DNA of 64,000 nucleotides from Planctomycetota bacterium. Its GTDB lineage: Bacteria; Planctomycetota; JAJSAM01; JAJVHW01. Made by a program: the position numbers and the translations under genes. The stretch is taken from NCBI GenBank assembly GCA_021776825.1, contig JAJFFG010000038.1:62001-126000 (forward strand). Direction: 5' to 3'. Every line of letters starts with the position of its first letter. Positions within the stretch are counted from its first letter, which is position 1. The notes beneath the pieces were generated by a model that saw only the letters and a list, made by a program, of their open reading frames with translations, was not told where the DNA came from and searched no databases. Positions 1 to 64,000 of this stretch are shown here, piece after piece.

Positions 1-536
1 CTGAGTCGCTCCCGGCCCCGGGCCCCCGGTCCCACGACCAGAATCAGGAACAGGAGACGACGAAGCCCGGTCCGCATCACAAGGGCCTCGCCCGCTTCCT
101 GGGTGAGTGGGACACGGTCACGCGCATCACCATCAGTCCGGACCAGCCGGCCATGGAGTCCAAGGGGACCGCCAAGGCCGAGTGGCTCATCGACGGCCGC
201 TGGATGAAGACATCGAGCACCGGATCGATGATGGGTATGGACATCACCGGCCACGGGATCATGGGCTACGACAACCACCGCCAGAAGTACGTGAACGTCT
301 GGGTCGATTCCGGCTCGACGATGATGCTCACGTCCGAGGGCAACTACGACCAGAGCCGCAAGAACCTCGTGCTCTACGGCAAGATGGACGAGGCGATGAC
401 AGGCGAGATCGCGAAGCAGGTGAAGTACGCCTGGCGCTTCCAGGACGCCGACCACTTCACGATGGAGATCCACGACCTGGCCATCGGCGAGGAGAACTCC
501 CGCGTCGTCGAGATCGTCCACACGCGGAAGAAGTAG
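1..536 (+). CDS. DUF1579 family protein, 5' end outside the window
   Basis: Open frame entering from the left edge (phase set by base 3) and ending in TAG. The ORF track starts it at the internal ATG at 153. The reading frame continues upstream through a motif HHKGLARFLGEWDT, which is the usual start of a DUF1579 domain, so the ATG at 153 is not the true start. The rest (EWLIDGRWMKTSSTG, GYDNHRQKYVNVWVD, WRFQDADHFTMEIHDL) follows the DUF1579 pattern of a beta-barrel, lipocalin-like fold. Biochemical function is unknown for the family. The missing 5' part probably encodes a signal peptide, since residues before the domain are Pro/Gln rich and linker-like; that is inference. Confidence 0.8.
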   Translation, partial: ESLPAPGPRSHDQNQEQETTKPGPHHKGLARFLGEWDTVTRITISPDQPAMESKGTAKAEWLIDGRWMKTSSTGSMMGMDITGHGIMGYDNHRQKYVNVWVDSGSTMMLTSEGNYDQSRKNLVLYGKMDEAMTGEIAKQVKYAWRFQDADHFTMEIHDLAIGEENSRVVEIVHTRKK

Positions 537-560
537 CAGCGTCCCTGCGACGTGCCGACG

Positions 561-1118
561 CTACTCCGTCGGTTCGTCCGGGGTGTCGTCGGCGTCGTAC
601 CGGGTGTCGTCGATCTCGTACGGGGGGCGGGAGGCGACCTCGATCATGACGCCCTGGAGCTCGCCGAGGAGGTGGACCAGGACGATGGCACGGGCGCGCT
701 CGCCGTCTTCGAGGAAGACGGCGTCATCCGCCATGTCGTCCGCGTCGATCCCGTGGATCGCGCCGAGCACCAGGCGGGCGGCGTTGAGGCCGCTGATCCA
801 GGCGCTGCTGTGCTCGGGCGGGATGTCGAGGCGGCCGCCGACCGGGTGATCGCGGGTGAGCTCGAGGGTCTCGAGATCGCGCGCCATGACGTCGCGCGCG
901 CTCGCGATCAGGGCGAACAGCTCGGGGACCATCAGCCGCTCCCAATCCGCGTTCGCCTCCTCGTCGTCGCTGGGGGCCGGATACAGGCGACTGCGCACCT
1001 CCGGCCGGTCATCGGAGTCGAGGATCGCCGGCAAGCCGAGCAGCAGGTCGGAGAGGTCCGTAGGCAGGAACAGCATGGTGATGCCGCCGTCCGGCCGCGG
1101 CGCGACGACGGGCTGCAT
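561..1118 (-). CDS. DUF2017-like protein encoded downstream of clpS
   Basis: 185-aa acidic, mostly helical protein. The ORF track extends it to 1346, but that N-terminal part is an Arg-rich shadow of clpS. The ATG at 1118 overlaps the clpS TGA as TGATG, which implies translational coupling. Segments such as LSDLLLGLPAIL and RLVLGAIHGIDAD resemble DUF2017, a family often found beside clpS in Actinobacteria. The function of that family is not established; the pairing suggests a role in or around Clp-dependent proteolysis. No signal peptide or membrane segment is visible. The family assignment is from memory of the pattern and is moderately sure; the gene itself is solid. Confidence 0.75.
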   Translation of the reverse strand: MQPVVAPRPDGGITMLFLPTDLSDLLLGLPAILDSDDRPEVRSRLYPAPSDDEEANADWERLMVPELFALIASARDVMARDLETLELTRDHPVGGRLDIPPEHSSAWISGLNAARLVLGAIHGIDADDMADDAVFLEDGERARAIVLVHLLGELQGVMIEVASRPPYEIDDTRYDADDTPDEPTE

Positions 1119-1429
1119 CAGTCTTCGACCTGCTCGAGCGTGGCGCTCAGCTGCGCGGAGTGGAGCTTGAAGACGTAGAGCTCGGCCTGCTCCCGCGCGC
1201 CCGTCCAGACGATGGCGCGCCCCTTCGAGTGGACGTCCATCATCATCCCGTGGGCCTTGTCCTGGCTGTAGCCGAAGACCTTCTGGAGGGTCATCGTCAC
1301 GTACGTCATGAGGGTGATCGGATCGTCGTGCACGATCACGTTCCACGGACGCGCGAGCGAGGTGCGGGTCTCGACCTCCTCGATCACGCCGGGCTCGGCG
1401 GCGGCAGCATGGCTGGCGAATGGGCTCAC
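1118..1429 (-). CDS. clpS: ATP-dependent Clp protease adaptor ClpS
   Basis: ClpS binds the N-domain of ClpA/ClpC and delivers N-degron substrates to ClpP in the cytoplasm. The core is clear: WNVIVHDDPITLMTYV, then VTMTLQKVFGYSQDKAHGMMMDVHSKGRAIV and the C-terminal AELYVFKLHSAQLSATLE, matching the ligand-binding DDP..T segment and the helix around MMMDVH. The track start at 1588 adds junk. The GTG at 1429 gives a normal 103-aa product and has AGGA eight bases upstream. It is followed without a gap by the DUF2017-like gene, forming a two-gene operon. Confidence 0.92.
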   Translation of the reverse strand: MSPFASHAAAAEPGVIEEVETRTSLARPWNVIVHDDPITLMTYVTMTLQKVFGYSQDKAHGMMMDVHSKGRAIVWTGAREQAELYVFKLHSAQLSATLEQVED

Positions 1430-1498
1430 GGTGCAGATCCTATCGGCACCTCGGGGCGCCGGACCGTGAGTTGGACGCGTGACAGCCGCGGAATGTGC

Positions 1499-1530
1499 AG
1501 AGGCCCGGACGGCATGCCGCCCGGGCCTCT
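1499..1530 (-). terminator. GC-rich hairpin downstream of the 1551-2504 gene
   Basis: Perfect 10-bp stem AGAGGCCCGG / CCGGGCCTCT around a 12-base loop, about 20 bases beyond the stop of the minus-strand gene ending at 1551 and upstream of clpS. There is no obvious U-tract, so it could be a terminator stem or an mRNA 3'-end stabiliser. Confidence 0.5.
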
Positions 1531-1550
1531 GGAGCGAACCGAGAGGGGGA

Positions 1551-2504
1551 CTACTCGGCGGAGTCCGTCGCGCCGTCGATGGAAACATTGCTCACGGAGA
1601 TGACGGTGGTCCCGCCCATCGAGCCGCTGCCGAACGCCTGGTCGTAGCCGCCCTCGCTCCAGGACTTCTTCTGTTCGTCGTTCAATGTCTTGCCGACGCG
1701 CTCGCGATAGCGGTTGTTCGCCTCACGCGCCTTCCCGAAGTCCATGCGCTTGAGCGTCAGGTTGCCGCCCTCGCCGTCGTCCGACCGCTCGATCTCGAGT
1801 GCGCTCTCGAGGGCCTCGTCACGCTCGTCCAGCGCGGAGCGGATCTCGTCCTCCTGCACGGAGTTGAGGCCGACGTCCTCGCGCGCCTTGGCCCAGCGAT
1901 CCGCTTCGGGCAACTGACGCAGTTCCATGGCCTTCTGGAGGCCGCCGAGATGCGCGGCGAGTGCGCCGCTGTCGTCGCCGCCGAACCCGATCCGGGGGCC
2001 GAGGCGGATCTGCTTGCCGCCCTCGCCGAGATCGAGGCTCTCGAGCTGCTTGCCGAGCTTCTGCATGACCTCGTCGAGGGTCTTCTGCATCTCCTCGCCG
2101 TGGGGGCCCTCCCAAGCGATGTCCGTCTGAGCGTCGCCCTCCATCATCGTGTCGACCGCGGAGTCGATGTCGATGTCGACGCCCGTGCTCGCGCCGCGCA
2201 CGACGTGGCCATCGGCGACGTGACGCCGCCGGCGACCCTCGCCGCGCGTCGCGTGACCCGAGCCGAGCCCCATCTCGACGGACTCCATCCGCGTGCCGAG
2301 ACGTCGCACGGCCTCGCGGTTGTCCCGCAGCACGTCGTTGGTCTCGTCGATCGACTTGGCGACGGCGTCGAGGCGCGCGATCACGGCCTCGTTCGGTGCT
2401 GCCGACCCGGCGTCGTTCTTCGCGAGAGCGGCGGCACCCACGCCACCTGCGCCGGCGACGGCGGCGGTTCCGGCCATCATGAGGATCAGTTCTTTCCCGG
2501 TCAT
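1551..2504 (-). CDS. Signal-bearing coiled-coil protein of unknown function
   Basis: 317 aa. It starts MTGKELILMMAGTAAVAGAGGVG, a short hydrophobic N-terminus that could be a signal peptide or anchor. A coiled-coil-prone stretch follows (VIARLDAVAKSIDETNDVLRDNREAVRRLGTRMESVE), then a basic patch GEGRRRRH, and a charged helical C-terminal half (MQKTLDEVMQKLGKQLESL; DEIRSALDERDEALESALEIE; FGKAREANNRYRERVGKTLNDEQKK). The C-terminal half resembles the periplasmic Spy/CpxP or heavy-metal-resistance helical style, where LNDEQ.. motifs are common, but I cannot assign it. It is a single gene with a terminator-like hairpin after its stop. Confidence 0.75.
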   Translation of the reverse strand: MTGKELILMMAGTAAVAGAGGVGAAALAKNDAGSAAPNEAVIARLDAVAKSIDETNDVLRDNREAVRRLGTRMESVEMGLGSGHATRGEGRRRRHVADGHVVRGASTGVDIDIDSAVDTMMEGDAQTDIAWEGPHGEEMQKTLDEVMQKLGKQLESLDLGEGGKQIRLGPRIGFGGDDSGALAAHLGGLQKAMELRQLPEADRWAKAREDVGLNSVQEDEIRSALDERDEALESALEIERSDDGEGGNLTLKRMDFGKAREANNRYRERVGKTLNDEQKKSWSEGGYDQAFGSGSMGGTTVISVSNVSIDGATDSAE

Positions 2505-2616
2505 CTGGGGTTCTCCATCGCCTGGGGCTTCGTTCCGGGCGAGCGCCGTGGCGCGCGTCCCTTGCAGTCTCGCGTCCCCAAGTCAGACGCGCCAGATCCC
2601 GCGCCGTGTCAACGCG

Positions 2617-2678
2617 CTAGCAGGCTGTCGCGCCAACCTGCGTGGCCCGTCGAGGCCGAAACTTCGACAGCCTGCTAG
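2617..2678. repeat. Solitary 62-bp CTAG-bounded hairpin, same as the right end of the IS at 32.7-34.3 kb
   Basis: The sequence opens CTAGCAGGCTGTCG and closes CGACAGCCTGCTAG, a near-palindrome. Its interior (CGCCAACCTGCGTGGC) matches the right end hairpin of the IS1182-like element (34274-34335) with only a few substitutions and in the same orientation. No transposase lies here, so it is a solo end or miniature derivative. Its rightmost CTAG supplies the TAG stop of the adjoining kinase fragment on the minus strand. Confidence 0.85.
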
Positions 2679-3027
2679 GCAGACAACGCGGTCGCCAACT
2701 CGCCCATCGTGATCCGGCGCTCGGCGGGATCGGGCGCGAGAGCCTGGACGAGGAGGCCGCGATAGCGTTCAGGGATCTTGCTCGTCAGATCGGTTCGCTC
2801 GTTCTCTCGCACCATGCGCAGGATGTCGGGAATGGATCGCCCGTCGAACGCGCGCTGACCGCCGTCAGTTCCGTCGGACACACCAGCGAGAAGTCGCGCG
2901 GGTAGAAGATGACCGCCAGCCACCGCCCCCGATGGGACGAGAGCCGCTCACGGCCATGACCGTCGCTCATCACCGACCGCAGATCGAAGTCCGGGGCCGG
3001 GGAGCCGATGCGGGGAAGTCCTGACAT
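2675..3027 (-). pseudogene. Remnant: peroxiredoxin N-terminus joined out of frame to a Ser/Thr kinase C-terminus
   Basis: From the ATG at 3027 one frame reads GSPAPDFDLRS, then WLAVIFYPRDFSLVCPTEL, a peroxiredoxin/AhpC start including the peroxidatic Cys. This breaks off after TAVSAR. In another frame from about 2850 the sequence reads SIPDILRMVRENERTDL, then IPERYRGLLVQALAPDPAERRITMGELATAL, typical of the last helices of a Hanks-type protein kinase. About 125 codons of redoxin and most of a kinase are missing, so this is a deletion scar from one fused gene or two neighbours. The stop codon comes from the solitary IS-end hairpin. It is not expected to be functional. Confidence 0.75.
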
Positions 3028-3039
3028 ATCCGCGGACGG

Positions 3040-3061
3040 CTAACCCGCATCGTTCACGGGG
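3040..3061 (+). repeat. Solitary inverted-repeat end (CTAA + CCCGCATCGTTCACGGGG)
   Basis: An 18-base motif preceded by a YTAR tetranucleotide. It closely matches the left end of the element at 63692-63933 (CCCGGATCGTTCACGAGG) and, less closely, the ends of the element at 34333-34571. No partner end was found within about 300 bases on either side, so it is a solo end or decayed copy. It lies just upstream of the redoxin/kinase pseudogene. Confidence 0.5.
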
Positions 3062-3177
3062 TCCGCCGGTATCGGTCACCCGTATCACTCACCAGGCGTC
3101 ACGCGCGGGGCGGTACGATCGCGCGTTCCCGTGCCGGAGAGGGATCGACCGCGCGCGAGAGGGTGCCTCCGAACTCC

Positions 3178-6100
3178 ATGACCAGCCGTCGCCTCATCCT
3201 CCTGCTGCCCATCCTCCTGTTCGCTCTCGTCGGCGGAGCCCTGTTCCTCGTGCTGGGGGCGGACGACTCCGATCCCGGCACTCCGAACGACGAGCAGACC
3301 GCCGTGCGCCCGCGCGACGGACCGGACGACGGTCCCACCGACGATGCGACCGCGGCCAGGCGTGCTCAGCGCCCCGGCAGTGTTGCGGGGGTTGTGCGGC
3401 GTTTCGTCGATCGCTCACCGGTGATCGGCCACCGCGTCGAGCTGACGACCGCCGAGGGCGCGACCCTCACCGCAACGACGGGCGAGGACGGGTCGTTCGT
3501 GTTCCCGAGCGTGCCTCCGGGCGGACCGAACGAAGTGCGCGTGCCGACCGACGCGTTCGCTCCCGTCGCGGTCCCCGGCCTCACGGTCGTGACCTCGCAG
3601 CGTCTCGACCTCGGCACACTCTGGCTCGCGGCGGGCGTCCCGGTCGTCGTCGAGGTCAAGACGTTCTCAGGTGAGCCGCTTCCCGGCGCCAGCGTCCGCG
3701 CATTCGTCACGGGACCGGGCACATCCACCTTCGACACGCCATTCGACCCACCCGCGGTCGCCACCGCGGTGTCCGACGGCAACGGGCACGCCACGTTCGC
3801 CGGCCTCCCGCCTGGCACGTGGACGCTCACCGCCGAGCGGTCGGGTTACGCCCGGCGGGGACTCATCGAACGGCGCGTTCGTGCCGAGGTTCCCGAGGAG
3901 CGTTTCCAGATCGCGCTGGAGAACGGCTACCGGCTGACCGGGCGCATCCTCGATCCGGAGGGACAGCCCGTGCCGCTCGCGCCGGTGCTCGCCATCCGGC
4001 GTACGCTCGTCAACAACACGAGCACGTCACCGCTCGCGCTGCGCACGACGACGGACGAGAACGGCCGGTACGTCTTCGAAGCGCTGCCCGCGGCCGACGT
4101 CGTCCTCTGGGCGGGCTGGCCCGGCGAGCGACTCGCGGTGCTCGCCGCCATTCGACTCCCGGGCGTGCGCGAGCTCGACATCGTGCTCTCTCGCGGAGGG
4201 CGCTTCGAAGGGCGCGTCGTCAACGACGAGGACGGCTCCCCCATCGTCGGAGCCAAGGTCTCCTGCGAGCTCGAGGTGCTCGGCGCGTTCAGCCTGTCGT
4301 TCGACGCGATCACAGACGCCGACGGCCGCTGCGCGCTCGATTTCCCGATGCCGGGACGGCTGACCTCGGCGAGCGCGACGTCGCCCGGGCACCTCGGCGG
4401 GACCTTCGACCTCGGCCATGAGAGCGCGGTCGAGCTACCGACCGGCATCGTCACACAGCGCGAAGTGCGCATGAAGGCCGGGACGATCGTCAGCGGCACC
4501 GTCATGGGCCCCGACGGACCCGTCGTCAACGCGAATGTCGGCGCGACAAATCCATCGTGGTGGTTCGCAACGCAGACCGATTCGGCGGGCCGCTACACGC
4601 TGCCGGCGCTGCCGCGTGAGACGTTCTGCCTGCTGGTCAATGTGACCGGGTACGTGCAACCGAATCGCCCCTCCAATCCGGACAACTCCGTGTCCACCGG
4701 CACGACGCCCCCGGAGATGTTCGCGGACGCGAAGTCGGGAGCCCCGGTCACCGTGGACCTGCGGGTCGAGCGGAGCGGGCGAGTGCGCGGCCAGGTCGTC
4801 TCACTGGCCGACGCGAAGCCGATCGCCGGCGCACGCGTCACTGTCGACGGCCGCGCCGAGGCCACCGTGATGACCGACGCCGAGGGCCGCTTCGAGGCGG
4901 ACGGTCCGCAGCCCGGTGAAAGCGCCTGGCTCGCTGTCGAGGCCGAGGGCTACCGAGCATTCAGCGAGAGCTTCGAGACGTCGGCGAACCCAGACGAGGC
5001 CGCCGATCACGTGATGCGACTCCTCCCAGCGCTGCGCGTCACGGGCATCGTACGCACCGACGACGGCAGTCCACTGGAAGGCGCCTACGTCCAGGTGATG
5101 ACGTTCGACAGTTCGATCTCCGACCCGACGCAGGACGAGTGGAACTGGCTGGAGGGCGAGCGCCTTCCTGTCGCGACCGACGGAACGTTCGACCATTTGG
5201 TCTCGGCGGTCAGCGACACGATGATCGTGCGCGCGACAGCGGTAGGACGTCGGCGCGCCGACTCGGGCGCGCGACACGTGGACGCGAACGATCCGCGCAT
5301 CGACGTCGAGCTCGTGCTCGAAGCGGGACTCTGGCTCTCGGGCCGCGCCGTGACGTTCGAGGGCGATCCGGTGTCGGGCGCGCGGGTGCAGGCCTCGCCG
5401 GTGGCCGCGGGATTGGGGGCCGACAACCTCTCGTACCCCGGCGCCTGGGGGCCACCGATCGTGGGCGTCACGGACGACGACGGACGCTTCATGCTGAGCG
5501 GGCTCGAGAACGAGCGCTACGTGCTGCTCGTCTCGGCGGAGCACTTCCTGCCCGGGCGCATCGCGGTCGACCTGCCGGACCCACCCGACGTCGTGGTCGA
5601 ACTGATCGAGTCGCGAGAGATCACCGGACGCGCGGTCTACACCGACGGCGAACCGGTGGTCGGCGGCGAGCTCCATGCTCACCGCATCGATGCCTCGGGC
5701 GCGAACCACGCGGGGGAGACGCGGACCTCGGCCGACGGGAGTTTCGTGCTGTCGTTCCTTCAGACGGGCACGCACAGACTGACGCTCCAGGCGTCACCGG
5801 AGTCGCCGCAGAACGTGGTGACCACCCTGGTCGACGGCATTGCCGCCGGCGCCACGGACGTCCTGATCGAGGCGACGTACGGCTCTCCGATCACCGGCAT
5901 CGTGCTGCTCCCCGACGGCGAACCGGCCAAGGGCGATGCGATGGTTCGCGCATGGATCGGCGACGAGCAGATCGCGTGGGACAACGCCGACGACGAGGGC
6001 CGCTTCGAGTTGCTCGGCCTTGCGCCCGGCGACGTGCGCCTGACGATCGAGAGCGACTCGATGTTCGGCACCGGTTCGGTCGAACAGCGCGGCGTCCCCG

Positions 6101-6900
6101 CCGGGTCGGCCGACCTCACGATCCAGCTTCCGACGCCGAGCGCGACGCGCGGGCGAGTCATCGACCCCGACGGCAACCCGATCTCGGGTGTCGGCATCAT
6201 GTTCCTGCCGAAGGAGGCGGTCGATCAGGGCGTCACGCTCTTTCAGGTCAACACGCAGACAGAAGAGGACGGCACGTTCTCGGTCCATGCGATCGCGGGG
6301 GCGCGCTATCGCGCGGTCATGCCGTGGGACGATCGGTACACGCTCGAACGGGGTCTCGTGGTCGTCGGTGGCACCGGCGGGCTATCGCTGAACGCGATGC
6401 TCGGTGAGACGATCCGCGGCCGTGTCGTGTCGCCGGACGGAGAGTCGGTCCCGGAGGCATGGGTCACCGCGTCCGGCGAGCACGCTGCGCGCGGGACCCG
6501 TGCCAACGCCTCTGGTGAGTTCGAGCTCACGGGCCTGCACGAGGGCCAGTCGTACACGTTGAGTGTGAGCGCGGACGGCTGGATCAGCCCGGAGAACGTG
6601 CGCGCCGATGCGGGCGCGCGGGGCGTCTCGCTGCATCTCGAGCGCGGGCTACCCTTCGGCGGCCGCGTGGTCGATGGCGACGGCCGTGCGATGTCGCAGT
6701 GCGTCGTCCAGCTGGAACGCCGCGACGGCAACTGGTCGTCGAGCGTGTGGTGCGATGAGAACGGGACGTTCCGCATGGAGAACCAGCGCGCCGGTGAGTA
6801 CGACGTGACGGTCCTCGCCACCGCGACCGGCACGACCTACACGTGCGGCCGCTACAAGGCCGGCGACACCGAAGCCGTCCTCCGCTGCGTCGGTCAATAG
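3178..6900 (+). CDS. Large surface protein with about 13 CarboxypepD_reg-like repeats
   Basis: 1240 aa from the ATG at 3178; a GTG at 3163 is the alternative start. The N-terminus MTSRRLILLLPILLFALVGGALFLVLG is a signal anchor, followed by an acidic Pro/Asp linker. The rest is a string of roughly 80-100-aa beta-sandwich units, each with a G.V.D.DG.P..GA.V core. Examples are GRILDPEGQPV, GRVVNDEDGSPIVGAKV, GIVRTDDGSPLEGAYV, GRVIDPDGNPISGVGI and GRVVSPDGESVPEAWV. I count about 13. Such domains usually serve as stable extracellular scaffolds or binding modules. No catalytic domain is visible. It is one of four such proteins in the window. Confidence 0.88.
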   Translation: MTSRRLILLLPILLFALVGGALFLVLGADDSDPGTPNDEQTAVRPRDGPDDGPTDDATAARRAQRPGSVAGVVRRFVDRSPVIGHRVELTTAEGATLTATTGEDGSFVFPSVPPGGPNEVRVPTDAFAPVAVPGLTVVTSQRLDLGTLWLAAGVPVVVEVKTFSGEPLPGASVRAFVTGPGTSTFDTPFDPPAVATAVSDGNGHATFAGLPPGTWTLTAERSGYARRGLIERRVRAEVPEERFQIALENGYRLTGRILDPEGQPVPLAPVLAIRRTLVNNTSTSPLALRTTTDENGRYVFEALPAADVVLWAGWPGERLAVLAAIRLPGVRELDIVLSRGGRFEGRVVNDEDGSPIVGAKVSCELEVLGAFSLSFDAITDADGRCALDFPMPGRLTSASATSPGHLGGTFDLGHESAVELPTGIVTQREVRMKAGTIVSGTVMGPDGPVVNANVGATNPSWWFATQTDSAGRYTLPALPRETFCLLVNVTGYVQPNRPSNPDNSVSTGTTPPEMFADAKSGAPVTVDLRVERSGRVRGQVVSLADAKPIAGARVTVDGRAEATVMTDAEGRFEADGPQPGESAWLAVEAEGYRAFSESFETSANPDEAADHVMRLLPALRVTGIVRTDDGSPLEGAYVQVMTFDSSISDPTQDEWNWLEGERLPVATDGTFDHLVSAVSDTMIVRATAVGRRRADSGARHVDANDPRIDVELVLEAGLWLSGRAVTFEGDPVSGARVQASPVAAGLGADNLSYPGAWGPPIVGVTDDDGRFMLSGLENERYVLLVSAEHFLPGRIAVDLPDPPDVVVELIESREITGRAVYTDGEPVVGGELHAHRIDASGANHAGETRTSADGSFVLSFLQTGTHRLTLQASPESPQNVVTTLVDGIAAGATDVLIEATYGSPITGIVLLPDGEPAKGDAMVRAWIGDEQIAWDNADDEGRFELLGLAPGDVRLTIESDSMFGTGSVEQRGVPAGSADLTIQLPTPSATRGRVIDPDGNPISGVGIMFLPKEAVDQGVTLFQVNTQTEEDGTFSVHAIAGARYRAVMPWDDRYTLERGLVVVGGTGGLSLNAMLGETIRGRVVSPDGESVPEAWVTASGEHAARGTRANASGEFELTGLHEGQSYTLSVSADGWISPENVRADAGARGVSLHLERGLPFGGRVVDGDGRAMSQCVVQLERRDGNWSSSVWCDENGTFRMENQRAGEYDVTVLATATGTTYTCGRYKAGDTEAVLRCVGQ

Positions 6901-6903
6901 CGC

Positions 6904-6919
6904 ACTCGCCCGCGCGAGT
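6904..6919. terminator. Short hairpin between convergent genes
   Basis: ACTCGC-CCGC-GCGAGT, a 6-bp perfect stem with a tetraloop directly after the stop at 6900 and before the minus-strand stop at 6930. It is placed well for a bidirectional terminator, but it is short and has no T-tract. Confidence 0.3.
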
Positions 6920-6929
6920 TCGGCGTCGG

Positions 6930-8276
6930 CTACTCGATCGACCGGAGCGCTTCGACGGTGGTCGGCGGCGACCGCATCAGTCGCTCGACACCCCGTTCGC
7001 CATCGACCGCGTGGCGGGCGCGGATCGCGCGCAGTCCGAGTTCGCGCAGGTCCTCCGACGTCGTCGGGGACGTTCGCTGGCCATCCCGCTGCGAGAGATG
7101 CGCCGAAGCTCCGCGCCGCATGCGGCGCCGCAGCCGCGTCCATGCGTCTCCTAGACCACACTCGCGCGCCAGCTCGTGCGCAACGTGGTCGGCATGGGCT
7201 TCGAGCAGTGCGTGCGCGACATGAGAGCGCTCGACGTCCTCGCCACCGTGCCACTCCGGGAGCGTCACGAAGCGTGCGAAGTCATCCACGTGTGCGGCTT
7301 CGTGCAAGAGAACAAGACGCAGCTGGACGCCGTCGCTGAGCAAGTCGACTCCGAAGCGCGCGAGGATCAGTCGCAGACCGGGCGTCGACGCCGACAGCAC
7401 GTGGGGATCGGGGTGGAACGTGATCGGGGACCACCCGCTGCCACGAGGAGTCCGGTACACAAGGCAGCCATCATCGAGGAGCTCGATCGGTGGAAGTGCA
7501 CGGGCGAGCTCCACACGTCGACGCGCCAGCACTGCCGCGACGGCGTCTCGCCACAAGCTCTCGATCCTCGCGGAGTCCTCCCAGACGTTCGGCCCTGCCG
7601 GCGGCTGACCGAACTCGAGCCGATACTGCTCGGCGCTCCACCACGAAAGGAGCGCGTCGGGCGGCGGTCCCAACGCCGTCTCGGCGATGAGTTCGAGCAA
7701 GCGCGGACTCGGTTCCTCGCCGTGGCCGATCCCGATCTCGTCGTCGGCACGGGCGATCCAGAGTCGGCCGTCAGCGTCGCGGACGGCGAGCGCGTGCCGT
7801 GCGAAGGCGCTCGTCGGCCGCACGACCGCCTCCCACCGCGGCCGGAGATCGTGCGCGGCCGCCGGAGACTCGAGCGCCGCGGCTGGAGACTCGAGCCGCA
7901 GGGAGGTCGAGAAGTAGGTTGACGACGGCAGCCCGTGAGACTCGCCGCGCTGAGCGTCCACGCGGAGCATGTCACCGTCGACGAGTCCACCCGGCAGTCC
8001 CGACGAGCCGGCGGCGAGATGGGTCAGGCGCCGATCCAGCGCAGACAGACGGAACTCGATCATCTCGAGCAGCAGTCGCTCAGACTTGCGCTCGAGTCGA
8101 GGAATCTGCGCGCCCTTCAACGCTCTCGCGACGGCGTCGCCCTCGATCAGGACGAACCCGCGCGGAGGCTCCGGAGAGGTCGGCCCGACCGCGCGCACAA
8201 CGAGAGCCAGCGCGACGAAGCCCATCGCGTAGAGCCACAACCGGGACACGGACGGGCGCCGAACACCGATGCTCAT
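6930..8276 (-). CDS. Membrane-anchored zincin-like protein (HEAAH), function unknown
   Basis: 448 aa from the ATG at 8276; the track start at 8330 adds an Arg-rich extension. The N-terminal segment LWLYAMGFVALALVV is a single membrane anchor, so the rest is probably outside the membrane. Near residues 340-390 the sequence LVLLHEAAHVDDFARF is followed by ALLEAHADHVAHEL. This gives an HExxH plus a downstream E/H cluster like a gluzincin-type metalloprotease. The remainder (WSAEQYRLEFGQPPAG, YRTPRGSGWSPITFHPDPHVL) is not recognised. A protease or a fold-related non-enzyme are both possible. Convergent with the large repeat protein at 6900. Confidence 0.7.
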   Translation of the reverse strand: MSIGVRRPSVSRLWLYAMGFVALALVVRAVGPTSPEPPRGFVLIEGDAVARALKGAQIPRLERKSERLLLEMIEFRLSALDRRLTHLAAGSSGLPGGLVDGDMLRVDAQRGESHGLPSSTYFSTSLRLESPAAALESPAAAHDLRPRWEAVVRPTSAFARHALAVRDADGRLWIARADDEIGIGHGEEPSPRLLELIAETALGPPPDALLSWWSAEQYRLEFGQPPAGPNVWEDSARIESLWRDAVAAVLARRRVELARALPPIELLDDGCLVYRTPRGSGWSPITFHPDPHVLSASTPGLRLILARFGVDLLSDGVQLRLVLLHEAAHVDDFARFVTLPEWHGGEDVERSHVAHALLEAHADHVAHELARECGLGDAWTRLRRRMRRGASAHLSQRDGQRTSPTTSEDLRELGLRAIRARHAVDGERGVERLMRSPPTTVEALRSIE

Positions 8277-8348
8277 GGAGACAGTCTGACGGACCCGGGC
8301 ATCTCGTGCCGCACACCGAAGCCGACGCATCGTAGTCTCTGAAGTGTC

Positions 8349-8684
8349 GTGTCCCCCTTCGCCTGTCCCGCCTGTTCAGAGATCCTGACGTGGCGTCAGC
8401 GCGCGGCGCTCAGTTCGCGGGTGCTCGGGCGACGGCTCGTCACCGAGTGTCCGCACTGCAGCGCGCGCATCGCTTGGGCGGAGCGTCCGTGGCGCGTCGT
8501 CTGGATCGGCACGTGGACGAGCCTTGTCGGCTGCCTGCTCGGTCTCTGGGTGCTCGTGCCCGCTCTGTTCGAGGGAGGAGAGATCACGAGCCCGCTCAAG
8601 TGGGTCATGCTGGTCACGCTCGTGATCGGATGTGGCGTGCTCTGCTGGGGCACGCTCAGCCTGCTCCACATCGTGCGCGACTGA
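8349..8684 (+). CDS. Small zinc-ribbon membrane protein
   Basis: 111 aa with a GTG start. The N-terminus has two Cys pairs (CPAC and CPHC, about 30 residues apart) typical of a zinc ribbon. Two transmembrane helices follow: VVWIGTWTSLVGCLLGLWVLVPALF and WVMLVTLVIGCGVLCWGTLSLLHIV. The function is unknown; proteins of this shape are common single-gene membrane hypotheticals. It is divergent from the zincin-like gene, with about 70 bases between the starts. Confidence 0.7.
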   Translation: MSPFACPACSEILTWRQRAALSSRVLGRRLVTECPHCSARIAWAERPWRVVWIGTWTSLVGCLLGLWVLVPALFEGGEITSPLKWVMLVTLVIGCGVLCWGTLSLLHIVRD

Positions 8685-8764
8685 GGTCACGTCCGCGGGT
8701 CAGGAGTGCGCGACGAGCTCGCGCGTCCCGTCGTGACCGGGGCGAACCGGACTAGACTTCCGGC

Positions 8765-10411
8765 ATGCGTCGCATCCTGCTCGGACTCGTCATCATCGTG
8801 GTCGCGGGCCTCGCTGTCGCGCAGGACGCAGGGGCGCCCGCGCCGGGGCTGCCGGACGGGCCGACGTGGGGACGCGGTCGCTTCCAGCCGGAGGCGGCGA
8901 ACGTGCTGTTCGCGACCGGTGACGGCTGCGCGCTCTGTCACAGCGCAGCGCCCAAGGCGAGTGCGATGCGGACGGCCACGGGCGACGACGCGTCACCCCA
9001 CGGACTCTGGCGCGCGACGATGATGGCGAACGCGTTCCGCGATCCCTACTGGCGCGCGAAGGTCGCGCAGGAGGTCGCGGCCGCGCCGGAGAAGAAGGTC
9101 GAGATCGAAGCGCTCTGCCTCCGCTGCCACGGCCCCATGGTGAGCCACACGGCACGCATCGCGGGCGAGGAGCAGCCCCCCATCGCGACGGCGGCCGCCG
9201 ATCCGCTCGCGCAGGACGGAGTGTCGTGCACGGTCTGTCATCAGGCACACCCCGACAACCTCGGCACCGCGGAGAGCTTCTCGGGTCGACTCGACATCCG
9301 CCCCGGCCGGCGCATCTTCGGTCCGTACGAGGAGCCGTCGACGACGCCGATGCGCGCACACTCCGCGTTCACACCAGAGCACGGAGGACACGTCCAGGAC
9401 TCGGCCCTCTGCGGGGCATGCCACACGTTGTTCACGAAGCCAGGTCCCGACGCTGCGCCGTTCCCCGAGCAGACGCCGTATCTCGAGTGGCGCAACAGCG
9501 CGTACACCGACGAGAGCGGCCGCACCGAGACGTCACGCACCTGCCAGGAGTGCCACATGGTCGACATCGGGACGGCGCGCATCGCACGCAACCCGATGGG
9601 GCGCGACTTCAACATCGCGACGCGGCCGAACGTGCGTGCCCACGGGTTCCTGGGCGGCAACGCGTTCATGCTCGATCTGCTTGCCGCGAACCGGGACGAG
9701 CTCGGCGTGACGGCGCCGCAGGAGGCGCTCGAGCGTTCGGCGGCGGCGACGCGTCGCTTCCTGCGCGACGATGCGGCATCGATCGAGATCTCGTCGCCGA
9801 CTCGCGCGGATGGGCGGCTCTCGTTCGACGTGACGGTCGTCAACAAGACGGGCCACAAGCTGCCGACCGCGTACCCCGCCCGCCGGCTGTGGCTCCGCGT
9901 CCAGGTACGCGCGGGACGGAGCGTGGTGTGGGAGTCGGGCGGCGTGGACGACGACGGACGACTCCGCAGCCGGAGCGACACGGCGCATCGCGACATCGTG
10001 GACGCGAGGGATCAGGTGCAGGTCTGGGAATGCCGGGCGATCGATGGCACGGGCGCCGAGACGACGCTGCTCCACGCGATGGCCGGCTACGCGAAGGACG
10101 ATCGCCTGCTGCCACTCGGGTGGCGCGCCGACGGGCCACACGCGGATCAGACACGACCGGTCGGCGTCGACGGCGACGACGACTTCGGTCCCGGTCGCGA
10201 CACGGTCTCGTACCGCGCCGCGCTGCCGGACGACGCCCCCGACGAGTTGCTCGTGGTCGTGTGGCTCCTCTATCAGACCGTGCCACCGGCCTGGGTCGAC
10301 CCGCTGCGACCGATCGATACTCCCGAGACGACGCGCTTCGTCCGCATGTACGACGCGGCGGACAAGACACCGGAGACGCTCGCGCTCGGCACGCGCTTCG
10401 AGGGTCGCTGA
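8765..10411 (+). CDS. Secreted pentahaem cytochrome c
   Basis: 548 aa with signal peptide MRRILLGLVIIVVAGLAVAQ. Five CxxCH haem-binding motifs are visible: CALCH (about 55), CLRCH (118), CTVCH (155), CGACH (216) and CQECH (260). All lie in the first half and fit the cytochrome c554/NrfA-like multihaem superfamily. The second half carries a beta domain introduced by VNKTGHKLPTAYPARRLWLRV, a segment I recognise from other large cytochrome c family proteins. The expected role is periplasmic electron transfer; substrate and partner cannot be read from the sequence. No maturation genes are nearby. It is followed 30 bases later by the MscS gene. Confidence 0.9.
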   Translation: MRRILLGLVIIVVAGLAVAQDAGAPAPGLPDGPTWGRGRFQPEAANVLFATGDGCALCHSAAPKASAMRTATGDDASPHGLWRATMMANAFRDPYWRAKVAQEVAAAPEKKVEIEALCLRCHGPMVSHTARIAGEEQPPIATAAADPLAQDGVSCTVCHQAHPDNLGTAESFSGRLDIRPGRRIFGPYEEPSTTPMRAHSAFTPEHGGHVQDSALCGACHTLFTKPGPDAAPFPEQTPYLEWRNSAYTDESGRTETSRTCQECHMVDIGTARIARNPMGRDFNIATRPNVRAHGFLGGNAFMLDLLAANRDELGVTAPQEALERSAAATRRFLRDDAASIEISSPTRADGRLSFDVTVVNKTGHKLPTAYPARRLWLRVQVRAGRSVVWESGGVDDDGRLRSRSDTAHRDIVDARDQVQVWECRAIDGTGAETTLLHAMAGYAKDDRLLPLGWRADGPHADQTRPVGVDGDDDFGPGRDTVSYRAALPDDAPDELLVVVWLLYQTVPPAWVDPLRPIDTPETTRFVRMYDAADKTPETLALGTRFEGR

Positions 10412-10441
10412 CGGACCCCACCGATAGGGTGTCGCGCGACG

Positions 10442-11521
10442 ATGGGTGAGCAGCTCGACGCACTCCTGACGAACCTGGCCGACCTGGTGCCGTTCCTGAT
10501 CGTGGCGGCGCTGGTCGCGCTCTGCCTGATTGCGCTGCGGTGGGCGCTGCACCGCGGCCAGATCGCCGACAGTGACGCGCGCGTCGGACGTTCGCTGCTC
10601 CTGCTCGGTGGCGTGTGCGTCGGCGTGGTCGTCCTGATCATGGCCCTGCCCGAGAAGGCGCCACGTGACGCGCTGCTGAGTTTCTTCGGTGTGCTGCTCA
10701 CCGCCGTGATCGCGCTCTCGTCGACGACGTTCGTGTCGAACGCGATGGCCGGATTGATGTTGCGGGCCGTTGGCAACTTCCGACCCGGCGACTTCGTCCG
10801 AGTCGGCGAGCACTTCGGCCGAGTGACGGAACGCGAGTGGTTCCACATCGAGATCCAGACGGAAGATCGCGACCTGACCACGATCCCGAACATGGTGCTC
10901 GTGACGCAGCCGGTCAGCGTCGTCCGCCATTCGGGAACGATCGTCTCGGCGACGGTCTCCCTCGGCTACGACGTCCCGCATGCACGCGTCCAGCCGGTCA
11001 TGGTGCGCGCCGCGAACGGGACGGGACTGACGGACTCGTTCGTGCAGATCCTGGAGCTCGGCGACTTCTCGGTGACCTATCGGATCGCGGGCTTCCTGGG
11101 CGAGGTGAAGCAGTTGCTCACGGCGCGCTCTCGGCTCCGCGTCGCCGTGCTCGACGCGCTCCACGACGCGGATATCGAGATCGTCTCGCCGACGTTCATG
11201 AACCAACGACAGATCGCAGCCGACGTCCCCGTCGTGCCGACCGTGAGGCGGGAGGGCCCCGACGAGGAACTCCCCGCCACGACGGCCGAGGCGATCGTCT
11301 TCGACAAGGCAGAGCGGGCCGCGGAGCTCGAAGCGCTGCGACTGGAGCGCGAGGAGCTCGGGCGCGAGATCCGGGTGCTCGAGGACGAGCTAGGCTCAGC
11401 CGACGACGACACGAAGGACGTCGTGAGCGCTCGGATCCAGGCCAAACGGCAGCGGAAGGAGGGGATCGACGCCCTCTTGCGCGCCTCGGACGCCGGCGGA
11501 GCCGCCGGGCTCAAGGCCTGA
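10442..11521 (+). CDS. MscS-family mechanosensitive channel
   Basis: 359 aa. Three hydrophobic helices (PFLIVAALVALCLIAL, LLLLGGVCVGVVVLIMAL, LLSFFGVLLTAVIALSSTTFVSNAMAGLMLRAV) are followed by FRPGDFVRVGEHFGRVTE. This is the hallmark junction of the pore-lining TM3 with the MscS beta domain. The alpha/beta domain continues to about residue 280. A charged coiled coil (AERAAELEALRLEREELGREIRVLEDEL) forms an unusual C-terminal extension. The role is a pressure-relief channel in the inner membrane under hypo-osmotic shock. Only a short gap separates it from the cytochrome gene, so co-transcription is possible. Confidence 0.88.
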   Translation: MGEQLDALLTNLADLVPFLIVAALVALCLIALRWALHRGQIADSDARVGRSLLLLGGVCVGVVVLIMALPEKAPRDALLSFFGVLLTAVIALSSTTFVSNAMAGLMLRAVGNFRPGDFVRVGEHFGRVTEREWFHIEIQTEDRDLTTIPNMVLVTQPVSVVRHSGTIVSATVSLGYDVPHARVQPVMVRAANGTGLTDSFVQILELGDFSVTYRIAGFLGEVKQLLTARSRLRVAVLDALHDADIEIVSPTFMNQRQIAADVPVVPTVRREGPDEELPATTAEAIVFDKAERAAELEALRLEREELGREIRVLEDELGSADDDTKDVVSARIQAKRQRKEGIDALLRASDAGGAAGLKA

Positions 11522-11657
11522 GCGAACGCACTCGGCGTACGCGGCGCTCGTCGCCGGAACGCGACCGTCAACGTCGTCCCAGGTTCTTGCGAGTCGCGGG
11601 CTTACGCGATCTGCGACCCTGCGGCTGACTGCCTCGATTCGTTCCGCCGGCTCCACC

Positions 11658-11666
11658 GGGGGGGGG
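11658..11666 (+). other. Run of nine G 28 bases upstream of the glyA start
   Basis: An uninterrupted G9 tract sits between the MscS stop and the glyA ribosome-binding site (AAGGAG). Long mononucleotide runs are rare and slip during replication. Here it lies in the leader or promoter area rather than in a frame. Confidence 0.6.
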
Positions 11667-11693
11667 TAGATTCGCTCGGCTCAAGGAGTCCCC

Positions 11694-12938
11694 ATGATCC
11701 GGCTGTCCCTCTGCGCCGATCGACTCACGCGCTCGCTCGCCGACGTCGACCCCGAAGTTGCCCGAATCGTTCAGGAAGAGGACTGGCGCCAGCGGCGTGG
11801 TCTGCAGCTGATCGCGTCGGAGAATCTGGTCAGCGCCGCGGTCCGCGAGGCCGTCGGCTCCGTCCTGACCGACAAGTACGCCGAGGGCCGCCCCGGGCGT
11901 CGCTACTACGCCGGCTGCGAGTTCGCGGATCAGGTCGAGCAGCTGGCCGAAGCGCGAGCTCGCGAGGTGTTCGACACGGACTACCAGGTCAACGTGCAGC
12001 CCCACTCGGGCACGTCCGCCAACCTGTCGGTGTTCCTCGCCGTGATGAAGCCCGGCGACCGGATCCTCTCCATGGATCTCGCCATGGGCGGGCACCTCTC
12101 GCACGGCTCCCCGTACAACGCGTCGGGCAAGCTCTACGAGCCGTCGTTCTATGGCGTGGACAAGGAGAGCGAGCGGATCGACTACGACGAGGTCGCCCGC
12201 ATCGCCCGCGAGGTGCGCCCGCGCATCCTCGTCGCGGGTGCGTCGGCGTACCCGCGGCAGATCGACTTCGCGCCGTTCGCGGCGATCGCGAAGGAGGTGG
12301 ACGCGCTTCTCCTCGCCGACATGTCGCACATCGCCGGGCTGGTCGCCGCGGGTGAGCACCCGTCGCCGTTCGGCCACGCGGACATCGTGACGACGACCAC
12401 GCACAAGACGCTCCGCGGCCCGCGCGGCGGACTCGTCTTCTGCCGCGACGCGTGGAAGAAGCGCATCCACTCCGCGATCTTCCCCGGCACGCAGGGCGGT
12501 CCGCTGATGCACCAGATCGCCGGCAAGGCCGTGGCACTCAAGGAGGCCGCCGAGCCCGCCTTCGTCGCGTATCAGCGCCAGGTTCGCGCGAACGCACGGG
12601 TTCTGGCCGAGGTGCTCGTCGAGCGCGGCTACCGCATCGTCAGCGGCGGCACGGACAACCACCTCGTGCTCGTCGATCTCTGCGAGCGGATGACCGGTGC
12701 CGAGGCAGAGACCGCGCTGCGAGAGCACCACATCTACGTGAACAAGAACCTGATCCCGTTCGATCCGCTCCCATCGTCGAAGTGCAGCGGCATCCGCGTC
12801 GGCACGCCGGCAATGACGTCGCGCGGACTCGACGAGAACGACTTCCGCAGCGTCGCCAATCTGATCGCCGACATCCTGGCCGGCGAGTCCGTCGAGGTAG
12901 CGGAGCGCGTCGGCGCTCTCTGCGGCGAGGCCGAGTAG
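11694..12938 (+). CDS. glyA: Serine hydroxymethyltransferase
   Basis: 414 aa, a normal SHMT length. The enzyme converts serine and tetrahydrofolate to glycine and 5,10-methylene-tetrahydrofolate, a PLP-dependent cytoplasmic reaction feeding one-carbon metabolism. Key motifs are LIASENLVS, DKYAEGRPGRRYYAGCEFAD, VQPHSGTSAN, the PLP-lysine segment TTTTHKTLRGPRGG (Lys about 238), IFPGTQGGPL and SGIRVGTPAMTSRG. AAGGAG lies five bases before the ATG, the best ribosome-binding site in this part of the window. A G9 run is just upstream. A small membrane-protein gene begins 13 bases after the stop. Confidence 0.97.
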   Translation: MIRLSLCADRLTRSLADVDPEVARIVQEEDWRQRRGLQLIASENLVSAAVREAVGSVLTDKYAEGRPGRRYYAGCEFADQVEQLAEARAREVFDTDYQVNVQPHSGTSANLSVFLAVMKPGDRILSMDLAMGGHLSHGSPYNASGKLYEPSFYGVDKESERIDYDEVARIAREVRPRILVAGASAYPRQIDFAPFAAIAKEVDALLLADMSHIAGLVAAGEHPSPFGHADIVTTTTHKTLRGPRGGLVFCRDAWKKRIHSAIFPGTQGGPLMHQIAGKAVALKEAAEPAFVAYQRQVRANARVLAEVLVERGYRIVSGGTDNHLVLVDLCERMTGAEAETALREHHIYVNKNLIPFDPLPSSKCSGIRVGTPAMTSRGLDENDFRSVANLIADILAGESVEVAERVGALCGEAE

Positions 12939-12951
12939 CCGACCTCGACAT

Positions 12952-13362
12952 ATGCGCGAGGACGCGGCCCCACGGCGCCCGTCCGAGACGTTCGATGCCC
13001 GCACCGGACACGCGTTTCGGCGACGTGTGGGCCTGTGGATCGGCGCCTCGCTTGCGGGCGTTGGGGCGTTGGTCGTCTCGCTGCTCCTCGTGGCCGAGGG
13101 GCTCAGTGCTCTCGGGGTCGATCCGCCCGCGATGGTGACCCGGATCATCGGTCGGGATCTGGCGCTGGCGGCATTCCCTGCCGTCCTCGCGGCCGCGCTC
13201 GGCGGCGTCAACGTGACGTTCGATCTGCAGGGTCGGAAGACGCCCCTGCTCCCGATCGAGTTCAGTTCCGGCGAACGCCGTATCGCTGAGTGGGCGCGCA
13301 CCGTCGCCGCGGTGTCGATCGGCACCTGGTTCTTCGTCGTGTTCGTGGTGCAGGCGCCGTAG
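12952..13362 (+). CDS. Small membrane protein downstream of glyA
   Basis: 136 aa. Three hydrophobic segments are visible: VGLWIGASLAGVGALVVSLLLVAEGL, DLALAAFPAVLAAALGGVNV and TVAAVSIGTWFFVVFVVQA, with short polar tails. No recognised domain. The 13-base gap after glyA suggests it is carried on the glyA transcript. The start is the first ATG in frame; no strong ribosome-binding site is evident. Confidence 0.65.
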   Translation: MREDAAPRRPSETFDARTGHAFRRRVGLWIGASLAGVGALVVSLLLVAEGLSALGVDPPAMVTRIIGRDLALAAFPAVLAAALGGVNVTFDLQGRKTPLLPIEFSSGERRIAEWARTVAAVSIGTWFFVVFVVQAP

Positions 13363-13501
13363 CGGACGCCCTGACGCGCGTCTTCGGCAGGCGCCCGCGC
13401 GGCGCGCCGAGCGGCACGTAGCACCGCGCCCGCGGCTCGCTGGAGGCGACGCTCGAGTTCGCGATGTAACCTTCGCCCTTCCCGCACGTCTTCCCCCCAA
13501 T

Positions 13502-13528
13502 GGGTGGGTGGGAAGTTGGGCGGGTGGG
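13502..13528 (+). other. Putative G-quadruplex tract between convergent genes
   Basis: Six runs of three G occur in 27 bases (GGGTGGGTGGGAAGTTGGGCGGGTGGG), enough for a stable intramolecular quadruplex on the + strand. It lies in the 200-base gap between the convergent genes ending at 13362 and 13566, where it could block or pause polymerase. The rest of that gap holds no gene I can support. Confidence 0.5.
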
Positions 13529-13565
13529 TCGTGCGCACCCGGGCGCCCGCGCGCGAGAGACGGCG

Positions 13566-15254
13566 TCAACGCGACGTGCGCAGGACGGTGATCTCGACCG
13601 TCGTCTGCGCTGCATCGAACGCTCCGATGGCCACGCCCAGTCGTGACGCCGGCTCGCAGCCCGGCGCGTCGACCTCGATGTCGTAGTGGCCGGCCCCCGG
13701 CAGCTGAACGAACCCCGAGTCGAGATCCGAGCCCCCCATCCAAACGGTCCCTGCAACCACCGGCTCCGACTCGCCGGAGCGCACGACGCGCACCTTCGAG
13801 CGCGCCACACGGACGCGCTCGCCCGACGCATCGACCAGCCGCAGATGCACCCAGCTGATCCGTGGCAAGACGACCTGCATCGATGTCGATCCGGGCTCGG
13901 TCTGCACCTCGACATCGAATGGAAGGCACGGTCGACCCGTCGGCGCCCGGGCGCGAATCGTGTGAGCTCCGGGTCGCGCGTGGGCAAACGTAAAGCGTCC
14001 GTCGGCGTCGCTGACGCGACGTCCGTAGACACCTCCCAGGCCGTCGGCGTGCAGCGTCACGAACGCCCGCTCGACCGGCGTTCCATCGGCTCGCACCACC
14101 ACGCCCGAGATCGGCTCTCCTCGATCGAGGACGATGTCACCGAGGTCCCGCACGCCGGTCTGCGTCGCCGCGCCGCGCTTCACGGCTCCGGCCTCTGCCG
14201 CCCCACCCTCTGCGGCGCCGCCCTGCAACGCCGGCAGCGGGATGCGCTGCGGCACGAACTCCCCGTGCATCACGATGATCTGGGCGCCGGGAGGCGGCGC
14301 TCCCTTGAACGAGAAGCGCCCCTCGGCATCGGTCTTCGTGCGTGGCCTCTCGTTCTCCGCCATCCGGATCCACGCATCGGAGACGGCTGCTCCCGCGACG
14401 TCGATGCAGCGCCCACGGATCGTCTCTGAACGCAGCCGCAGCTCGAGATACGGCTGCCGCTCGAGCTCGTCGCGCGCGAACCGGAACGAGGTGGTGGCCA
14501 TCACGTTCACTTCGTTCGGTCGCGGCGGAACCACGAAGGCCGAGATCACGACCGACGCGAGCGCACGCGTGGGCAGCGGCGGGAGCACGAACTGCCCCTC
14601 CTTTCCCGCGTGGCCGTCGAGTCGGAGCCACGCGCCGTCCGCTCCGACCGTCGAGAGCGTGATCGAGGCCCCCGGCACGCGCCGGCCGCTGGGGTCGAAC
14701 ACAACTCCGCTCAGGGAGATCGCCGGAGCGATGACGATGGTGCGCGTCGTCTCGGAACTCGCCGGGAGGTTCACGACAACGGGGAACGAGGCTGCCCCAC
14801 CGTCTTCCGCGCGCACGCCCACGTACTGCGGAGGTGGGATCTCGAGACGGGCGCGGCCGGAGCCATCCGTGGTGGCTGTCCATGCGGCCACGGACCGCTC
14901 CGCGAACGCGATCATGGCGGCCCAGGGCTGCACATCGACGCGAGCACCGCCGACCGGCGTGCCGTCGACGCGGACGACGTCGACGAACAGGATGGCGGCG
15001 CTGTCAGGTGGGGCCGGTAGTGGAGGAGGCTCGACCGGTCTGCCCCGGGGGGCCGGGGCATCGGGAGGAACTCGGACGCGTGGCGAGAGCGGTCCGGCGT
15101 CGTCCCACTCCGCGGTGGGCTCCGGGGCGAGCGGGTCCGGCGAATCGAACAGCCAGGGCCCCGTCGCCCAGTGGCCGAGAAACATCGCGAAGACGACGCC
15201 CACCAGCAGGAGCGCTGCGAGGACCACGATCACGACGACTGCGCGACGCATCAT
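13566..15254 (-). CDS. Membrane-anchored CarboxypepD_reg-like protein
   Basis: 562 aa. Signal anchor VVVIVVLAALLLVGVVFAMFLG, then a Pro/Asp-rich linker (PPDAPAPRGRPVEPPPLPAPP). Several beta-sandwich repeats follow: VVRVDGTPVGGARVDV, LSGVVFDPSGRRVPGASITL, IRGRCIDVAGAAVSDAWIRM and ISGVVVRADGTPVERAFVTL. A low-complexity Gly/Ala insertion (LQGGAAEGGAAEAGAVKRG) separates the third and fourth repeats. The likely role is extracellular scaffold or binding. The stop is about 20 bases beyond the start of the lipoprotein gene's 3' end at 15274, so the two minus-strand genes may be co-transcribed. Confidence 0.85.
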   Translation of the reverse strand: MMRRAVVVIVVLAALLLVGVVFAMFLGHWATGPWLFDSPDPLAPEPTAEWDDAGPLSPRVRVPPDAPAPRGRPVEPPPLPAPPDSAAILFVDVVRVDGTPVGGARVDVQPWAAMIAFAERSVAAWTATTDGSGRARLEIPPPQYVGVRAEDGGAASFPVVVNLPASSETTRTIVIAPAISLSGVVFDPSGRRVPGASITLSTVGADGAWLRLDGHAGKEGQFVLPPLPTRALASVVISAFVVPPRPNEVNVMATTSFRFARDELERQPYLELRLRSETIRGRCIDVAGAAVSDAWIRMAENERPRTKTDAEGRFSFKGAPPPGAQIIVMHGEFVPQRIPLPALQGGAAEGGAAEAGAVKRGAATQTGVRDLGDIVLDRGEPISGVVVRADGTPVERAFVTLHADGLGGVYGRRVSDADGRFTFAHARPGAHTIRARAPTGRPCLPFDVEVQTEPGSTSMQVVLPRISWVHLRLVDASGERVRVARSKVRVVRSGESEPVVAGTVWMGGSDLDSGFVQLPGAGHYDIEVDAPGCEPASRLGVAIGAFDAAQTTVEITVLRTSR

Positions 15255-15273
15255 CGCAGCATACCGGGACCGA

Positions 15274-16257
15274 TCAGTCGCCAGGCGGCGCGAGCGGAAT
15301 GTCGTGGAACGAGTACGTCCCGTCCTCGAAGCGCCAACGAACCGGGAGGTCGAGGGAGATCGTCACGGGGTAGGCAATGAGCGGAGTCGAGATCGCCGCG
15401 TCCCCGACCGGCGCGGGGACGAAGCCCACGGACGTCGAGCCCCCGCTCCCACCGCCGCCCCTGTTAGAGAGCTGACGACCGTTCGCGTCCATCACCCGAA
15501 CCGCCGATCCCGCCCAACGATGGTGGAGTCCGTCCGGCAGCGCTCGGCCGCCCTCGGCGCGCCATTGCCGGGGCGACTCGTCCGTCTCGGCGAATGAGAC
15601 GCTCACGCTGCCCTCGTCCGCCCCGACGCCCACCGCAAACGGCCCCAGGCGATGATCGGAGTACGCGCCGATCCCCAGCGGGCGCAGCTCGCGGCGCGTC
15701 CACTCCTCGACGTGCACGAGATGAACGTCGACCTCGAGATCGCGCAATCCGCGGTGCGAGCGTCCGGCGAGATCGATGCCGCTCGTGGAGAGCGACTGGG
15801 CGCCGAAGTGCACAGTCGGAAACTGGCGCGGGTACGTCAGTTCGGTGCCGTCGGTCGTGACGTAGCGCCGCACGACGTGCTGCGCCCATCGGACAAGGAC
15901 GTCGGGATCGTACGGCGCCATCTGGAGCTGCACTGCGAGCTGCGGTCCGGCTTCACGCGCCTCCTGCGCACAGCGGACGAGCACGACCCGATGACGCCCT
16001 GACCTCGTCGGCGCCGACGGCAGGCCTTCGAGCCACTCGTGCATCATCCGCTGTGCCGTCGACCTGGCGTCGGCGTCCGTCTCAGCCTCGGCGGCGATCG
16101 ATGCGGGCGTCGGCGGCGGCTCGGGCGCCGGTGCGCGCGGTCGACGAACCATGCGGGTCGGTCGGGGCCGAGGCGGCGGCGGGGACATCGTGCAGGCGCT
16201 GAGGAACACGGTCTCCACAAGGAGCAATGGGGCGGCAAGCGAGGCGGCGAGGCGCAT
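15274..16257 (-). CDS. Predicted lipoprotein of unknown function
   Basis: 327 aa from the ATG at 16257. The track start at 16332 lies inside the padR promoter and is rejected. The sequence MRLAASLAAPLLLVETVFLSAC is a lipoprotein signal with lipobox LSAC. A Pro/Arg-rich spacer (SPPPPRPRPTRMVRRPRAPAPEPPP) follows, and then a mostly beta C-terminal region (TVHFGAQSLSTSGIDL; LEVDVHLVHVEEWTRRE; AVGVGADEGSVSVSF) with a Gly/Ser-rich turn NRGGGGSGG. No known domain. It is divergent from padR, with the promoter between them. Confidence 0.72.
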   Translation of the reverse strand: MRLAASLAAPLLLVETVFLSACTMSPPPPRPRPTRMVRRPRAPAPEPPPTPASIAAEAETDADARSTAQRMMHEWLEGLPSAPTRSGRHRVVLVRCAQEAREAGPQLAVQLQMAPYDPDVLVRWAQHVVRRYVTTDGTELTYPRQFPTVHFGAQSLSTSGIDLAGRSHRGLRDLEVDVHLVHVEEWTRRELRPLGIGAYSDHRLGPFAVGVGADEGSVSVSFAETDESPRQWRAEGGRALPDGLHHRWAGSAVRVMDANGRQLSNRGGGGSGGSTSVGFVPAPVGDAAISTPLIAYPVTISLDLPVRWRFEDGTYSFHDIPLAPPGD

Positions 16258-16325
16258 GGGTCGGCCTTCATCATCTCCGGACGAGCTCCGCCCGTCACGC
16301 CACGATTCAGGCTCGAAGATGGCGC

Positions 16326-16358
16326 TTGACACTACGTTTCGTAATACTACGATTCGTA
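16326..16358 (+). promoter_or_regulatory. padR promoter with two palindromic operator half-repeats; leaderless start
   Basis: TTGACA (16326-16331) is separated by 16 bases from TACGAT (16348-16353), a near-consensus sigma-70 promoter. Its predicted start point lies one or two bases before the padR ATG at 16362, and no ribosome-binding site is present, so the mRNA is probably leaderless. Two copies of an 11-base palindrome, TACGTTTCGTA (16333-16343) and TACGATTCGTA (16348-16358), are phased 15 bases apart. They cover the spacer and the -10 box, a natural autorepressor site. The block is notably AT-rich for this genome. Confidence 0.75.
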
Positions 16359-16361
16359 ACC

Positions 16362-16922
16362 ATGGTGGCGGGAAGGGTGTCTCGACTGGGTCTGGTGCTC
16401 CTCGGTCTCCTCGACCGAGAGGCGCGGGCGGGGTACGACCTCGTCAAGCTGTTCGCCGAGACCCCGATGGGTCACTTCTCGGATAGCCCCGGTGCGATCT
16501 ACCCGGCCCTCAAGCGGCTGGAGGCGCTCGGCCTGGTCACCGGCGCCGACCACGACACCGACGCGGGCCGCCGACGTCGCGTCTACCGCGTCACCGACGC
16601 AGGTCGCGAGCGACTCCTCGCCTGGCTTCGACAGCCGGTCACGCGCGCCGAGATGCAGCGTCGCGAGGGCGAGCTCGCCCTCCGGTTCACGTTCATGGAC
16701 AGCCGCGTACCGACCGAGATCGTCGACGCGTTCCTCCGTAGCTACGAGACGACCGCGATCGAGGTCGCCGATGACCTCGCCGCCTACCTCGACGCTGGTC
16801 GCGGCACGGAGCACGGACGCTTCACGGTCGACCTCGGTCTCCGCAACTATCGCGCGCACGTTGCCTGGGCGCGGGACGTCCGGCGTGAACGCGCGTGGAC
16901 CCTCGTGCGTCAGGAGGCCTGA
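16362..16922 (+). CDS. PadR-family transcriptional repressor
   Basis: 186 aa. The winged-helix N-terminus LGLVLLGLLDREARAGYDLVKLFAETPMGHFSDSPGAIYPALKRLEALGLVTG is classic PadR, with the wing RRRRVYRVTDAGRERLLAWL. The C-terminal helical half is the Vir_act_alpha_C-type dimerisation and ligand region. The ATG at 16362 is chosen because it sits directly after the promoter; the track start at 16227 reads through the promoter. It is the first gene of a tight operon with an ABC-F protein (3-base gap) and a lipoprotein (overlap). PadR proteins often repress drug-response genes, which fits an ABC-F partner. Confidence 0.9.
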   Translation: MVAGRVSRLGLVLLGLLDREARAGYDLVKLFAETPMGHFSDSPGAIYPALKRLEALGLVTGADHDTDAGRRRRVYRVTDAGRERLLAWLRQPVTRAEMQRREGELALRFTFMDSRVPTEIVDAFLRSYETTAIEVADDLAAYLDAGRGTEHGRFTVDLGLRNYRAHVAWARDVRRERAWTLVRQEA

Positions 16923-16925
16923 ACG

Positions 16926-18884
16926 ATGGCACTCCTGGCTCTCTCCCACGTTGAGTTCGGCTACGGCTCCGACACGATCCTCGACGACGTCACCGTCGCC
17001 GTGGAGCCGGGCCGGAAGATCGGCGTGATCGGACAGAACGGCACGGGCAAGTCGACGCTCATGCGGCTCCTGACCGGCGCGCTCGAACCCACGGACGGCG
17101 TGCGTACGACGGGCCGCGGCGCACGGATCGCGTTCCAGGCGCAGGAACTCGTCGTTGATCCGGGCGACACGGTGCGGGATCAGATGCGACGCGTGTTCGC
17201 CGCCGAGCTGGCGCGCGCCGATCGCCTGGCCGAGATCGAGACCGCCCTGGCCGCCGACCCGGACGCGGACACCCAGCGGCGACTGCTCGGCGAGTACGAG
17301 CGCCTGCAGCGCGAGCACGAGGCCGCTGGCGGCTACGAGGTCGAACGACGCATCGCCACCGTGCTGTCGAGCCTCGGGCTCCCGAAGTCCGCTTGGGATC
17401 AGGCCGTGGATCGCTTCTCGGGCGGCGAGCGCAACATCATCGGTCTCGCGGGCGTGCTGCTTTCCCGTCCGGACGTGATGCTGCTCGACGAGCCCTCGAA
17501 CCACCTCGACACCTGGGGCCTGGAGTGGTTCGTCGACTTCGTGCGTGGTACCGACCGCGCCATCGTGATGGTCAGCCACAACCGCTACGTGCTCGATCGC
17601 TGCGTGGACGAGATCTGGGAGGTCCGCAAGGGGCACGTCACGGCGTGGACCGGCAACTACTCGTCGTTCCGCGAGCAGAAGCAGAAGGCGCTCGATCTCC
17701 AGGAGCGGCAGTTCCGCGTCCAGGAGAAGGAGATCGCACGACTCGAGTTCCAGGCGCGCCGTCAACGCGACATGGCCAATGCCTACGACGATCCCGCGCA
17801 GGCCCGGCGCGCCAAGAACATGGAGCGACGCGCGGAACGGCTGCGCAAGGTGGATGCCCCGGACCGCACCGAGGACCGCTTCCACGCCTCGCTCCGCGGC
17901 GGCAAGCGACACGGCGACATCGCGCTCGCCGTCGACGGCCTCACCGTCGCATACGGCGACCGGACGATCCTCGATGGCGTCGAGCTGACGCTCGAGTACG
18001 GCGACCGGGTGTGCCTCGTAGGACCGAACGGATGCGGCAAGACGACGCTGTTCCACGAGGTTCTCGCCGAGCGCGCCGACGACGACACGAGCGTTCGCAT
18101 CGGCGCGGGCGTCATCGTCGGCGAGTACAGCCAGCTGCACGACGTGCTCGATCACTCCGTGCCGCTGCTCGAGTTCGTCGCCGACGCGACGCGGCTGACG
18201 AACTCGGAGTCGGCCAATCTGCTGCATCGCTTCCTGTTCACGCGAGACGACCTGCAACGCTCGATCGGCACGCTGTCCGGTGGGGAGAAGAGCCGCGTTC
18301 AGTTGCTGCGCCTCGCGCACGCCAAAGTCAACCTGCTGCTGCTCGATGAGCCGACCAACCACCTGGACATCCAGGCGTGCGAGCAGCTCGAGGCGATGCT
18401 CGCGGACTACGACGGCACGCTTCTCGTGATCAGCCACGACCGCACGTTCCTCGACGGCCTGGTCAACCGCGTCGTCGAGATCCGCGACCAGCGGCTGCAC
18501 GTGATGACCGGCACGTTCTCGGACTGGTGGGACGCCAAGCGCGCAGCCGGTGAGGACACGCGTCGCGCCGCGCTCGAGCTCCGCAGCGTGCGCGCCGCCG
18601 ACACCGACGCGAAGTCGGCGGCGCGCGAGGAACGCGAAGCGCGCAAGGCACGACAGCGCGAGCTGCGGCGCCTGCAACGTGAAATCCAACGCCTCGAGGC
18701 GCGCATCGTGCGCCTCGAGGAGCAGCAGGAGGCGCTGACGACGCGCCTTCAGGCTGCGTACGAACCCGGCTCCGACCCGGACGTCGCTCGCGCGATCAGC
18801 GTCGAGCTGGCGGACATTCAGGGCGAGATGAAGTCCCTCTACTCCGACTGGGAGCGCGCGGCGAGCGCGCTCGAGGAGGTCTGA
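16926..18884 (+). CDS. ABC-F family ATPase (two ATP-binding domains, no membrane part)
   Basis: 652 aa. The first nucleotide-binding domain has Walker A GQNGTGKST (about 36), signature FSGGERN and Walker B VMLLDEPSNHLD. The second has GPNGCGKTT, LSGGEKSRVQ and LLLLDEPTNHLD. Between them lies the charged linker (LQERQFRVQEKEIARLEFQARRQRDMANAYDDP) that contacts the ribosome in ABC-F proteins. A C-terminal coiled coil (REEREARKARQRELRRLQREIQRLEARIVRLEEQQ) resembles Uup. These are cytosolic translation factors or ribosome-protection proteins, not transporters. PadR control suggests inducible, stress- or antibiotic-linked expression; that is inference. Confidence 0.92.
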   Translation: MALLALSHVEFGYGSDTILDDVTVAVEPGRKIGVIGQNGTGKSTLMRLLTGALEPTDGVRTTGRGARIAFQAQELVVDPGDTVRDQMRRVFAAELARADRLAEIETALAADPDADTQRRLLGEYERLQREHEAAGGYEVERRIATVLSSLGLPKSAWDQAVDRFSGGERNIIGLAGVLLSRPDVMLLDEPSNHLDTWGLEWFVDFVRGTDRAIVMVSHNRYVLDRCVDEIWEVRKGHVTAWTGNYSSFREQKQKALDLQERQFRVQEKEIARLEFQARRQRDMANAYDDPAQARRAKNMERRAERLRKVDAPDRTEDRFHASLRGGKRHGDIALAVDGLTVAYGDRTILDGVELTLEYGDRVCLVGPNGCGKTTLFHEVLAERADDDTSVRIGAGVIVGEYSQLHDVLDHSVPLLEFVADATRLTNSESANLLHRFLFTRDDLQRSIGTLSGGEKSRVQLLRLAHAKVNLLLLDEPTNHLDIQACEQLEAMLADYDGTLLVISHDRTFLDGLVNRVVEIRDQRLHVMTGTFSDWWDAKRAAGEDTRRAALELRSVRAADTDAKSAAREEREARKARQRELRRLQREIQRLEARIVRLEEQQEALTTRLQAAYEPGSDPDVARAISVELADIQGEMKSLYSDWERAASALEEV

Positions 18885-20401
18885 TGCGCACGCTGCTGAT
18901 CACGACTCTGGCGCTATCTCTGAGCCTCGTTGGCTGTCGTTCTCCGTGGTCGAGTCCACCGGAAGAGGGTCCCGACGCCGGCAAGGTCGGTCGCGGCATC
19001 CACGCGTGGCCCGGGTTCGAGAGCACGCCGCACGGCCCCGGCTGGCGGACCGACGTGCTCTGGCCGACGCTCTCGCTCATCCGTTCGCCGGGCGACGCGC
19101 TGAACGCCACCGAGGTCCTGTGGCCGATCTACGCCCAGTCGTCGAAGGGCGAGTGGGAGAAGGTCGCGCTGCGACCGCTCTACGAATCGGAGTACCGCCG
19201 CCCTGACGCGGACGGCGCCGGCGAGTACTCGGAGAAGCACTTCCTGCGCCCGCTGATCGGATCGATCACCAGCGACGACGAGCGTTCGAAGTGGGCCCTG
19301 CCGTTCTACTCCTACAAGCGGTCGGCGGACGACGGCCACACTCTGCTCTTCCCGGCCTACGCGCACGAGTGGAGCGGCGAGACCTACACGCGCGATTGGA
19401 TCGTGCCGCCGCTCTACGCGAAGACCGTCGACACGTCGAACGGGCTCGAGGGCTGGGACCTGCTGTTCCCACTGTTCCACCATCAGTCGCAGGACAACGG
19501 CGACGCGAGCACGCGGGCGCTGCCCCTCTACTGGCACGAGATCGACGGCGACCGCGAGTCCACGGTGCTCTTCCCGTTCTGGTGGGACGTCGAGACGAAG
19601 GAGGGCAATCTGAAGATGCTCTTCCCGCTGTACGGCGAGTACCGCGAGCCGGGCAGCGACGACGGTGCGACCTCGATCGGTGGCACGTTGTTCATCTCGA
19701 CGAAGGACGGTGAGACACGGCACACGCACGTGCTCTTCCCGCTCTTCCACTCGGCCGAGTGGGAGGACGGCGAAGCATTCCATGTCTTCCCGGTGCTGTG
19801 GCACGGGGAGCGCGGCGACAAGTCGTGGACGCACGTCTGGCCGCTCTACGGCAAGGAGACCGACGGCGACGACGTCGCGCTTTCCACGGTGTGGCCGTTC
19901 TTCCGCTACGACAAGGACGCCGACGGCGGCAGGAGCGTCCACGCGCCGTGGCCGTTCGTCGAGTTCACCAAACGTGCCGACGGCTCCGTCAAGTACGGGC
20001 TGCCGTGGCCGCTCTTCGAGTACGAGAAGAGTGAGAGCGGGCGGTGGGAGATCGACGCGCCCTGGCCGTTCGTCGAGCTCAGCGGCGGCGGCAAGGTCTC
20101 CAAGTTCCGCGCGTGGCCGCTGATCGAGGCGAAGTCGGCCGAGACGTGGAAGCGCGGCAACGTTCTCTGGTACGGCGTGCGATGGGACAGCGACGAAGAG
20201 GAGGACCGGAGCGACTTCCGCGTCCTCTGGCGCCTGATCGAGCGCACGCGTGGCGCGGGCAAGGACACGTTCGTTGTGAACCCGCTGTTCCGGTACGAGA
20301 CGAACGACGACGGCGACGTGTTCTGGTCGGCGCTGTTCGGACTGCTGGGGCGGAAGCGTGAGGGCGACAACGTGGACTGGCGCTTCTTGTGGTTCTTCTA
20401 G
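18884..20401 (+). CDS. Lipoprotein with WPF/FPL-type tandem beta repeats
   Basis: 505 aa. Its ATG overlaps the ABC-F stop (TGATG), so it is translationally coupled. The lipoprotein signal MRTLLITTLALSLSLVGC is followed by repeats of about 35-45 residues. Each is marked by a hydrophobic strand plus FPL/WPL/WPF, for example VLWPIYAQ, TLLFPAYAHEWSG, LLFPLFHHQ, VLFPFWWDVET, MLFPLYGEYRE, VLFPLFHSAEW, VWPLYGKETDG, PWPFVEF and PWPLFEYEKSES, about 14 in all. The pattern suggests a beta-propeller or long beta-meander exposed at the membrane. Function is unknown. Its link to a PadR/ABC-F operon is the best clue, pointing to an envelope-stress or drug-response role. Confidence 0.82.
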   Translation: MRTLLITTLALSLSLVGCRSPWSSPPEEGPDAGKVGRGIHAWPGFESTPHGPGWRTDVLWPTLSLIRSPGDALNATEVLWPIYAQSSKGEWEKVALRPLYESEYRRPDADGAGEYSEKHFLRPLIGSITSDDERSKWALPFYSYKRSADDGHTLLFPAYAHEWSGETYTRDWIVPPLYAKTVDTSNGLEGWDLLFPLFHHQSQDNGDASTRALPLYWHEIDGDRESTVLFPFWWDVETKEGNLKMLFPLYGEYREPGSDDGATSIGGTLFISTKDGETRHTHVLFPLFHSAEWEDGEAFHVFPVLWHGERGDKSWTHVWPLYGKETDGDDVALSTVWPFFRYDKDADGGRSVHAPWPFVEFTKRADGSVKYGLPWPLFEYEKSESGRWEIDAPWPFVELSGGGKVSKFRAWPLIEAKSAETWKRGNVLWYGVRWDSDEEEDRSDFRVLWRLIERTRGAGKDTFVVNPLFRYETNDDGDVFWSALFGLLGRKREGDNVDWRFLWFF

Positions 20402-20838
20402 GTCACGGCGATTGCGGGCGCGGGGTAGGTGGACGCAACTAGAGACAGTGGCAATCGCCGCGCCCTAGGTTGTTGTTGGTCGGCTCCGCGGCTGCGTCAC
20501 CTCTCACACGAGAGCCATCCCCTCGGTCGCAGCCTTGCGTGGGCGCCTCATTCCCCCGCGTCACGGCGAGGGGTCACGACGATTGCGGGGAGCGTCGTTG
20601 GTGGACGCGCGTCGACACAGTGGCAACCGCCGCGCCCCGGGGTCACGTCGATTGCTGGTGGTTGGTTGGTGACGCGCATCGGGGCATGTGGCAATCGCCG
20701 CGCCTCCGTTGTTGCTGGTGTGTGCTCGGTCTCGTCACATCTCACGCGAGAGCCAGCAGTCTCGGTCGAGGACCTCCGCGCACACATCTCCCGCGTCACG
20801 GCGCTTGCGCTGACGCGCAACCGCCGCGCCCCGGGTGA
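20401..20838. repeat. Higher-order hairpin repeat array (A-B-A-A-B-A')
   Basis: No credible gene. Unit A (about 66 bp) occurs at 20401-20466, 20572-20639 and 20641-20706, and truncated at 20795-20833. It opens GGTCACGNCGATTGC and closes GCAATCGCCGCGCC, so each copy can fold with a GGCGATTGC/GCAATCGCC stem. Unit B (about 90-105 bp) occurs at 20467-20571 and 20707-20794. It starts GTTGTTG.TGGT, contains CTCAC.CGAGAGCCA and ends CCCGCGTCACGGCG. The array begins exactly at the last base of the lipoprotein gene. It resembles BIME/REP-like extragenic palindromes. Confidence 0.8.
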
Positions 20839-20895
20839 GTATCCGAGTGGGCCTCGTCTCCTGCGACCCAGCGGATCCGCTCCATCAACGGCGCC

Positions 20896-21320
20896 GTAGG
20901 GGCGGACCCCCTGGTCCGCCCGCGCCCGCTGGGATTGCTCGCGCGACCCGGGTCCGATGGCGCTCGGCGGACAACTCGCGTGATGCGGACGGCCGTCGGT
21001 CGACGATCTGGCGGTGGCTTGACGTCCGGACTCGATCCCGCAGTGAGGCCGTACGGGCGGATCTCCTGATCCGCCCCCCCCGCGGGGATGCGCGCGGTCG
21101 GTGGGGCTCGATGGCGCTCTTCGGGCGACTCCTGTCATGCGGACGGCCACCGGTCGGCGGCGTCCGCGCCAATGGACCGTGCAACCCCTGACGTCATCTG
21201 GGAGCGGCGGGCATCGCCCATGACCCCCCGATCCACCGAGGTCGTTCGCGGATCGCCATTCACGCTCCGGGCCCGAGCAACGTGAGTCGGCGGGGCGGAT
21301 CAGGAGATCCGCCCCCGTAC
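20896..21320. repeat. Three GGGCGGATC..GATCCGCCC hairpins with a duplicated flank
   Basis: Hairpins lie at 20896-20921 (GTAGGGGCGGACCCCCTGGTCCGCCC), 21051-21076 (GTACGGGCGGATCTCCTGATCCGCCC) and, inverted, 21292-21320. About 60 bases after each of the first two lies a further shared block: GATGGCGCTC, then ATGCGGACGGCC and CGGTCG (20955-21001 and 21110-21155). The unit is therefore about 105 bp, repeated at about 155-bp spacing. The ORFs listed here are low-quality and change frame across the repeats. Otherwise I see nothing in this gap up to 21445. Confidence 0.78.
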
Positions 21321-21372
21321 GGCGCGATGGAGATGCCGTCGTCGCCTGCCGGGCGTCAATTCCGCCACACCT

Positions 21373-21401
21373 TTGACACCAGGCCCTACGCACAGGACCA
21401 T
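21373..21401 (+). promoter_or_regulatory. Weak candidate promoter for the first giant protein gene
   Basis: TTGACA at 21373-21378 is followed after 17 bases by GACCAT at 21396-21401. The -35 box is perfect, but the -10 box is poor. It sits about 45 bases before the ATG at 21446, after the repeat block. Confidence 0.3.
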
Positions 21402-21445
21402 CAGTGGGTCGGCCCGGAGCGGGCGTACTCCGGACGACGACCGTG

Positions 21446-24400
21446 ATGCGTCCCCTGCCACTCCGGCTGTTCGGACCGCTCGCCGTCGCGTGCCTCGCGG
21501 CGGTGACGATTGCTGGGGAGAACGGCGTCCGCGCCGCCAGCGGAGACAAGCTCGGCGCTGACCTCGCGACCGGTGACACGGACGACTTCGACATCGACGT
21601 CTCCGAGGGCGGAAGTCTGACGGTCAAGGTGACCGCGGCGAAGGGCACCAACCTCGTGCCGGACATCCGGCTCTTCCGACCGGACGGCGTCGAGGTCGAC
21701 ATCGCCGCGTTCCTGAAGAAGGACGGCACGCCGAAGCCGCAGCTCAAGAAGTACCCGCCGGGTCCCGGCGAGACGGGCACGTGGACGCTGCGCGTCGACG
21801 GCGTCGGGAGCGGCGCCTACACGGCGCAGTTCGCCGTGGCGACTCCGACCTCGTCGAGGACGAAGAAACTGGTCGTCCCCGCCGGGGGCACCGCGCGCGT
21901 CGAGCTGACGGGCGCCGACGCCGCACTCCTGACCGCGACGATCAAGACCAAGTCCGGTGCCGGACTCACCGGAGCGCGCGTCATCTCGCCGGACGGCTCC
22001 GAGCTCGGCGGCTCGGCCGCGGCGTTCACACAGAAGGGCAAGAAGCTCGCGGCAAAGAAGCTCGCACTGGCCGGGGGCTTCGGTCGCTACGTCCTGGAGC
22101 TGACCGGCTCGCCGGACGGCGACACGACCGTCGATGTCGTCGCGAAGCTGAAGCTCCCGAAGCCCGCCAAGCGCAAGGTCACGCTGCCACCGGAGGGTCG
22201 CTTGTCCGGCGTCTCGCAGAACATCGTCAAGCAGGGCGACACCGCGCTCGTGGTCGACATCGACGGGACCGGTCTCCTCGATGGCTCCGTCGTCACTGCC
22301 GGCAGCGATGGCGTCGACGTCATCGACATCGAGCTCACGAGCGCGACACGGCTGCGCCTGACTCTCGATGTCGCACCCGACGCGCCGTTCGGATTGCGCG
22401 ACGTCACCGTGCGTCCCCCGCCGTTGCTCGGTGAGGCGTTCACGTTCCGCGATGCCTTCCGCGTCAACGCGCCGGACCCCTCCGTGTCGTTCTTCTCACC
22501 CCGCACGTTGCGACAGGGCGACACCGACATCGTCGTCGACCTGCTTGGCAACGGCTTCCGCGACGGCGGCGCCGTGCGGGTGTCCGGCGACGGGGTCACG
22601 GTCGGCACCACGACGGTCAACTCCGACTCCTCAGTTCGCGTCTTGCTGTCGGCGGCGATCGATGCCGCAACGGTCTCGCGCACGATCACGTGGGAGCAGC
22701 CCGTCGACGGTGGCGGCGCGTCGGCCGACGCCTTCCTCGGACTCCTGCTCGAGAACCCCGTGCCGGTGCTGGACTCGATCTCGCCGGACAGCCTCGGGCG
22801 CGGCGAGACGGCCATCATCGTCACGTTGCGCGGCAACCACTTCCGCGACGGAGGCAGCGTCGAGTTCGGCGACGGCGTCACGCTCGAGGGTGCCTCCTTC
22901 ATCGACGAGACGCGCTTCCGGGTGTCCGCGACGGTCGACGCGAACGCCGTGCTCGGCACGCGCGACGTGACCTACACGCAACCCTCCTCCGGCGGCGGCG
23001 CGGACGTCACACTCGACGACGGTCTGCTGATCAAGGCTCCGGTGCCCACAATCACTTCCATCTCGCCGTCCTCGATGACGCGCGGACAGGGACCGACGAC
23101 GGTCACGTTGACCGGCGCCGACTTCGAGGACGGCGGCACGATCGCGATCGACGCCATCGACATCACCGTCGGCGCGACGGAGTTCGTGAGTTCCACGACG
23201 GTCCGCGCTCCGGTCACCGTGAACGCCGGTGCGGCGTTCGGAGCGCGCGACGTCAGCTACACGCAGCCAGTGGCGCTCGGTGGCGCCGTCGGCATCGGCG
23301 GCGACTTCGCCGTGCACGCTCTCTCGCCGACGCTCACGGACATCACACCCGACGAGCTCGACCAACGGGCCAGCGGCAGCGTCACTGCGACAGGAACCAA
23401 CTTCACGTCGTCGGGCACGCTCGGCGCCTCGGGACAAGGCGTGTCGTTCACGAACCTGGTGCTGAACTCGACCACCGAGCTCACGGCCGACTACGCCATC
23501 GCGTCAGACGCCACGATCGGACTGCTCGACGTCACGTACACCCAGTCCGGCGCGGCGGGTGCCGGAGCGGCAACGCTCGACGACTCCATCGAGGTGATCG
23601 ACACACGCGTGATGCTCACGTCTGTCACGCCGTCCGACTGGCTGATCGGCTCCACGCGCATCGACATCGGCGTCGTCGGCGAGCAGTTCAACGCCGGCAC
23701 GTCGGCATCGGTGTCCGGGGGCGACGTCACGGTGCATCGCACGACGTTCGTCTCGCCCACAGCGCTGACCCTGGAGGTGTCCGTCGACGAGACGGCCTCC
23801 CCTGGCGGGCGGAATCTGACGATCACGCCCGGAGCTGGCGGAGCCGATCCACGCACGTTCACCTCGGCGTTCGACGTCGTCCCCGCTGACCCGACCGTCA
23901 CCGTGTTCAGTCATGTGACGCTCGGCCAGGGCGCGAGCAGCGTCGACGTCACGGTCAACGGCACGAACTTCCGTAGCGGTGACATCGTCAGCGCAAGCGG
24001 TACGGGCGTGACGTTCGCGAGCACGTCAGTCGGGAGCTCGACCGAGATCACGACCAAGGCCACGCTCACGGCGGGCGCGACGCTCGGCCTGCGCGATCTG
24101 ACCGTGACGCGGGCGGCGTCGGCCGGTGGGCGTAGCGCGTCGCTCGACGACGCGTTCTCCGTCGTGTCCGGCACGCCGTCCATCACGACGGCCGCACCGA
24201 GCGCCATCGGCCGAACCGGGAGCGGAGGGGCGACGCGCGAGGTCCCCGTGCGCATCACCGGCACCGGGTTCATGTCCGGCGCAACGCTCGCGGTGGCGAA
24301 GTCGGGCGGGAGCGGCCTGACGCTCGTCTCGGGTAGCGAAGAGGTGCTCTCAGGAACGCTGCTCACGGCGACGCTTTCGATCACCGGCACCGCAACGACG

Positions 24401-26983
24401 GGGCTCTGGGACCTGACCGTGACCAACCCCGCGTCGCTCGGCAACTCCGGCACGTCGGGGAACGGGAAGATCGACGTGAAGAGCGAGTCGACCCTGGTTG
24501 TCAACTCCGTCTCGCCGTCACCTGGTTCGACGTTCGGGGGCGATCGCGTCACCGTTCACGGGGGCGACTTCACGGCGGGCGCAGTCGTCGACTTCGGCAC
24601 GCTGCGCGCGACCGGCGTGAACGTGCTGGACAGCCACACACTGCGCGCGACGGTCCCAGCGCCGACCACCGCGTCGCGCTCGCAGGAGACGCGCGTCAAC
24701 GTGAAGGTCACGCTCTCCGGCGGAACCAACGCAACATTGACCGACGGGTACGGCTACTCCGCCGACGCGCGGACGCTGCGCGTCCTCGCCAGCTTCCCAG
24801 CGCGCAACTCGCTCGACATCGACCGGAACATCGTTCGCAACGGGCTTCTGTTATCGGACCCCGTCGACCCGGCGACGGCGGTGTACGACGGCACCGCGGG
24901 AACCGGACCGAGTTCCACGGGATTGCGCTGGTTCCTGTTCCAGAGCGGCGCCGTCTCGGGCGGATCGATCGCCTTCGGCCCCAACAGCCGATGGGTTGTG
25001 TTCAAGCGCACGGGAGGCTCTCTGAACGCAACGAGCGGCTACGTCCTGAGCGCTACGAGCGCCCTGAAGTCGACGAGCGGCAGCGCTCTCGTACCGGTCT
25101 TCGTCGCCGGTGACACGATCGAGCAGCTCGCCTACTTCACGCACGCCAGCAACACGGACTCGACCGCGCCGACGCTCTCGACGATCAGCCCGGCGAGCGC
25201 AGCGACGGGAGTGGCACTCGGCGCGGCCGTCACGTTGACGTTCTCGGAGGGCGTCGACCCAAGCACGCTGACGGCGAACGTGCAGCTCGAGCTCGGCGAC
25301 GGCACCGTGATCCCGTCGGGTCTCGACATCTCGGAGGACTGGACGATCGTCGCGCTCACGCCAGCTACGGCGCTCGCCACGAGCACGGCGCACACGGTGC
25401 GCGTCAAGGCCGGACTGATCGACGCGAGCGGCAACGCGATCACCGCTCTCACCCGCACGTTCACGACGGGCACCGGCACGGACACGACGGCGCCGACCAT
25501 CGATGGCGTCGTACTCGACGGCCTGCGCTCGGACATGGACGGCTCCGGAACCTACGTGAGCGCCTCCGGCGTCAACACGGCGTTCGATGCGTACCTCGGG
25601 CGCTCCGACTGGGAGGTCGTCGTCTCGTTCTCGGACGTCGGCGATGCGGGCATCGACACGGGTTCGTTCTCCGCCAAGGCGTCGGTCGTGGTCGGCACGT
25701 CGGCGGCCAACGGGGAGCTCGCTGCGCTGTTCGATGTGACACCGACCCAGGCCACGTGGCGAGTCCCGTCGACGTTCCAGTTCACCGCTGGCGACAACGT
25801 CACGTTCACATTCCTGATCAAGGATCTGGCCTCGACGCCGAACACCTCGACCTCCAAGGTCATCACGTTCGACGTCGTCGACAAGGACACGACCGCCTCC
25901 GCTGGCGGCGGTGGCGATCACGACCCGTTCGATACGCGGCAGACGTGGCTGCTCCGAGGCGACCTCGACGTCTACACCGCCACGTTCCACGAGTCGGGCG
26001 GGAGCCGCGGCATCACGACCACTGTGTCGTCGAACGGCATCCGTGATCTGCAGGAGGCGTTCGAGCTCGTCGGCCTCAACTCGAGCAGCATGACGTCGGC
26101 AGCCGCAGCGACATCGAACGGCACCGCGCGGGGGACGAACGACATCGTCTACGACCTCTTCACGCGCGCCCACCGTGACTACGTCCGGGAGCGCTACTCG
26201 ATCGACGCCGACGGCACACGCGACGGAGACTCACCGAACGTGGAGTTCTTGATCGAGGGCGAGCAGGGATCGCTCACGTCGCTGCCGACGTGGTCACCGA
26301 CGAACTCGGCGAACAGCCTCAAGGCGTACTCCGAGATGACGATCGGATCGACGCTCCGTGCCGACACGTCGCAGTTCGGACTCACGGAGCAGGTGATCGG
26401 CACGGCGTGGATCGACCCGCGCAACCGTCGCCAGGAAGCCAACGTGAACGACGGCACGAGCAACGCGACCGGCGTCTACGCGGCGCACTACTTCGAGTCC
26501 CAGATGCAGAACGCCGGTTCGTTCCGCTCGCTCTTCGCCGACAACTTCGTAACGCTCTTCGGTGGTACGCCCGTCGGCGAACACGCCAGCGACGACGACG
26601 TTCTCGCCGGGACGTTCGATCGGACGACGTCGGTCAACGCGACGCACAACACGCGCTACGACGAGATCATCGACGGCATCGACTTCGTGGCGCTTCTCAT
26701 CAGTGCCGTGACGGCACACGAGATCGGCCACTCCACGGGACTCGTCCAGTCCGGGGCGCCCAAGACAGGGCTGTTTGGCGGCGCTCACCTGAACAACACG
26801 TTCAGCGAGGCGACCTCGAGCAACCCGAACACGACGTCGCACCTCGACGTCGTTGGGCCGAGCATCATGCAGCCCAAGACGAACGTGACCACGGACTCGG
26901 CCTCCGGCGCCTCGTTCAGCCGCTTCAACACGATGATCCGTGCGTACCTGCTCGGACGCCTCGTCCATGACGAAGGCAAGTAG
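21446..26983 (+). CDS. Giant secreted protein: IPT/TIG-like repeats with a C-terminal metzincin-like protease site (paralogue 1)
   Basis: 1845 aa from the ATG at 21446, giving signal peptide MRPLPLRLFGPLAVACLAAVTIAG; the track start adds 14 residues. Order: an N-terminal tandem beta module (DTDDFDIDVSEGGSLTVKV, then VPAGGTARVELTGADAALL); about nine IPT/TIG-like units of about 90 aa (ITSISPSSMTRGQGPTTVTL, GNHFRDGGSVEFG, VVNSVSPSPGSTFGGDRVTV); and an SbsA/Big_5-type domain (ISPASAATGVALGAAVTLTF). Near the end TAHEIGHSTGL (HExxHxxG) is followed by GPSIMQPK, which could be a Met-turn, as in metzincins. It may be an extracellular protease or adhesin. The neighbour at 27.1 kb is a full-length paralogue. 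Confidence 0.85.
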   Translation: MRPLPLRLFGPLAVACLAAVTIAGENGVRAASGDKLGADLATGDTDDFDIDVSEGGSLTVKVTAAKGTNLVPDIRLFRPDGVEVDIAAFLKKDGTPKPQLKKYPPGPGETGTWTLRVDGVGSGAYTAQFAVATPTSSRTKKLVVPAGGTARVELTGADAALLTATIKTKSGAGLTGARVISPDGSELGGSAAAFTQKGKKLAAKKLALAGGFGRYVLELTGSPDGDTTVDVVAKLKLPKPAKRKVTLPPEGRLSGVSQNIVKQGDTALVVDIDGTGLLDGSVVTAGSDGVDVIDIELTSATRLRLTLDVAPDAPFGLRDVTVRPPPLLGEAFTFRDAFRVNAPDPSVSFFSPRTLRQGDTDIVVDLLGNGFRDGGAVRVSGDGVTVGTTTVNSDSSVRVLLSAAIDAATVSRTITWEQPVDGGGASADAFLGLLLENPVPVLDSISPDSLGRGETAIIVTLRGNHFRDGGSVEFGDGVTLEGASFIDETRFRVSATVDANAVLGTRDVTYTQPSSGGGADVTLDDGLLIKAPVPTITSISPSSMTRGQGPTTVTLTGADFEDGGTIAIDAIDITVGATEFVSSTTVRAPVTVNAGAAFGARDVSYTQPVALGGAVGIGGDFAVHALSPTLTDITPDELDQRASGSVTATGTNFTSSGTLGASGQGVSFTNLVLNSTTELTADYAIASDATIGLLDVTYTQSGAAGAGAATLDDSIEVIDTRVMLTSVTPSDWLIGSTRIDIGVVGEQFNAGTSASVSGGDVTVHRTTFVSPTALTLEVSVDETASPGGRNLTITPGAGGADPRTFTSAFDVVPADPTVTVFSHVTLGQGASSVDVTVNGTNFRSGDIVSASGTGVTFASTSVGSSTEITTKATLTAGATLGLRDLTVTRAASAGGRSASLDDAFSVVSGTPSITTAAPSAIGRTGSGGATREVPVRITGTGFMSGATLAVAKSGGSGLTLVSGSEEVLSGTLLTATLSITGTATTGLWDLTVTNPASLGNSGTSGNGKIDVKSESTLVVNSVSPSPGSTFGGDRVTVHGGDFTAGAVVDFGTLRATGVNVLDSHTLRATVPAPTTASRSQETRVNVKVTLSGGTNATLTDGYGYSADARTLRVLASFPARNSLDIDRNIVRNGLLLSDPVDPATAVYDGTAGTGPSSTGLRWFLFQSGAVSGGSIAFGPNSRWVVFKRTGGSLNATSGYVLSATSALKSTSGSALVPVFVAGDTIEQLAYFTHASNTDSTAPTLSTISPASAATGVALGAAVTLTFSEGVDPSTLTANVQLELGDGTVIPSGLDISEDWTIVALTPATALATSTAHTVRVKAGLIDASGNAITALTRTFTTGTGTDTTAPTIDGVVLDGLRSDMDGSGTYVSASGVNTAFDAYLGRSDWEVVVSFSDVGDAGIDTGSFSAKASVVVGTSAANGELAALFDVTPTQATWRVPSTFQFTAGDNVTFTFLIKDLASTPNTSTSKVITFDVVDKDTTASAGGGGDHDPFDTRQTWLLRGDLDVYTATFHESGGSRGITTTVSSNGIRDLQEAFELVGLNSSSMTSAAAATSNGTARGTNDIVYDLFTRAHRDYVRERYSIDADGTRDGDSPNVEFLIEGEQGSLTSLPTWSPTNSANSLKAYSEMTIGSTLRADTSQFGLTEQVIGTAWIDPRNRRQEANVNDGTSNATGVYAAHYFESQMQNAGSFRSLFADNFVTLFGGTPVGEHASDDDVLAGTFDRTTSVNATHNTRYDEIIDGIDFVALLISAVTAHEIGHSTGLVQSGAPKTGLFGGAHLNNTFSEATSSNPNTTSHLDVVGPSIMQPKTNVTTDSASGASFSRFNTMIRAYLLGRLVHDEGK

Positions 26984-27128
26984 GATTGTGAGCGGGTAGG
27001 GACGGAAGCGCTCCATCAGGCGTACAGCCGTCCACCCAGGGAGGTGGCGCATCGATCGACGGCGGGGCCGAAGGGCTGCTTCGCGACGACAGGCTCGTTC
27101 ACACCGCGCGCGGTGGCGCGGCCTGCTC

Positions 27129-30100
27129 GTGGCCGGAGCACTCCTCGTCCCGGCGCTGAGCGGCTTCGCGGGAGAGGACGGTGTCCTCGCTCGCGACGGG
27201 GACCGCCTCAGCACCGAGCGGACGTCCGGCGACACCGACGACTTCGACATCGACCTCTCCGAAGGTGGCAGCCTCTCCGTCAAGCTCACGGCCGACCGGC
27301 GCTCGAGCCTCGTCCCGGAGATGACGCTGTTCCGCCCGGACGGCGTCGAAGCCGACATCGCGGACTTCCTGAAGAAGAGCGGTACGCAGAAGCCCCAGCT
27401 CAAGCGCTTCACACCAGCGAGCGGCGAGACGGGGAGATGGACGCTTCGCGTCGGTGGAGTCGGAGAGGGCGCGTACACGATCCAGATCGGGGTCGCGGCC
27501 CCGACAAGCTCGAAGACGAAGGGACTCGTCGTCCCCGCAGGCGGCACCGCGCGGGTCGAGGTCACGGCCGACGACGCCGCGCTGCTGACCGCCCGCGTGA
27601 AGCGCAAGGACGGGCCGGATCTGACCGGCGCGCGGCTCCTCCGGCCGGACGGAAGTCTGCTCCCGGACTCCGGCCAGGCGTTCACCGCGAAGGGCAAGTC
27701 GCTCTCGGTGAAGAAGCTGCCCCTCGCGGGTGGGTTCGGACGCTACGTCCTCGAGCTGACCGGCGCAGCCGACGCCGACACCGTCGTCGACGTGACGACC
27801 AAGGTGAAGGCGGCGAAGATCCGGCGCCGCAAGGAGACGTTGCCGCCCGAGGGTCGGCTGACGCGGGCATCCCGCTCGGTCGTGAAGCAGCAGGACTCAG
27901 CGCTCGTCATCGACCTGGCCGGCTCGGACATCCTGCCGGGTTCGACGGTCGCGTTCGAGGGTGAGGGCATCACCGTTCGTGGGGTCGAGATCACGAGCCC
28001 ATCGTCGATCCGCGCGACGATCGACGTGGCGTCCGACGCACCCTATGGTCCGCGCGGGGTCTCCGTGCGTCCCCCACCGCTGCTCGGTGAGGTGTTCCGT
28101 CTGCGCGAGGCGTTCGACGTCCACGCGCCGGATCCGGCGGTGGCATTCTTCTCCCCGTCCACTCTGCGCCAGGGCGATCTGAACGTCGCCGTCAACGTGC
28201 TGGGGACCGCGTTCCGCGACGGCGGGGCGCTGTCCGTCTCCGGCGCGGGAGTCACCGTCGGCGCGACCAGCGTGCTCTCGGCCTCGATGGTGCGGGTCGA
28301 GCTCTCGACCGCGATCGACGCTCCAACGACGTCGCGCACGGTGACCTGGCGCCAGCCCGAGGAAGGTGGCGGCGCGAGCACGACGGCGTTCCTGCCGCTG
28401 GCGGTCGCCAACCCAACCCCCGTGCTGACCTCGCTCGAGCCGGCTCGGCTCGGACGTGGCGACGTCGCCGTGATCGTGACGTTGCGTGGCGACCACTTCC
28501 GCGAGGGCGGTTCCGTGACGATGGGCGACGGCGTGACCGTCGAGGGCGGCACGTTCGCAAACGCCGGTCGCTTCCGCGTCAGCGTGACCGTCGACGAGGA
28601 CGCGACGCTCGGTATGCGCGACGTGACGTACACCCAGCCGGCGTCGGGAGGCGGCGCAGCGACGACGTTCGCGGACGGCCTGCTGATCGAGGCCCCGGCG
28701 CCAACGATCACCTCCGTGACTCCCACGTCAATGACGCGCGGCGAGGGACCAACTCTCGTGACGGTGACAGGTGCGGACTTCGAGAACGGGGGAGTGATCT
28801 CGATCGAGGGCGTCGACCTGACTGTCGGCGCGACGGAGTTCATCGACGGGACCACGGTCCGGGCTCCGGCAACCGTGAACTCCGGCGCGGCCTTCGGTGC
28901 GCGGCTCGTCAGCTTCACGCAGCCGACCTCGCTCGGAGGAGCCGTCGGCTTCGGCGGCTCCCTCGCGGTGCACGCCCACGCACCCACCGTCACGGCAATC
29001 TCGCCCAATCAGCTCGACCAGCGCACGAGCGGCACCGTCACGGTGACCGGCACGAACTTCACGACGCAAGGGGCGCTGTCGACCAGTGCTGCGGGTGTGA
29101 CATTCTCGAACCTCACATACCTCTCCGAGACCCAGGTCCGCGCCGACTTCGACGTCCCGTCGGATGCGCCGAGCGGGCTCCACGACGTGCAGTTCACGCA
29201 GTCCTCGGCCGCGGGTTCGGGCACGGCGACGCTGGTCGACGGGCTCGAGATCCTCGACACGCGCGTCCTCGTGACGTCGATCTCTCCGGAAGACTGGCTG
29301 ACCGGCGCCGCGCACTTCCGCGTGACGGTCATCGGCGAGCACTTCAACACCGGAACTGCGGTCTCGGCATCGGGCACAGGCGTCACCATCCACTCGGTCA
29401 CGGTCGTCTCATCCACTCAGCTCACGCTCGACGTCAGCGTGGCGTCGACCGCTGCACTCAGCGGCCGTGATCTGACGATCACGCCGGGACCGGACGGTCC
29501 TGATCCACGTACGTTCACGAACGCGATCACAACCGTCCCTGCCGACCCGACCGTCGTGTCGTTCAGCCACGTGGCGCTGGCCCGCGGGGCAAGCAGCGTC
29601 GCGGTGACGATTACGGGGACGAACTTCCGCACCGGCGACGCGCTGAGCGCGAGCGGCACGGGTGTCACGTTTGCGAGCGTCTCGATCGTGAGCCCCGAGC
29701 GAGTGACTGCGCTCGCCACAGTGACGAGTGGCGCGACGCTCGGAGCTCGCGACCTGACCATCTCGCACGCCACGTCGGCGGGTGGTCGCAGCGACACGCT
29801 GGCCGATGGCGTCGAGATCATCTCGGCCACGCCGACAATCACGTCGGCCAGTCCGAGTTCGATCGGTCGCGCTGGGAGCGGAGGTGCCACGCAGACCCTT
29901 CCGGTCCGCGTGACCGGCACGGGCTTCATGACCGGCGCGGCGCTCAGCGTCAGCAAGTTGACCGGTAGCGGACTCAGCGTCGTCAACGGCAGCGAACTCG
30001 TCGTGTCGAGCACGCTGCTGACCGCGACGCTCTCGATCGCTGGAACGGCCACGCCGGGGCTGTGGGACGCCAAGGTCTCGAACCCGAGTGCGCTCGGTGA

Positions 30101-32666
30101 CTCCGGGGCGTCGGGCAACGGGGCGATCGACGTGAAGACCGCGTCGACGCTCGTCGTGAACTCCGCAACCCCTTCGCCGGGCGCCGCATTCGGCGATGAG
30201 GTCGTGACCATTCGGGGCGGAGGATTCACGTCGGGCGCCATCGTCGATTTCGGAACGGTGCGCGCAAGCGGCGTGCACGTCCTCGACAGCCACACGCTGC
30301 TGGTCAGGGTTCCGGCGCCGACGTCGCCGTCGCGCACGCTCGAGACGCGCGTCAACGTCAAGGTGACGCTCGCCAGTGGCTCGAACGCCACGCTGCTCGG
30401 CGGCTACGCCTACGCCGCGGACACGGGATCGTTCCGCGTCGTGACGAGCTATCCCGCGCCGGATGCGACCGGCGTGACGCGGAGCCTCGTCCGCGCCGGC
30501 CTATTGCTCTCCGCACCGATCGACACCGCGACGGCAACGTATGACGGGAGCGCCGGTACGGGTCCGAGTTCGACGGGCTTGCGATGGTTCGAGGTGAACG
30601 GTTCGGGGGTAACGGGAGGCAGCATCGCGTTCGGCCCGAACGGTCGCTGGATCGTGTTCAAGCGCAACGCGGGTTCGCTGACGTCGTCGGGTTCGTACGC
30701 ACTCGGCGCGACCAGTGCCGTGCGCTCGACGAGTTCCAATCCGCTGCGGCCCGTCGTCGAAGACAGCAGCACCGTCGAACAGATCGCATTCGACGTCCAC
30801 GCGAGCGCCACCGACACCACCGCGCCGACGCTCTCGTCGATCAGCCCCGTGAGTGCGGCGACAGGCGTCGCGCCCAGCAGCGTCGTCACGCTCACGTTCT
30901 CGGAGGCCGTGGACCCGAGCACGCTCGCGGCGAACGTTCAGCTCGAGCTCGGCAACGGCACGATCGTCGCGTCGCGCGTCGACGTCTCGGACGACTGGGA
31001 CACGGTGACGCTGACGCCGGACACCGAGCTCGCGACGAGCACGGCGCACACGGTCCGCGTGAAGTCGGGCCTGCTCGACGCGAGCGGCAACGCGATCGTC
31101 GCGCTGACGCGTACGTTCACGACCGGAACAGGGGTCGACACGACGGCGCCGACCATCGTCGACGTCCAGGTCGCTGATCTTCGATCCGACATGGACGGCT
31201 CGGGCACGTACGTCAACGCGACGGGCGTCAACACCGCATTCGACAGCTACCTCGGTCGGTCCGGATGGCGCGTCGTCGTCACGTTCGCGGACGAGGGCGG
31301 CGCGGGGATCGACCCGTCCACGTTCTCGGCCAAGGCATCGGTCGCCGTCGGCACGGCAGCCGCCAACGCGGAGCTCGCCGCGCAGTTCGTCGTGACCCAC
31401 ACGCAGGCGTCGTGGCGCGTGCCCGCCACGTTCCAGTTCACGGCGGGCGAGAACGTGACGCTCACCTTCCTCGTGAAGGACAGAGCGGCCACACCGAACA
31501 CCTCGACTTCAACGGTCATCACCTTCGATGTCGTCGACAAGGACACCCTCGCCGCCGCCACCGTGGGCGGCGACCACGATCCAATGGATGCGCGCCGCAC
31601 CTGGCTCCTGCGCGGTGACTCGGACAACTACACCGCCACATTCCACGAGCTCGCCGACAACGTGGTGACTCCAGCCGATGAGCGTGACCGCGGCGTAACG
31701 ACGACGCTGGGCGGCAACGGCATTCGCGATGTGCAGGAGGCCCTGGAGCTCGTCGGACTCAACTCCGGCAGCATGACGACGGCCGCAGCCGCGACCGTCA
31801 GTGGCACGAATCGCGGCACCAACGACATCGCCTACACGCTGTTCATGCGGTCCCACCGAGCCGCCGTGCGCGAGCGCTTCCGCATCGACGCCGACGGCAC
31901 GCGCGACGCTTCGTCACCGGACATCGAGTTCCTGATCGAGGGCGAGCAGGGATCGTTGAGCTCGCCACCGCTGTGGTCGACGACGAATGCGCAGACCAGC
32001 ACGCGCCCGTTCTCCGAGATGACCCTCGGCGGAACCGCCGGGGCCGACACGTCGCAGTTCGGACTGTCGAACTCCGTGCTCGGCCAGGCCTGGCTCGATC
32101 CGCGCAATCGGGTCGAGGTCGCGAACATCAATGACGGCACCAACAACGCGACCGGCGTGTACATGATCCACTATCTCGACTTCGAGCTGCCGAGCACGGG
32201 CCGCCTGCGCACGGAGGTGGCGGACCGCTTCCTGACGCTCTGGGGCGGCACGCCGCTGGGCGAGCACGCGAGCGACGACGACGTGCTCGCGGGGACGTTC
32301 GACCGCACGACCAGCACGAACACGACTCACAATGCGCGCTACGACGACATCATGGACGGCATCGACTTCGTGGCGCTCCTGGTCAGTTCAACGACCGCTC
32401 ATGAGGTCGGACACTCGATCGGTCTCGTCGCTGTGGGAGCCCCGAAGACTGGCCTGTTCGGCGGCGCGCACGAGAACAACACGTTCACCGAAGCGACGTC
32501 GATCTCGCCCAACACGAGTGCGCATCTGAACGTGATCGGTCCCGAGGTCATGGCCGCCGTCGCCGATCCGACCGCCGACACGGCAACGGGGTCTGCACTG
32601 GCACGCTTCAACCGAATGATCCAAGCCTGGATGCTCGGCCGACTGATGCACGACGAGGGGAAGTAG
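27129..32666 (+). CDS. Giant secreted protein, tandem paralogue 2 (metzincin-like C-terminus); start uncertain
   Basis: Colinear with the preceding gene over its whole length: the same N-terminal module (DTDDFDIDLSEGGSLSVKL), about nine IPT/TIG-like units, a Big_5-like domain (ISPVSAATGVAPSSVVTLTF), then TAHEVGHSIGL and GPEVMAA. The proteins differ throughout, so the duplication is old. The GTG at 27129 falls inside the hydrophobic core of the signal peptide (GLLVAGALLVPALSGFAG) and leaves no basic n-region. The frame is open back to the stop at 26997 but has no ATG, GTG or TTG there. A GGAGG at 27040-27044 precedes an in-frame ATC at 27051. The start is thus unresolved. Confidence 0.82.
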   Translation: MAGALLVPALSGFAGEDGVLARDGDRLSTERTSGDTDDFDIDLSEGGSLSVKLTADRRSSLVPEMTLFRPDGVEADIADFLKKSGTQKPQLKRFTPASGETGRWTLRVGGVGEGAYTIQIGVAAPTSSKTKGLVVPAGGTARVEVTADDAALLTARVKRKDGPDLTGARLLRPDGSLLPDSGQAFTAKGKSLSVKKLPLAGGFGRYVLELTGAADADTVVDVTTKVKAAKIRRRKETLPPEGRLTRASRSVVKQQDSALVIDLAGSDILPGSTVAFEGEGITVRGVEITSPSSIRATIDVASDAPYGPRGVSVRPPPLLGEVFRLREAFDVHAPDPAVAFFSPSTLRQGDLNVAVNVLGTAFRDGGALSVSGAGVTVGATSVLSASMVRVELSTAIDAPTTSRTVTWRQPEEGGGASTTAFLPLAVANPTPVLTSLEPARLGRGDVAVIVTLRGDHFREGGSVTMGDGVTVEGGTFANAGRFRVSVTVDEDATLGMRDVTYTQPASGGGAATTFADGLLIEAPAPTITSVTPTSMTRGEGPTLVTVTGADFENGGVISIEGVDLTVGATEFIDGTTVRAPATVNSGAAFGARLVSFTQPTSLGGAVGFGGSLAVHAHAPTVTAISPNQLDQRTSGTVTVTGTNFTTQGALSTSAAGVTFSNLTYLSETQVRADFDVPSDAPSGLHDVQFTQSSAAGSGTATLVDGLEILDTRVLVTSISPEDWLTGAAHFRVTVIGEHFNTGTAVSASGTGVTIHSVTVVSSTQLTLDVSVASTAALSGRDLTITPGPDGPDPRTFTNAITTVPADPTVVSFSHVALARGASSVAVTITGTNFRTGDALSASGTGVTFASVSIVSPERVTALATVTSGATLGARDLTISHATSAGGRSDTLADGVEIISATPTITSASPSSIGRAGSGGATQTLPVRVTGTGFMTGAALSVSKLTGSGLSVVNGSELVVSSTLLTATLSIAGTATPGLWDAKVSNPSALGDSGASGNGAIDVKTASTLVVNSATPSPGAAFGDEVVTIRGGGFTSGAIVDFGTVRASGVHVLDSHTLLVRVPAPTSPSRTLETRVNVKVTLASGSNATLLGGYAYAADTGSFRVVTSYPAPDATGVTRSLVRAGLLLSAPIDTATATYDGSAGTGPSSTGLRWFEVNGSGVTGGSIAFGPNGRWIVFKRNAGSLTSSGSYALGATSAVRSTSSNPLRPVVEDSSTVEQIAFDVHASATDTTAPTLSSISPVSAATGVAPSSVVTLTFSEAVDPSTLAANVQLELGNGTIVASRVDVSDDWDTVTLTPDTELATSTAHTVRVKSGLLDASGNAIVALTRTFTTGTGVDTTAPTIVDVQVADLRSDMDGSGTYVNATGVNTAFDSYLGRSGWRVVVTFADEGGAGIDPSTFSAKASVAVGTAAANAELAAQFVVTHTQASWRVPATFQFTAGENVTLTFLVKDRAATPNTSTSTVITFDVVDKDTLAAATVGGDHDPMDARRTWLLRGDSDNYTATFHELADNVVTPADERDRGVTTTLGGNGIRDVQEALELVGLNSGSMTTAAAATVSGTNRGTNDIAYTLFMRSHRAAVRERFRIDADGTRDASSPDIEFLIEGEQGSLSSPPLWSTTNAQTSTRPFSEMTLGGTAGADTSQFGLSNSVLGQAWLDPRNRVEVANINDGTNNATGVYMIHYLDFELPSTGRLRTEVADRFLTLWGGTPLGEHASDDDVLAGTFDRTTSTNTTHNARYDDIMDGIDFVALLVSSTTAHEVGHSIGLVAVGAPKTGLFGGAHENNTFTEATSISPNTSAHLNVIGPEVMAAVADPTADTATGSALARFNRMIQAWMLGRLMHDEGK

Positions 32667-32668
32667 CG

Positions 32669-32731
32669 CTAGCAGCCTGTCGGAGTTTCGGCGTCGCCGT
32701 GCGAGAGACCGCCGGCGCGACAGGCTGCTAG
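32669..32731. repeat. Left terminal hairpin of the IS1182-like element
   Basis: 63 bp. CTAGCAGCCTGTCG at the left pairs perfectly over 14 bases with CGACAGGCTGCTAG at the right. The interior (GAGTTTCGGCGTCGCCGTGC) is the inverted match of the right end's interior. Confidence 0.85.
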
Positions 32732-32787
32732 CGATAGACCCCGGCGTCGGGCATCAGAGCGTCGCCGCCGAGGACGATAATCTGGGC

Positions 32788-34148
32788 ATGAGAGAGAAGG
32801 CGTTTCGGGCGTGGGAAGTGGATCAGGTCTGGCTCTTCCCGCCGTCCGTGAGGGACTTCGTCCCCGATGGTCACCTCGCGCACTTCGTGCGCGACACGGT
32901 GCGCAACGACTTGGACCTGAGCGCGATCTTTGCGCGCTACAGCGGGCGCAACGGCTACCCGCCGTACCACCCGGCGATGATGGTCTCGCTGTTGCTCTAC
33001 TCGCTGTGCCGCGGCGTGTACTCCTCGCGCAAGATCGAGCAGGCGTGCGAGGAGCGCATCGACTTCATGGCGGTGACGGGCATGGCCAAGCCCGACCACA
33101 GCACGATCTGCGCATTCCGCGACGATCACCGGCACGCGCTTGCGGGGCTCTTCGTGGGAGTGTTGGCGCTGTGCCGCGACGCGGGCATCGCGAAGATGGG
33201 CCATGTGTCGCTCGACGGCACCAAGATCCGCGCCAACGCGTCGAAGCACAAGGCGATGAGTTACAAGCGGATGAAGAAGGCGGAGCCGGAGTTGGCCGCG
33301 GTCGTGGACGAGTGGCTCGCGCAGTCCGAAGCCACCGACACGAGCGAGGACGCGGAGCACGGGCCGGATCGCCGCGGTGACGAGATGCCGGCGCACGCGA
33401 TGGAGAAGGCGCGGCGGCTGGCACGTATCCAAGCCGCAGCGGCGCGTCTCGAGGCGGACGCGGAGGCCAAGGCAGAGCGCATTGCCGCCGAGCGCGCGGC
33501 GTGGGAGAAGGAGCACGGTCGCAAGCTGGGGGGCCCCAAGCCCAAGGCGCTCGACGGCGTGCCGGAGGACAAGGCGCAGAGCAACTTTACCGATCCCGAG
33601 AGCCGGATCATGAAGACGCACGACGGCTACCAGCAGTGCTACAACGCGCAGGCGGCCGTGGATGCGGAGAGCCAGGTGATCGTGGCGGCGACGCTCACCA
33701 ACTCTTCCAACGACAGCGCGCAACTTGAGCCGCTCGTCCAGGAGATCGAGGCGCACGCGGGCCGGGCGCCGCGCGAGATCTCAGCGGACGCGGGGTACTG
33801 CTCCGAGCTGAACCTCGCGACACTCATCGAGCACGGCATCCGCGGCTACGTGGCAACGGGACGTCAGAAGCACGGGACGTCGAGCGCCACGGGCGAGAAG
33901 GAGCCGAAGGGGCCACTGACGCGGGCGATGCGGCGAAGACTCCGTCAAGGCGGCTGGCGGAGCCGCTACCGATACCGCAAGCACACGGTGGAACCGGTCT
34001 TCGGGCAGATCAACCCGTCTTCGCGCAGAGCAAAGAGTGCCGAGGCTTCCGGCGCTTTCTGCACCGAGGGCTCGAGAAGGTCTCGGCGGAGTGGACCATG
34101 CTCTGCACGGCGCACAACCTGCTGAAACTGGCCGCTGCGAGGGCGTGA
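32788..34148 (+). pseudogene. IS1182-family transposase disrupted by a 20-bp imperfect tandem duplication
   Basis: From the ATG at 32788 the frame gives a DUF772-type N-terminus (FRAWEVDQVWLFPPSVRDFVPDGHLAHF, YHPAMMVSLLLYSLCRGVYSSRKIE) and then the DDE domain. DDE segments are HVSLDGTKIRANASKHK, AQAAVDAESQVIVAA, ADAGYCSELN and TVEPVFGQI. After VFGQI the frame shifts. The conserved ending KECRGFRRFLHRGLEKVSAEW, then TMLCTAHNLLKLAAARA, is found in another frame ending with TGA at 34146-34148. Between the two lie 20 extra bases. GTCTTCGGGCAGATCAA and GTCTTCGCGCAGAGCAA stand as a tandem pair (15 of 17 identical), so PVF.Q is encoded twice. The 445-aa track ORF ends in junk at 34125. Confidence 0.88.
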
Positions 34149-34273
34149 GCGGGGCCGTTTCGAGCCGGATTCGGCCAGGAATCCGCTCCAGAGGGCCCGC
34201 ATCGGCCCGGGACGCCGCAGGAGGCCCGGCCGCGCCACAATTCGCCGCCGCTCGCACCCCAGTCGGCCTATAG

Positions 34274-34335
34274 CTAGCAGGCTGTCGCGCCAACCTGCGT
34301 GGCACGGCGAGGCCGTAACTCCGACAGCCTGCTAG
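34274..34335. repeat. Right terminal hairpin of the IS1182-like element
   Basis: 62 bp, CTAGCAGGCTGTCG at the left and CGACAGCCTGCTAG at the right. It nearly equals the solitary copy at 2617-2678. The 125 bases between the transposase and this end hold no gene. Confidence 0.85.
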
Positions 34336-34571
34336 CCCGGACTATTCATGAGGCTCGCGCACTCCGTGACAACTGTCGTCCGGGAGTACAGGAGCAGCCT
34401 GGATGCGGGGGCCACGGCACGCGCAGAGAGGCCCGTCCTGAGCGAGGACAGAACGTCGAGATCAAGGCGCGCCGACAACTGCGACGCCATTCCGTCTCCG
34501 AGGAGGCGCAACGCCGAGATCGGCGGTCTGGACCGCTCAGGTGTGTGAGTCGTCATGAATAGTCCGGGCTA
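34333..34571. mobile_element. 239-bp non-autonomous element with perfect 19-bp inverted ends
   Basis: The ends TAGCCCGGACTATTCATGA (34333-34351) and TCATGAATAGTCCGGGCTA (34553-34571) are exact inverse copies, each bordered by CTAG (34332-34335 and 34569-34572). The 200-base interior has no credible gene; the two short ORFs cross the ends. If CTAG is the target duplication, the true inverted repeat is CCCGGACTATTCATGA. The left CTAG is shared with the IS1182-like right end. The right CTAG supplies the TAG stop of the channel gene on the minus strand. It is most likely a MITE mobilised by an unrelated transposase elsewhere. Confidence 0.82.
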
Positions 34572-35609
34572 GGAGCCGAAGCCGCCGGCGATCCCGTCGC
34601 GCAGCACCGGGATGGTGACCAGCGGCAGCAGCACGATCAGCGTCGTCCCGCTCTGCAGCTCGACGTCCGGACCGGGGTTGTACTCGTAGCGGCCGGTCGT
34701 CTGATCACGGATGGCCAGGATCAAGGCGTCGGTGTTCTCGCGGATGCCGGCGTCACGCAGTCGGCGCCCGACCAGAGGCGACCGCGGCGGCACGCTGACC
34801 TCTTCGATCCGGAGGTTCTTGTCACGCTCGCGCAGCATCTCGTCGAGGAACTGGGTGACATGCGGCCGCAGCACCTCGTTCGCGAGTCGGGACCCGCCGA
34901 GGCGCGCGGTCGAGACAACCTCGTTCGCGCCGGCCGTGATGAGCTTGTCGCGCGCCCGCGCACCGACGCTGCGTGAGATGATCCGGAGCTTCGGGTTCGC
35001 CCCACGTGCCGTGACCACGACGAACAGGTTGTCCTTGTCCTCCGTCAGGGCCGAGACGAGGGACTTGGCACGCTCGACACCGGCGGCCAGCAGGATGTCG
35101 TCCTCGGTCGCATCCCCGACCACGAAGGGAAACGTCTCGCCGGTCTTCTCGTTCTGGAGCGCCTGGAGGCGGTCCCCGTCGAGGTCCACCGCAATGAACG
35201 GTGTGCCGGTCGCCACGAGCTCGGTGACCACGTGCACGCCGGTGCGGCCGACACCGCAGACGATCACGTGCTGTTCCAGCGCGTCGATGTTCTTCTGCAT
35301 TCGCCTCTTCCTCAGCACACCCCGCAAGTCGTTCTCCAGGATCAGTGCCGTGAACGAGGAGATGAAGTACAGGAACGTACCGATCCCCGCGATGAGCAGG
35401 ATGCTGGTGAACAGGCGCGAGTCCGGAGTGGACTCCCAGCCCTCGAGCGACTCGAGACCGAGCGTGGTGACGATCACGAGCGTCATGTAGACGCAGTCGC
35501 TGAACGCCCATCGTCCGTCGCCGATCATGTAGTAGCCGACGCTGCCGAACGCCAAGACGATCAGCAGGGCGATGAACGAGACGGTGAGCTGGCGGGTCAG
35601 GTCCTGCAC
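34569..35609 (-). CDS. Two-TM potassium-channel-like protein with cytoplasmic RCK (TrkA) domains
   Basis: 346 aa from the GTG at 35609 (AGGA about 8 bases upstream); the track's TTG start at 35648 is less likely. TM1 is LTVSFIALLIVLAFGSVGYYMI. A pore loop CVYMTLVIVTTLGLESLEG follows, then TM2 LLIAGIGTFLYFISSFTALIL. The RCK Rossmann domain begins HVIVCGVGRTGVHVVTEL and binds a nucleotide; an RCK_C-like end follows (PPRSPLVGRRLRDAGIRENTD). The selectivity filter reads TTLGLE instead of TVGYGD, so ion selectivity is uncertain. Its stop codon lies in the end of the 239-bp element. It is the last gene of a minus-strand cluster with the mutS-like and redoxin genes. Confidence 0.87.
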   Translation of the reverse strand: MQDLTRQLTVSFIALLIVLAFGSVGYYMIGDGRWAFSDCVYMTLVIVTTLGLESLEGWESTPDSRLFTSILLIAGIGTFLYFISSFTALILENDLRGVLRKRRMQKNIDALEQHVIVCGVGRTGVHVVTELVATGTPFIAVDLDGDRLQALQNEKTGETFPFVVGDATEDDILLAAGVERAKSLVSALTEDKDNLFVVVTARGANPKLRIISRSVGARARDKLITAGANEVVSTARLGGSRLANEVLRPHVTQFLDEMLRERDKNLRIEEVSVPPRSPLVGRRLRDAGIRENTDALILAIRDQTTGRYEYNPGPDVELQSGTTLIVLLPLVTIPVLRDGIAGGFGS

Positions 35610-35654
35610 AACGGAGATCCTACGGCGTCCGACGGCAGGCTCGCGCAACTAGCC

Positions 35655-37466
35655 TCAGACGTCGAGGCCGACCGCGCGCATGAGCGCCAGAGCGTTGCTG
35701 CGGTTGACCACACCCGGGCGCATTCGGTAGTCGAAGGACATACGACCGTCCTCGAACTGATCCTCGAAGTGGACGTTCACGACGTTCGCGTCGAGGTCCT
35801 CGGCAATCCGCGCCAGTTCGAGATCGTGGGTCGTAACGAGGCCGACCGCGCCGTCGGCCAGGAGCGCCCGGACAACGGCGGCAGCTCCGATGCGGCGATC
35901 ATGGGAGTTCGTGCCGTGGAACAGTTCGTCCAGCAGGAACAAGAGCGGCGCGGAGCCATCGGAGGCCAGCGAGACGATGCGGCCGATGCGCGAGACCTCG
36001 GCGTAGAAGCGCGACTCGCCGTCGAGGAGCGAGTCGTGAACGTGGATTGACGCCCCGACGACAAGCGGCGTGAGTGTCAGCGACTCGGCTCGGACGGTGG
36101 CCCCGGCCAGCGCGAGCACGACGTTGGCGCCCACCGTCCGCAAGAGCGTGCTCTTGCCGGACATGTTCGAGCCGCTCACCACCATCACGCGATGCTCGGC
36201 GTCGATCACGACGTCGTTGCGCACCGTGCGATCCTCGCGCAGCAACGGATGACCGAGCCCGCCCGCCTGCAGCAGCGGCCCACCCTCGACAATCTCCGGG
36301 AACACGTCGGCGGGATGCTCGGCGGCGTACCCGGCGAGTGACGCGATGGCCTCGAGGCGCGCCACAGCACGCAGCCAAGTCGCGATCTGCGGCCCCGAGC
36401 GCTGTCGCCACGCTTCGAGCACGAGCGCCATCTGGAGATCCCAGAGCAGCACGATCGCGATGGGCGCGAAGAGCTGGTTCGCCCGCCAGTCGAGCCACTC
36501 GATCCGGCGGCGGAGTTCGGCGATCCGGCCCGAAGCCGGCGCACCGTCGGCATCGAGACGCGAGCGAAGCTCGGTGAGGAAGGGCGCGGCGAAGCTCTCG
36601 CGCTCGAGTCGCTCGACGAGACCGGAGAGGAGCCCCAGCTCCCGCGCCGGCGACTCCACCTTGGTGATGACCTCCTCCATCGGCGCCGTCAGCCGTCGCC
36701 GCACGACGAGACCGACGGCGAGGGCGAGGAACGCCGGGACAAGGGAGATGTCGGCGATCATCCAGGCCACGGTCAGGAGGACGGTGGGCACCGGCAGCAG
36801 GTGCAACGCGACGCGAGCCGCGCCCGTCGGAAGCGATGACGTCGCCTCGCCCCACCCCGGCAGGCCGGCCAGGCCACGCGCGGCCGCGGCGTCGGCTCCC
36901 AGAAGGGCCAGGTCTTCGCGCAGATCGAGGCGCGGTCGCAGTTCTGAGATGGCTGCGTGACGCGCCCGGATCTCGTCGGGAGACGCTCCCGCGCGCAGCC
37001 AGCTCGCGAGTTCGGCCTCACCCTGGGGAGTACGCGCGGCGTTGATCAGTTCGAAGAGCGATCCGCGACCGAACACGTCGAGGTGGTCCGAGTACGGATG
37101 CTCCGGCAGGACGAACCGCGCGCCGTCGGTGCCATCCTCGCTGCCGCAGCCGGCCCACGTCCCGTCGAGCCGCGCGAGACCGCGCAGGTGAATCGCGAGA
37201 CGGCGCTCCGCACTGAGTCGGCGCCGCGTCAGGCGGGCGTGCCACACCACCAGCGCGACGAACGCCGCAACGGGTACGAGCAACCAGGCGCCGTGGATGG
37301 CCTCGACCTGCCACACGCCGAGCAGGAGCAGTCCACCTGCGAGGAAGGTCGTCAGCCGTGCGTTGGCGAGCCGCTCCTCGGCGGCGTCGGTGACACCGAT
37401 CGCGTCGCGCGCCAGAGTGGCGCGACGCGTGTACTCGTCGGCGACCGACGTGCGCTCGCCGCTCAC
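35655..37466 (-). CDS. Membrane-associated MutS-family ATPase
   Basis: 603 aa from the GTG at 37466, which overlaps the upstream stop as GTGA; the longer track start is junk. Two N-terminal TM helices (TTFLAGGLLLLGVWQV and AWLLVPVAAFVALVVW) and a further hydrophobic pair near residues 215-255 (LLPVPTVLLTVAWMIADI, LVPAFLALAVGLVV) are embedded in an otherwise MutS-like layout. The C-terminal ATPase has Walker A GSNMSGKST, Walker B LLFLLDELFHGTN and the TTHD switch. The mismatch-recognition domain of MutS1 and the Smr domain of MutS2 are absent. It belongs to the small MutS-homologue group with membrane segments, whose job is unknown. Confidence 0.88.
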   Translation of the reverse strand: MSGERTSVADEYTRRATLARDAIGVTDAAEERLANARLTTFLAGGLLLLGVWQVEAIHGAWLLVPVAAFVALVVWHARLTRRRLSAERRLAIHLRGLARLDGTWAGCGSEDGTDGARFVLPEHPYSDHLDVFGRGSLFELINAARTPQGEAELASWLRAGASPDEIRARHAAISELRPRLDLREDLALLGADAAAARGLAGLPGWGEATSSLPTGAARVALHLLPVPTVLLTVAWMIADISLVPAFLALAVGLVVRRRLTAPMEEVITKVESPARELGLLSGLVERLERESFAAPFLTELRSRLDADGAPASGRIAELRRRIEWLDWRANQLFAPIAIVLLWDLQMALVLEAWRQRSGPQIATWLRAVARLEAIASLAGYAAEHPADVFPEIVEGGPLLQAGGLGHPLLREDRTVRNDVVIDAEHRVMVVSGSNMSGKSTLLRTVGANVVLALAGATVRAESLTLTPLVVGASIHVHDSLLDGESRFYAEVSRIGRIVSLASDGSAPLLFLLDELFHGTNSHDRRIGAAAVVRALLADGAVGLVTTHDLELARIAEDLDANVVNVHFEDQFEDGRMSFDYRMRPGVVNRSNALALMRAVGLDV

Positions 37467-38623
37467 CGGTCGCGCAGTCGCCAAGCCGCGGCGTAGAGCA
37501 GCGTCCGGTCCTCGGACGGTCCCCGCACGAAGACCACGCGCCCATTGCCGTCCACCAGGACGTCGTGGTCCCCCATCCACAGAAGACCTGGCCAGAGCAG
37601 ACCCGGCCAGGCGCCGGCGCGAAAGCCGATCACGGGAGCGTCGACACCGAGGTTCTTACGAACGTCGCGGGCGCGCTGGCGGGGCGTCGTGTCCTTGGCG
37701 CGCTCCTCGTAGCGCGGGTCGCGGGCGGTCTCGCCGTCGGGCTTCGGATCGCCGGTGTCCGACTCGGGCGTCGCGACGACGATCGGAATGCCGTGGCCGC
37801 GGTCACGCGACTCGCGACAGAGCACCGCGGCCCGACTCGCGTCCCAACTGCGCATCAGATCGACAAAGGCGATGATGTGCGGTAGCGCCGTCGTGGTCGG
37901 TCCCTCGAGCAGGGCCCCCTCAGTCCAGGCCGGTTCGGTCGGAAGCGGTGGCGCGACGAGCGCGCGCAGTTTCACCCGAGCGTCGCGGCCGGCGCTGGCC
38001 TCGGCCCCGCAGCAGTTGCGGAGCTCATCCGGGACGGCGGCGTCGGCGCGACGGTAGAGATCGCCTGCGGCGTGGCGATCGTCGCCGATCAGTGCCAGGT
38101 CGCCCATCTGCACCAGCAGCCGGGGCCGGTGCATCACGGGCGACGCATCGAGGAGCTCGCGGGCACGCGACGTGGCTCGATCGATGCGACCGGCCATGAC
38201 GTACGCGAGCACCAGATCCGGGTGGTGGAACACCAGCCGCGCCCGCTCGCTTCCAACCTGATCGAGGAGTCGCTCTAGCGAGGTCACCGCGCGCGCGCCG
38301 TCGCCCTGTTCGAACGCGGCCTCGCTCACGGCGATCAATCCGGACTCGACGATCGCGGCGTCCTGACCGGCGGTCCAAGCCTCCCAGCGCGTGGCCTCGA
38401 ATCGAGAGACGAAGCCCTGCTTCTGCTCCTCGACCCGAGCCTGCCAGGCGCGCACGGCGCGGTGATACTCCGTGCGATCGCCCTCGCGCGGCGCGAGCGG
38501 CGGATCGCCGAGGACGGCCCGATACGCGGCGTAGGCGCGTCGCACCGGCTCACGAACGTCGTCCTCCGCGCCCGCAGGGACGAGGAGGGCAAGACAGAGC
38601 AACGGAGCGAGCAGCCGGCGCAT
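37463..38623 (-). CDS. Exported protein with TPR-like helices and a possible redoxin-like C-terminus
   Basis: 386 aa from the ATG at 38623; the track extension runs into the divergent gene. Signal peptide MRRLLAPLLCLALLVPAGA. The middle is helical and TPR-like (EQGDGARAVTSLERLLDQVG, AYVMAGRIDRATSRARELLD, HAAGDLYRRADAAV). The C-terminal half has HIIAFVDLMRSWDASRAA, then GIPIVVATPESD, and ends DHDVLVDGNGRVVFVRG. That shape recalls thioredoxin-like TlpA/AlkyI domains, but no CxxC is visible, so a redox function is doubtful. The GTGA overlap with the mutS-like gene implies coupled translation. Confidence 0.72.
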   Translation of the reverse strand: MRRLLAPLLCLALLVPAGAEDDVREPVRRAYAAYRAVLGDPPLAPREGDRTEYHRAVRAWQARVEEQKQGFVSRFEATRWEAWTAGQDAAIVESGLIAVSEAAFEQGDGARAVTSLERLLDQVGSERARLVFHHPDLVLAYVMAGRIDRATSRARELLDASPVMHRPRLLVQMGDLALIGDDRHAAGDLYRRADAAVPDELRNCCGAEASAGRDARVKLRALVAPPLPTEPAWTEGALLEGPTTTALPHIIAFVDLMRSWDASRAAVLCRESRDRGHGIPIVVATPESDTGDPKPDGETARDPRYEERAKDTTPRQRARDVRKNLGVDAPVIGFRAGAWPGLLWPGLLWMGDHDVLVDGNGRVVFVRGPSEDRTLLYAAAWRLRDR

Positions 38624-38673
38624 CGTCTCCAACCTATCCGCGCCCAGCGTCGCGACTCGGCTACCTTCTGCGC

Positions 38674-40047
38674 GTGACGGAACGCGTGGATCTGGCAGTG
38701 GTCGGTGCCGGGGCAGCTGGCATCTTCGCGGCGCTCGCGGCGTCGGGCGCGCTGGCACCGGACGGCTCGTTCGATCCGACGCGAGCCGCGGGCCTCCGCA
38801 TCGTCCTCCTCGACGGTCAGGAACGGCCGGGGAAGAAGATCCTGATCAGCGGCGGCGGTCGGTGCAACGTCACGAACGCCGACGTGGCCCCGGCGGACTA
38901 CCCGCGCGCCAAGCGCGGCCTCGTCGCCGCGATGCTGCGCGCATTCCCCGTGGCCTCCGTACGGGCGTTCTTCGCGGGTCGCGGCGTCCCGTTGGTCGAG
39001 GAGCCCATGGGCAAACTGTTCCCCGTCACGGGCAAGGCGCGGAGCGTGCTGGAGGCCCTCCACGGGGCCGTCGCCGACGCCGGCATCGCGACGCGCTTCG
39101 GGAGCATCGTCGAGACGATCGAGCGATCCGGAGACGGCTGGCGCGTGGACGACCTCGAGGCGCGTCGCGTGATCGTAGCGACGGGAGGCAAGTCGGTGCC
39201 GGAGACCGGTAGCCGCGGCTTCGGGTACGCGCTGGCCGAGCGGCTCGGGATCGATCTGGAGCCGACAGTGCCCGCGCTCGTCCCGCTGCTCGGAGACGTG
39301 CCCGAGCAGCTCGCCGGGATCACCGTTCCCGTGACGCTCACGGTCCGCTGCACGGACCCGCCCGTGCGCCGGACCGTCGCCGGGAGCATGCTGTTCACAC
39401 ATCGCGGGATCAGCGGACCCGCCGCCCTCGACGCGTCGGTCTCCGTGACCCGGGCGCTGGCGCTCGGCGGCACGCCGATCGTACGGGCCGACTTCTGGAC
39501 GCTGAGCGATCGGCGCGGCGTCTGGGGCCCCTACCTCGAACTGCCGAAGCCGCCGGGCGCTGGGCTCCGCGACTCGCCCCCTCCGGCGCGGGAGGAGGAC
39601 GCGCTGACGTGGTTGAAGGAGCAGCGCGAGCGCAACCCGCGCCGCAGTCTCGGTCGCTCGCTCTCGGCACGCCTGCCTCGCCGACTCGTCGGCGTCCTGG
39701 CTCCCGACGCGGAGGCGCAACTGGCGCAGCTCTCCGACGCCGGGCTACGCCGCACAGCGCAGGCGCTGACCGGGTACGACCTGGGCGTCACCGGGAGCGA
39801 GGGGTTCCGCAAGGCCGAGGTCACGGCGGGCGGCATCCCGACGAAGGCTCTCGACGGGGGCACGCTAGAGCCTCGCGACGTGCGTGGACTGCACGTGTGC
39901 GGCGAGGTCGTGGACGTGACGGGCCGCCTCGGCGGCTTCAACTTCCAGTGGGCGTGGTCGAGCGGCTTCGTCGCTGGACGCGCCGCGCGCGAAGCGCTCA
40001 GTCGACCGACTCGCGGGTCAACGCCGACACCTCGTCGATCACACTGA
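38674..40047 (+). CDS. HI0933-family FAD-dependent oxidoreductase (YhiN/BaiN type)
   Basis: 457 aa with a GTG start. The Rossmann FAD motif VVGAGAAGIFAALAAS is at the N-terminus. The family signature KKILISGGGRCNVTNAD is at about residues 54-70, then EEPMGKLFPVTGKARSVLEAL, VIVATGGKSVPETGSRGFGY and VAGSMLFTHRGISGPAAL. Near the C-terminus is the family ending AEVTAGGIPTKAL, then LHVCGEVVDVTGRLGGFNFQWAWSSGFVAG. The family is a flavoprotein of uncertain physiological substrate. It is divergent from the redoxin-like gene (50-base gap) and its last 50 bases overlap the 3' end of the next minus-strand gene. Confidence 0.93.
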   Translation: MTERVDLAVVGAGAAGIFAALAASGALAPDGSFDPTRAAGLRIVLLDGQERPGKKILISGGGRCNVTNADVAPADYPRAKRGLVAAMLRAFPVASVRAFFAGRGVPLVEEPMGKLFPVTGKARSVLEALHGAVADAGIATRFGSIVETIERSGDGWRVDDLEARRVIVATGGKSVPETGSRGFGYALAERLGIDLEPTVPALVPLLGDVPEQLAGITVPVTLTVRCTDPPVRRTVAGSMLFTHRGISGPAALDASVSVTRALALGGTPIVRADFWTLSDRRGVWGPYLELPKPPGAGLRDSPPPAREEDALTWLKEQRERNPRRSLGRSLSARLPRRLVGVLAPDAEAQLAQLSDAGLRRTAQALTGYDLGVTGSEGFRKAEVTAGGIPTKALDGGTLEPRDVRGLHVCGEVVDVTGRLGGFNFQWAWSSGFVAGRAAREALSRPTRGSTPTPRRSH

Positions 40048-40351
40048 GGCAGCTCGCCGTGTTCACGGCGATCTGACGACGACGACGGATGTCGTTGATG
40101 CGACGGTCGAGATCCTGCACGGTCTGCTCGACCGTGAGGCGGAGTCCGTCGTCGTCCTGAGGAGAGTTTTCCTCAGTCGAATCGCTCACGCGCTGCACGG
40201 CGGCACGCAGCCGCGTGGCAACTCTCGCCGCCTGCAGCGATCGATCCTCCTCGCGGCGGATCCGGAGCCCTACGACGAGCTCCTCAACCTTCTTCTCCAT
40301 GAGCGCCAGGGTCGTCATCAGACGCTCTCGGGCATCGGGATTCGGCGCCAT
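39998..40351 (-). CDS. Small charged coiled-coil protein
   Basis: 117 aa from the ATG at 40351, with GGGAGG about nine bases upstream; the track's 234-aa version has an Arg-rich junk N-terminus. It is almost entirely helical: MTTLALMEKKVEELVVGLRIRREED, then SLQAARVATRLRAAVQRV, an acidic loop DSTEENSPQDDD, and TVEQTVQDLDRRINDIRRRRQIAVN. No domain is recognised. A scaffold or regulator is possible. It overlaps the flavoprotein gene tail to tail by 50 bases. Confidence 0.65.
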   Translation of the reverse strand: MAPNPDARERLMTTLALMEKKVEELVVGLRIRREEDRSLQAARVATRLRAAVQRVSDSTEENSPQDDDGLRLTVEQTVQDLDRRINDIRRRRQIAVNTASCLSVIDEVSALTRESVD

Positions 40352-40440
40352 GGCGCGGAACCTCCCTTCACTTGTGAACCTGCGATCGTCGCGACCGGGG
40401 CCGATCGGTGCAAGCGGACAAGAAGCGGAAATGCAATTCG

Positions 40441-42822
40441 TCAGTCGATCTCGACTGTGATCTCCGTCGTGTTGCGCGCGTCGATCTCGATCGACGGCGG
40501 GTCGCCGACCACCTCCCGGCCGGTCGACGCGTGCGGCTCGAGGCCGTAGACACCAGGCGTCAACTGACACTCGAGCACGCCCCGGCCGTCGGTGCGGACG
40601 ATGCGCCGGCGACTCCAGTCCGGTGCATCGGTATCGAGCAGCGGGAAGAGGTTCACCGGCGCGCTGGCCAGCGCAACCCCCTCGTCGTCGACGAGCGTGC
40701 ACCGCAACGTACCCGGCGCCGGCAGGTGCACGTCGACCGAGTCCATGTCGGCCACGACGTCGATCGGGTGGAACGACACCACGCCGGTCTCATGCTCGAC
40801 CCAAAGGACGCTGCGGCCCGGCGGAAGCACCTCGAGACGGAAGCGCCCCAGCGCGTCGGTGCGTGTCTCCTCGCCCCACCACTCGACCGTCCGGACCAGG
40901 GCGTACTCGACGGGTCCGTCGTCGGCACTCAGGACGCGCCCGGCCACGGGATGCGGCTCCGGGAACGAGATCTCACCCAGATCACGTAGCTCGCCCTCCC
41001 CGAGCACCAAGTCGCGGATCACGAGTGGCGGGCGGCCGTCGACGCGCACGAAGACGGTCGCCGCCTGATTCGGCCGGCCGACGTCGATCGTGATCCGCCC
41101 GTCTTCATCGGGACGCCCGCCGGCCGAGAAGCGGCCCAGCACGCCGAAACTCACGTCCGACGCACGCGCCTCCGCGGGCAGGGTGAGGACGAGACCCGTC
41201 GGCTTCCCAATCACGAGGTCGCCGAGATCGCCCTGCGGCGTCACGCCGGCCCATTCCTTCTCGCCGACCCCGTTCTGGAACGCGCGCAGCGTTCCGACCA
41301 CGGGCGGAATGCCACGCAGCACGAAGCGACCGTCGTCGCCCGAGCGCGCGTTCGGGTACTGCTCGACGCCCTTGTACGTCGCGTCGAACGTCACATAGAC
41401 CGAGAGAGGGTGTCCCGTCTCGTCGATGACGCGACCGGTGACCACGCCGCCGATCTCCACCGGCACGTCGACGGCAACGGTCTGACCCGCCTCGACCTCG
41501 ACGCTCACCGGTGCAGGCTCCAGGTATCGCGACGCGTCCGCGTAGATCACGTGGATTCCCGGAACCACGTCACGGAACCAACCGCGAACCTCCTCGCCCT
41601 CCTGGTCGAATTCCTGGTCGGGGCGGTGATGCCCCCAGTCGATGTCGAGCGACGCGCGCCAGAGGTGGCCCGGGATCGCGGTCTTCTCCTCGGCGTCGGC
41701 GAGCGTCACCACGATCTTCCCCAGCACAGCCACCGTCACGTCGACGCTGTGACGAACGCCCGAGTCGGGAGCGGCAACCAGGCCCGAACGCCCCTCACCA
41801 ACGTCCTCGTGCCGCGCATAGACGAAGAACGACGCGGGAGCCGCCACGCCACGGATGGCATAGGAACCGGTTCCGTCCGCGATCGTGCGGGTCCGCCGGA
41901 ACATCGTCCGCTCGGCATCGTGTCGCGGTGTGCGTGTCGGAGGGGTCGCGCCCACCGGAGCTACGAACACGTCTGCGCCGACGAGGGCGTTGCCCGCGGC
42001 ATCCCGCACAGTGCCGACCACGTCGACACCCTTGCCGAGCAGGATCTCGAGATCCACTGAGCGATCCGACGTGGGCGTGTGCTCCACCACCACGGTGCCG
42101 AAGCCATCGCGGACCGCGGCGATCTCGAGCGGCTGGCCCTCATCGATCCCCCCGAGCACGAACCGCCCGTCCGCTCCCGTCACGCGCTCGATGTCGGCCG
42201 CACTCCACGGCTCGTCCACCCACATCGCTCGAACGCGCGCGTCGGCGATCGGCGCCCGCGTGGCCGCGTCGAGCACGATGCCGCGGACCGCGGGAACGGC
42301 GTCGAGGCGCACCTCGACCGAACTGACCCGATACTCGACCTCCGGCCACGCCGTCCGGAAGCCCGCGGCGTGGACGCCCCAGACGACCGTGGCGGAGCAC
42401 CGCGGGATCTCAGCGCGGCCCTCGGCATCGGTCACGGCTCGCTGCGTCAGTGGCGCCGCCTTCTCGTCCTCGTCGAGGTGGTCCGGGTACTTGATCCGCG
42501 CCAAGATCTCGGCACCGGCGACGGGCGCGCCACTGTCGTCCGCAACGACGCGAACCGGGACCGGCCCGCTCCAGACGGGGGTGGCCTCGACCTCCTGGTC
42601 CCAATAGCCGGGCCCCTCGAACGAGATCTGCTCGTCGCTGTCGGCGGGATCGTCGTCGGGCACCTCTTCGTCGCCACCGGCGGGCCGCCGCGTCGGCTGC
42701 GCCTCCGGCTCAATGACGTCCTCGATCGGCGGGCGAAGCGGCGTCTCCGCACGGCGGCCCCACCACGCGATGAACGTCGTCACCACGAGCAGGACGCCAA
42801 TGACCACCCGCACGCTTCGCAT
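40441..42822 (-). CDS. Membrane-anchored CarboxypepD_reg-like repeat protein
   Basis: 793 aa. Anchor MRSVRVVIGVLLVVTTFIAWWG, acidic Pro-rich linker, then about eight beta-sandwich repeats. Visible cores include VRVVADDSGAPVAGAEILARI, VRGIVLDAATRAPIADARVRAM, VVGTVRDAAGNALVGADVFV, VTGRVIDETGHPLSVYVTF, VAGRVLSADDGPVEYALV and LRCTLVDDEGVALASAPVNL. It ends in an acidic beta strand (RNTTEITVEID). Same architecture as the 13566 and 57672 genes. The expected role is an extracellular scaffold or binding protein. It is divergent from the ABC permease gene, with an 80-base gap. Confidence 0.86.
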   Translation of the reverse strand: MRSVRVVIGVLLVVTTFIAWWGRRAETPLRPPIEDVIEPEAQPTRRPAGGDEEVPDDDPADSDEQISFEGPGYWDQEVEATPVWSGPVPVRVVADDSGAPVAGAEILARIKYPDHLDEDEKAAPLTQRAVTDAEGRAEIPRCSATVVWGVHAAGFRTAWPEVEYRVSSVEVRLDAVPAVRGIVLDAATRAPIADARVRAMWVDEPWSAADIERVTGADGRFVLGGIDEGQPLEIAAVRDGFGTVVVEHTPTSDRSVDLEILLGKGVDVVGTVRDAAGNALVGADVFVAPVGATPPTRTPRHDAERTMFRRTRTIADGTGSYAIRGVAAPASFFVYARHEDVGEGRSGLVAAPDSGVRHSVDVTVAVLGKIVVTLADAEEKTAIPGHLWRASLDIDWGHHRPDQEFDQEGEEVRGWFRDVVPGIHVIYADASRYLEPAPVSVEVEAGQTVAVDVPVEIGGVVTGRVIDETGHPLSVYVTFDATYKGVEQYPNARSGDDGRFVLRGIPPVVGTLRAFQNGVGEKEWAGVTPQGDLGDLVIGKPTGLVLTLPAEARASDVSFGVLGRFSAGGRPDEDGRITIDVGRPNQAATVFVRVDGRPPLVIRDLVLGEGELRDLGEISFPEPHPVAGRVLSADDGPVEYALVRTVEWWGEETRTDALGRFRLEVLPPGRSVLWVEHETGVVSFHPIDVVADMDSVDVHLPAPGTLRCTLVDDEGVALASAPVNLFPLLDTDAPDWSRRRIVRTDGRGVLECQLTPGVYGLEPHASTGREVVGDPPSIEIDARNTTEITVEID

Positions 42823-42902
42823 GGCACCAGTCTAGACCTGCGAGGAATAGTCGGACGCCGCCGAGCGTAGGGCTGGAGACTGATCTCGGACACCGCGCGT
42901 CG

Positions 42903-44009
42903 ATGCTCGCCTTCCGCAACCTGCTACGCCGTCGGATCCGCACGTTGCTGACGGTGACGGGCGTGGCCATCGGCGTGTCGATCGTGGTCGCGCTCTCGGC
43001 CATCGCGCGGGGGTTCCGGACGCAGGTGAACGACCTGTTCTCGAGCGGGCGCGCGCATCTGATCCTCAGCCGGAAGGACGCCGCCGACCCGATCCTCTCG
43101 TACCTGCCGGAGAGTCTCCTCGGCGAGCTCCGCGCGCGCGACGAGATCGCCGCCGTCGAGCCGGTCGTCCTCGGGGCGACGCAGGTGCCGCCACTCGCCG
43201 TGTTCATCTTCTTCGGGACGACGCGCGACAGCCCGTTCCTGGAGCAGATTCGCGTTGTGGAGGGCGAGGGGCTGTTCGCGACTCCCGGCACCGACCGCGT
43301 CTGCCTGGGTGCTCGCGCGGCTCGCAACCTGGGCCGCGAGGTCGGCGACACGCTGCCGCTGGGGGGGCGAGAGTTGACCGTCGTGGGACTCTTCGAGTCC
43401 GCGACGCCGCTCATCGACGCCGGAGCGCTTCTCTCGCTCGGCGATGCGCAGGAGCTCGCCGGGCTGGAGCAGAAGATCACGTCGGCTCTCGTGCAACTCC
43501 GCGACTCCAACCGCGATGCGTTGGTCCGAGCTGAGCAGGAGCTCGAGGCTGACTACCCGGAGATCGAGGCGACGCCCCCGAGCGAGTGGGCGGCTGCGTT
43601 CGACGAGTTCGACCTGGCCGAGCAGACGGCGACGGTCTTCACCATCCTGGCCATCTGCATCGGCGGGATCAGCGTGATGAACACCATGCTGATGAGCGTG
43701 TTCGAGCGGACGCGCGAGATCGGCATCCTGCAAGCCATCGGCTGGAGCCGTTGGATGGTGGTCCGTCAGGTGCTCGCCGAAGCGCTGCTGGTCGCGACCG
43801 TCGGTACGCCCCTCGGCATCGCGCTCGGGGTCGGCATCGTCGAGCTGATCGGCTCGTTCCAGCAGTTCTCGTGGGTCGCCGGTCACTACGACACGACGGT
43901 GTTCCTCCAGGGGATCGCCGTGGGGTTCGGGATGGGTGTCGTCGGGTCCATCTACCCGGCCTGGCGCGCCGTCGGCATCACGCCCATCGAGGCGCTGCGG
44001 TACGAATGA
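42903..44009 (+). CDS. MacB/FtsX-type ABC transporter permease
   Basis: 368 aa. N-terminal TM FRNLLRRRIRTLLTVTGVAIGVSIVVALSAIA, then a roughly 210-aa periplasmic MacB_PCD domain (QVNDLFSSGRAHLILSRKD; VVLGATQVPP; GRELTVVGLFES). Three C-terminal TM helices of the FtsX domain follow (VFTILAICIGGISVMNTMLMSVFERTREIGILQAIGWS; LLVATVGTPLGIALGVGIV; GVVGSIYPAWRA). It ends with the usual [11 protein letters not shown]. The ATPase gene overlaps its stop by four bases. Such systems export peptides or lipoproteins or transmit mechanical force across the membrane; no membrane-fusion partner gene is next to it. Confidence 0.92.
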   Translation: MLAFRNLLRRRIRTLLTVTGVAIGVSIVVALSAIARGFRTQVNDLFSSGRAHLILSRKDAADPILSYLPESLLGELRARDEIAAVEPVVLGATQVPPLAVFIFFGTTRDSPFLEQIRVVEGEGLFATPGTDRVCLGARAARNLGREVGDTLPLGGRELTVVGLFESATPLIDAGALLSLGDAQELAGLEQKITSALVQLRDSNRDALVRAEQELEADYPEIEATPPSEWAAAFDEFDLAEQTATVFTILAICIGGISVMNTMLMSVFERTREIGILQAIGWSRWMVVRQVLAEALLVATVGTPLGIALGVGIVELIGSFQQFSWVAGHYDTTVFLQGIAVGFGMGVVGSIYPAWRAVGITPIEALRYE

Positions 44010-44677
44010 GCGACGACGTCGTCCTGCGGATCGAGGGGCTGCGCAAGACCTACGAGACGGGTCGCGTGCGAGCGCTCGACGGAATCGATCTCGTCCTTCG
44101 ACGCGGTGAGTTCGTGAGCATCGTCGGGCCATCGGGCAGCGGCAAGAGCACACTCCTTCACGTGCTCGGAGCACTCGATCGGCCGGACGAGGGGAGCGTG
44201 TGGCTGGGCGGCCAGGATCTCGTGACCGCCGAGCGACTCGACCGCGTTCGCGCACGCTCGATCGGGTTCGTGTTCCAGCTCCACAACCTCGTTCCGACGC
44301 TGACGGCCGTGGAGAACGTGGAGCTGCCGCTGTACGCGCTGGACGTGTCGCGGGCGGAGCGACGGCGACGGGCCGAGGAGCTCCTCGTCGCGGTCGGGCT
44401 GTCCGAGCGTCTGCACCATCGACCGAGTCAGATGTCCGGAGGGCAGCGGCAGCGCGTCGCCATCGCGCGCGCCCTCGTCAACCAGCCGGAGTTGGTCCTC
44501 GCGGACGAGCCGACGGGAGACCTCGACCAGGAGACCGGACGTCACGTGCTCGAGCTCCTCGAGCGGCTCCGAGAGGAGCGCGGGCTGACGCTCGTGCTCG
44601 TCACGCACGACATGGCGGTCGCGGAGCGCGCCGATCGCACGATCCGCCTGATCGACGGCCGCATCGCGTCGTCCTGA
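44006..44677 (+). CDS. ABC transporter ATP-binding protein (LolD/MacB type)
   Basis: 223 aa; the ATG overlaps the permease stop as ATGA. The track's longer version from 43586 is a shadow. Walker [10 protein letters not shown] (about 40), Q-loop [18 protein letters not shown], signature [32 protein letters not shown] and H-loop LVTHD. The [14 protein letters not shown]-type sequence and the DEPTGDLD ending place it with LolD/MacB/FtsE ATPases. It energises the permease immediately upstream. Confidence 0.95.
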
Positions 44678-44739
44678 GCGGCCGCGCGGATCGGCTCGGC
44701 CAGTGTCGACGCAGCCGGTCGCCGCAGCCAGTCGGCGCC

Positions 44740-45165
44740 TCAGTCGGCGGTCGGCGGTTCCGAAGGCACGTCATCGACCGACACGTCGTCGTCATCCGAA
44801 CCGCCTCGCCGACGGAGCCACGATCCGAGATAGCCCGCGGCGATGCACGGCACCGCGATGACGGCGACGAAGAGCAGTCCGACCGGCAGCAGGCTCGGGT
44901 CGTTCTCGCCCTGCTCGGGGATCGCGCGACCGAGTAGCGCAACCATCTGCGCCGCGACCATCACGGAGCCCCAGACCCAGGGGCTCTCCGGGCCGATCGT
45001 CCCCGCGATGAGTGATCCGACGACCATGATCGGCACGGCCATGGTCCAGAACGCGCTGTGGTCCCACACTTCGAGAGCCCCGGTGCTCTCGACCATCTCG
45101 AGCCATAGCCCGACCCCAAGCGCCGCGCACGCCAGTCCGAGCAGAACGTCCCTGAGCACTCGCAT
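44740..45165 (-). CDS. Small four-TM membrane protein
   Basis: 141 aa. Helices: VLRDVLLGLACAALGVGLWLEMV, AFWTMAVPIMVVGSLIAGTIG, WVWGSVMVAAQMVALLG and LLPVGLLFVAVIAVPCIAAGYLGSWL, followed by an acidic tail (SDDDDVSVDDVPSEPPTAD). No family recognised. It is convergent with the ABC ATPase gene. Confidence 0.7.
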   Translation of the reverse strand: MRVLRDVLLGLACAALGVGLWLEMVESTGALEVWDHSAFWTMAVPIMVVGSLIAGTIGPESPWVWGSVMVAAQMVALLGRAIPEQGENDPSLLPVGLLFVAVIAVPCIAAGYLGSWLRRRGGSDDDDVSVDDVPSEPPTAD

Positions 45166-45306
45166 CGTTCACGCAGGCTACCGCGTGCGGACGACGCCAC
45201 GCCGGGCTGGCAAGGAGCCAGCGTCGGCCTTCGTAGTCGAGAGAACGCGGCGAGTAGAGTGAACACCGCGCCCAGCGGCCGGTTGCACGCAGGGAGGAGT
45301 CGCCCC

Positions 45307-46506
45307 GTGGTGTACGTGCTCATCGCTGCAGTCGTGATCGTGGTCATCGCGTTTGCGTCCAAGTCCCACCACGACCACGTGAACGAGGCCTGGGGCGGCG
45401 CTGCGCGCAGCCTGGGGCTCGTCCTGAGACCGGCCGGGTGGGCGACACAGCCCCGACTCTCGGGCGCCACGGCGGGCTTGGAGGTCGTCGTCGACATCGA
45501 GGATCAGGGCGTCGGCAGGAACCGCAGAGGCTCCACTCGCTTTCGCGTGAACTACCCGTCTCTACAACTGGGCCTGCACGTGACGCGCGAGGGGCTTCTG
45601 ACGAACGTCGGCCGCGCCTTCGGCAAGACCGAGTTCCGCGTCGGAGATCGCCCGTTCGACGACGTCGCGTTCGTCAAGGGGCGCGACGCGAGCGAGGTGC
45701 GCGCGTTCCTCACACCAGATCGCCGCGTGCGCATCCTGCGCGCCCTGCAGACCTACGACTCCTGCGAGATTCGAGACACGCACGTGATCTGCACGCGGGC
45801 CGGCACGGTGAGCGACTCCGGCGTGCTCCGCGCGACGATCCAGGCTCTGCTTCGGCTCGCGGGCGAGCTGAGCGACGACCGGCGGCCGGCGGAGGCGCCC
45901 TCGAAGGTGGATCGAGCACGCGTGCTCGCGGAGGTGATCGACCAGATGGCCGCGGCGAAGCCCGACGAGCCGCCCGAGGCCGAGACTCCCGCCGAGCCAG
46001 ACCCGATCCCCGACCCAGCTCTCGCCCCGACGCCGGAGCCTGTCCCCGCGCCCGCTGCACCGGCTGAGGAGCCTCCTTCGCGACTGCCTCTTCCGCCACT
46101 GGCCGACCCGGCTCCGGCGCGCGACGCGCGAGAGACTGCCGAGGCCCTCTTCGGCGGCGACGGCTTCCTCACCGACGTCAAAGCGCGCTTCGAGTCCAAC
46201 TACCTCGACCGTGAGGTCCGCTGGCAGGGGCGCCTGAAGACGGCGCAGCGGTTCTCGTTCGACATGGTGTTCCCGGGAACCGACGGGGTCCGCGCCGTTC
46301 TCACGATCGCCCGACTCCGGACCGGCGGCTACGGCGAGCAGGAGATCCAGGCGGTCGTGCACGTACCGGCGGAGACGCGGGAGACCCTCGCCTCACAGAT
46401 CGACGCGGACGTGATCGTCACCGGACGTCTCGTTGCGGTGGATCCGTTCCTGCGCTCGGTGTTCGTCGACGACGGCGCAGTCGAGTTATCGATCCGGGCT
46501 AGTTGA
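45307..46506 (+). CDS. Membrane-anchored protein with a proline-rich linker and possible OB-like C-terminus
   Basis: 399 aa from the GTG at 45307, chosen because GGGAGGAG lies seven bases upstream; the track start at 45259 is before that site. Anchor VYVLIAAVVIVVIAFAS. The first domain (residues about 20-190) is mixed alpha/beta (RLSGATAGLEVVVDIEDQGVG, VRAFLTPDRRVRILRAL). A long Pro/Glu/Ala linker (PEAETPAEPDPIPDPALAPTPEPVPAPA) leads to a beta-rich C-terminal domain (VRWQGRLKTAQRFSFDMVF, DVIVTGRLVAVDPFLRSVFVDDGAVEL) that looks like an OB fold. Function unknown. It overlaps the next minus-strand gene by eight bases at the 3' end. Confidence 0.68.
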   Translation: MVYVLIAAVVIVVIAFASKSHHDHVNEAWGGAARSLGLVLRPAGWATQPRLSGATAGLEVVVDIEDQGVGRNRRGSTRFRVNYPSLQLGLHVTREGLLTNVGRAFGKTEFRVGDRPFDDVAFVKGRDASEVRAFLTPDRRVRILRALQTYDSCEIRDTHVICTRAGTVSDSGVLRATIQALLRLAGELSDDRRPAEAPSKVDRARVLAEVIDQMAAAKPDEPPEAETPAEPDPIPDPALAPTPEPVPAPAAPAEEPPSRLPLPPLADPAPARDARETAEALFGGDGFLTDVKARFESNYLDREVRWQGRLKTAQRFSFDMVFPGTDGVRAVLTIARLRTGGYGEQEIQAVVHVPAETRETLASQIDADVIVTGRLVAVDPFLRSVFVDDGAVELSIRAS

Positions 46507-47386
46507 GGCGCGAAAGCAGATCGGCAGCGACCTCGTTCGCCTCACCTCGGGGGCCGGCGAGGGCGATCGACGACTGCGCGGCGGTCAGCAGCGCGCGGGA
46601 CGCGAACTCCGGTCGCGTCGACGAGCACGGGACGTGCGGGAGCAGCGCGCGCGCGATGCGGTCGTGGGCCACCACCTGCGGCTCCCAGGCCACGCCCGCC
46701 TCGTAGCGGGAGAGAACGAAGATGCCGACGGGCACTCCGCCGTTGCCACGGCGTGCACCGATCTCTTCGGGGCTCCGACGGGCTGAGGTGCCATCCGGAT
46801 CACGGAGGAGCAGGCGGCGTGGGTACGGGTACACGCGTCCCTGCTCGTCCATCACGGCCCAGGTGTCCGAGTAGTAGGCGGCACCCTGACGCAGCAGCGC
46901 CGCGACCAGCGTCGTCGTTCCGCGCCAATCGTTTCCGGGCACCACGATCGCGCGCCCCTTGTAGGCCACCACGCCGGCCTCGATGAAGACGAGGTGCGGG
47001 GCGTGCGTCGCGACGAGAGCATCGAGATCGCGCTCGAGGATCTCGGCGAGGGCGTCGGGATGCAGGACCTGTCCGAGGAAGCGCGAATCGGCGTGGAGCT
47101 GGAGCGTCCCGTCGGCCGCAGTGGAGACCGAGTACAGACGGTCGACCGGACCTCGCGGTGCGGGTGCCGTCCCCGGCGGCAGGGCAGCGAGCAGGCGCTC
47201 GGCAACGTCGTCGGCCGCTCCGCGGATCCCGAACGTGACCCCGAATGCGCGGAAGCACGTGCCGAGATGGCGCTGACGCTCCTGACGCTGGAACTGCCGC
47301 CCGGTAACCCCATGCGACTCTCGAAGGGAACTGCGCGAGTCCTGAACGGAGCCGCGCGAATCCTGAAGCGAGTTGCTCTGGCTCAT
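46499..47386 (-). CDS. HprK-like P-loop protein with an altered P-loop
   Basis: 295 aa from the ATG at 47386. The N-terminus has three 7-residue repeats (NSLQDSR, GSVQDSR, SSLRESH). The body has the layout of HPr-kinase-like proteins: VFIEAGVVAYKGRAIVVPGNDWRGTTTLVAALLRQGAAYYSDTWAVMDEQGRVYPYPR. The expected GxxxxGKS/T is GNDWRGTTT, with the P-loop lysine replaced, yet the SD.WAV.D Walker-B-like part and the YP.P strand remain. Relatives occur near peptide-modification genes, but none is seen here. It may bind a phosphate without hydrolysis, or use an Arg (RG) instead. Confidence 0.65.
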   Translation of the reverse strand: MSQSNSLQDSRGSVQDSRSSLRESHGVTGRQFQRQERQRHLGTCFRAFGVTFGIRGAADDVAERLLAALPPGTAPAPRGPVDRLYSVSTAADGTLQLHADSRFLGQVLHPDALAEILERDLDALVATHAPHLVFIEAGVVAYKGRAIVVPGNDWRGTTTLVAALLRQGAAYYSDTWAVMDEQGRVYPYPRRLLLRDPDGTSARRSPEEIGARRGNGGVPVGIFVLSRYEAGVAWEPQVVAHDRIARALLPHVPCSSTRPEFASRALLTAAQSSIALAGPRGEANEVAADLLSRLN

Positions 47387-47503
47387 GCCGATCTCCCGAG
47401 ACGAGGCACCCCCCATCCGGGGTCCTCGGACCTATCGGAAGGCGGATGGCCTCGGCTGGAGGCGGCTCGGGGGGAGGCGAGACAGTGGGGACCAGGCGGC
47501 CCG

Positions 47504-47653
47504 GCCGGAGCCGTGTGGGCCAGAGCGGTGCGATGCGGGCCGTGTGGGCCAGAGCAGGGCGGGCCGGAGCCGTGTGGGCCAGAGGAGTGTGGGCCAGAGG
47601 AGTGTGGTCCGGGCCGTGTGGGCCAGAGCAGGGCGGGCCGGCCCCGTGTGGGC
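47504..47653. repeat. Tandem tract of GTGTGGGCCAGAG units
   Basis: Five exact copies of GTGTGGGCCAGAG plus diverged ones occur within 150 bases, in two spacings (about 16 and 29 bases) and often preceded by GGAGCC or GGGCC. ORFs run through it in several frames on both strands and begin or end in flanking junk, so I treat it as non-coding. The surrounding gap (47387-47840) shows no gene. Confidence 0.75.
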
Positions 47654-47840
47654 GCGCGGCGGGAGTCCGCGCGCCCGGGGAGGTCGGGGAGAGCCTGACG
47701 GCCCGCCCCGTGTCGGCGACGGCCTGGCGGCGTCCTCCGACAACGGGAGCCTAGGACGTGGACCTTGCAACTTCCTGAACCGGGGTCGCGATGGTCGCAG
47801 ATTCGGTCCGACTCCCCAGTCAGTACGGCATCCCCGCCTT

Positions 47841-47960
47841 CCGGACTCCGAACGAGGGCCGCGGAGTTCGCACGAAGGCCGCAGATTCCGCGCGAAGTCC
47901 CCGGATTCCGCACGAAGTCCCCGGATTCCGCACCGGGGCCCCGGATTCGCAACAAGGGAC
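47841..47960 (+). repeat. Six tandem 20-bp units (CCGGATTCCGCACGAAGTCC type)
   Basis: Units fall in exact 20-base register from 47841 to 47960. The first three are diverged (CCGGACTCCGAACGAGGGCC, GCGGAGTTCGCACGAAGGCC, GCAGATTCCGCGCGAAGTCC), the fourth is CCGGATTCCGCACGAAGTCC, then two more diverged. A unit length not divisible by three argues against a coding repeat. It ends 70-85 bases before the likely start of the PEGA/toroid gene, so it may be a promoter-proximal binding array. Confidence 0.82.
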
Positions 47961-48045
47961 ACTGTGCGGCGACCATATACGGACGGTCGGGTCCACCTCC
48001 GTGGCCTGGCTGGAGAGAGAGACCGAACTGGTGCGACGTTTCGTG

Positions 48046-50472
48046 ATGACGAGGCGCGAAGGCCGAGACCGAGGTGATGCCTCCCGATGGGGGCTGGCCG
48101 CGGCGGCGCTGCTACTCGTCCTCGTCTTCGGCGTGCAGGTGCTGCACGAGGCCGGCCGGGACGCTTCCGATGGGGAGCGTGTCGTGGTGGAGCCTACGCC
48201 CCCAGCGCAGACCCCGCCGCCGCGTGAGACTCCGCGCGTCGTCCCGCGCCCCGCAGTCACGCCGGAGCCCGCGCCGACGCCCGTCGTCCGGCGGCCGCTC
48301 CGCACGGACACGAGTCTGCGCGTGACGAGCACTCCGTCGGACGCACGCGTCGTAGTCGACAACGTCGAGCGCGGCCGGACTCCGATCCTCCTCGAAGGCC
48401 TCTCCCGAGGGCGACACCGGGTGCGCGTCGAGCTCGATCGCTTCGAGGTGCTCGTAGCCACCGTCGAGACGCGACCGCGCGAGGTGACGGGTCACGACGT
48501 CCGACTGGACCGTTCGCGAGGCATGCTCCTCGTCGAGCGCGGCCCCGCGGGGGCGCGCCTCGTGCTGCAGCCTCGACGCGACGCAGACCGCACCTACGAG
48601 TTCACGCTGGACGGGTTCGGCGCTCTCCCGGCCACAGAGATCGAGACCGGCACGTACGACGTGCAGGCCATCCGACCGGGCTTCGACGTCGCAGCAACGG
48701 CCGTGCGCATCGCTGCAGGCTCGCGTGAGCAGATCTCGTTGAGGACGACGCAGCGTTCCGGCAGCTTCGCGATCGACTCGCGGCCCCGCGGCGCTCGCGT
48801 CAGCGTGAATGGCCGCGAGATCGGTACGACCCCGATCCAATCGGCTCCCATCGCCGCCGGCTCGCACGAGATCGCGCTCGCGCTGAACGAGCACGAGGGT
48901 CAGTCGCTCGAGATGACCGTCCGCGGCGACGAGCTCCGCTCTCTCGGTGTGATCCACTTGACTCCGTGGCCGGAGGTCTCGCGCGCCGGATTGCCGCCGG
49001 AGACGGTCGTCACCATCGACGGAGTCCCACTGACGCGAGCGCGCAGGCTGCGCCCGGGAACGTACGCAGTGGAGCTGACCCGTCCTGGATACGTGACGCA
49101 GCGCCGGGAGCTCTCGTCACGGCTCGGCGAGCCGTTCGACATCACCGGCGAGGCCTGGGTCTCGGTCAAGGCCCGCCTCGACATCGGAACGCTTCCTGAA
49201 GGCGTGACGGCCAAGGTGAATGGACGCCCCGTCGAGGGCGTGCTGACCTACGACGATGCCGAGGACGTGGTGGTCGTCCTCTCGCTCGCCGGCCACGAGT
49301 CTCAGGAGCACGAGCTGCTCGTGACGCCCGGTCGGACCATCGTGCTGCAACCCCGCGAGTTCAAGAAGCCCTCCGGGCTGCTGACGCAACGGCGCGACGC
49401 GCGGAGTAAGAGCTCCGTCGAGGAGGCCGTCGGCGCCGCCCTTGCATGGCTCTCGCGGCACCAGGACGAGGGCGGTGAGTGGGACAACGACACGTTCGAC
49501 GCACGCTGCCAGGACGCACAGTGCGCGGGTCCCGGCGACGCCGGCTACGGTCCAGGCGTCAGCGCGCTCGCCGTGCTCGCGTTCCAGGCCGACGGACACT
49601 CCCATCGTCTCGGCGCGCACCGCGAGGCAGTCCAGAACGGGCTCCTCTACCTGCGGACCATTCAGGACGACGAGGGTTGCTTCGGCCCGCGAAGCTCGCG
49701 TCGCTTCCTCTACAACCACGCCGCGGGAACACTCGCCGTGGCCGACGCCTACGCGCTGACGCGCGGCAAGCTCCTCGAAGACAGCACGCGCCGCGCGGTC
49801 GGGTTCATCGAGCGGGCGCAGAGCCCGTACCTCGGCTGGCGCTACGGCCTGGCCGACGGCGAGAGCGACACGTCGTCGACCGCATGGATGACCACCGCGC
49901 TCCGCGCCGCCGCGGATGCGGGCATCGAGGTGTCACCACGGTCCTTCAGCAGCGCCTTGACGTGGATCGACCGCATGACCGAGCCAGAATTCGGTCGCGT
50001 CGGTTACCGGGAGCGTGGCGGGCCGCCGTTCCGCGAGCAGGCCGTGATCGAGAGGTTCCCCGCCGATCGCACGGAGCCGCTCACGGCTGCCGCCGTCCTC
50101 GCGCGCCTCGCCGCCGGACAGCCCCGCGATCACGACCTTGTCGAGAAGGGCGCAGCGTTGCTCGTCGCCATGCCGCCGATCTGGGACGTCGACAAGGGCA
50201 CGATCGACTTCACGTACTGGCTGCACGGTGCTGCCGCGATGCAACGGATCGGCAGCAAGGACTCGACGAAGTGGATCGACGCTGTGGAGAAGGCCCTCAC
50301 CGAGAACCAGCGCGGCACGGACGATGACGACGCGCGCGGCTCCTGGGATCCCGTCGATCCGTGGAGCCGGGCCCTCGGCCGCGTCGGCACGACCGCGCTC
50401 AACGCACTGACGCTACAGACGCGACGCCGCGCCTCGGCAGCCACGCGCGACGACGACACCGCCAAGCGTTAG
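48046..50472 (+). CDS. PEGA-repeat protein with a C-terminal alpha/alpha-toroid (terpenoid-cyclase-like) domain
   Basis: 808 aa from the ATG at 48046; a GTG at 48031 is an alternative. The 47791 track start lies before the repeat array and is rejected. Membrane anchor SRWGLAAAALLLVLVFGVQVL, Pro-rich linker, then PEGA-type repeats (SLRVTSTPSDARVVVDNVERGRTPILLEGL; GSFAIDSRPRGARVSVNGREIGTTPI). From about residue 450 comes a helical toroid with prenyltransferase/squalene-cyclase-like repeats (AVGAALAWLSRHQDEGGEWD, VQNGLLYLRTIQDDEGCFGP, AVGFIERAQSPYLGWRYG, WMTTALRAAADAGI). No cyclase DDxxD or DXDD motif is evident. Such toroids in planctomycetes are usually exported and uncharacterised. The stop is 33 bases before apaH. 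Confidence 0.82.
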   Translation: MTRREGRDRGDASRWGLAAAALLLVLVFGVQVLHEAGRDASDGERVVVEPTPPAQTPPPRETPRVVPRPAVTPEPAPTPVVRRPLRTDTSLRVTSTPSDARVVVDNVERGRTPILLEGLSRGRHRVRVELDRFEVLVATVETRPREVTGHDVRLDRSRGMLLVERGPAGARLVLQPRRDADRTYEFTLDGFGALPATEIETGTYDVQAIRPGFDVAATAVRIAAGSREQISLRTTQRSGSFAIDSRPRGARVSVNGREIGTTPIQSAPIAAGSHEIALALNEHEGQSLEMTVRGDELRSLGVIHLTPWPEVSRAGLPPETVVTIDGVPLTRARRLRPGTYAVELTRPGYVTQRRELSSRLGEPFDITGEAWVSVKARLDIGTLPEGVTAKVNGRPVEGVLTYDDAEDVVVVLSLAGHESQEHELLVTPGRTIVLQPREFKKPSGLLTQRRDARSKSSVEEAVGAALAWLSRHQDEGGEWDNDTFDARCQDAQCAGPGDAGYGPGVSALAVLAFQADGHSHRLGAHREAVQNGLLYLRTIQDDEGCFGPRSSRRFLYNHAAGTLAVADAYALTRGKLLEDSTRRAVGFIERAQSPYLGWRYGLADGESDTSSTAWMTTALRAAADAGIEVSPRSFSSALTWIDRMTEPEFGRVGYRERGGPPFREQAVIERFPADRTEPLTAAAVLARLAAGQPRDHDLVEKGAALLVAMPPIWDVDKGTIDFTYWLHGAAAMQRIGSKDSTKWIDAVEKALTENQRGTDDDDARGSWDPVDPWSRALGRVGTTALNALTLQTRRRASAATRDDDTAKR

Positions 50473-50505
50473 CCCGGCGTCCTGCCTGACGTGTAGTGTC
50501 ATCCC

Positions 50506-51309
50506 GTGGCGACGTATGCAATCGGCGACGTCCAGGGCTGCTACGACGAGCTACGACGGCTCGTCGACTGCATCGACTTCGACCCAGCGGCCGACACGCT
50601 CTGGTTCGTCGGCGATCTGGTGAATCGAGGCCCGCGATCCCTGCGCGTGCTGCGCTTCGTGCGCGACCTCGGTGACGCCGCCGTCACGGTGCTCGGCAAC
50701 CACGACCTGCACCTGTTGATGCTCGCGTGGGGCATCCGACGCCTGCGCTCGAAGGACACCGTTAGCGACGTCCTGAAGGCATCGGACCGGGACGAGCTGA
50801 TCGCGTGGCTGCGAACGCGCCCGCTCGTCCATCGTCACCAGGGGCACCTGCTGGTGCATGCCGGGCTCGACCCGCTGTGGACCGCGGCCGAGGCGTCGTC
50901 CCTGGCGCGCGAGATCGAAGCCGAGCTCCAGAGCGACGACGCCACGCGCCTGCTTCGTCGCTACCGCAACGGGCACTGGAAGTCGTGGAGCGCGACGCGC
51001 GGCAACCGCAATCGCCGCGCGACCGCGCTCCGCACATTGACGCGCATCCGCTGCACCACCCAGTCCGGCCGACTCGATACCGATCACGTCGCCGGTCCCG
51101 ACTCCGCGCCGCGCGGAAGCGGGCCGTGGTACCAGGCAAAGGGACGCCGCAGCCGTCGCACGACGATCGTGTTCGGCCACTGGTCGTCGCTCGGACTGCG
51201 CGTCGAGAGGAACCTCATCGCACTCGACACTGGGTGCGTCTGGGGCCGGGCCCTCACGGCGATCCGTCTCGAGGATCGGCAGATCATCCAGGTGACGCCG
51301 GGTAGGTAG
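50506..51309 (+). CDS. apaH: Symmetrical bis(5'-nucleosyl)-tetraphosphatase
   Basis: 267 aa with a GTG start. It hydrolyses Ap4A and, in known ApaH enzymes, removes Np4 caps from RNA. Metallophosphoesterase motifs are in order: GDVQGCYDEL at the N-terminus, WFVGDLVNRGPRSL, VLGNHDLHLLMLAWG, LLVHAGLDPLWTAAEA and FGHWSSLGL. The later part YRNGHWKSWSA is a family-specific helix region, although this copy is slightly shorter there. Cytoplasmic. It is probably co-transcribed with the PEGA/toroid gene only by proximity. Confidence 0.93.
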   Translation: MATYAIGDVQGCYDELRRLVDCIDFDPAADTLWFVGDLVNRGPRSLRVLRFVRDLGDAAVTVLGNHDLHLLMLAWGIRRLRSKDTVSDVLKASDRDELIAWLRTRPLVHRHQGHLLVHAGLDPLWTAAEASSLAREIEAELQSDDATRLLRRYRNGHWKSWSATRGNRNRRATALRTLTRIRCTTQSGRLDTDHVAGPDSAPRGSGPWYQAKGRRSRRTTIVFGHWSSLGLRVERNLIALDTGCVWGRALTAIRLEDRQIIQVTPGR

Positions 51310-51314
51310 CCGGG

Positions 51315-51992
51315 CTAGACCATCGCGAAGGCGGCGCGCGCGGCGCCGACGAAGAGTTGCGCCAACGCCGCGTCCTTGCGACCGCGCTCGTCCTCGATGC
51401 CGGTGTGGACGTCCACCCCAGCCGGACGCACGTCCCAGATCGCCGCGCCGACGTTCTCGGGAGCGAGGCCTCCAGCGAGGATCAGCGGATTCCGGGCCGT
51501 CCGGACGAGCCGACGACTGACGGCCCAATCGTGCGTGAGACCGGTCGCACCGCGAGCGCCCGTGGCCGGATCGAACGTGTCCGTGACGAACCCATCCACG
51601 ACGGCACCGAAGGCAGCCACTGCGGCCGTCAGCCGCGCCTCGGCGTCGGCTCCGACCACGAGGCTCTTCGTGATCTGGAGGTCCGGAACGAGCTCGCGTA
51701 GTCGCCGCACCTCGTCGGGGTCGGGTTCCCCGTGCAGTTGCACCGACGTGACTCCGACCTCGCCGCACAGGGCTGCGATCTCCGCCGGCTCGACGAGGTA
51801 CGTGATGACGAACGGAACGACGGAGGTGCGCTCGCGCAGCACACGCGTGATCGCCGCCGCACCGGTCGGGTCGACGTCCTCTGCGTGAACGTCGAGCCGC
51901 AACGGGAAGCCGATGTGGGTGAACCCGGCCGAAGCGAGGAGCAGCGCCTCGTCGGGATCGTGAACACCAGCCGCTTGGATGATCGGCGTCAC
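51315..51992 (-). CDS. TrpF-like (beta/alpha)8 protein lacking the catalytic Cys
   Basis: 225 aa from the GTG at 51992, overlapping the upstream stop as GTGA. It follows the phosphoribosylanthranilate isomerase pattern: SAGFTHIGFPL, VTSVQLHGEPDPDEVRRL, VVDGFVTDTFDPATGARGATGLTHDW, PLILAGGLAPENVGAAI and GVDVHTGIEDERGRKD. Where TrpF has KxCG with the general-acid/base Cys, this protein reads IIQAAGVHDPDEA, so the Cys is Ala. The Asp of the VTDTF segment is kept. It sits with a CPBP-like gene, not with other trp genes. It is likely a paralogue with another substrate or a degenerate copy. Confidence 0.78.
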   Translation of the reverse strand: MTPIIQAAGVHDPDEALLLASAGFTHIGFPLRLDVHAEDVDPTGAAAITRVLRERTSVVPFVITYLVEPAEIAALCGEVGVTSVQLHGEPDPDEVRRLRELVPDLQITKSLVVGADAEARLTAAVAAFGAVVDGFVTDTFDPATGARGATGLTHDWAVSRRLVRTARNPLILAGGLAPENVGAAIWDVRPAGVDVHTGIEDERGRKDAALAQLFVGAARAAFAMV

Positions 51993-52630
51993 GAGCCGGA
52001 CGTGAGGGCGTAGACGCCCCACAGGTTGTTCAGCGCGTGAACTGCGACGGCCGACCAGACCGTTCCCGTTCGCTCGTAGACGAACGTGAAGCAGAGCGCC
52101 ATCCAGATGTAGTTCGGCGTCGCCGGAAGATGCATGTGGATGGCCGCGAACAAGACCGCGGACACGAAGTACGCCAGCAGGCGCCACGACCGCCCAGACG
52201 TCGCCCCGAGGATGCACACCGCGAACGCCGCCGCGATCCACGCGCCGGTTCGCAGGCCCTTGCGTGTCGAGAACGCCGGGGAGGGATCGTCGGCGAGCCA
52301 GCCCGCCTTTCGGAGCGCTACCAGCATGGCGACGACGACCACGAGCCCGGAGAAGAGGATCAACGGGAGGTACTGCATCGTCGTCGCGGTGAGTTCGGCA
52401 GCGTCGACCTCGCCGTCGGCCTGTGCCGCGGCGAAGATCCCGATCGCGGCGCCGGGGAGGCACTGCCCCAGGCAGAACCAGGTGATCACGGCGGCGAACG
52501 CGAGGACCACGCTGCCGAGCGGCGAGCGGACCCACGTGACGAACGGTCCCCTCGACCGAGGGAACCGATCAGGGTCCGTCGACGCACCGTCACCGAAGAC
52601 ATCGGCGATCCACGCCGGGTCGTCGCTCAC
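51989..52630 (-). CDS. CPBP-like (CAAX protease-fold) membrane protein, glutamate motif not seen
   Basis: 213 aa, GTG start 12 bases after the FG-GAP gene stop. Several TM helices. Late motifs of the CPBP/Abi family are present (YFVSAVLFAAIHM and AVAVHALNNLWGVY, carrying the two conserved His). The expected EExxxR motif about 30 residues earlier is absent; the region reads FAVCILGATSGRSWRLL. Either the first motif was lost, leaving an inactive protein, or a deletion occurred. The GTGA overlap with the TrpF-like gene means coupled translation. Confidence 0.7.
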   Translation of the reverse strand: MSDDPAWIADVFGDGASTDPDRFPRSRGPFVTWVRSPLGSVVLAFAAVITWFCLGQCLPGAAIGIFAAAQADGEVDAAELTATTMQYLPLILFSGLVVVVAMLVALRKAGWLADDPSPAFSTRKGLRTGAWIAAAFAVCILGATSGRSWRLLAYFVSAVLFAAIHMHLPATPNYIWMALCFTFVYERTGTVWSAVAVHALNNLWGVYALTSGS

Positions 52631-52642
52631 GTTGGCGTGCCG

Positions 52643-55027
52643 CTACTCGGCGTCGGGCTTGAACTCTTCCAGCGCATCCACGGGCGGGAGCTGGAAGAAG
52701 TAGGCGCCGCCGCCCTCACGCTGTGTGTACGTGAGCACGAAGCCGAGTTCCGAGAACCCGCTGTTGAAGCCGAACTGATCCTCGCCGCGTGCATCCGTGG
52801 CGATGAGTTTCCACGTCTCGATCCACTCGCCGGCCTGGTCCCGCTCGAACTCGTAGCCGGCGCCGGCGCGCGTCGCCGCCTGGCTCTCGTTGCGAGCGGA
52901 GACGACCATTCGCGGACCGTCGAGCGCCACGGCGGAACCGAACAGGGCGCCTGGCGCGGCATCTTGCGGGATCAGCACGCTGTCGTGCTCCCAGAGGCCA
53001 CTCGAGCGATCGAAGACGTGGACCTCACCGGAGCGGTCGGCGTTCGTCGTGCTGCCGACTGCCAGCGTGTCGCCCTGGAAGGCCATGGCGCGCAGCGAGC
53101 CGAGATAGCGCTCCGGACCGATGCCCGGGAACGCGAACGCCTGCCCCTCGACGAACGCGTCGCCGACCAGGTTGAACTCGATGATCCCGCCACCGTTGAT
53201 CGCGAACGTGTCGAGACCCGCGGCCGCAACCATGAGGCGATCGCCGTCGAGCGCGATGTCGATGCCGAACAGGTCGCCGGACGAGGGCACGGTCGGCAGG
53301 ATGAACTGCGACTGATCCCAGTTGCCGTCGCCGTCGCGCGTGAACACGTACACGCCGCCACCGTCGAGGATGCCTGCGTCGTGCAAGTGGGCTCCGACCA
53401 CGATCGTGTCGCCGCTGACGTCCACGGGCTCGCCGAAGCGCTCTGACGGACCGGCGCCGTCCAGTGCGAACATCCGTGCCTGCTGCACCCAACTCGTGCC
53501 GTCGAACTCGAACACATAGACCGACGTCAGGTCGGTGACGACGAGCCGGTTCCCGTCGATCGCGAGGTCGGTGCCGAACTCGCCGCCGACGACCGGCGGC
53601 TCCGCGTCGATGCGGTGCGTCTTCCCCCAGAACTCGCCGTTGCGCTCGAACCCGTACACCGCGCCGGCGTCGGCGCCGCTGGTGTCCTCGCCCGGCGCGC
53701 CGATGACGCCGACCTCGCCGTCCATCGCGGCGGAGTAGCCGAACTCGTCGAGCGGGTCAGGGGTGTCGGCCGTCACGCGCGACTCGATGGGCGCCGGCTG
53801 GTTGCCGAACACCTGGAACGACGTGAAGTGACTGACCGGGAACGAGACGGTGCCGTCTGTGTCGTCGAACGTGTACGAGCCCGTATCGATGACCGAGGTG
53901 GTGCCGTCCGACTCCTGCTGCACGATCGTGATCGAGTCGGCGCTGCCGCCCAGACCGACCAGGTCGAGCGGGACCGAGACGGTCGCGTCGCCAGAGAACG
54001 CCAGGCCATCGGGACCGAAGAACGTCGCCTCGCTCCGCGCTTCGAGATCCGGGTCCGGCGAGGGAACGCTCGTCCCCTCTCCGATGACGACAGCGGTTGG
54101 AACCGGCAGCCCGCCGGGGGGCACGTTGATGCCGGAGCCGATCACAGAGCCGACACCTTCGTCATCGGCGATGAACGTGCCGCCCTCGGGGCCGATGACC
54201 GCGGCCTGCAGCCCCTCCTTCGCGAGGAACTGGGTCAGACCGAGGGCCTCGTCGGTGAGGACGATCTTCGCCTTCGGGAGCTTCGGCGCCTTGACCTTCA
54301 CGCTGCTCGCGGCGGCGCCGCCGTTGCCGGTCAGGTCCTCGACGACGAAGCGGTAGTCACCGGTCGCGTCCAGGCGGATGTTCGGAACCTTGTGCGAGGT
54401 CGCGGTCGGGCTCTCGCCGGGGCCGAACTCACGGACGACCTCGCCATCCGGACCGAGAACGCGCAGCAGGCGGGGCAGCGTCGCCGCGCCCTTGCCGCGC
54501 TTCGTGAGGAAACTCGCCACCGCGCCGCGATCCGCGGCGAACGGCACCTCGCGCGTGCCACCGGCCGGAACGTCGCCGGAGTCGGCGCGCTTCTTCGGCG
54601 TCTTCCACTTGAGCTTGAGCTGGTAGAGGCCGGCATTGACGCCGTCTCCGCGCACCTCGATGCGGTACGTGGCGGAGGCGGGAACGATCCACTTCTTGAG
54701 CACGGCACCCGCACCGCGGACGGTCGGGGTCGCGACGACGTTCTCGTCCGCATCGGTGACGCGGAACGTCGAGGCCGGCGTCTTTCCGCCCTTGAGCTTC
54801 TTGCCCTTCACGGAGACCGAGAACGCCGCGCCCTCCGGGATGAACACCGAGTACGTCTCGATCTCGTCGGCTGGATCGAACTGACCGAAGACCTGGGCGT
54901 TGTTGCGGAGATCCGCGCTGATGTCGGCGACCGCGGACGTCGACACACCCATCCCGATCAGGACCAGCGCAGAGATGGAGATCAGACGCCTAGAGAGACG
55001 TCGTCCATGTCGGGGTGGAGAACCCAT
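52643..55027 (-). CDS. Secreted FG-GAP beta-propeller protein (paralogue A)
   Basis: 794 aa. Signal peptide LISISALVLIGMGVSTSAVA. An N-terminal tandem beta module (DEIETYSVFIPEGAAFSVSVKGKK; VPAGGTREVPFAADRGAVASFLTKRGKGAA) is followed by a middle beta region ending VSFPVSHFTSFQVFG. About seven FG-GAP blades come next (FGYSAAMDGEVGVIGAPGE, FGTDLAIDGNRLVVTD, FGEPVDVSGDTIVVGA, FGIDIALDGDRLMVAA, FGSAVALDGPRMVVSA). The C-terminus YFFQLPPVDAL is shared with paralogue B. It resembles integrin-alpha-type propellers; surface adhesion or binding is likely. It leads a cluster with the CPBP-like and TrpF-like genes. Confidence 0.86.
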   Translation of the reverse strand: MGSPPRHGRRLSRRLISISALVLIGMGVSTSAVADISADLRNNAQVFGQFDPADEIETYSVFIPEGAAFSVSVKGKKLKGGKTPASTFRVTDADENVVATPTVRGAGAVLKKWIVPASATYRIEVRGDGVNAGLYQLKLKWKTPKKRADSGDVPAGGTREVPFAADRGAVASFLTKRGKGAATLPRLLRVLGPDGEVVREFGPGESPTATSHKVPNIRLDATGDYRFVVEDLTGNGGAAASSVKVKAPKLPKAKIVLTDEALGLTQFLAKEGLQAAVIGPEGGTFIADDEGVGSVIGSGINVPPGGLPVPTAVVIGEGTSVPSPDPDLEARSEATFFGPDGLAFSGDATVSVPLDLVGLGGSADSITIVQQESDGTTSVIDTGSYTFDDTDGTVSFPVSHFTSFQVFGNQPAPIESRVTADTPDPLDEFGYSAAMDGEVGVIGAPGEDTSGADAGAVYGFERNGEFWGKTHRIDAEPPVVGGEFGTDLAIDGNRLVVTDLTSVYVFEFDGTSWVQQARMFALDGAGPSERFGEPVDVSGDTIVVGAHLHDAGILDGGGVYVFTRDGDGNWDQSQFILPTVPSSGDLFGIDIALDGDRLMVAAAGLDTFAINGGGIIEFNLVGDAFVEGQAFAFPGIGPERYLGSLRAMAFQGDTLAVGSTTNADRSGEVHVFDRSSGLWEHDSVLIPQDAAPGALFGSAVALDGPRMVVSARNESQAATRAGAGYEFERDQAGEWIETWKLIATDARGEDQFGFNSGFSELGFVLTYTQREGGGAYFFQLPPVDALEEFKPDAE

Positions 55028-55198
55028 TTTCGCAGCCTTCCCATCGGACCCGCAGCCCCTCCGTGGATCGGAGGACCGAGGAATCCAAGCACACTCGCAC
55101 CCCGATACTAGCGCGTGCGGAGTCAGGGCACAACGCGGGCCGGAGCGGAGCCACCTAAGTGACGCATGGGAAGCGAGATACGCAGTCTGCCGAGCGCG

Positions 55199-57520
55199 CT
55201 ACTCGGGCTGTGGAACCGGCGGGAGCTGGAAGAAGTAGCCCGCCCCACCGGCGCGGACGTTGCTGCCGACGAGCGAGCCGCGGCCCGAGATCGCCACGTC
55301 GATGCCGATCTGGTCGTCTCCGATGCCGTCGGTGGCCCCGAACTTACGCACCTGGATGAACGCGGTGTTCACCAGCGCGAACTCGTACGCGGCGCCGGCG
55401 TTGCTGGCGTTCTCGTCGTCATTGCGCGCCGCGATCACGATCCCCTCGCCGTCGATGTCGACCGAGGAACCGAACAGGTCACCGACGTCGTTGTCCAGCG
55501 CGGTCAGCTTTTGCGACTGCGTCCACGTCGTACCGCTGCGATCGAAGACGAACACCGCGCCGGCCTGGGTCGCATCGCCGTACCAGCCGACCGCGACGCG
55601 GTCCCCACTCAGGCCGAGCGTGTTGCGTCGACCGAAGTCGGTCCCGACGGCAACCTCGTCCATGACGAACGCATCGCTCTGCACGAAGTCGCTGGTCGCG
55701 TTCGCACGCTCGAAGGCGTAGATCGAGCCGCCGTTGATCGCGAACTGATCCGCCCCGGGAGCCGAGACGACAAGCGTGTCGTTCTCCACCTCGAACGCGG
55801 TGCCGAACAGGTCACCGGACGCGAGGTTCGGGGCGACGATGATCTGCGACTGGCTCCAGTTCCCACCGGTGCGCGTGAACACGAACACCGCGCCCGCGTC
55901 GAGCGAGCCACCGTCGTGGAGCAGGGCGCCCGCGACGACCGTGTCACCGTGCACCGCGACACCCTGGCCGAACGTCTCGTTGGCGCCGGTGCCGTCGTCG
56001 GGGCCGAACGCCTGGTCCTCGGCCCACGTCGAGCCGTCGTACTCGAACGTGAACACGCCGGTCTGCGTCGTCGCCGCGATCGTGCTCCCCGAGATCGCCA
56101 CGGCCTGGCCGAACCGATCGCCGTTGATGACCGTCGAGCCGACGAGTCGCTGGCGGAACTCCCAGAGCTCGCCGTTGCGCTCGTACATGTAGATCGCACC
56201 GGAATTGACCAGCTCACCCGGGGCGCCGACGACCGCGAGGTCGCCATCGACATCGACCGACAGACCGAAGTCGTCGGAGAAGTTCTGCGAGCCGACCATC
56301 TTCGTCTCGACGGCATCCGGCGGCGCACCGAAGACCTGGAACGTCGTGAAGTGACTGACGGGGAACTTCACGTTGCCCTCGTCGTCGAACGTGTAGGTGC
56401 TCGAGTCGAGCACCGACGTCGTGCCGTCCGACTCCTTCTGAACCACGACGATGCTCCCGGTATCACCGCCGAGACCGGACAGATTGACCGGCACCGAGAC
56501 CTCGGCCGGCTGCGAGAACGACAGACCATCGGGACCGAAGAACACGGAGTTGCTGCGACCGTCGAAGTCCCCGTCCGGCGGAGTGATGTCGCGTCCCTCT
56601 CCGATGACGACTGCGGTCGGCGAGGGCAGCGCACCCTGCGGCACGTTCAGACCAGTGCCGATGACGTCGCCGACGTCAGGCGAGTCGGCGATGAACTCGC
56701 CGCCCTGCGGACCGAGCACCGCGGCCTGGAGCCCGTCCTCTGCTCGGAAGTTCGAGAGACCCAGCGCGGCGTCGGTCAGTTCGAGCTTCGACTTGCGCAG
56801 CTTCGGCGCCTTGACCGAGACGCTCGTGGTGGCTTCGCCTCCGGCGCCAGTCACGTCGTTGATGACCAGGGTGAAGTCACCGGTCTGGTCAGCGATGATG
56901 CTCTTGAACTTGTGCGACGTCGCCGTCGGACTCGGGTTGGCGGCGAAGTCGTGAACGACGTTGCCGTTGGAGTCCTCGACCCGCACGAGGCGCGGCAGGG
57001 TGGCCGCACGCTTCGCGCGCTTCGTCTGGAAGCTGACGACCGCTCCGCGATCGGCGGAGAACACGATCTCGCGCTCTCCGGCGGCCGGGATGGCGCCCGC
57101 GTCGCCCTTCTTCTTCGCGCTCTTCCACTTCGCCTTGAACGAGTAGCGACCCGCCGTGCCGTTGCCGATGAGCTCGAGGCGGTAGACGCCGGTCGTCGGA
57201 GCGATGAACTTCTTCAGCTTCGCGCCGGAGCCCTTCGCGGTGGCGGCGATGATCTGATTGTCGCCCTCGTCGAGAACGCGGAACGTGACGGCGGGCGTGT
57301 CCTGGCCCTTTGTCTTCAGACCCTTTGTCGACGCACTCAGCGACGCGCCGGCGGGCAGGAAGACGGCGTACGTCTCCACCTCGTCCGCGGGCTCGAGTTC
57401 GCCGACAACCTGGATGTTGTTCGGGATGTCGACCTCGATATCGGCTGCAGCGACTGTCGCCAGTCCACACACCACGAACACCACGGCCGTGCCGCGCACG
57501 AATCGTCCGACTGACGTCAT
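55199..57520 (-). CDS. Secreted FG-GAP beta-propeller protein (paralogue B)
   Basis: 773 aa from the ATG at 57520 (GGAG nine bases upstream); the track start at 57607 adds a non-signal extension. Signal RGTAVVFVVCGLATVAAA. Same order as paralogue A: N-terminal module (DEVETYAVFLPAGASLSASTKG), middle beta region with VKFPVSHFTTFQVFG, FG-GAP blades (FGLSVDVDGDLAVVGAPGE, FGQAVAISGSTIAA, FGQGVAVHGDTVVAGA, FGTAFEVENDTLVVSA, FGSSVDIDGEGIVIAA) and ending GAGYFFQLPPV. The 170 bases between the two paralogues hold nothing I can identify. Confidence 0.86.
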   Translation of the reverse strand: MTSVGRFVRGTAVVFVVCGLATVAAADIEVDIPNNIQVVGELEPADEVETYAVFLPAGASLSASTKGLKTKGQDTPAVTFRVLDEGDNQIIAATAKGSGAKLKKFIAPTTGVYRLELIGNGTAGRYSFKAKWKSAKKKGDAGAIPAAGEREIVFSADRGAVVSFQTKRAKRAATLPRLVRVEDSNGNVVHDFAANPSPTATSHKFKSIIADQTGDFTLVINDVTGAGGEATTSVSVKAPKLRKSKLELTDAALGLSNFRAEDGLQAAVLGPQGGEFIADSPDVGDVIGTGLNVPQGALPSPTAVVIGEGRDITPPDGDFDGRSNSVFFGPDGLSFSQPAEVSVPVNLSGLGGDTGSIVVVQKESDGTTSVLDSSTYTFDDEGNVKFPVSHFTTFQVFGAPPDAVETKMVGSQNFSDDFGLSVDVDGDLAVVGAPGELVNSGAIYMYERNGELWEFRQRLVGSTVINGDRFGQAVAISGSTIAATTQTGVFTFEYDGSTWAEDQAFGPDDGTGANETFGQGVAVHGDTVVAGALLHDGGSLDAGAVFVFTRTGGNWSQSQIIVAPNLASGDLFGTAFEVENDTLVVSAPGADQFAINGGSIYAFERANATSDFVQSDAFVMDEVAVGTDFGRRNTLGLSGDRVAVGWYGDATQAGAVFVFDRSGTTWTQSQKLTALDNDVGDLFGSSVDIDGEGIVIAARNDDENASNAGAAYEFALVNTAFIQVRKFGATDGIGDDQIGIDVAISGRGSLVGSNVRAGGAGYFFQLPPVPQPE

Positions 57521-57593
57521 TCCCTGCTCCTCGCCTTGGGCACGGCGACCCCGACGATGGTCGGAACCCTGTGGTCGCTGGCCTGGAATGAGA

Positions 57594-57620
57594 CTAGCGG
57601 CTCTCATGGCAGCCCGCTAG
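57594..57620 (-). terminator. CTAG-bounded palindrome downstream of the 57672 gene
   Basis: CTAGCGG and CCGCTAG frame a 13-base loop, about 50 bases past the stop of the minus-strand gene at 57672. It is terminator-like in position, but again uses CTAG at both edges. There is no U-tract. Confidence 0.35.
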
Positions 57621-57671
57621 CCCCCCCGGGTGTATGGGCGCCGAAGGCGTGCGCGTGTGCCGCGCGCGTCG

Positions 57672-59300
57672 TTACTGATCGGAGAACGCCAACTCGACAG
57701 TCTGTCCACTCTGGACCTCCGCAGTGGCACGCGCGACGTCGTCGCCGTCATCGAGCTCGACGACGTAGCGACCCGCCTCGAGCGGCCCGACGGTCCAGAA
57801 GTTCCCGGCATCGTCGAACCCATGCGCGAAGTGAGGTTCCGTGATCGCGTCTCCGTGAACGAGGCGCTCCGGACGCTCCTCGCTGCGAACGCGGATGAAT
57901 CCGCCGCGCCGCAGCGTCACGATACGCTCGACCGTCGCGCCCCGTTCGACATCGATCTCGAGGCGCTGCGGGAGCCACGGCACGTCGACGTCCCCGCCCA
58001 TCGGATTGGAACCGACGGACAGAACGGTGCGGCCGGACGAGACCTCGAGCTCGGTGCGACCGTCGACCAGACCCTCGGTCGTGGAGCTCCAACTCCCGTC
58101 TCGATGCCGCGTGACCGCCATCCGCGTCGGCACCGAGCCGTCGTCGCCGCGGATGAACAGGACGATCGTCGCCACGTCGTCCGGGTCCGGCTCCAGTTCG
58201 AACCGGAGCGTGCGCCGCAGCGGCCCCTCGTCGGCGTCGGTCGAGACGACCGCGCTGTCTGCGTAGCCACGCGCACGGACCAACAGGCGCGAGACGCCGG
58301 GGTGGTAGAGACGAATATCACCGAACGGCTTCGCCTCCGGCTGCTCCTTGCTCCGGTCGATGCGCGAGCCGGACGTGAACCGCAGCTGCTCCTTGTCGTC
58401 CCGGACCTCGAACACCTGGATCTCGTCGGCCGCAACGGCGCGCCCGGTCGACGCGTCGACGATCAGCACCTGCACGCTCACGATGCGTCGCAGAACGATG
58501 CGCGCCGTGTCGTGCCCGGTGAGCGGGTGAACCGACGCGCCCGATCCGGTGACCCACGGGTCCGGCGGCTGCGCCTTGACGGTCGCCCGCACTCCGGCCT
58601 CGCACCCGGAGAACAGGAAGCGACCGTCGACGTCCGTCTGCGCGACCTGAGTCGGCAGCCACACGTCGAGGTCATCGCGAAGGCGCGCTGCGGAGTACAC
58701 GACCTGCACACCGCCGGCAGGTGTGCGACCGTCGAACTGCATGACGACACCACCGAGCGTGACGCCCGAGTCGAGCCGCACGGAACGCTCGTCCATCCCC
58801 TCGGTGAACGTCTCGACCTCGCCGATCCACTGTACGTAGCCGGGCTTGTAGATGACGAGTCGCGCACGCATGGGCGGCGGGAATGGCAGCGTCGCCCAGC
58901 CGTCCGCCGCCGCGCCAGCGCTGTCCAGGTCCTCGGCCTCCGGCGCGTGCAGCCGAACCCACGCGCCGACCACCGGCTGATCCGACGCGTCGAGCACGCG
59001 CACGCGGAGCTGGGCGCCGAGGTCCGGCAGCGCATCTTCCTCGTCCGGCTCGTCGGGTTGATCCGGCTCGCCACTCGCCGTGGACTCGCCTGCGACCGCG
59101 CTTGACGGCGATGGCTCCGGCGCGGTGTCGACGCGCAGCCGGCGTCGCGTAGCCGGCTCAGGATCATCCGAGTCCACGTCCGCGGCGTCCGGCACCGGCC
59201 GCGGGTCGGCGACCCGCGACGCCTCGTCGTCGCACGCGCGCAACGAGACGACGCACGCAGCGATCAACAGCAACACGGTGCAGAAGACGATGCGGCGCAC
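57672..59300 (-). CDS. CarboxypepD_reg-like lipoprotein or anchored protein
   Basis: 542 aa from the GTG at 59300; the earlier ATG at 59369 adds a linker without signal features. The start MRRIVFCTVLLLIAAC looks like a lipoprotein signal (lipobox-like IAAC). A long acidic/Ser linker (DADDVDSDDPEPATRRRLR; SGEPDQPDEPDEEDALPD) follows, then beta repeats such as LRVRVLDASDQPVVGAWVRLH, LGGVVMQFDGRTPAGGVQVV and VSVQVLIVDASTGRAVAADEIQV. It ends with a beta strand QSGQTVELAFSDQ. Fourth member of this architecture in the window. Divergent from the cupin gene. Confidence 0.8.
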   Translation of the reverse strand: MRRIVFCTVLLLIAACVVSLRACDDEASRVADPRPVPDAADVDSDDPEPATRRRLRVDTAPEPSPSSAVAGESTASGEPDQPDEPDEEDALPDLGAQLRVRVLDASDQPVVGAWVRLHAPEAEDLDSAGAAADGWATLPFPPPMRARLVIYKPGYVQWIGEVETFTEGMDERSVRLDSGVTLGGVVMQFDGRTPAGGVQVVYSAARLRDDLDVWLPTQVAQTDVDGRFLFSGCEAGVRATVKAQPPDPWVTGSGASVHPLTGHDTARIVLRRIVSVQVLIVDASTGRAVAADEIQVFEVRDDKEQLRFTSGSRIDRSKEQPEAKPFGDIRLYHPGVSRLLVRARGYADSAVVSTDADEGPLRRTLRFELEPDPDDVATIVLFIRGDDGSVPTRMAVTRHRDGSWSSTTEGLVDGRTELEVSSGRTVLSVGSNPMGGDVDVPWLPQRLEIDVERGATVERIVTLRRGGFIRVRSEERPERLVHGDAITEPHFAHGFDDAGNFWTVGPLEAGRYVVELDDGDDVARATAEVQSGQTVELAFSDQ

Positions 59301-59430
59301 ACCGCGAACATACCTGCTTCGGGCCGTCGCGGCCTCCCGCGCGTTCCTCGCCGTAGCATGCGGCGTCATCACGTCCCGATGGCGAATCCCGACCCGTGTG
59401 CGACGATCTCCGAACCCAGGAGGACCGGAC

Positions 59431-59802
59431 ATGCCGCCACCGATGATCAGCCTTGCGAACAAGCTCGCGAGCTTCGACGAGACGTGGGTGCCGAAGGTCG
59501 CCGCCGAGCTGAACGGCCAGTACGTGAAGGTGGCGAAGTTCCTCGGCGAGTACGTCTGGCATCACCACGATCACGAGGACGAGGCGTTCCTCGTCGTGTC
59601 CGGCACGCTGCGGATCCTCTTCGAGGACGGCGAGGTCGTGCTCGGTCCGGGCGAGCTCTGCGTGATCCCGCGCGGCGTCGAGCACAAGCCCGTCGCTGAC
59701 GAACTCGTCGAGTGTGTTCTCTTCGAGCCGGCGACGACGCGGAACACCGGCCAGGTCGACCACGGCTACACGATCGAGCCGGACGACCTCGAACGCGTCT
59801 GA
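59431..59802 (+). CDS. Cupin-domain protein
   Basis: 123 aa from the ATG at 59431, with AGGAGG seven bases upstream. The single cupin barrel has motif 1 EYVWHHHDHEDEAFLVVSG (HxHxxxE metal ligands) and motif 2 LGPGELCVIPRGVEHKPVAD (the final His). A metal-binding small cupin; substrates in this family vary from sugars to regulatory ligands and cannot be told here. The track's longer start at 59080 is not supported. Confidence 0.88.
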   Translation: MPPPMISLANKLASFDETWVPKVAAELNGQYVKVAKFLGEYVWHHHDHEDEAFLVVSGTLRILFEDGEVVLGPGELCVIPRGVEHKPVADELVECVLFEPATTRNTGQVDHGYTIEPDDLERV

Positions 59803-59860
59803 CCGGTCTCCATCGTTCACGCGGGCTCACGCCGCGCGCGACACTCGCGGACGATCCGGT

Positions 59861-61748
59861 TCAGTAGACGAGCTTCTTGCCCTTCCGTGTCAGCACGTGG
59901 ACGCGCGACTCGATCTCGTCGTCGTCGATCCGCACGACGATCCGCACGGGTGCAGGACCGTTGATCGGCTGGACGCGTTCGTTGGGCACGCTCGGATCGA
60001 GACGCAGCACGATCGGACCGAACGCGCCGGACGTCGAGTCCGAGAGAGGCACGGGATCGAACAACGTCCCGCGCTTGACGACCACGCGGATGCGCCGCGA
60101 GAAGTAGTTCAGCCGCGCCGCGAGCAACCCGTCGGACTGCCGCGGGAACGTAAAGGACTCGTCGCCGACCTGCGTCCACTCGTCGGCGCGAATCGTGGTC
60201 CGGAAGTACGGCTCGACGGCGATGGTCACGTCCGGCGGCGCGAGCGGGATGTCCCGGAGGAAGTCGAGATCCATGATGAGCACGTCCCGACCGGGGCCAC
60301 GGATCTTCGCCTTCAACGACCGCAGCCCAAGCGTCGGCGTGTTCGGCGGCTCGACGAGAGGCTCGCGGACGAAGCTCCCGTCGACGAGGTTCACGGTTCC
60401 GGACATCGAGCGTCAAATCGCCGATGGTCGACGCGTCTTGGATGGCCCCGAGGTACGCGAGCACGTCGCCGTCGCTCGCGACCGCAATCTCGTCGACGAA
60501 CGAGCCCTCGAAGCCGCCGAGATACGTACTGAACTCCAGGGTGCTCTCCGTCGCATCGAAGCGTGTCACGAACGCGTCGCCCAGCTCGGAGTCTCCCGGC
60601 AGATCGGCGAGTGCGGCCTGGAGCGGGGACTGCGTAGGGAAGTCCGCCGAGCTGGTCGAGCCCGCCACGTGGACGCGGCCCGTTGCATGGACGGAGAGAG
60701 CCGTGGCGAGATCGATCCCCGTGCCGCCGAGATACGTCGCGAAGACGAGCGAGCCGTCGCTGCCGTCGAGTTTCGCGACGAACGCATCGACGGAGGATCC
60801 CGGATCGTCGCCCGCGGCCAGCACGTCCTGGAACGGCGTGAGAACGGGGAAGTCCGTCGCCGCCGTGAATCCGGCTACGTAGACATCGTCGTTCGCGTCC
60901 ACGTCGAGCCCGGTCGAGGAGCCGAAGAAGATGAGCAGTTCGGTGAGCAGCCCGTTCGCGGGGTCGTCACGGGAGAGTTCCCTCGCGAACGAGATCACCG
61001 GGTCGATGACCAGCGCGGTCCGGGTGTCGTACTCGCCCAGTTCGAAGCGCACGCGCCGGTCGCGGTCCACGACGTAGCGACCGTCGACGGAGACGCGTTC
61101 GCCCCGAATCGTCTGGTAGATCACGGGCGCGTGCTGCACGACCGTGTCGTCCCCTACGCGGAGCCGGAGATCGCCGCGCGCGTCGACGACGGCGGAGGAG
61201 GCACCGACGACATCGAGAGCGATCTGTCCCGGGTCGGCACCCGGCGCCACCACGAAATCGAACTCGAGGTCGCTGCCGCGCCCGTAGCAGACGGCGTCGA
61301 TGCCCCGATAGAGACCGCGATACCGAACCCGCTGGACCTGCTCGATGTCCGTCCGCCAGGCGGACGGCTCGTCGCCGCAGAAGTCGTGACTGCGCGACCG
61401 CAGCGGCGACTCACCGACCACCGGGACCTCTGTGGCAGCATCCGCGAAGCGCAGGCCGATCGTGGTCGGCACGATCCGCGGCTGCCCGTCGACGAGTTTC
61501 ATCCGACTCTGGGTGACGCGGATCTCGCCATTGGCGAGGAACACCGCGCCTCCAGGGCGACGCGCCAGGAAGTGGACGGCATCGTCGGTGCGGCCGGCGT
61601 TCGCCTCGAAGACCAGCGGGATCGTGAGGCTTGCGGCACCGCCGCGGTCGATGGCACGTCCGGCGTCGGGAGCCACGCTCGTCGCGCTGAATGCGAGCAG
61701 CCCGGTCCCCAGGATGGTCGTGAGAGTCGCGCGTCGAAGAGCGGACAC
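59861..61748 (-). pseudogene. SBBP-type beta-propeller protein with a frameshift near 60404
   Basis: From 61748: signal peptide-like start, then a domain typical of SBBP proteins (LVFEANAGRTDDAVHFLARRPGGAVFLANGEI; YRGLYRGIDAVCYGRGSDLEFDFVVAPGADP). SBBP repeats follow (DDVYVAGFTAATDFPVLTPFQD; GSLVFATYLGGTGIDLATAL; STSSADFPTQSPLQAAL; STLEFSTYLGGFEGSF). After IGDLTLD the frame turns to Arg-rich junk. The sensible continuation MSGTVNLVDGSFVREPLVEPPNTP, running to DEIESRVHVLTRKGKKLVY, is one frame over and ends at 59861. A TGA lies just upstream of its ATG in that frame, so a single indel near 60404 is the simplest view. The frame-A end at 59817 is spurious. Confidence 0.72.
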
Positions 61749-61827
61749 CGTTCCTCCCCCGTGGCCGGAACGACCACAGGGGAGATCCTATGCGGTGTAG
61801 CGAGACGGCGTCTCGCGTTGACGCGGA

Positions 61828-63591
61828 TCAGCGACGGTTCAGGAACGGACGCCGCACAGAGAACGGCTTCGCGAAGCGCAGATCCACGAGTTCGCTCAGG
61901 CCGCCGTCGAAGTCGACCGCCGCGCCGATCAGCTCGCCAGGATGACCGACGCGTCGTACGGCAATCTTCAGCCCCACGCCTTGGATGCCCTTGAGCTCGG
62001 TGCGATCAGCGACATACAGAGCTGTCTTCTCGTCCAACATGCGAAGACGGCGCATCTCGAGCAGGCGCCCGAAGCCTTCCTTGCCCGGAGTGATCTCGAA
62101 GAGCTTGACCTCTTGGGGGATGAACTTCGTCGCGTCGTCGACGCGCACCGGCACTGCGATCGTGTCGTGGGGCGTCGCCATGACCTCGATCTCACGGGTG
62201 TAGTCGGGGATCAGTCGCGAGAAGCCGAGTTCGTGTCCGTTCGCTTCGAGACGCAGGTGCGTCGACGGCGGCATGAAGATCGAGGCCTCGCCACGCAAGT
62301 CCGTCTTCACGCTCTGGGGCTCGCCCCCGTCGTCGCTGCCGAGCAGGCGGTCGCCCGCGGGCAAACCGCGGAACGTGAACCCCTTCACTGGCTGGCCGAG
62401 CAGGTTCACGACGCGCACGCGGAGCACGTCGGCGCGATCGCGGTGCAAGCGGCCCAGGCCGGGTCGCTCGTCGCCCGAGAGCGACTCGAGGAACGCCACG
62501 AGATCGCCGCGCTCCTGCTCGTCGAGATCCAACGGCTTGATGCGCTCGTCGAGGTGGGCGTTCTTCGTGCCGCCTTGCGCGTAGTAGTCGACGACCTCGG
62601 CCAGTGTGGCGAGCGAGCCGTTGTGCATGTACGGCGGCCGGCGCGCGACATCGCGCAGCGAGGGCACCTTGAACCGGCTGGCGTCATCGACGGCGAAGGT
62701 CTGGCTCGCGAGCCCCACATCCGGGACGGCGTCTTCGGCGAGGGGACCCTTGAACGCGACGCCCGTGTTGGCGAAGCCACCGTTGGTCAGCGCGACGCGT
62801 CCGTTGCGGGCGCTCAGCTGGTGGCAGCTTGCGCACCCGGCCTCACCGGTGAAGAGCTGCAGCCCGCGATGCGCCGACTCACTCAGCGCCTCGGTGTCCC
62901 CGGAGATGTAGCGGTCGTAGGAGTTCTGCGAGGTCTTCACCGTGTCGAGGTACGCCTCCATCGCATCCACGAGGCGCGATGCGGAGACCGTCGGCGTGCC
63001 GAACGCGGCCGCGACACCGGCGTCGTAGAGTCCGGACTCGGCGATACGGACGGCCACCGGCTGAGGCGACGGGCGCCGCTGGCCCGGCGTGGTCCCGTAG
63101 TAGGGCGGCGTGAACGTCCTCCGGATCTGCTGCTTGCGCCGCTGATACGTCTTCACGTCGGTCGTCCGACGGTCGCGCTCGGCCTGCTTGATGCGCTGCT
63201 CCATGATCTGGAGCGTTCGCTTGCCGACCTCCTCGCCGCTCGCGAGCCGTGCGAAGAGCAGATCGCGCACGTGGGGGAACTCGCCGTCCCAGTGGAAGCC
63301 CGTCCCACCAAGGTCGGTGATCGGCTGGCTGTGCCGACTCGTAGAACCGTTCTCGTCGATCGAGAATTGACGCGGATCGGAGAACCCGTGCTCCGGTTCG
63401 TGGCACGACTTGCAGGAGAAGCGGGCGCCGCGGCTGGCTGCCGGGTCCATGAACAGGCGCCGGCCGAGCTCGATCCGCGCTGCCTCGCGCGCATCCTTCT
63501 CGATCAGCTCGGGATTCCGTCCCGCCTCAACGCTTCCCGCGCAGAGCACCACGGCTCCGACTGCGATCGCCCCGACCACGCCTGCGCGCAT
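61828..63591 (-). CDS. Dihaem cytochrome c peroxidase-like protein with an extra C-terminal domain
   Basis: 587 aa with signal peptide GVVGAIAVGAVVLCAGSVEA. Haem site 1 is FSCKSCHEPEHGFSD (about residues 60-74) and haem site 2 is GEAGCASCHQLS (about 255-266). Family segments ELGRRLFMDPAASRGARFSC and FKVPSLRDVARRPPYMHNGSLATLAEVVDYY fit CCP/MauG enzymes. About 200 residues follow the peroxidase fold: a beta region (RVRVVNLLGQPVKGFTFRGL, then LRLEANGHELGFSRL) that looks CarboxypepD_reg-like and is not part of standard CcpA. Periplasmic H2O2 reduction or a MauG-type oxidation is expected. The insertion between haem domains (RTLQIMEQRIKQAERDRRTTD) is also unusual. Confidence 0.88.
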   Translation of the reverse strand: MRAGVVGAIAVGAVVLCAGSVEAGRNPELIEKDAREAARIELGRRLFMDPAASRGARFSCKSCHEPEHGFSDPRQFSIDENGSTSRHSQPITDLGGTGFHWDGEFPHVRDLLFARLASGEEVGKRTLQIMEQRIKQAERDRRTTDVKTYQRRKQQIRRTFTPPYYGTTPGQRRPSPQPVAVRIAESGLYDAGVAAAFGTPTVSASRLVDAMEAYLDTVKTSQNSYDRYISGDTEALSESAHRGLQLFTGEAGCASCHQLSARNGRVALTNGGFANTGVAFKGPLAEDAVPDVGLASQTFAVDDASRFKVPSLRDVARRPPYMHNGSLATLAEVVDYYAQGGTKNAHLDERIKPLDLDEQERGDLVAFLESLSGDERPGLGRLHRDRADVLRVRVVNLLGQPVKGFTFRGLPAGDRLLGSDDGGEPQSVKTDLRGEASIFMPPSTHLRLEANGHELGFSRLIPDYTREIEVMATPHDTIAVPVRVDDATKFIPQEVKLFEITPGKEGFGRLLEMRRLRMLDEKTALYVADRTELKGIQGVGLKIAVRRVGHPGELIGAAVDFDGGLSELVDLRFAKPFSVRRPFLNRR

Positions 63592-63691
63592 CCTGCACCT
63601 CCTGCCCGAACCACCTCGCGCTTCCCCAACCAGAGGGCGACCCGTGCTGCTCCATCCTACTGGAGGTCGAGAATCCGCAAACCCCGGGCGT

Positions 63692-63933
63692 TTAGCCCGG
63701 ATCGTTCACGAGGGCGTCGCGGGGTCGCGGCGAGATCGAGGCACGGCGAGGGTGAGCTGCGTGACGTGGCGCGATCGCTCGTCGCACGGTGTCCTGGCGG
63801 CTCCGAGTGCGTGAGATCTCGTTCCGGAGACGCGCATGCACCCTCTAGATGCGGTTGCGAAGCGGCGCCGGGGCGGGAGATTGCGTACTCGGGACCGTCA
63901 GGCGTGGCGTCCTCGCGAACGATGCGGGTCTAG
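63692..63933. mobile_element. 242-bp inverted-repeat element at the right edge
   Basis: The left end TTAG + CCCGGATCGTTCACGAGG pairs with the right end, whose reverse complement is CTAGA + CCCGCATCGTTCGCGAGG (16 of 18 identical). Length and YTAR borders match the 239-bp element at 34333-34571, and the ends belong to the same motif family as the solo at 3044-3061. No credible gene lies inside; the interior is not obviously similar to the 34.3-kb copy. The 100 bases before it (63592-63691) and the last 67 bases of the window show nothing I can identify. Confidence 0.65.
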
Positions 63934-64000
63934 GCAACGGACTGGAGCGTCGGGCGCGGCGCCACGCGGGGCGGCGCTGTGACGAACGCGACAGCGGCAT

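Follow-up and report, generated by a model that had tools for sequence, protein, structure and literature searches.

The 62-base folding sequence at 2617-2678 of the analysed DNA (a stretch of 64,000 nucleotides, hereafter the window) has more than 100 copies in the genome and forms both ends of an IS1182-like element located in the same window. The hairpin population is best read as REP/REPIN-like repeats derived from a DDE-type IS. We consider it fairly probable that an IS1182-like DDE transposon with CTAG-bounded hairpin ends seeded miniature elements and then single hairpins, and that the copy at 2617-2678 is a single hairpin of the right-end (R) type.

The solitary hairpin lies on the plus strand and spans 62 nt from CTAG to CTAG. 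Its outer stem is formed by 14 perfect base pairs between a first arm, CTAGCAGGCTGTCG (2617..2630), which is found genome-wide, and a second arm, CGACAGCCTGCTAG (2665..2678), with CTAG at both feet. The single-strand DNA fold reached -21 kcal/mol with z = -5.5 and was equalled by 0 of 200 shuffles, which ruled out a chance or low-complexity hairpin; for the RNA hairpin, z was -2.59. Abundance of CTAG was also rejected as an explanation, because the tetranucleotide was under-represented in the window (26 vs 48 expected). The hairpin was identical at 58/62 positions to the right end of the IS (34274-34335) at a distance of 31.7 kb, and its second arm corresponded to the outer arm of that end in the same orientation (34322-34335). 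No transposase adjoined it, and no remnant of an element interior was detected on either side by the flank score. The initial annotation had reported a CTAG-bounded hairpin nearly identical to the right end of an IS1182-like element and without a transposase beside it, and all of this was borne out; the hairpin at the left end of the IS had been missed. An intrinsic terminator, composed of a stem and a U-tract, was rejected since no U-tract or terminator-like site was found at 2617-2678, and no Rfam family matched the hairpin.

A minus-strand frame ending ...ELATALSA is stopped by the TAG at 2675..2677 (-), and a modelled empty site with one CTAG retained the same stop. The frame had been described as a kinase fragment; the stop was confirmed, but Pfam gave no kinase match at E<=1. 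Just upstream of this frame, an AhpC/TSA peroxiredoxin fragment was seen in another frame at 2788-3039 (-), and the region around it looks like gene remnants. The neighboring 3163-6900 encodes a protein of 1245 aa that contains about ten carboxypeptidase-regulatory-like domains.

The parent element carries a transposase gene at 32788..34125 (+), whose product matched DUF772 (PF05598, 1.9e-16) and DDE_Tnp_1 (PF01609, 1.1e-12), the domain pair of the IS1182 family. A search of the own genome showed that this was the sole full-length copy in the assembly, accompanied by 11 fragments, which lay in miniatures where checked. Relative to the homolog of a sister genus, its reading frame changes near 34012. 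Since several contigs begin or finish inside elements, an intact copy of the transposase may be absent from the assembly. Both ends of the IS were hairpins with common 14-bp CTAG-ended arms: the left (L) hairpin of 63 nt at 32669..32731 and the R hairpin of 62 nt at 34274..34335, both given on the plus strand. The arms of L and R were one base apart (13/14 identical, in direct orientation) and the loops were different. The outer part of L aligned with the reverse complement of R as CTAGCAGSCTGTCGGAGTT.CGGC.TCG, thus the hairpins are the inverted terminal repeats of the IS, each of which is palindromic. A gene coding for a 1845-aa protein with choice-of-anchor Z repeats (27129-32666) stops 2 bp before the L hairpin.

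The IS is abutted by a second, unrelated repeat flanked by CTAG (34336..34568, +; CCCGGACTATTCATGAGG...), of which the right CTAG contains the stop codon of a TrkA-domain channel gene (Pfam, 34569-35648). This family, CTAG followed by CCCGGCCTATTCATGAGGCTCGCGCACTCC..., was represented at least 31 times in 1.9 Mb, and several of its copies adjoin the IS1182-like hairpins with a common CTAG. In-frame sides were found in 6/30 cases for the second family vs 62/134 for the hairpin elements (p 0.008).

When relatives were compared, the pattern of presence and absence indicated that the hairpin end is a property of this IS lineage. Distant transposase homologs (40-49%; Arthrobacter, Frankiales, and others) had related terminal repeats that follow a CTAG at each end; hairpin ends were not found in them. 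Hairpins were present at the IS of a genome of the same family (G001), whose transposase was 63% identical, and within the same order one genome (G006) possessed elements ending on either side in a hairpin of 61-65 nt and another (G008) possessed one copy with two hairpins. The hairpin ends in related genera of the order had the same arms but different loops. An exact-arm search of 59 genomes was positive, besides the own genome, only for G001 and G006. In sister genera, orthologous junctions were located with a chimeric C-terminal query, and no hairpins were found at the orthologous convergent gene pairs, indicating acquisition of the sites within this lineage rather than ancestral presence.

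These comparisons bear on the proposal that the hairpin is a REP-like sequence used by the IS, in other words, that a host regulatory or terminator element was captured by the IS as its ends. The REP-like position at gene ends, the conserved stem, and the hundreds of arms would fit such a capture. We nevertheless judge it highly improbable, because the loops of the IS-end hairpins in other genera track the IS and not the host site, the hairpins are absent at the orthologous junctions, no REP-type tyrosine transposase is near the hairpins, and the site has neither an Rfam family nor a U-tract terminator. The proposal was right about the REP-like form and position, but no pre-existing REPs are borrowed by the IS: in this genome as in related genera its ends are themselves the hairpins, and the orthologous junctions are bare.

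The arm CTAGCAGSCTGTCG gave 268 matches at <=1 mismatch in the 6.88-Mb assembly versus 32 for the reversed control, and at least 40 R-type and at least 40 L-type hairpin matches were present genome-wide, thus the hairpin is not limited to this site and the one IS. Copies were classified in a sample of 1.90 Mb, which was taken around known copies together with blind stretches and is hence centred on hairpins. The sample contained 50 L-R elements (one full IS and 49 internally deleted miniatures), one R-R element, about 27 truncated elements with a hairpin and interior on its inner side, and about 16 precise single hairpins without clear interior (10 R and 6 L; four ambiguous). In all 50 L-R elements, L preceded R in one orientation. 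Their interiors ranged from -4 bp, where two hairpins have a common CTAG, to 511 bp, in addition to the 1542 bp of the IS, and clustered near 262 and 182 bp; CTAG was found at both hairpin feet in most copies. The 49 miniatures had both IS ends as MITEs do, and because transposase fragments remain inside several of them, they are internal deletions of the IS. The copy at 2617-2678, on the other hand, has the R end and lacks L, and does not classify as a MITE. The earlier idea of a miniature element therefore applies to the numerous L-R pairs, whereas the single hairpin is further reduced.

Conservation of the stem was analyzed in 78 copies of R and 64 of L. Within its 14 bp, compensatory cells numbered 20 in R (shuffle maximum 8) and 20 in L (shuffle maximum 7), with a shuffle that leaves the relatedness among copies in place. 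The compensatory changes included the CTAG feet (GTAG...CTAC), with TAG kept on both sides. The compensatory changes across R and L copies speak for a hairpin that would be maintained, either through selection or through hairpin-templated repair.

For the position relative to genes, the elements were removed from the DNA with one CTAG kept, genes were called with a home-made crude codon-usage caller, and CTAG sites in the same sampled DNA (n=609) were used as the control. A stop codon was found within 12 bp of 59/67 elements vs 168/609 control sites (p 2e-22), and in 46 of the 59 the stop was inside the CTAG itself. A convergent junction at which neither stop was more than 12 bp away was occupied by 29/67 elements vs 16/609 control sites (p 3e-21), and only 2 of the 67 elements were inside genes. 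Among the single hairpins, 14/16 were at a stop and 10/16 at tight convergent junctions. The initial annotation had named many copies without transposase, located at gene 3ʹ ends and absent from close relatives, as support for a mobile miniature element, and each of these was found, the relatives compared being sister genera. In the 1.9-Mb sample, TAG was the stop codon of 572/1428 called genes, which seems high for a GC-rich, CTAG-poor genome.

The C-termini of genes ending at elements were natural, being within 2 residues of the ortholog in 10/14 cases, and in other genera about half of the outer element ends had a host frame running in frame into the TAG. At least five homologs had CTAG at both ends and unrelated flanks, which would fit a target-site duplication of CTAG. 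Given the natural C-termini and CTAG as the most likely target, the target CTAG probably contained the stop codon before insertion. The statement that the hairpin provides a stop codon thus describes the site correctly but probably does not give the cause of the stop. A flanking palindrome was rejected as the recognised target, because no excess complementarity was found between the two element flanks (59/300 shuffles as high).

After excision of the element, the gaps of convergent sites were -4 to 12 bp in 29/34 cases, and the median gap was 1 bp vs 98 bp. This extreme tightness exceeds what CTAG targeting alone explains; it may come from the choice of target, from selection, or from a spacer lost upon insertion. 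The insertion might replace the spacer (a terminator hairpin) between gene ends in the manner of IS1272, which would be compatible with either origin of the single hairpins discussed below. In favor of such a replacement, the excised gaps are narrow compared with the orthologous gaps in sister genera, which range from 0 to >100 bp, and the IS1182 family provides a precedent (PMC5678879, PMC4923244). We find it doubtful, however, since an in-frame TAG at natural C-termini in 10/14 cases is not expected from blind replacement, the flanks have no leftover complementarity, and some of the orthologous junctions are tight without an element (0, 1, 8, 9, and 12 bp).

As to the origin of the single hairpins, a deletion between arms is most likely, since L and R have palindromic arms that form direct repeats, and, judged from the sequences, the solitary hairpin is probably a remnant of a deletion between the arms common to L and R. 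Slippage or recombination between the first arms would remove L and the interior and leave exactly one R hairpin, and the same event between the second arms would leave one L hairpin. When the deletion between arms was performed in silico, it yielded precisely one flanked single hairpin. Single and paired hairpins were equally conserved (permutation p 0.94 and 1.0), and a solo R as a separate lineage was not supported by mean identity, as expected if the singles were derived from pairs. Abutting L-R hairpins with one CTAG (C86:89616-89736) are possible intermediates of the deletion. Of the origins suggested initially, a scar of excision is accordingly the favored one, in the form of a deletion between the common 14-bp arms and not of an excision by the transposase.

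The single hairpin might alternatively be mobile by itself, if the transposase cut at the inner and outer CTAG and moved a micro-element of 58-62 bp or swapped hairpins. Both arms resemble the element ends (CTAGCAGSCTGTCG), but the bases just inside the arms differ (CGCC at the inner arm vs GAGTT at the outer arm), which limits the match of the inner arm to the first 14 bases of the inverted repeat. A derived base (the T in ACTTCG) was found in exactly three R hairpins genome-wide, namely the window copy, C34:12211, and C74:68059. The three sites are unrelated, neither of the latter two is an ordinary L-R element, and C74:68059 occupies the place of an L hairpin. This common base, which was noticed post hoc and may have recurred, hints that single hairpins spread independently; it was counted as a hint only, because other R copies, with a GTCG context, also have T at this position. 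At two loci (C74:68059-68448, L130; C54:35280, L212), an inverted R-type hairpin stood in the place of L with an L-type interior beside it, which may be a hairpin swap or gene conversion; such L-to-R swaps would be expected from mobility but can also be produced by gene conversion. Tandem hairpins with one common CTAG occurred in two genera (L133, C86:89616-89736; L169, 1501-1616), in this genome and in G001, and IS1272, a member of the same family, replaces hairpins when inserting (PMC5678879, PMC4923244). As mean identity does not set the singles apart as a lineage, we regard independent mobility as unlikely.

The favored deletion from L-R elements would thus be part of the following sequence of events. 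The transposon would insert at CTAG with a preference for TAGs that are stops, by which the stop would be retained and the CTAG presumably duplicated. Internal deletion then produced miniatures made of an L hairpin, a short interior, and an R hairpin, and these would be reduced to single hairpins by the arm-to-arm deletion. Copies remain at gene ends, chiefly convergent ones, where a bidirectional RNA hairpin may be harmless or useful. A broader reading, which we hold to be quite improbable, is that the DDE transposase has a REP/REPIN-like system of its own, in which the hairpins serve as transposase ends, as 62-bp micro-elements that spread independently, and as stop/terminator modules preferring tail-to-tail junctions.

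Compared with known systems, the element resembles the IS1182 family in having DUF772 and DDE_Tnp_1, in its CTAG-ended homologs (Arthrobacter, Frankiales, and others), and in the interplay with palindromes, but differs in that its ends are themselves hairpins of 62-63 nt including CTAG. IS1272 of this family uses hairpins as insertion sites and takes their place (PMC5678879, PMC4923244). It differs from the present element in that, as reported, it targets unrelated hairpins and leaves no target duplication. MITEs of the IS1182 family related to ISMac2 in Methanosarcina acetivorans (PMC3852290) are likewise short L-R elements with full-length IS ends in many copies, whereas here interiors reach down to -4 bp, single-end copies are present, and the bias for stop codons is strong.

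The REP/REPIN sequences of RAYT (PMC3116915, PMC3733652) are similar in being short palindromes present as inverted doublets and singlets at convergent 3ʹ ends, with the TAG of the terminal tetranucleotide used as stop. Where genes converge, GTAG REPs adjoin the two 3ʹ ends, and the TAG stop often comes from the REP (PMC3733652); the hairpins described here were likewise extragenic, near 3ʹ ends (59/67) and at convergent junctions (29/67). They differ in having CTAG at both feet instead of GTAG at one, in the transposase, which is DDE and not HUH, and in the singlets, which are not more decayed than doublets, whereas REP singlets of Pseudomonas fluorescens SBW25 are more diverged than doublets (PMC3116915). 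A REP of a tyrosine transposase was excluded, because the genome had a single Y1_Tnp match above the cut-off and no hairpin was found in the 60 kb sampled around it.

In open-licence papers, we found no description of a comparable system in which a DDE transposase has hairpins as its own ends. The present system combines the theme of the hairpin-associated IS with that of the stop-supplying REP, with a DDE transposase. Both the strong preference for abutting stops and the compensatory stems in copies without transposase are measurable quantities, open to checking wherever a genome has such elements. Stop-supplying REP-like hairpins at convergent gene ends were known from the HUH transposases (RAYT); here they are built by a DDE transposon, which allows a test of whether transposase chemistry or host selection on gene ends gives rise to the pattern.
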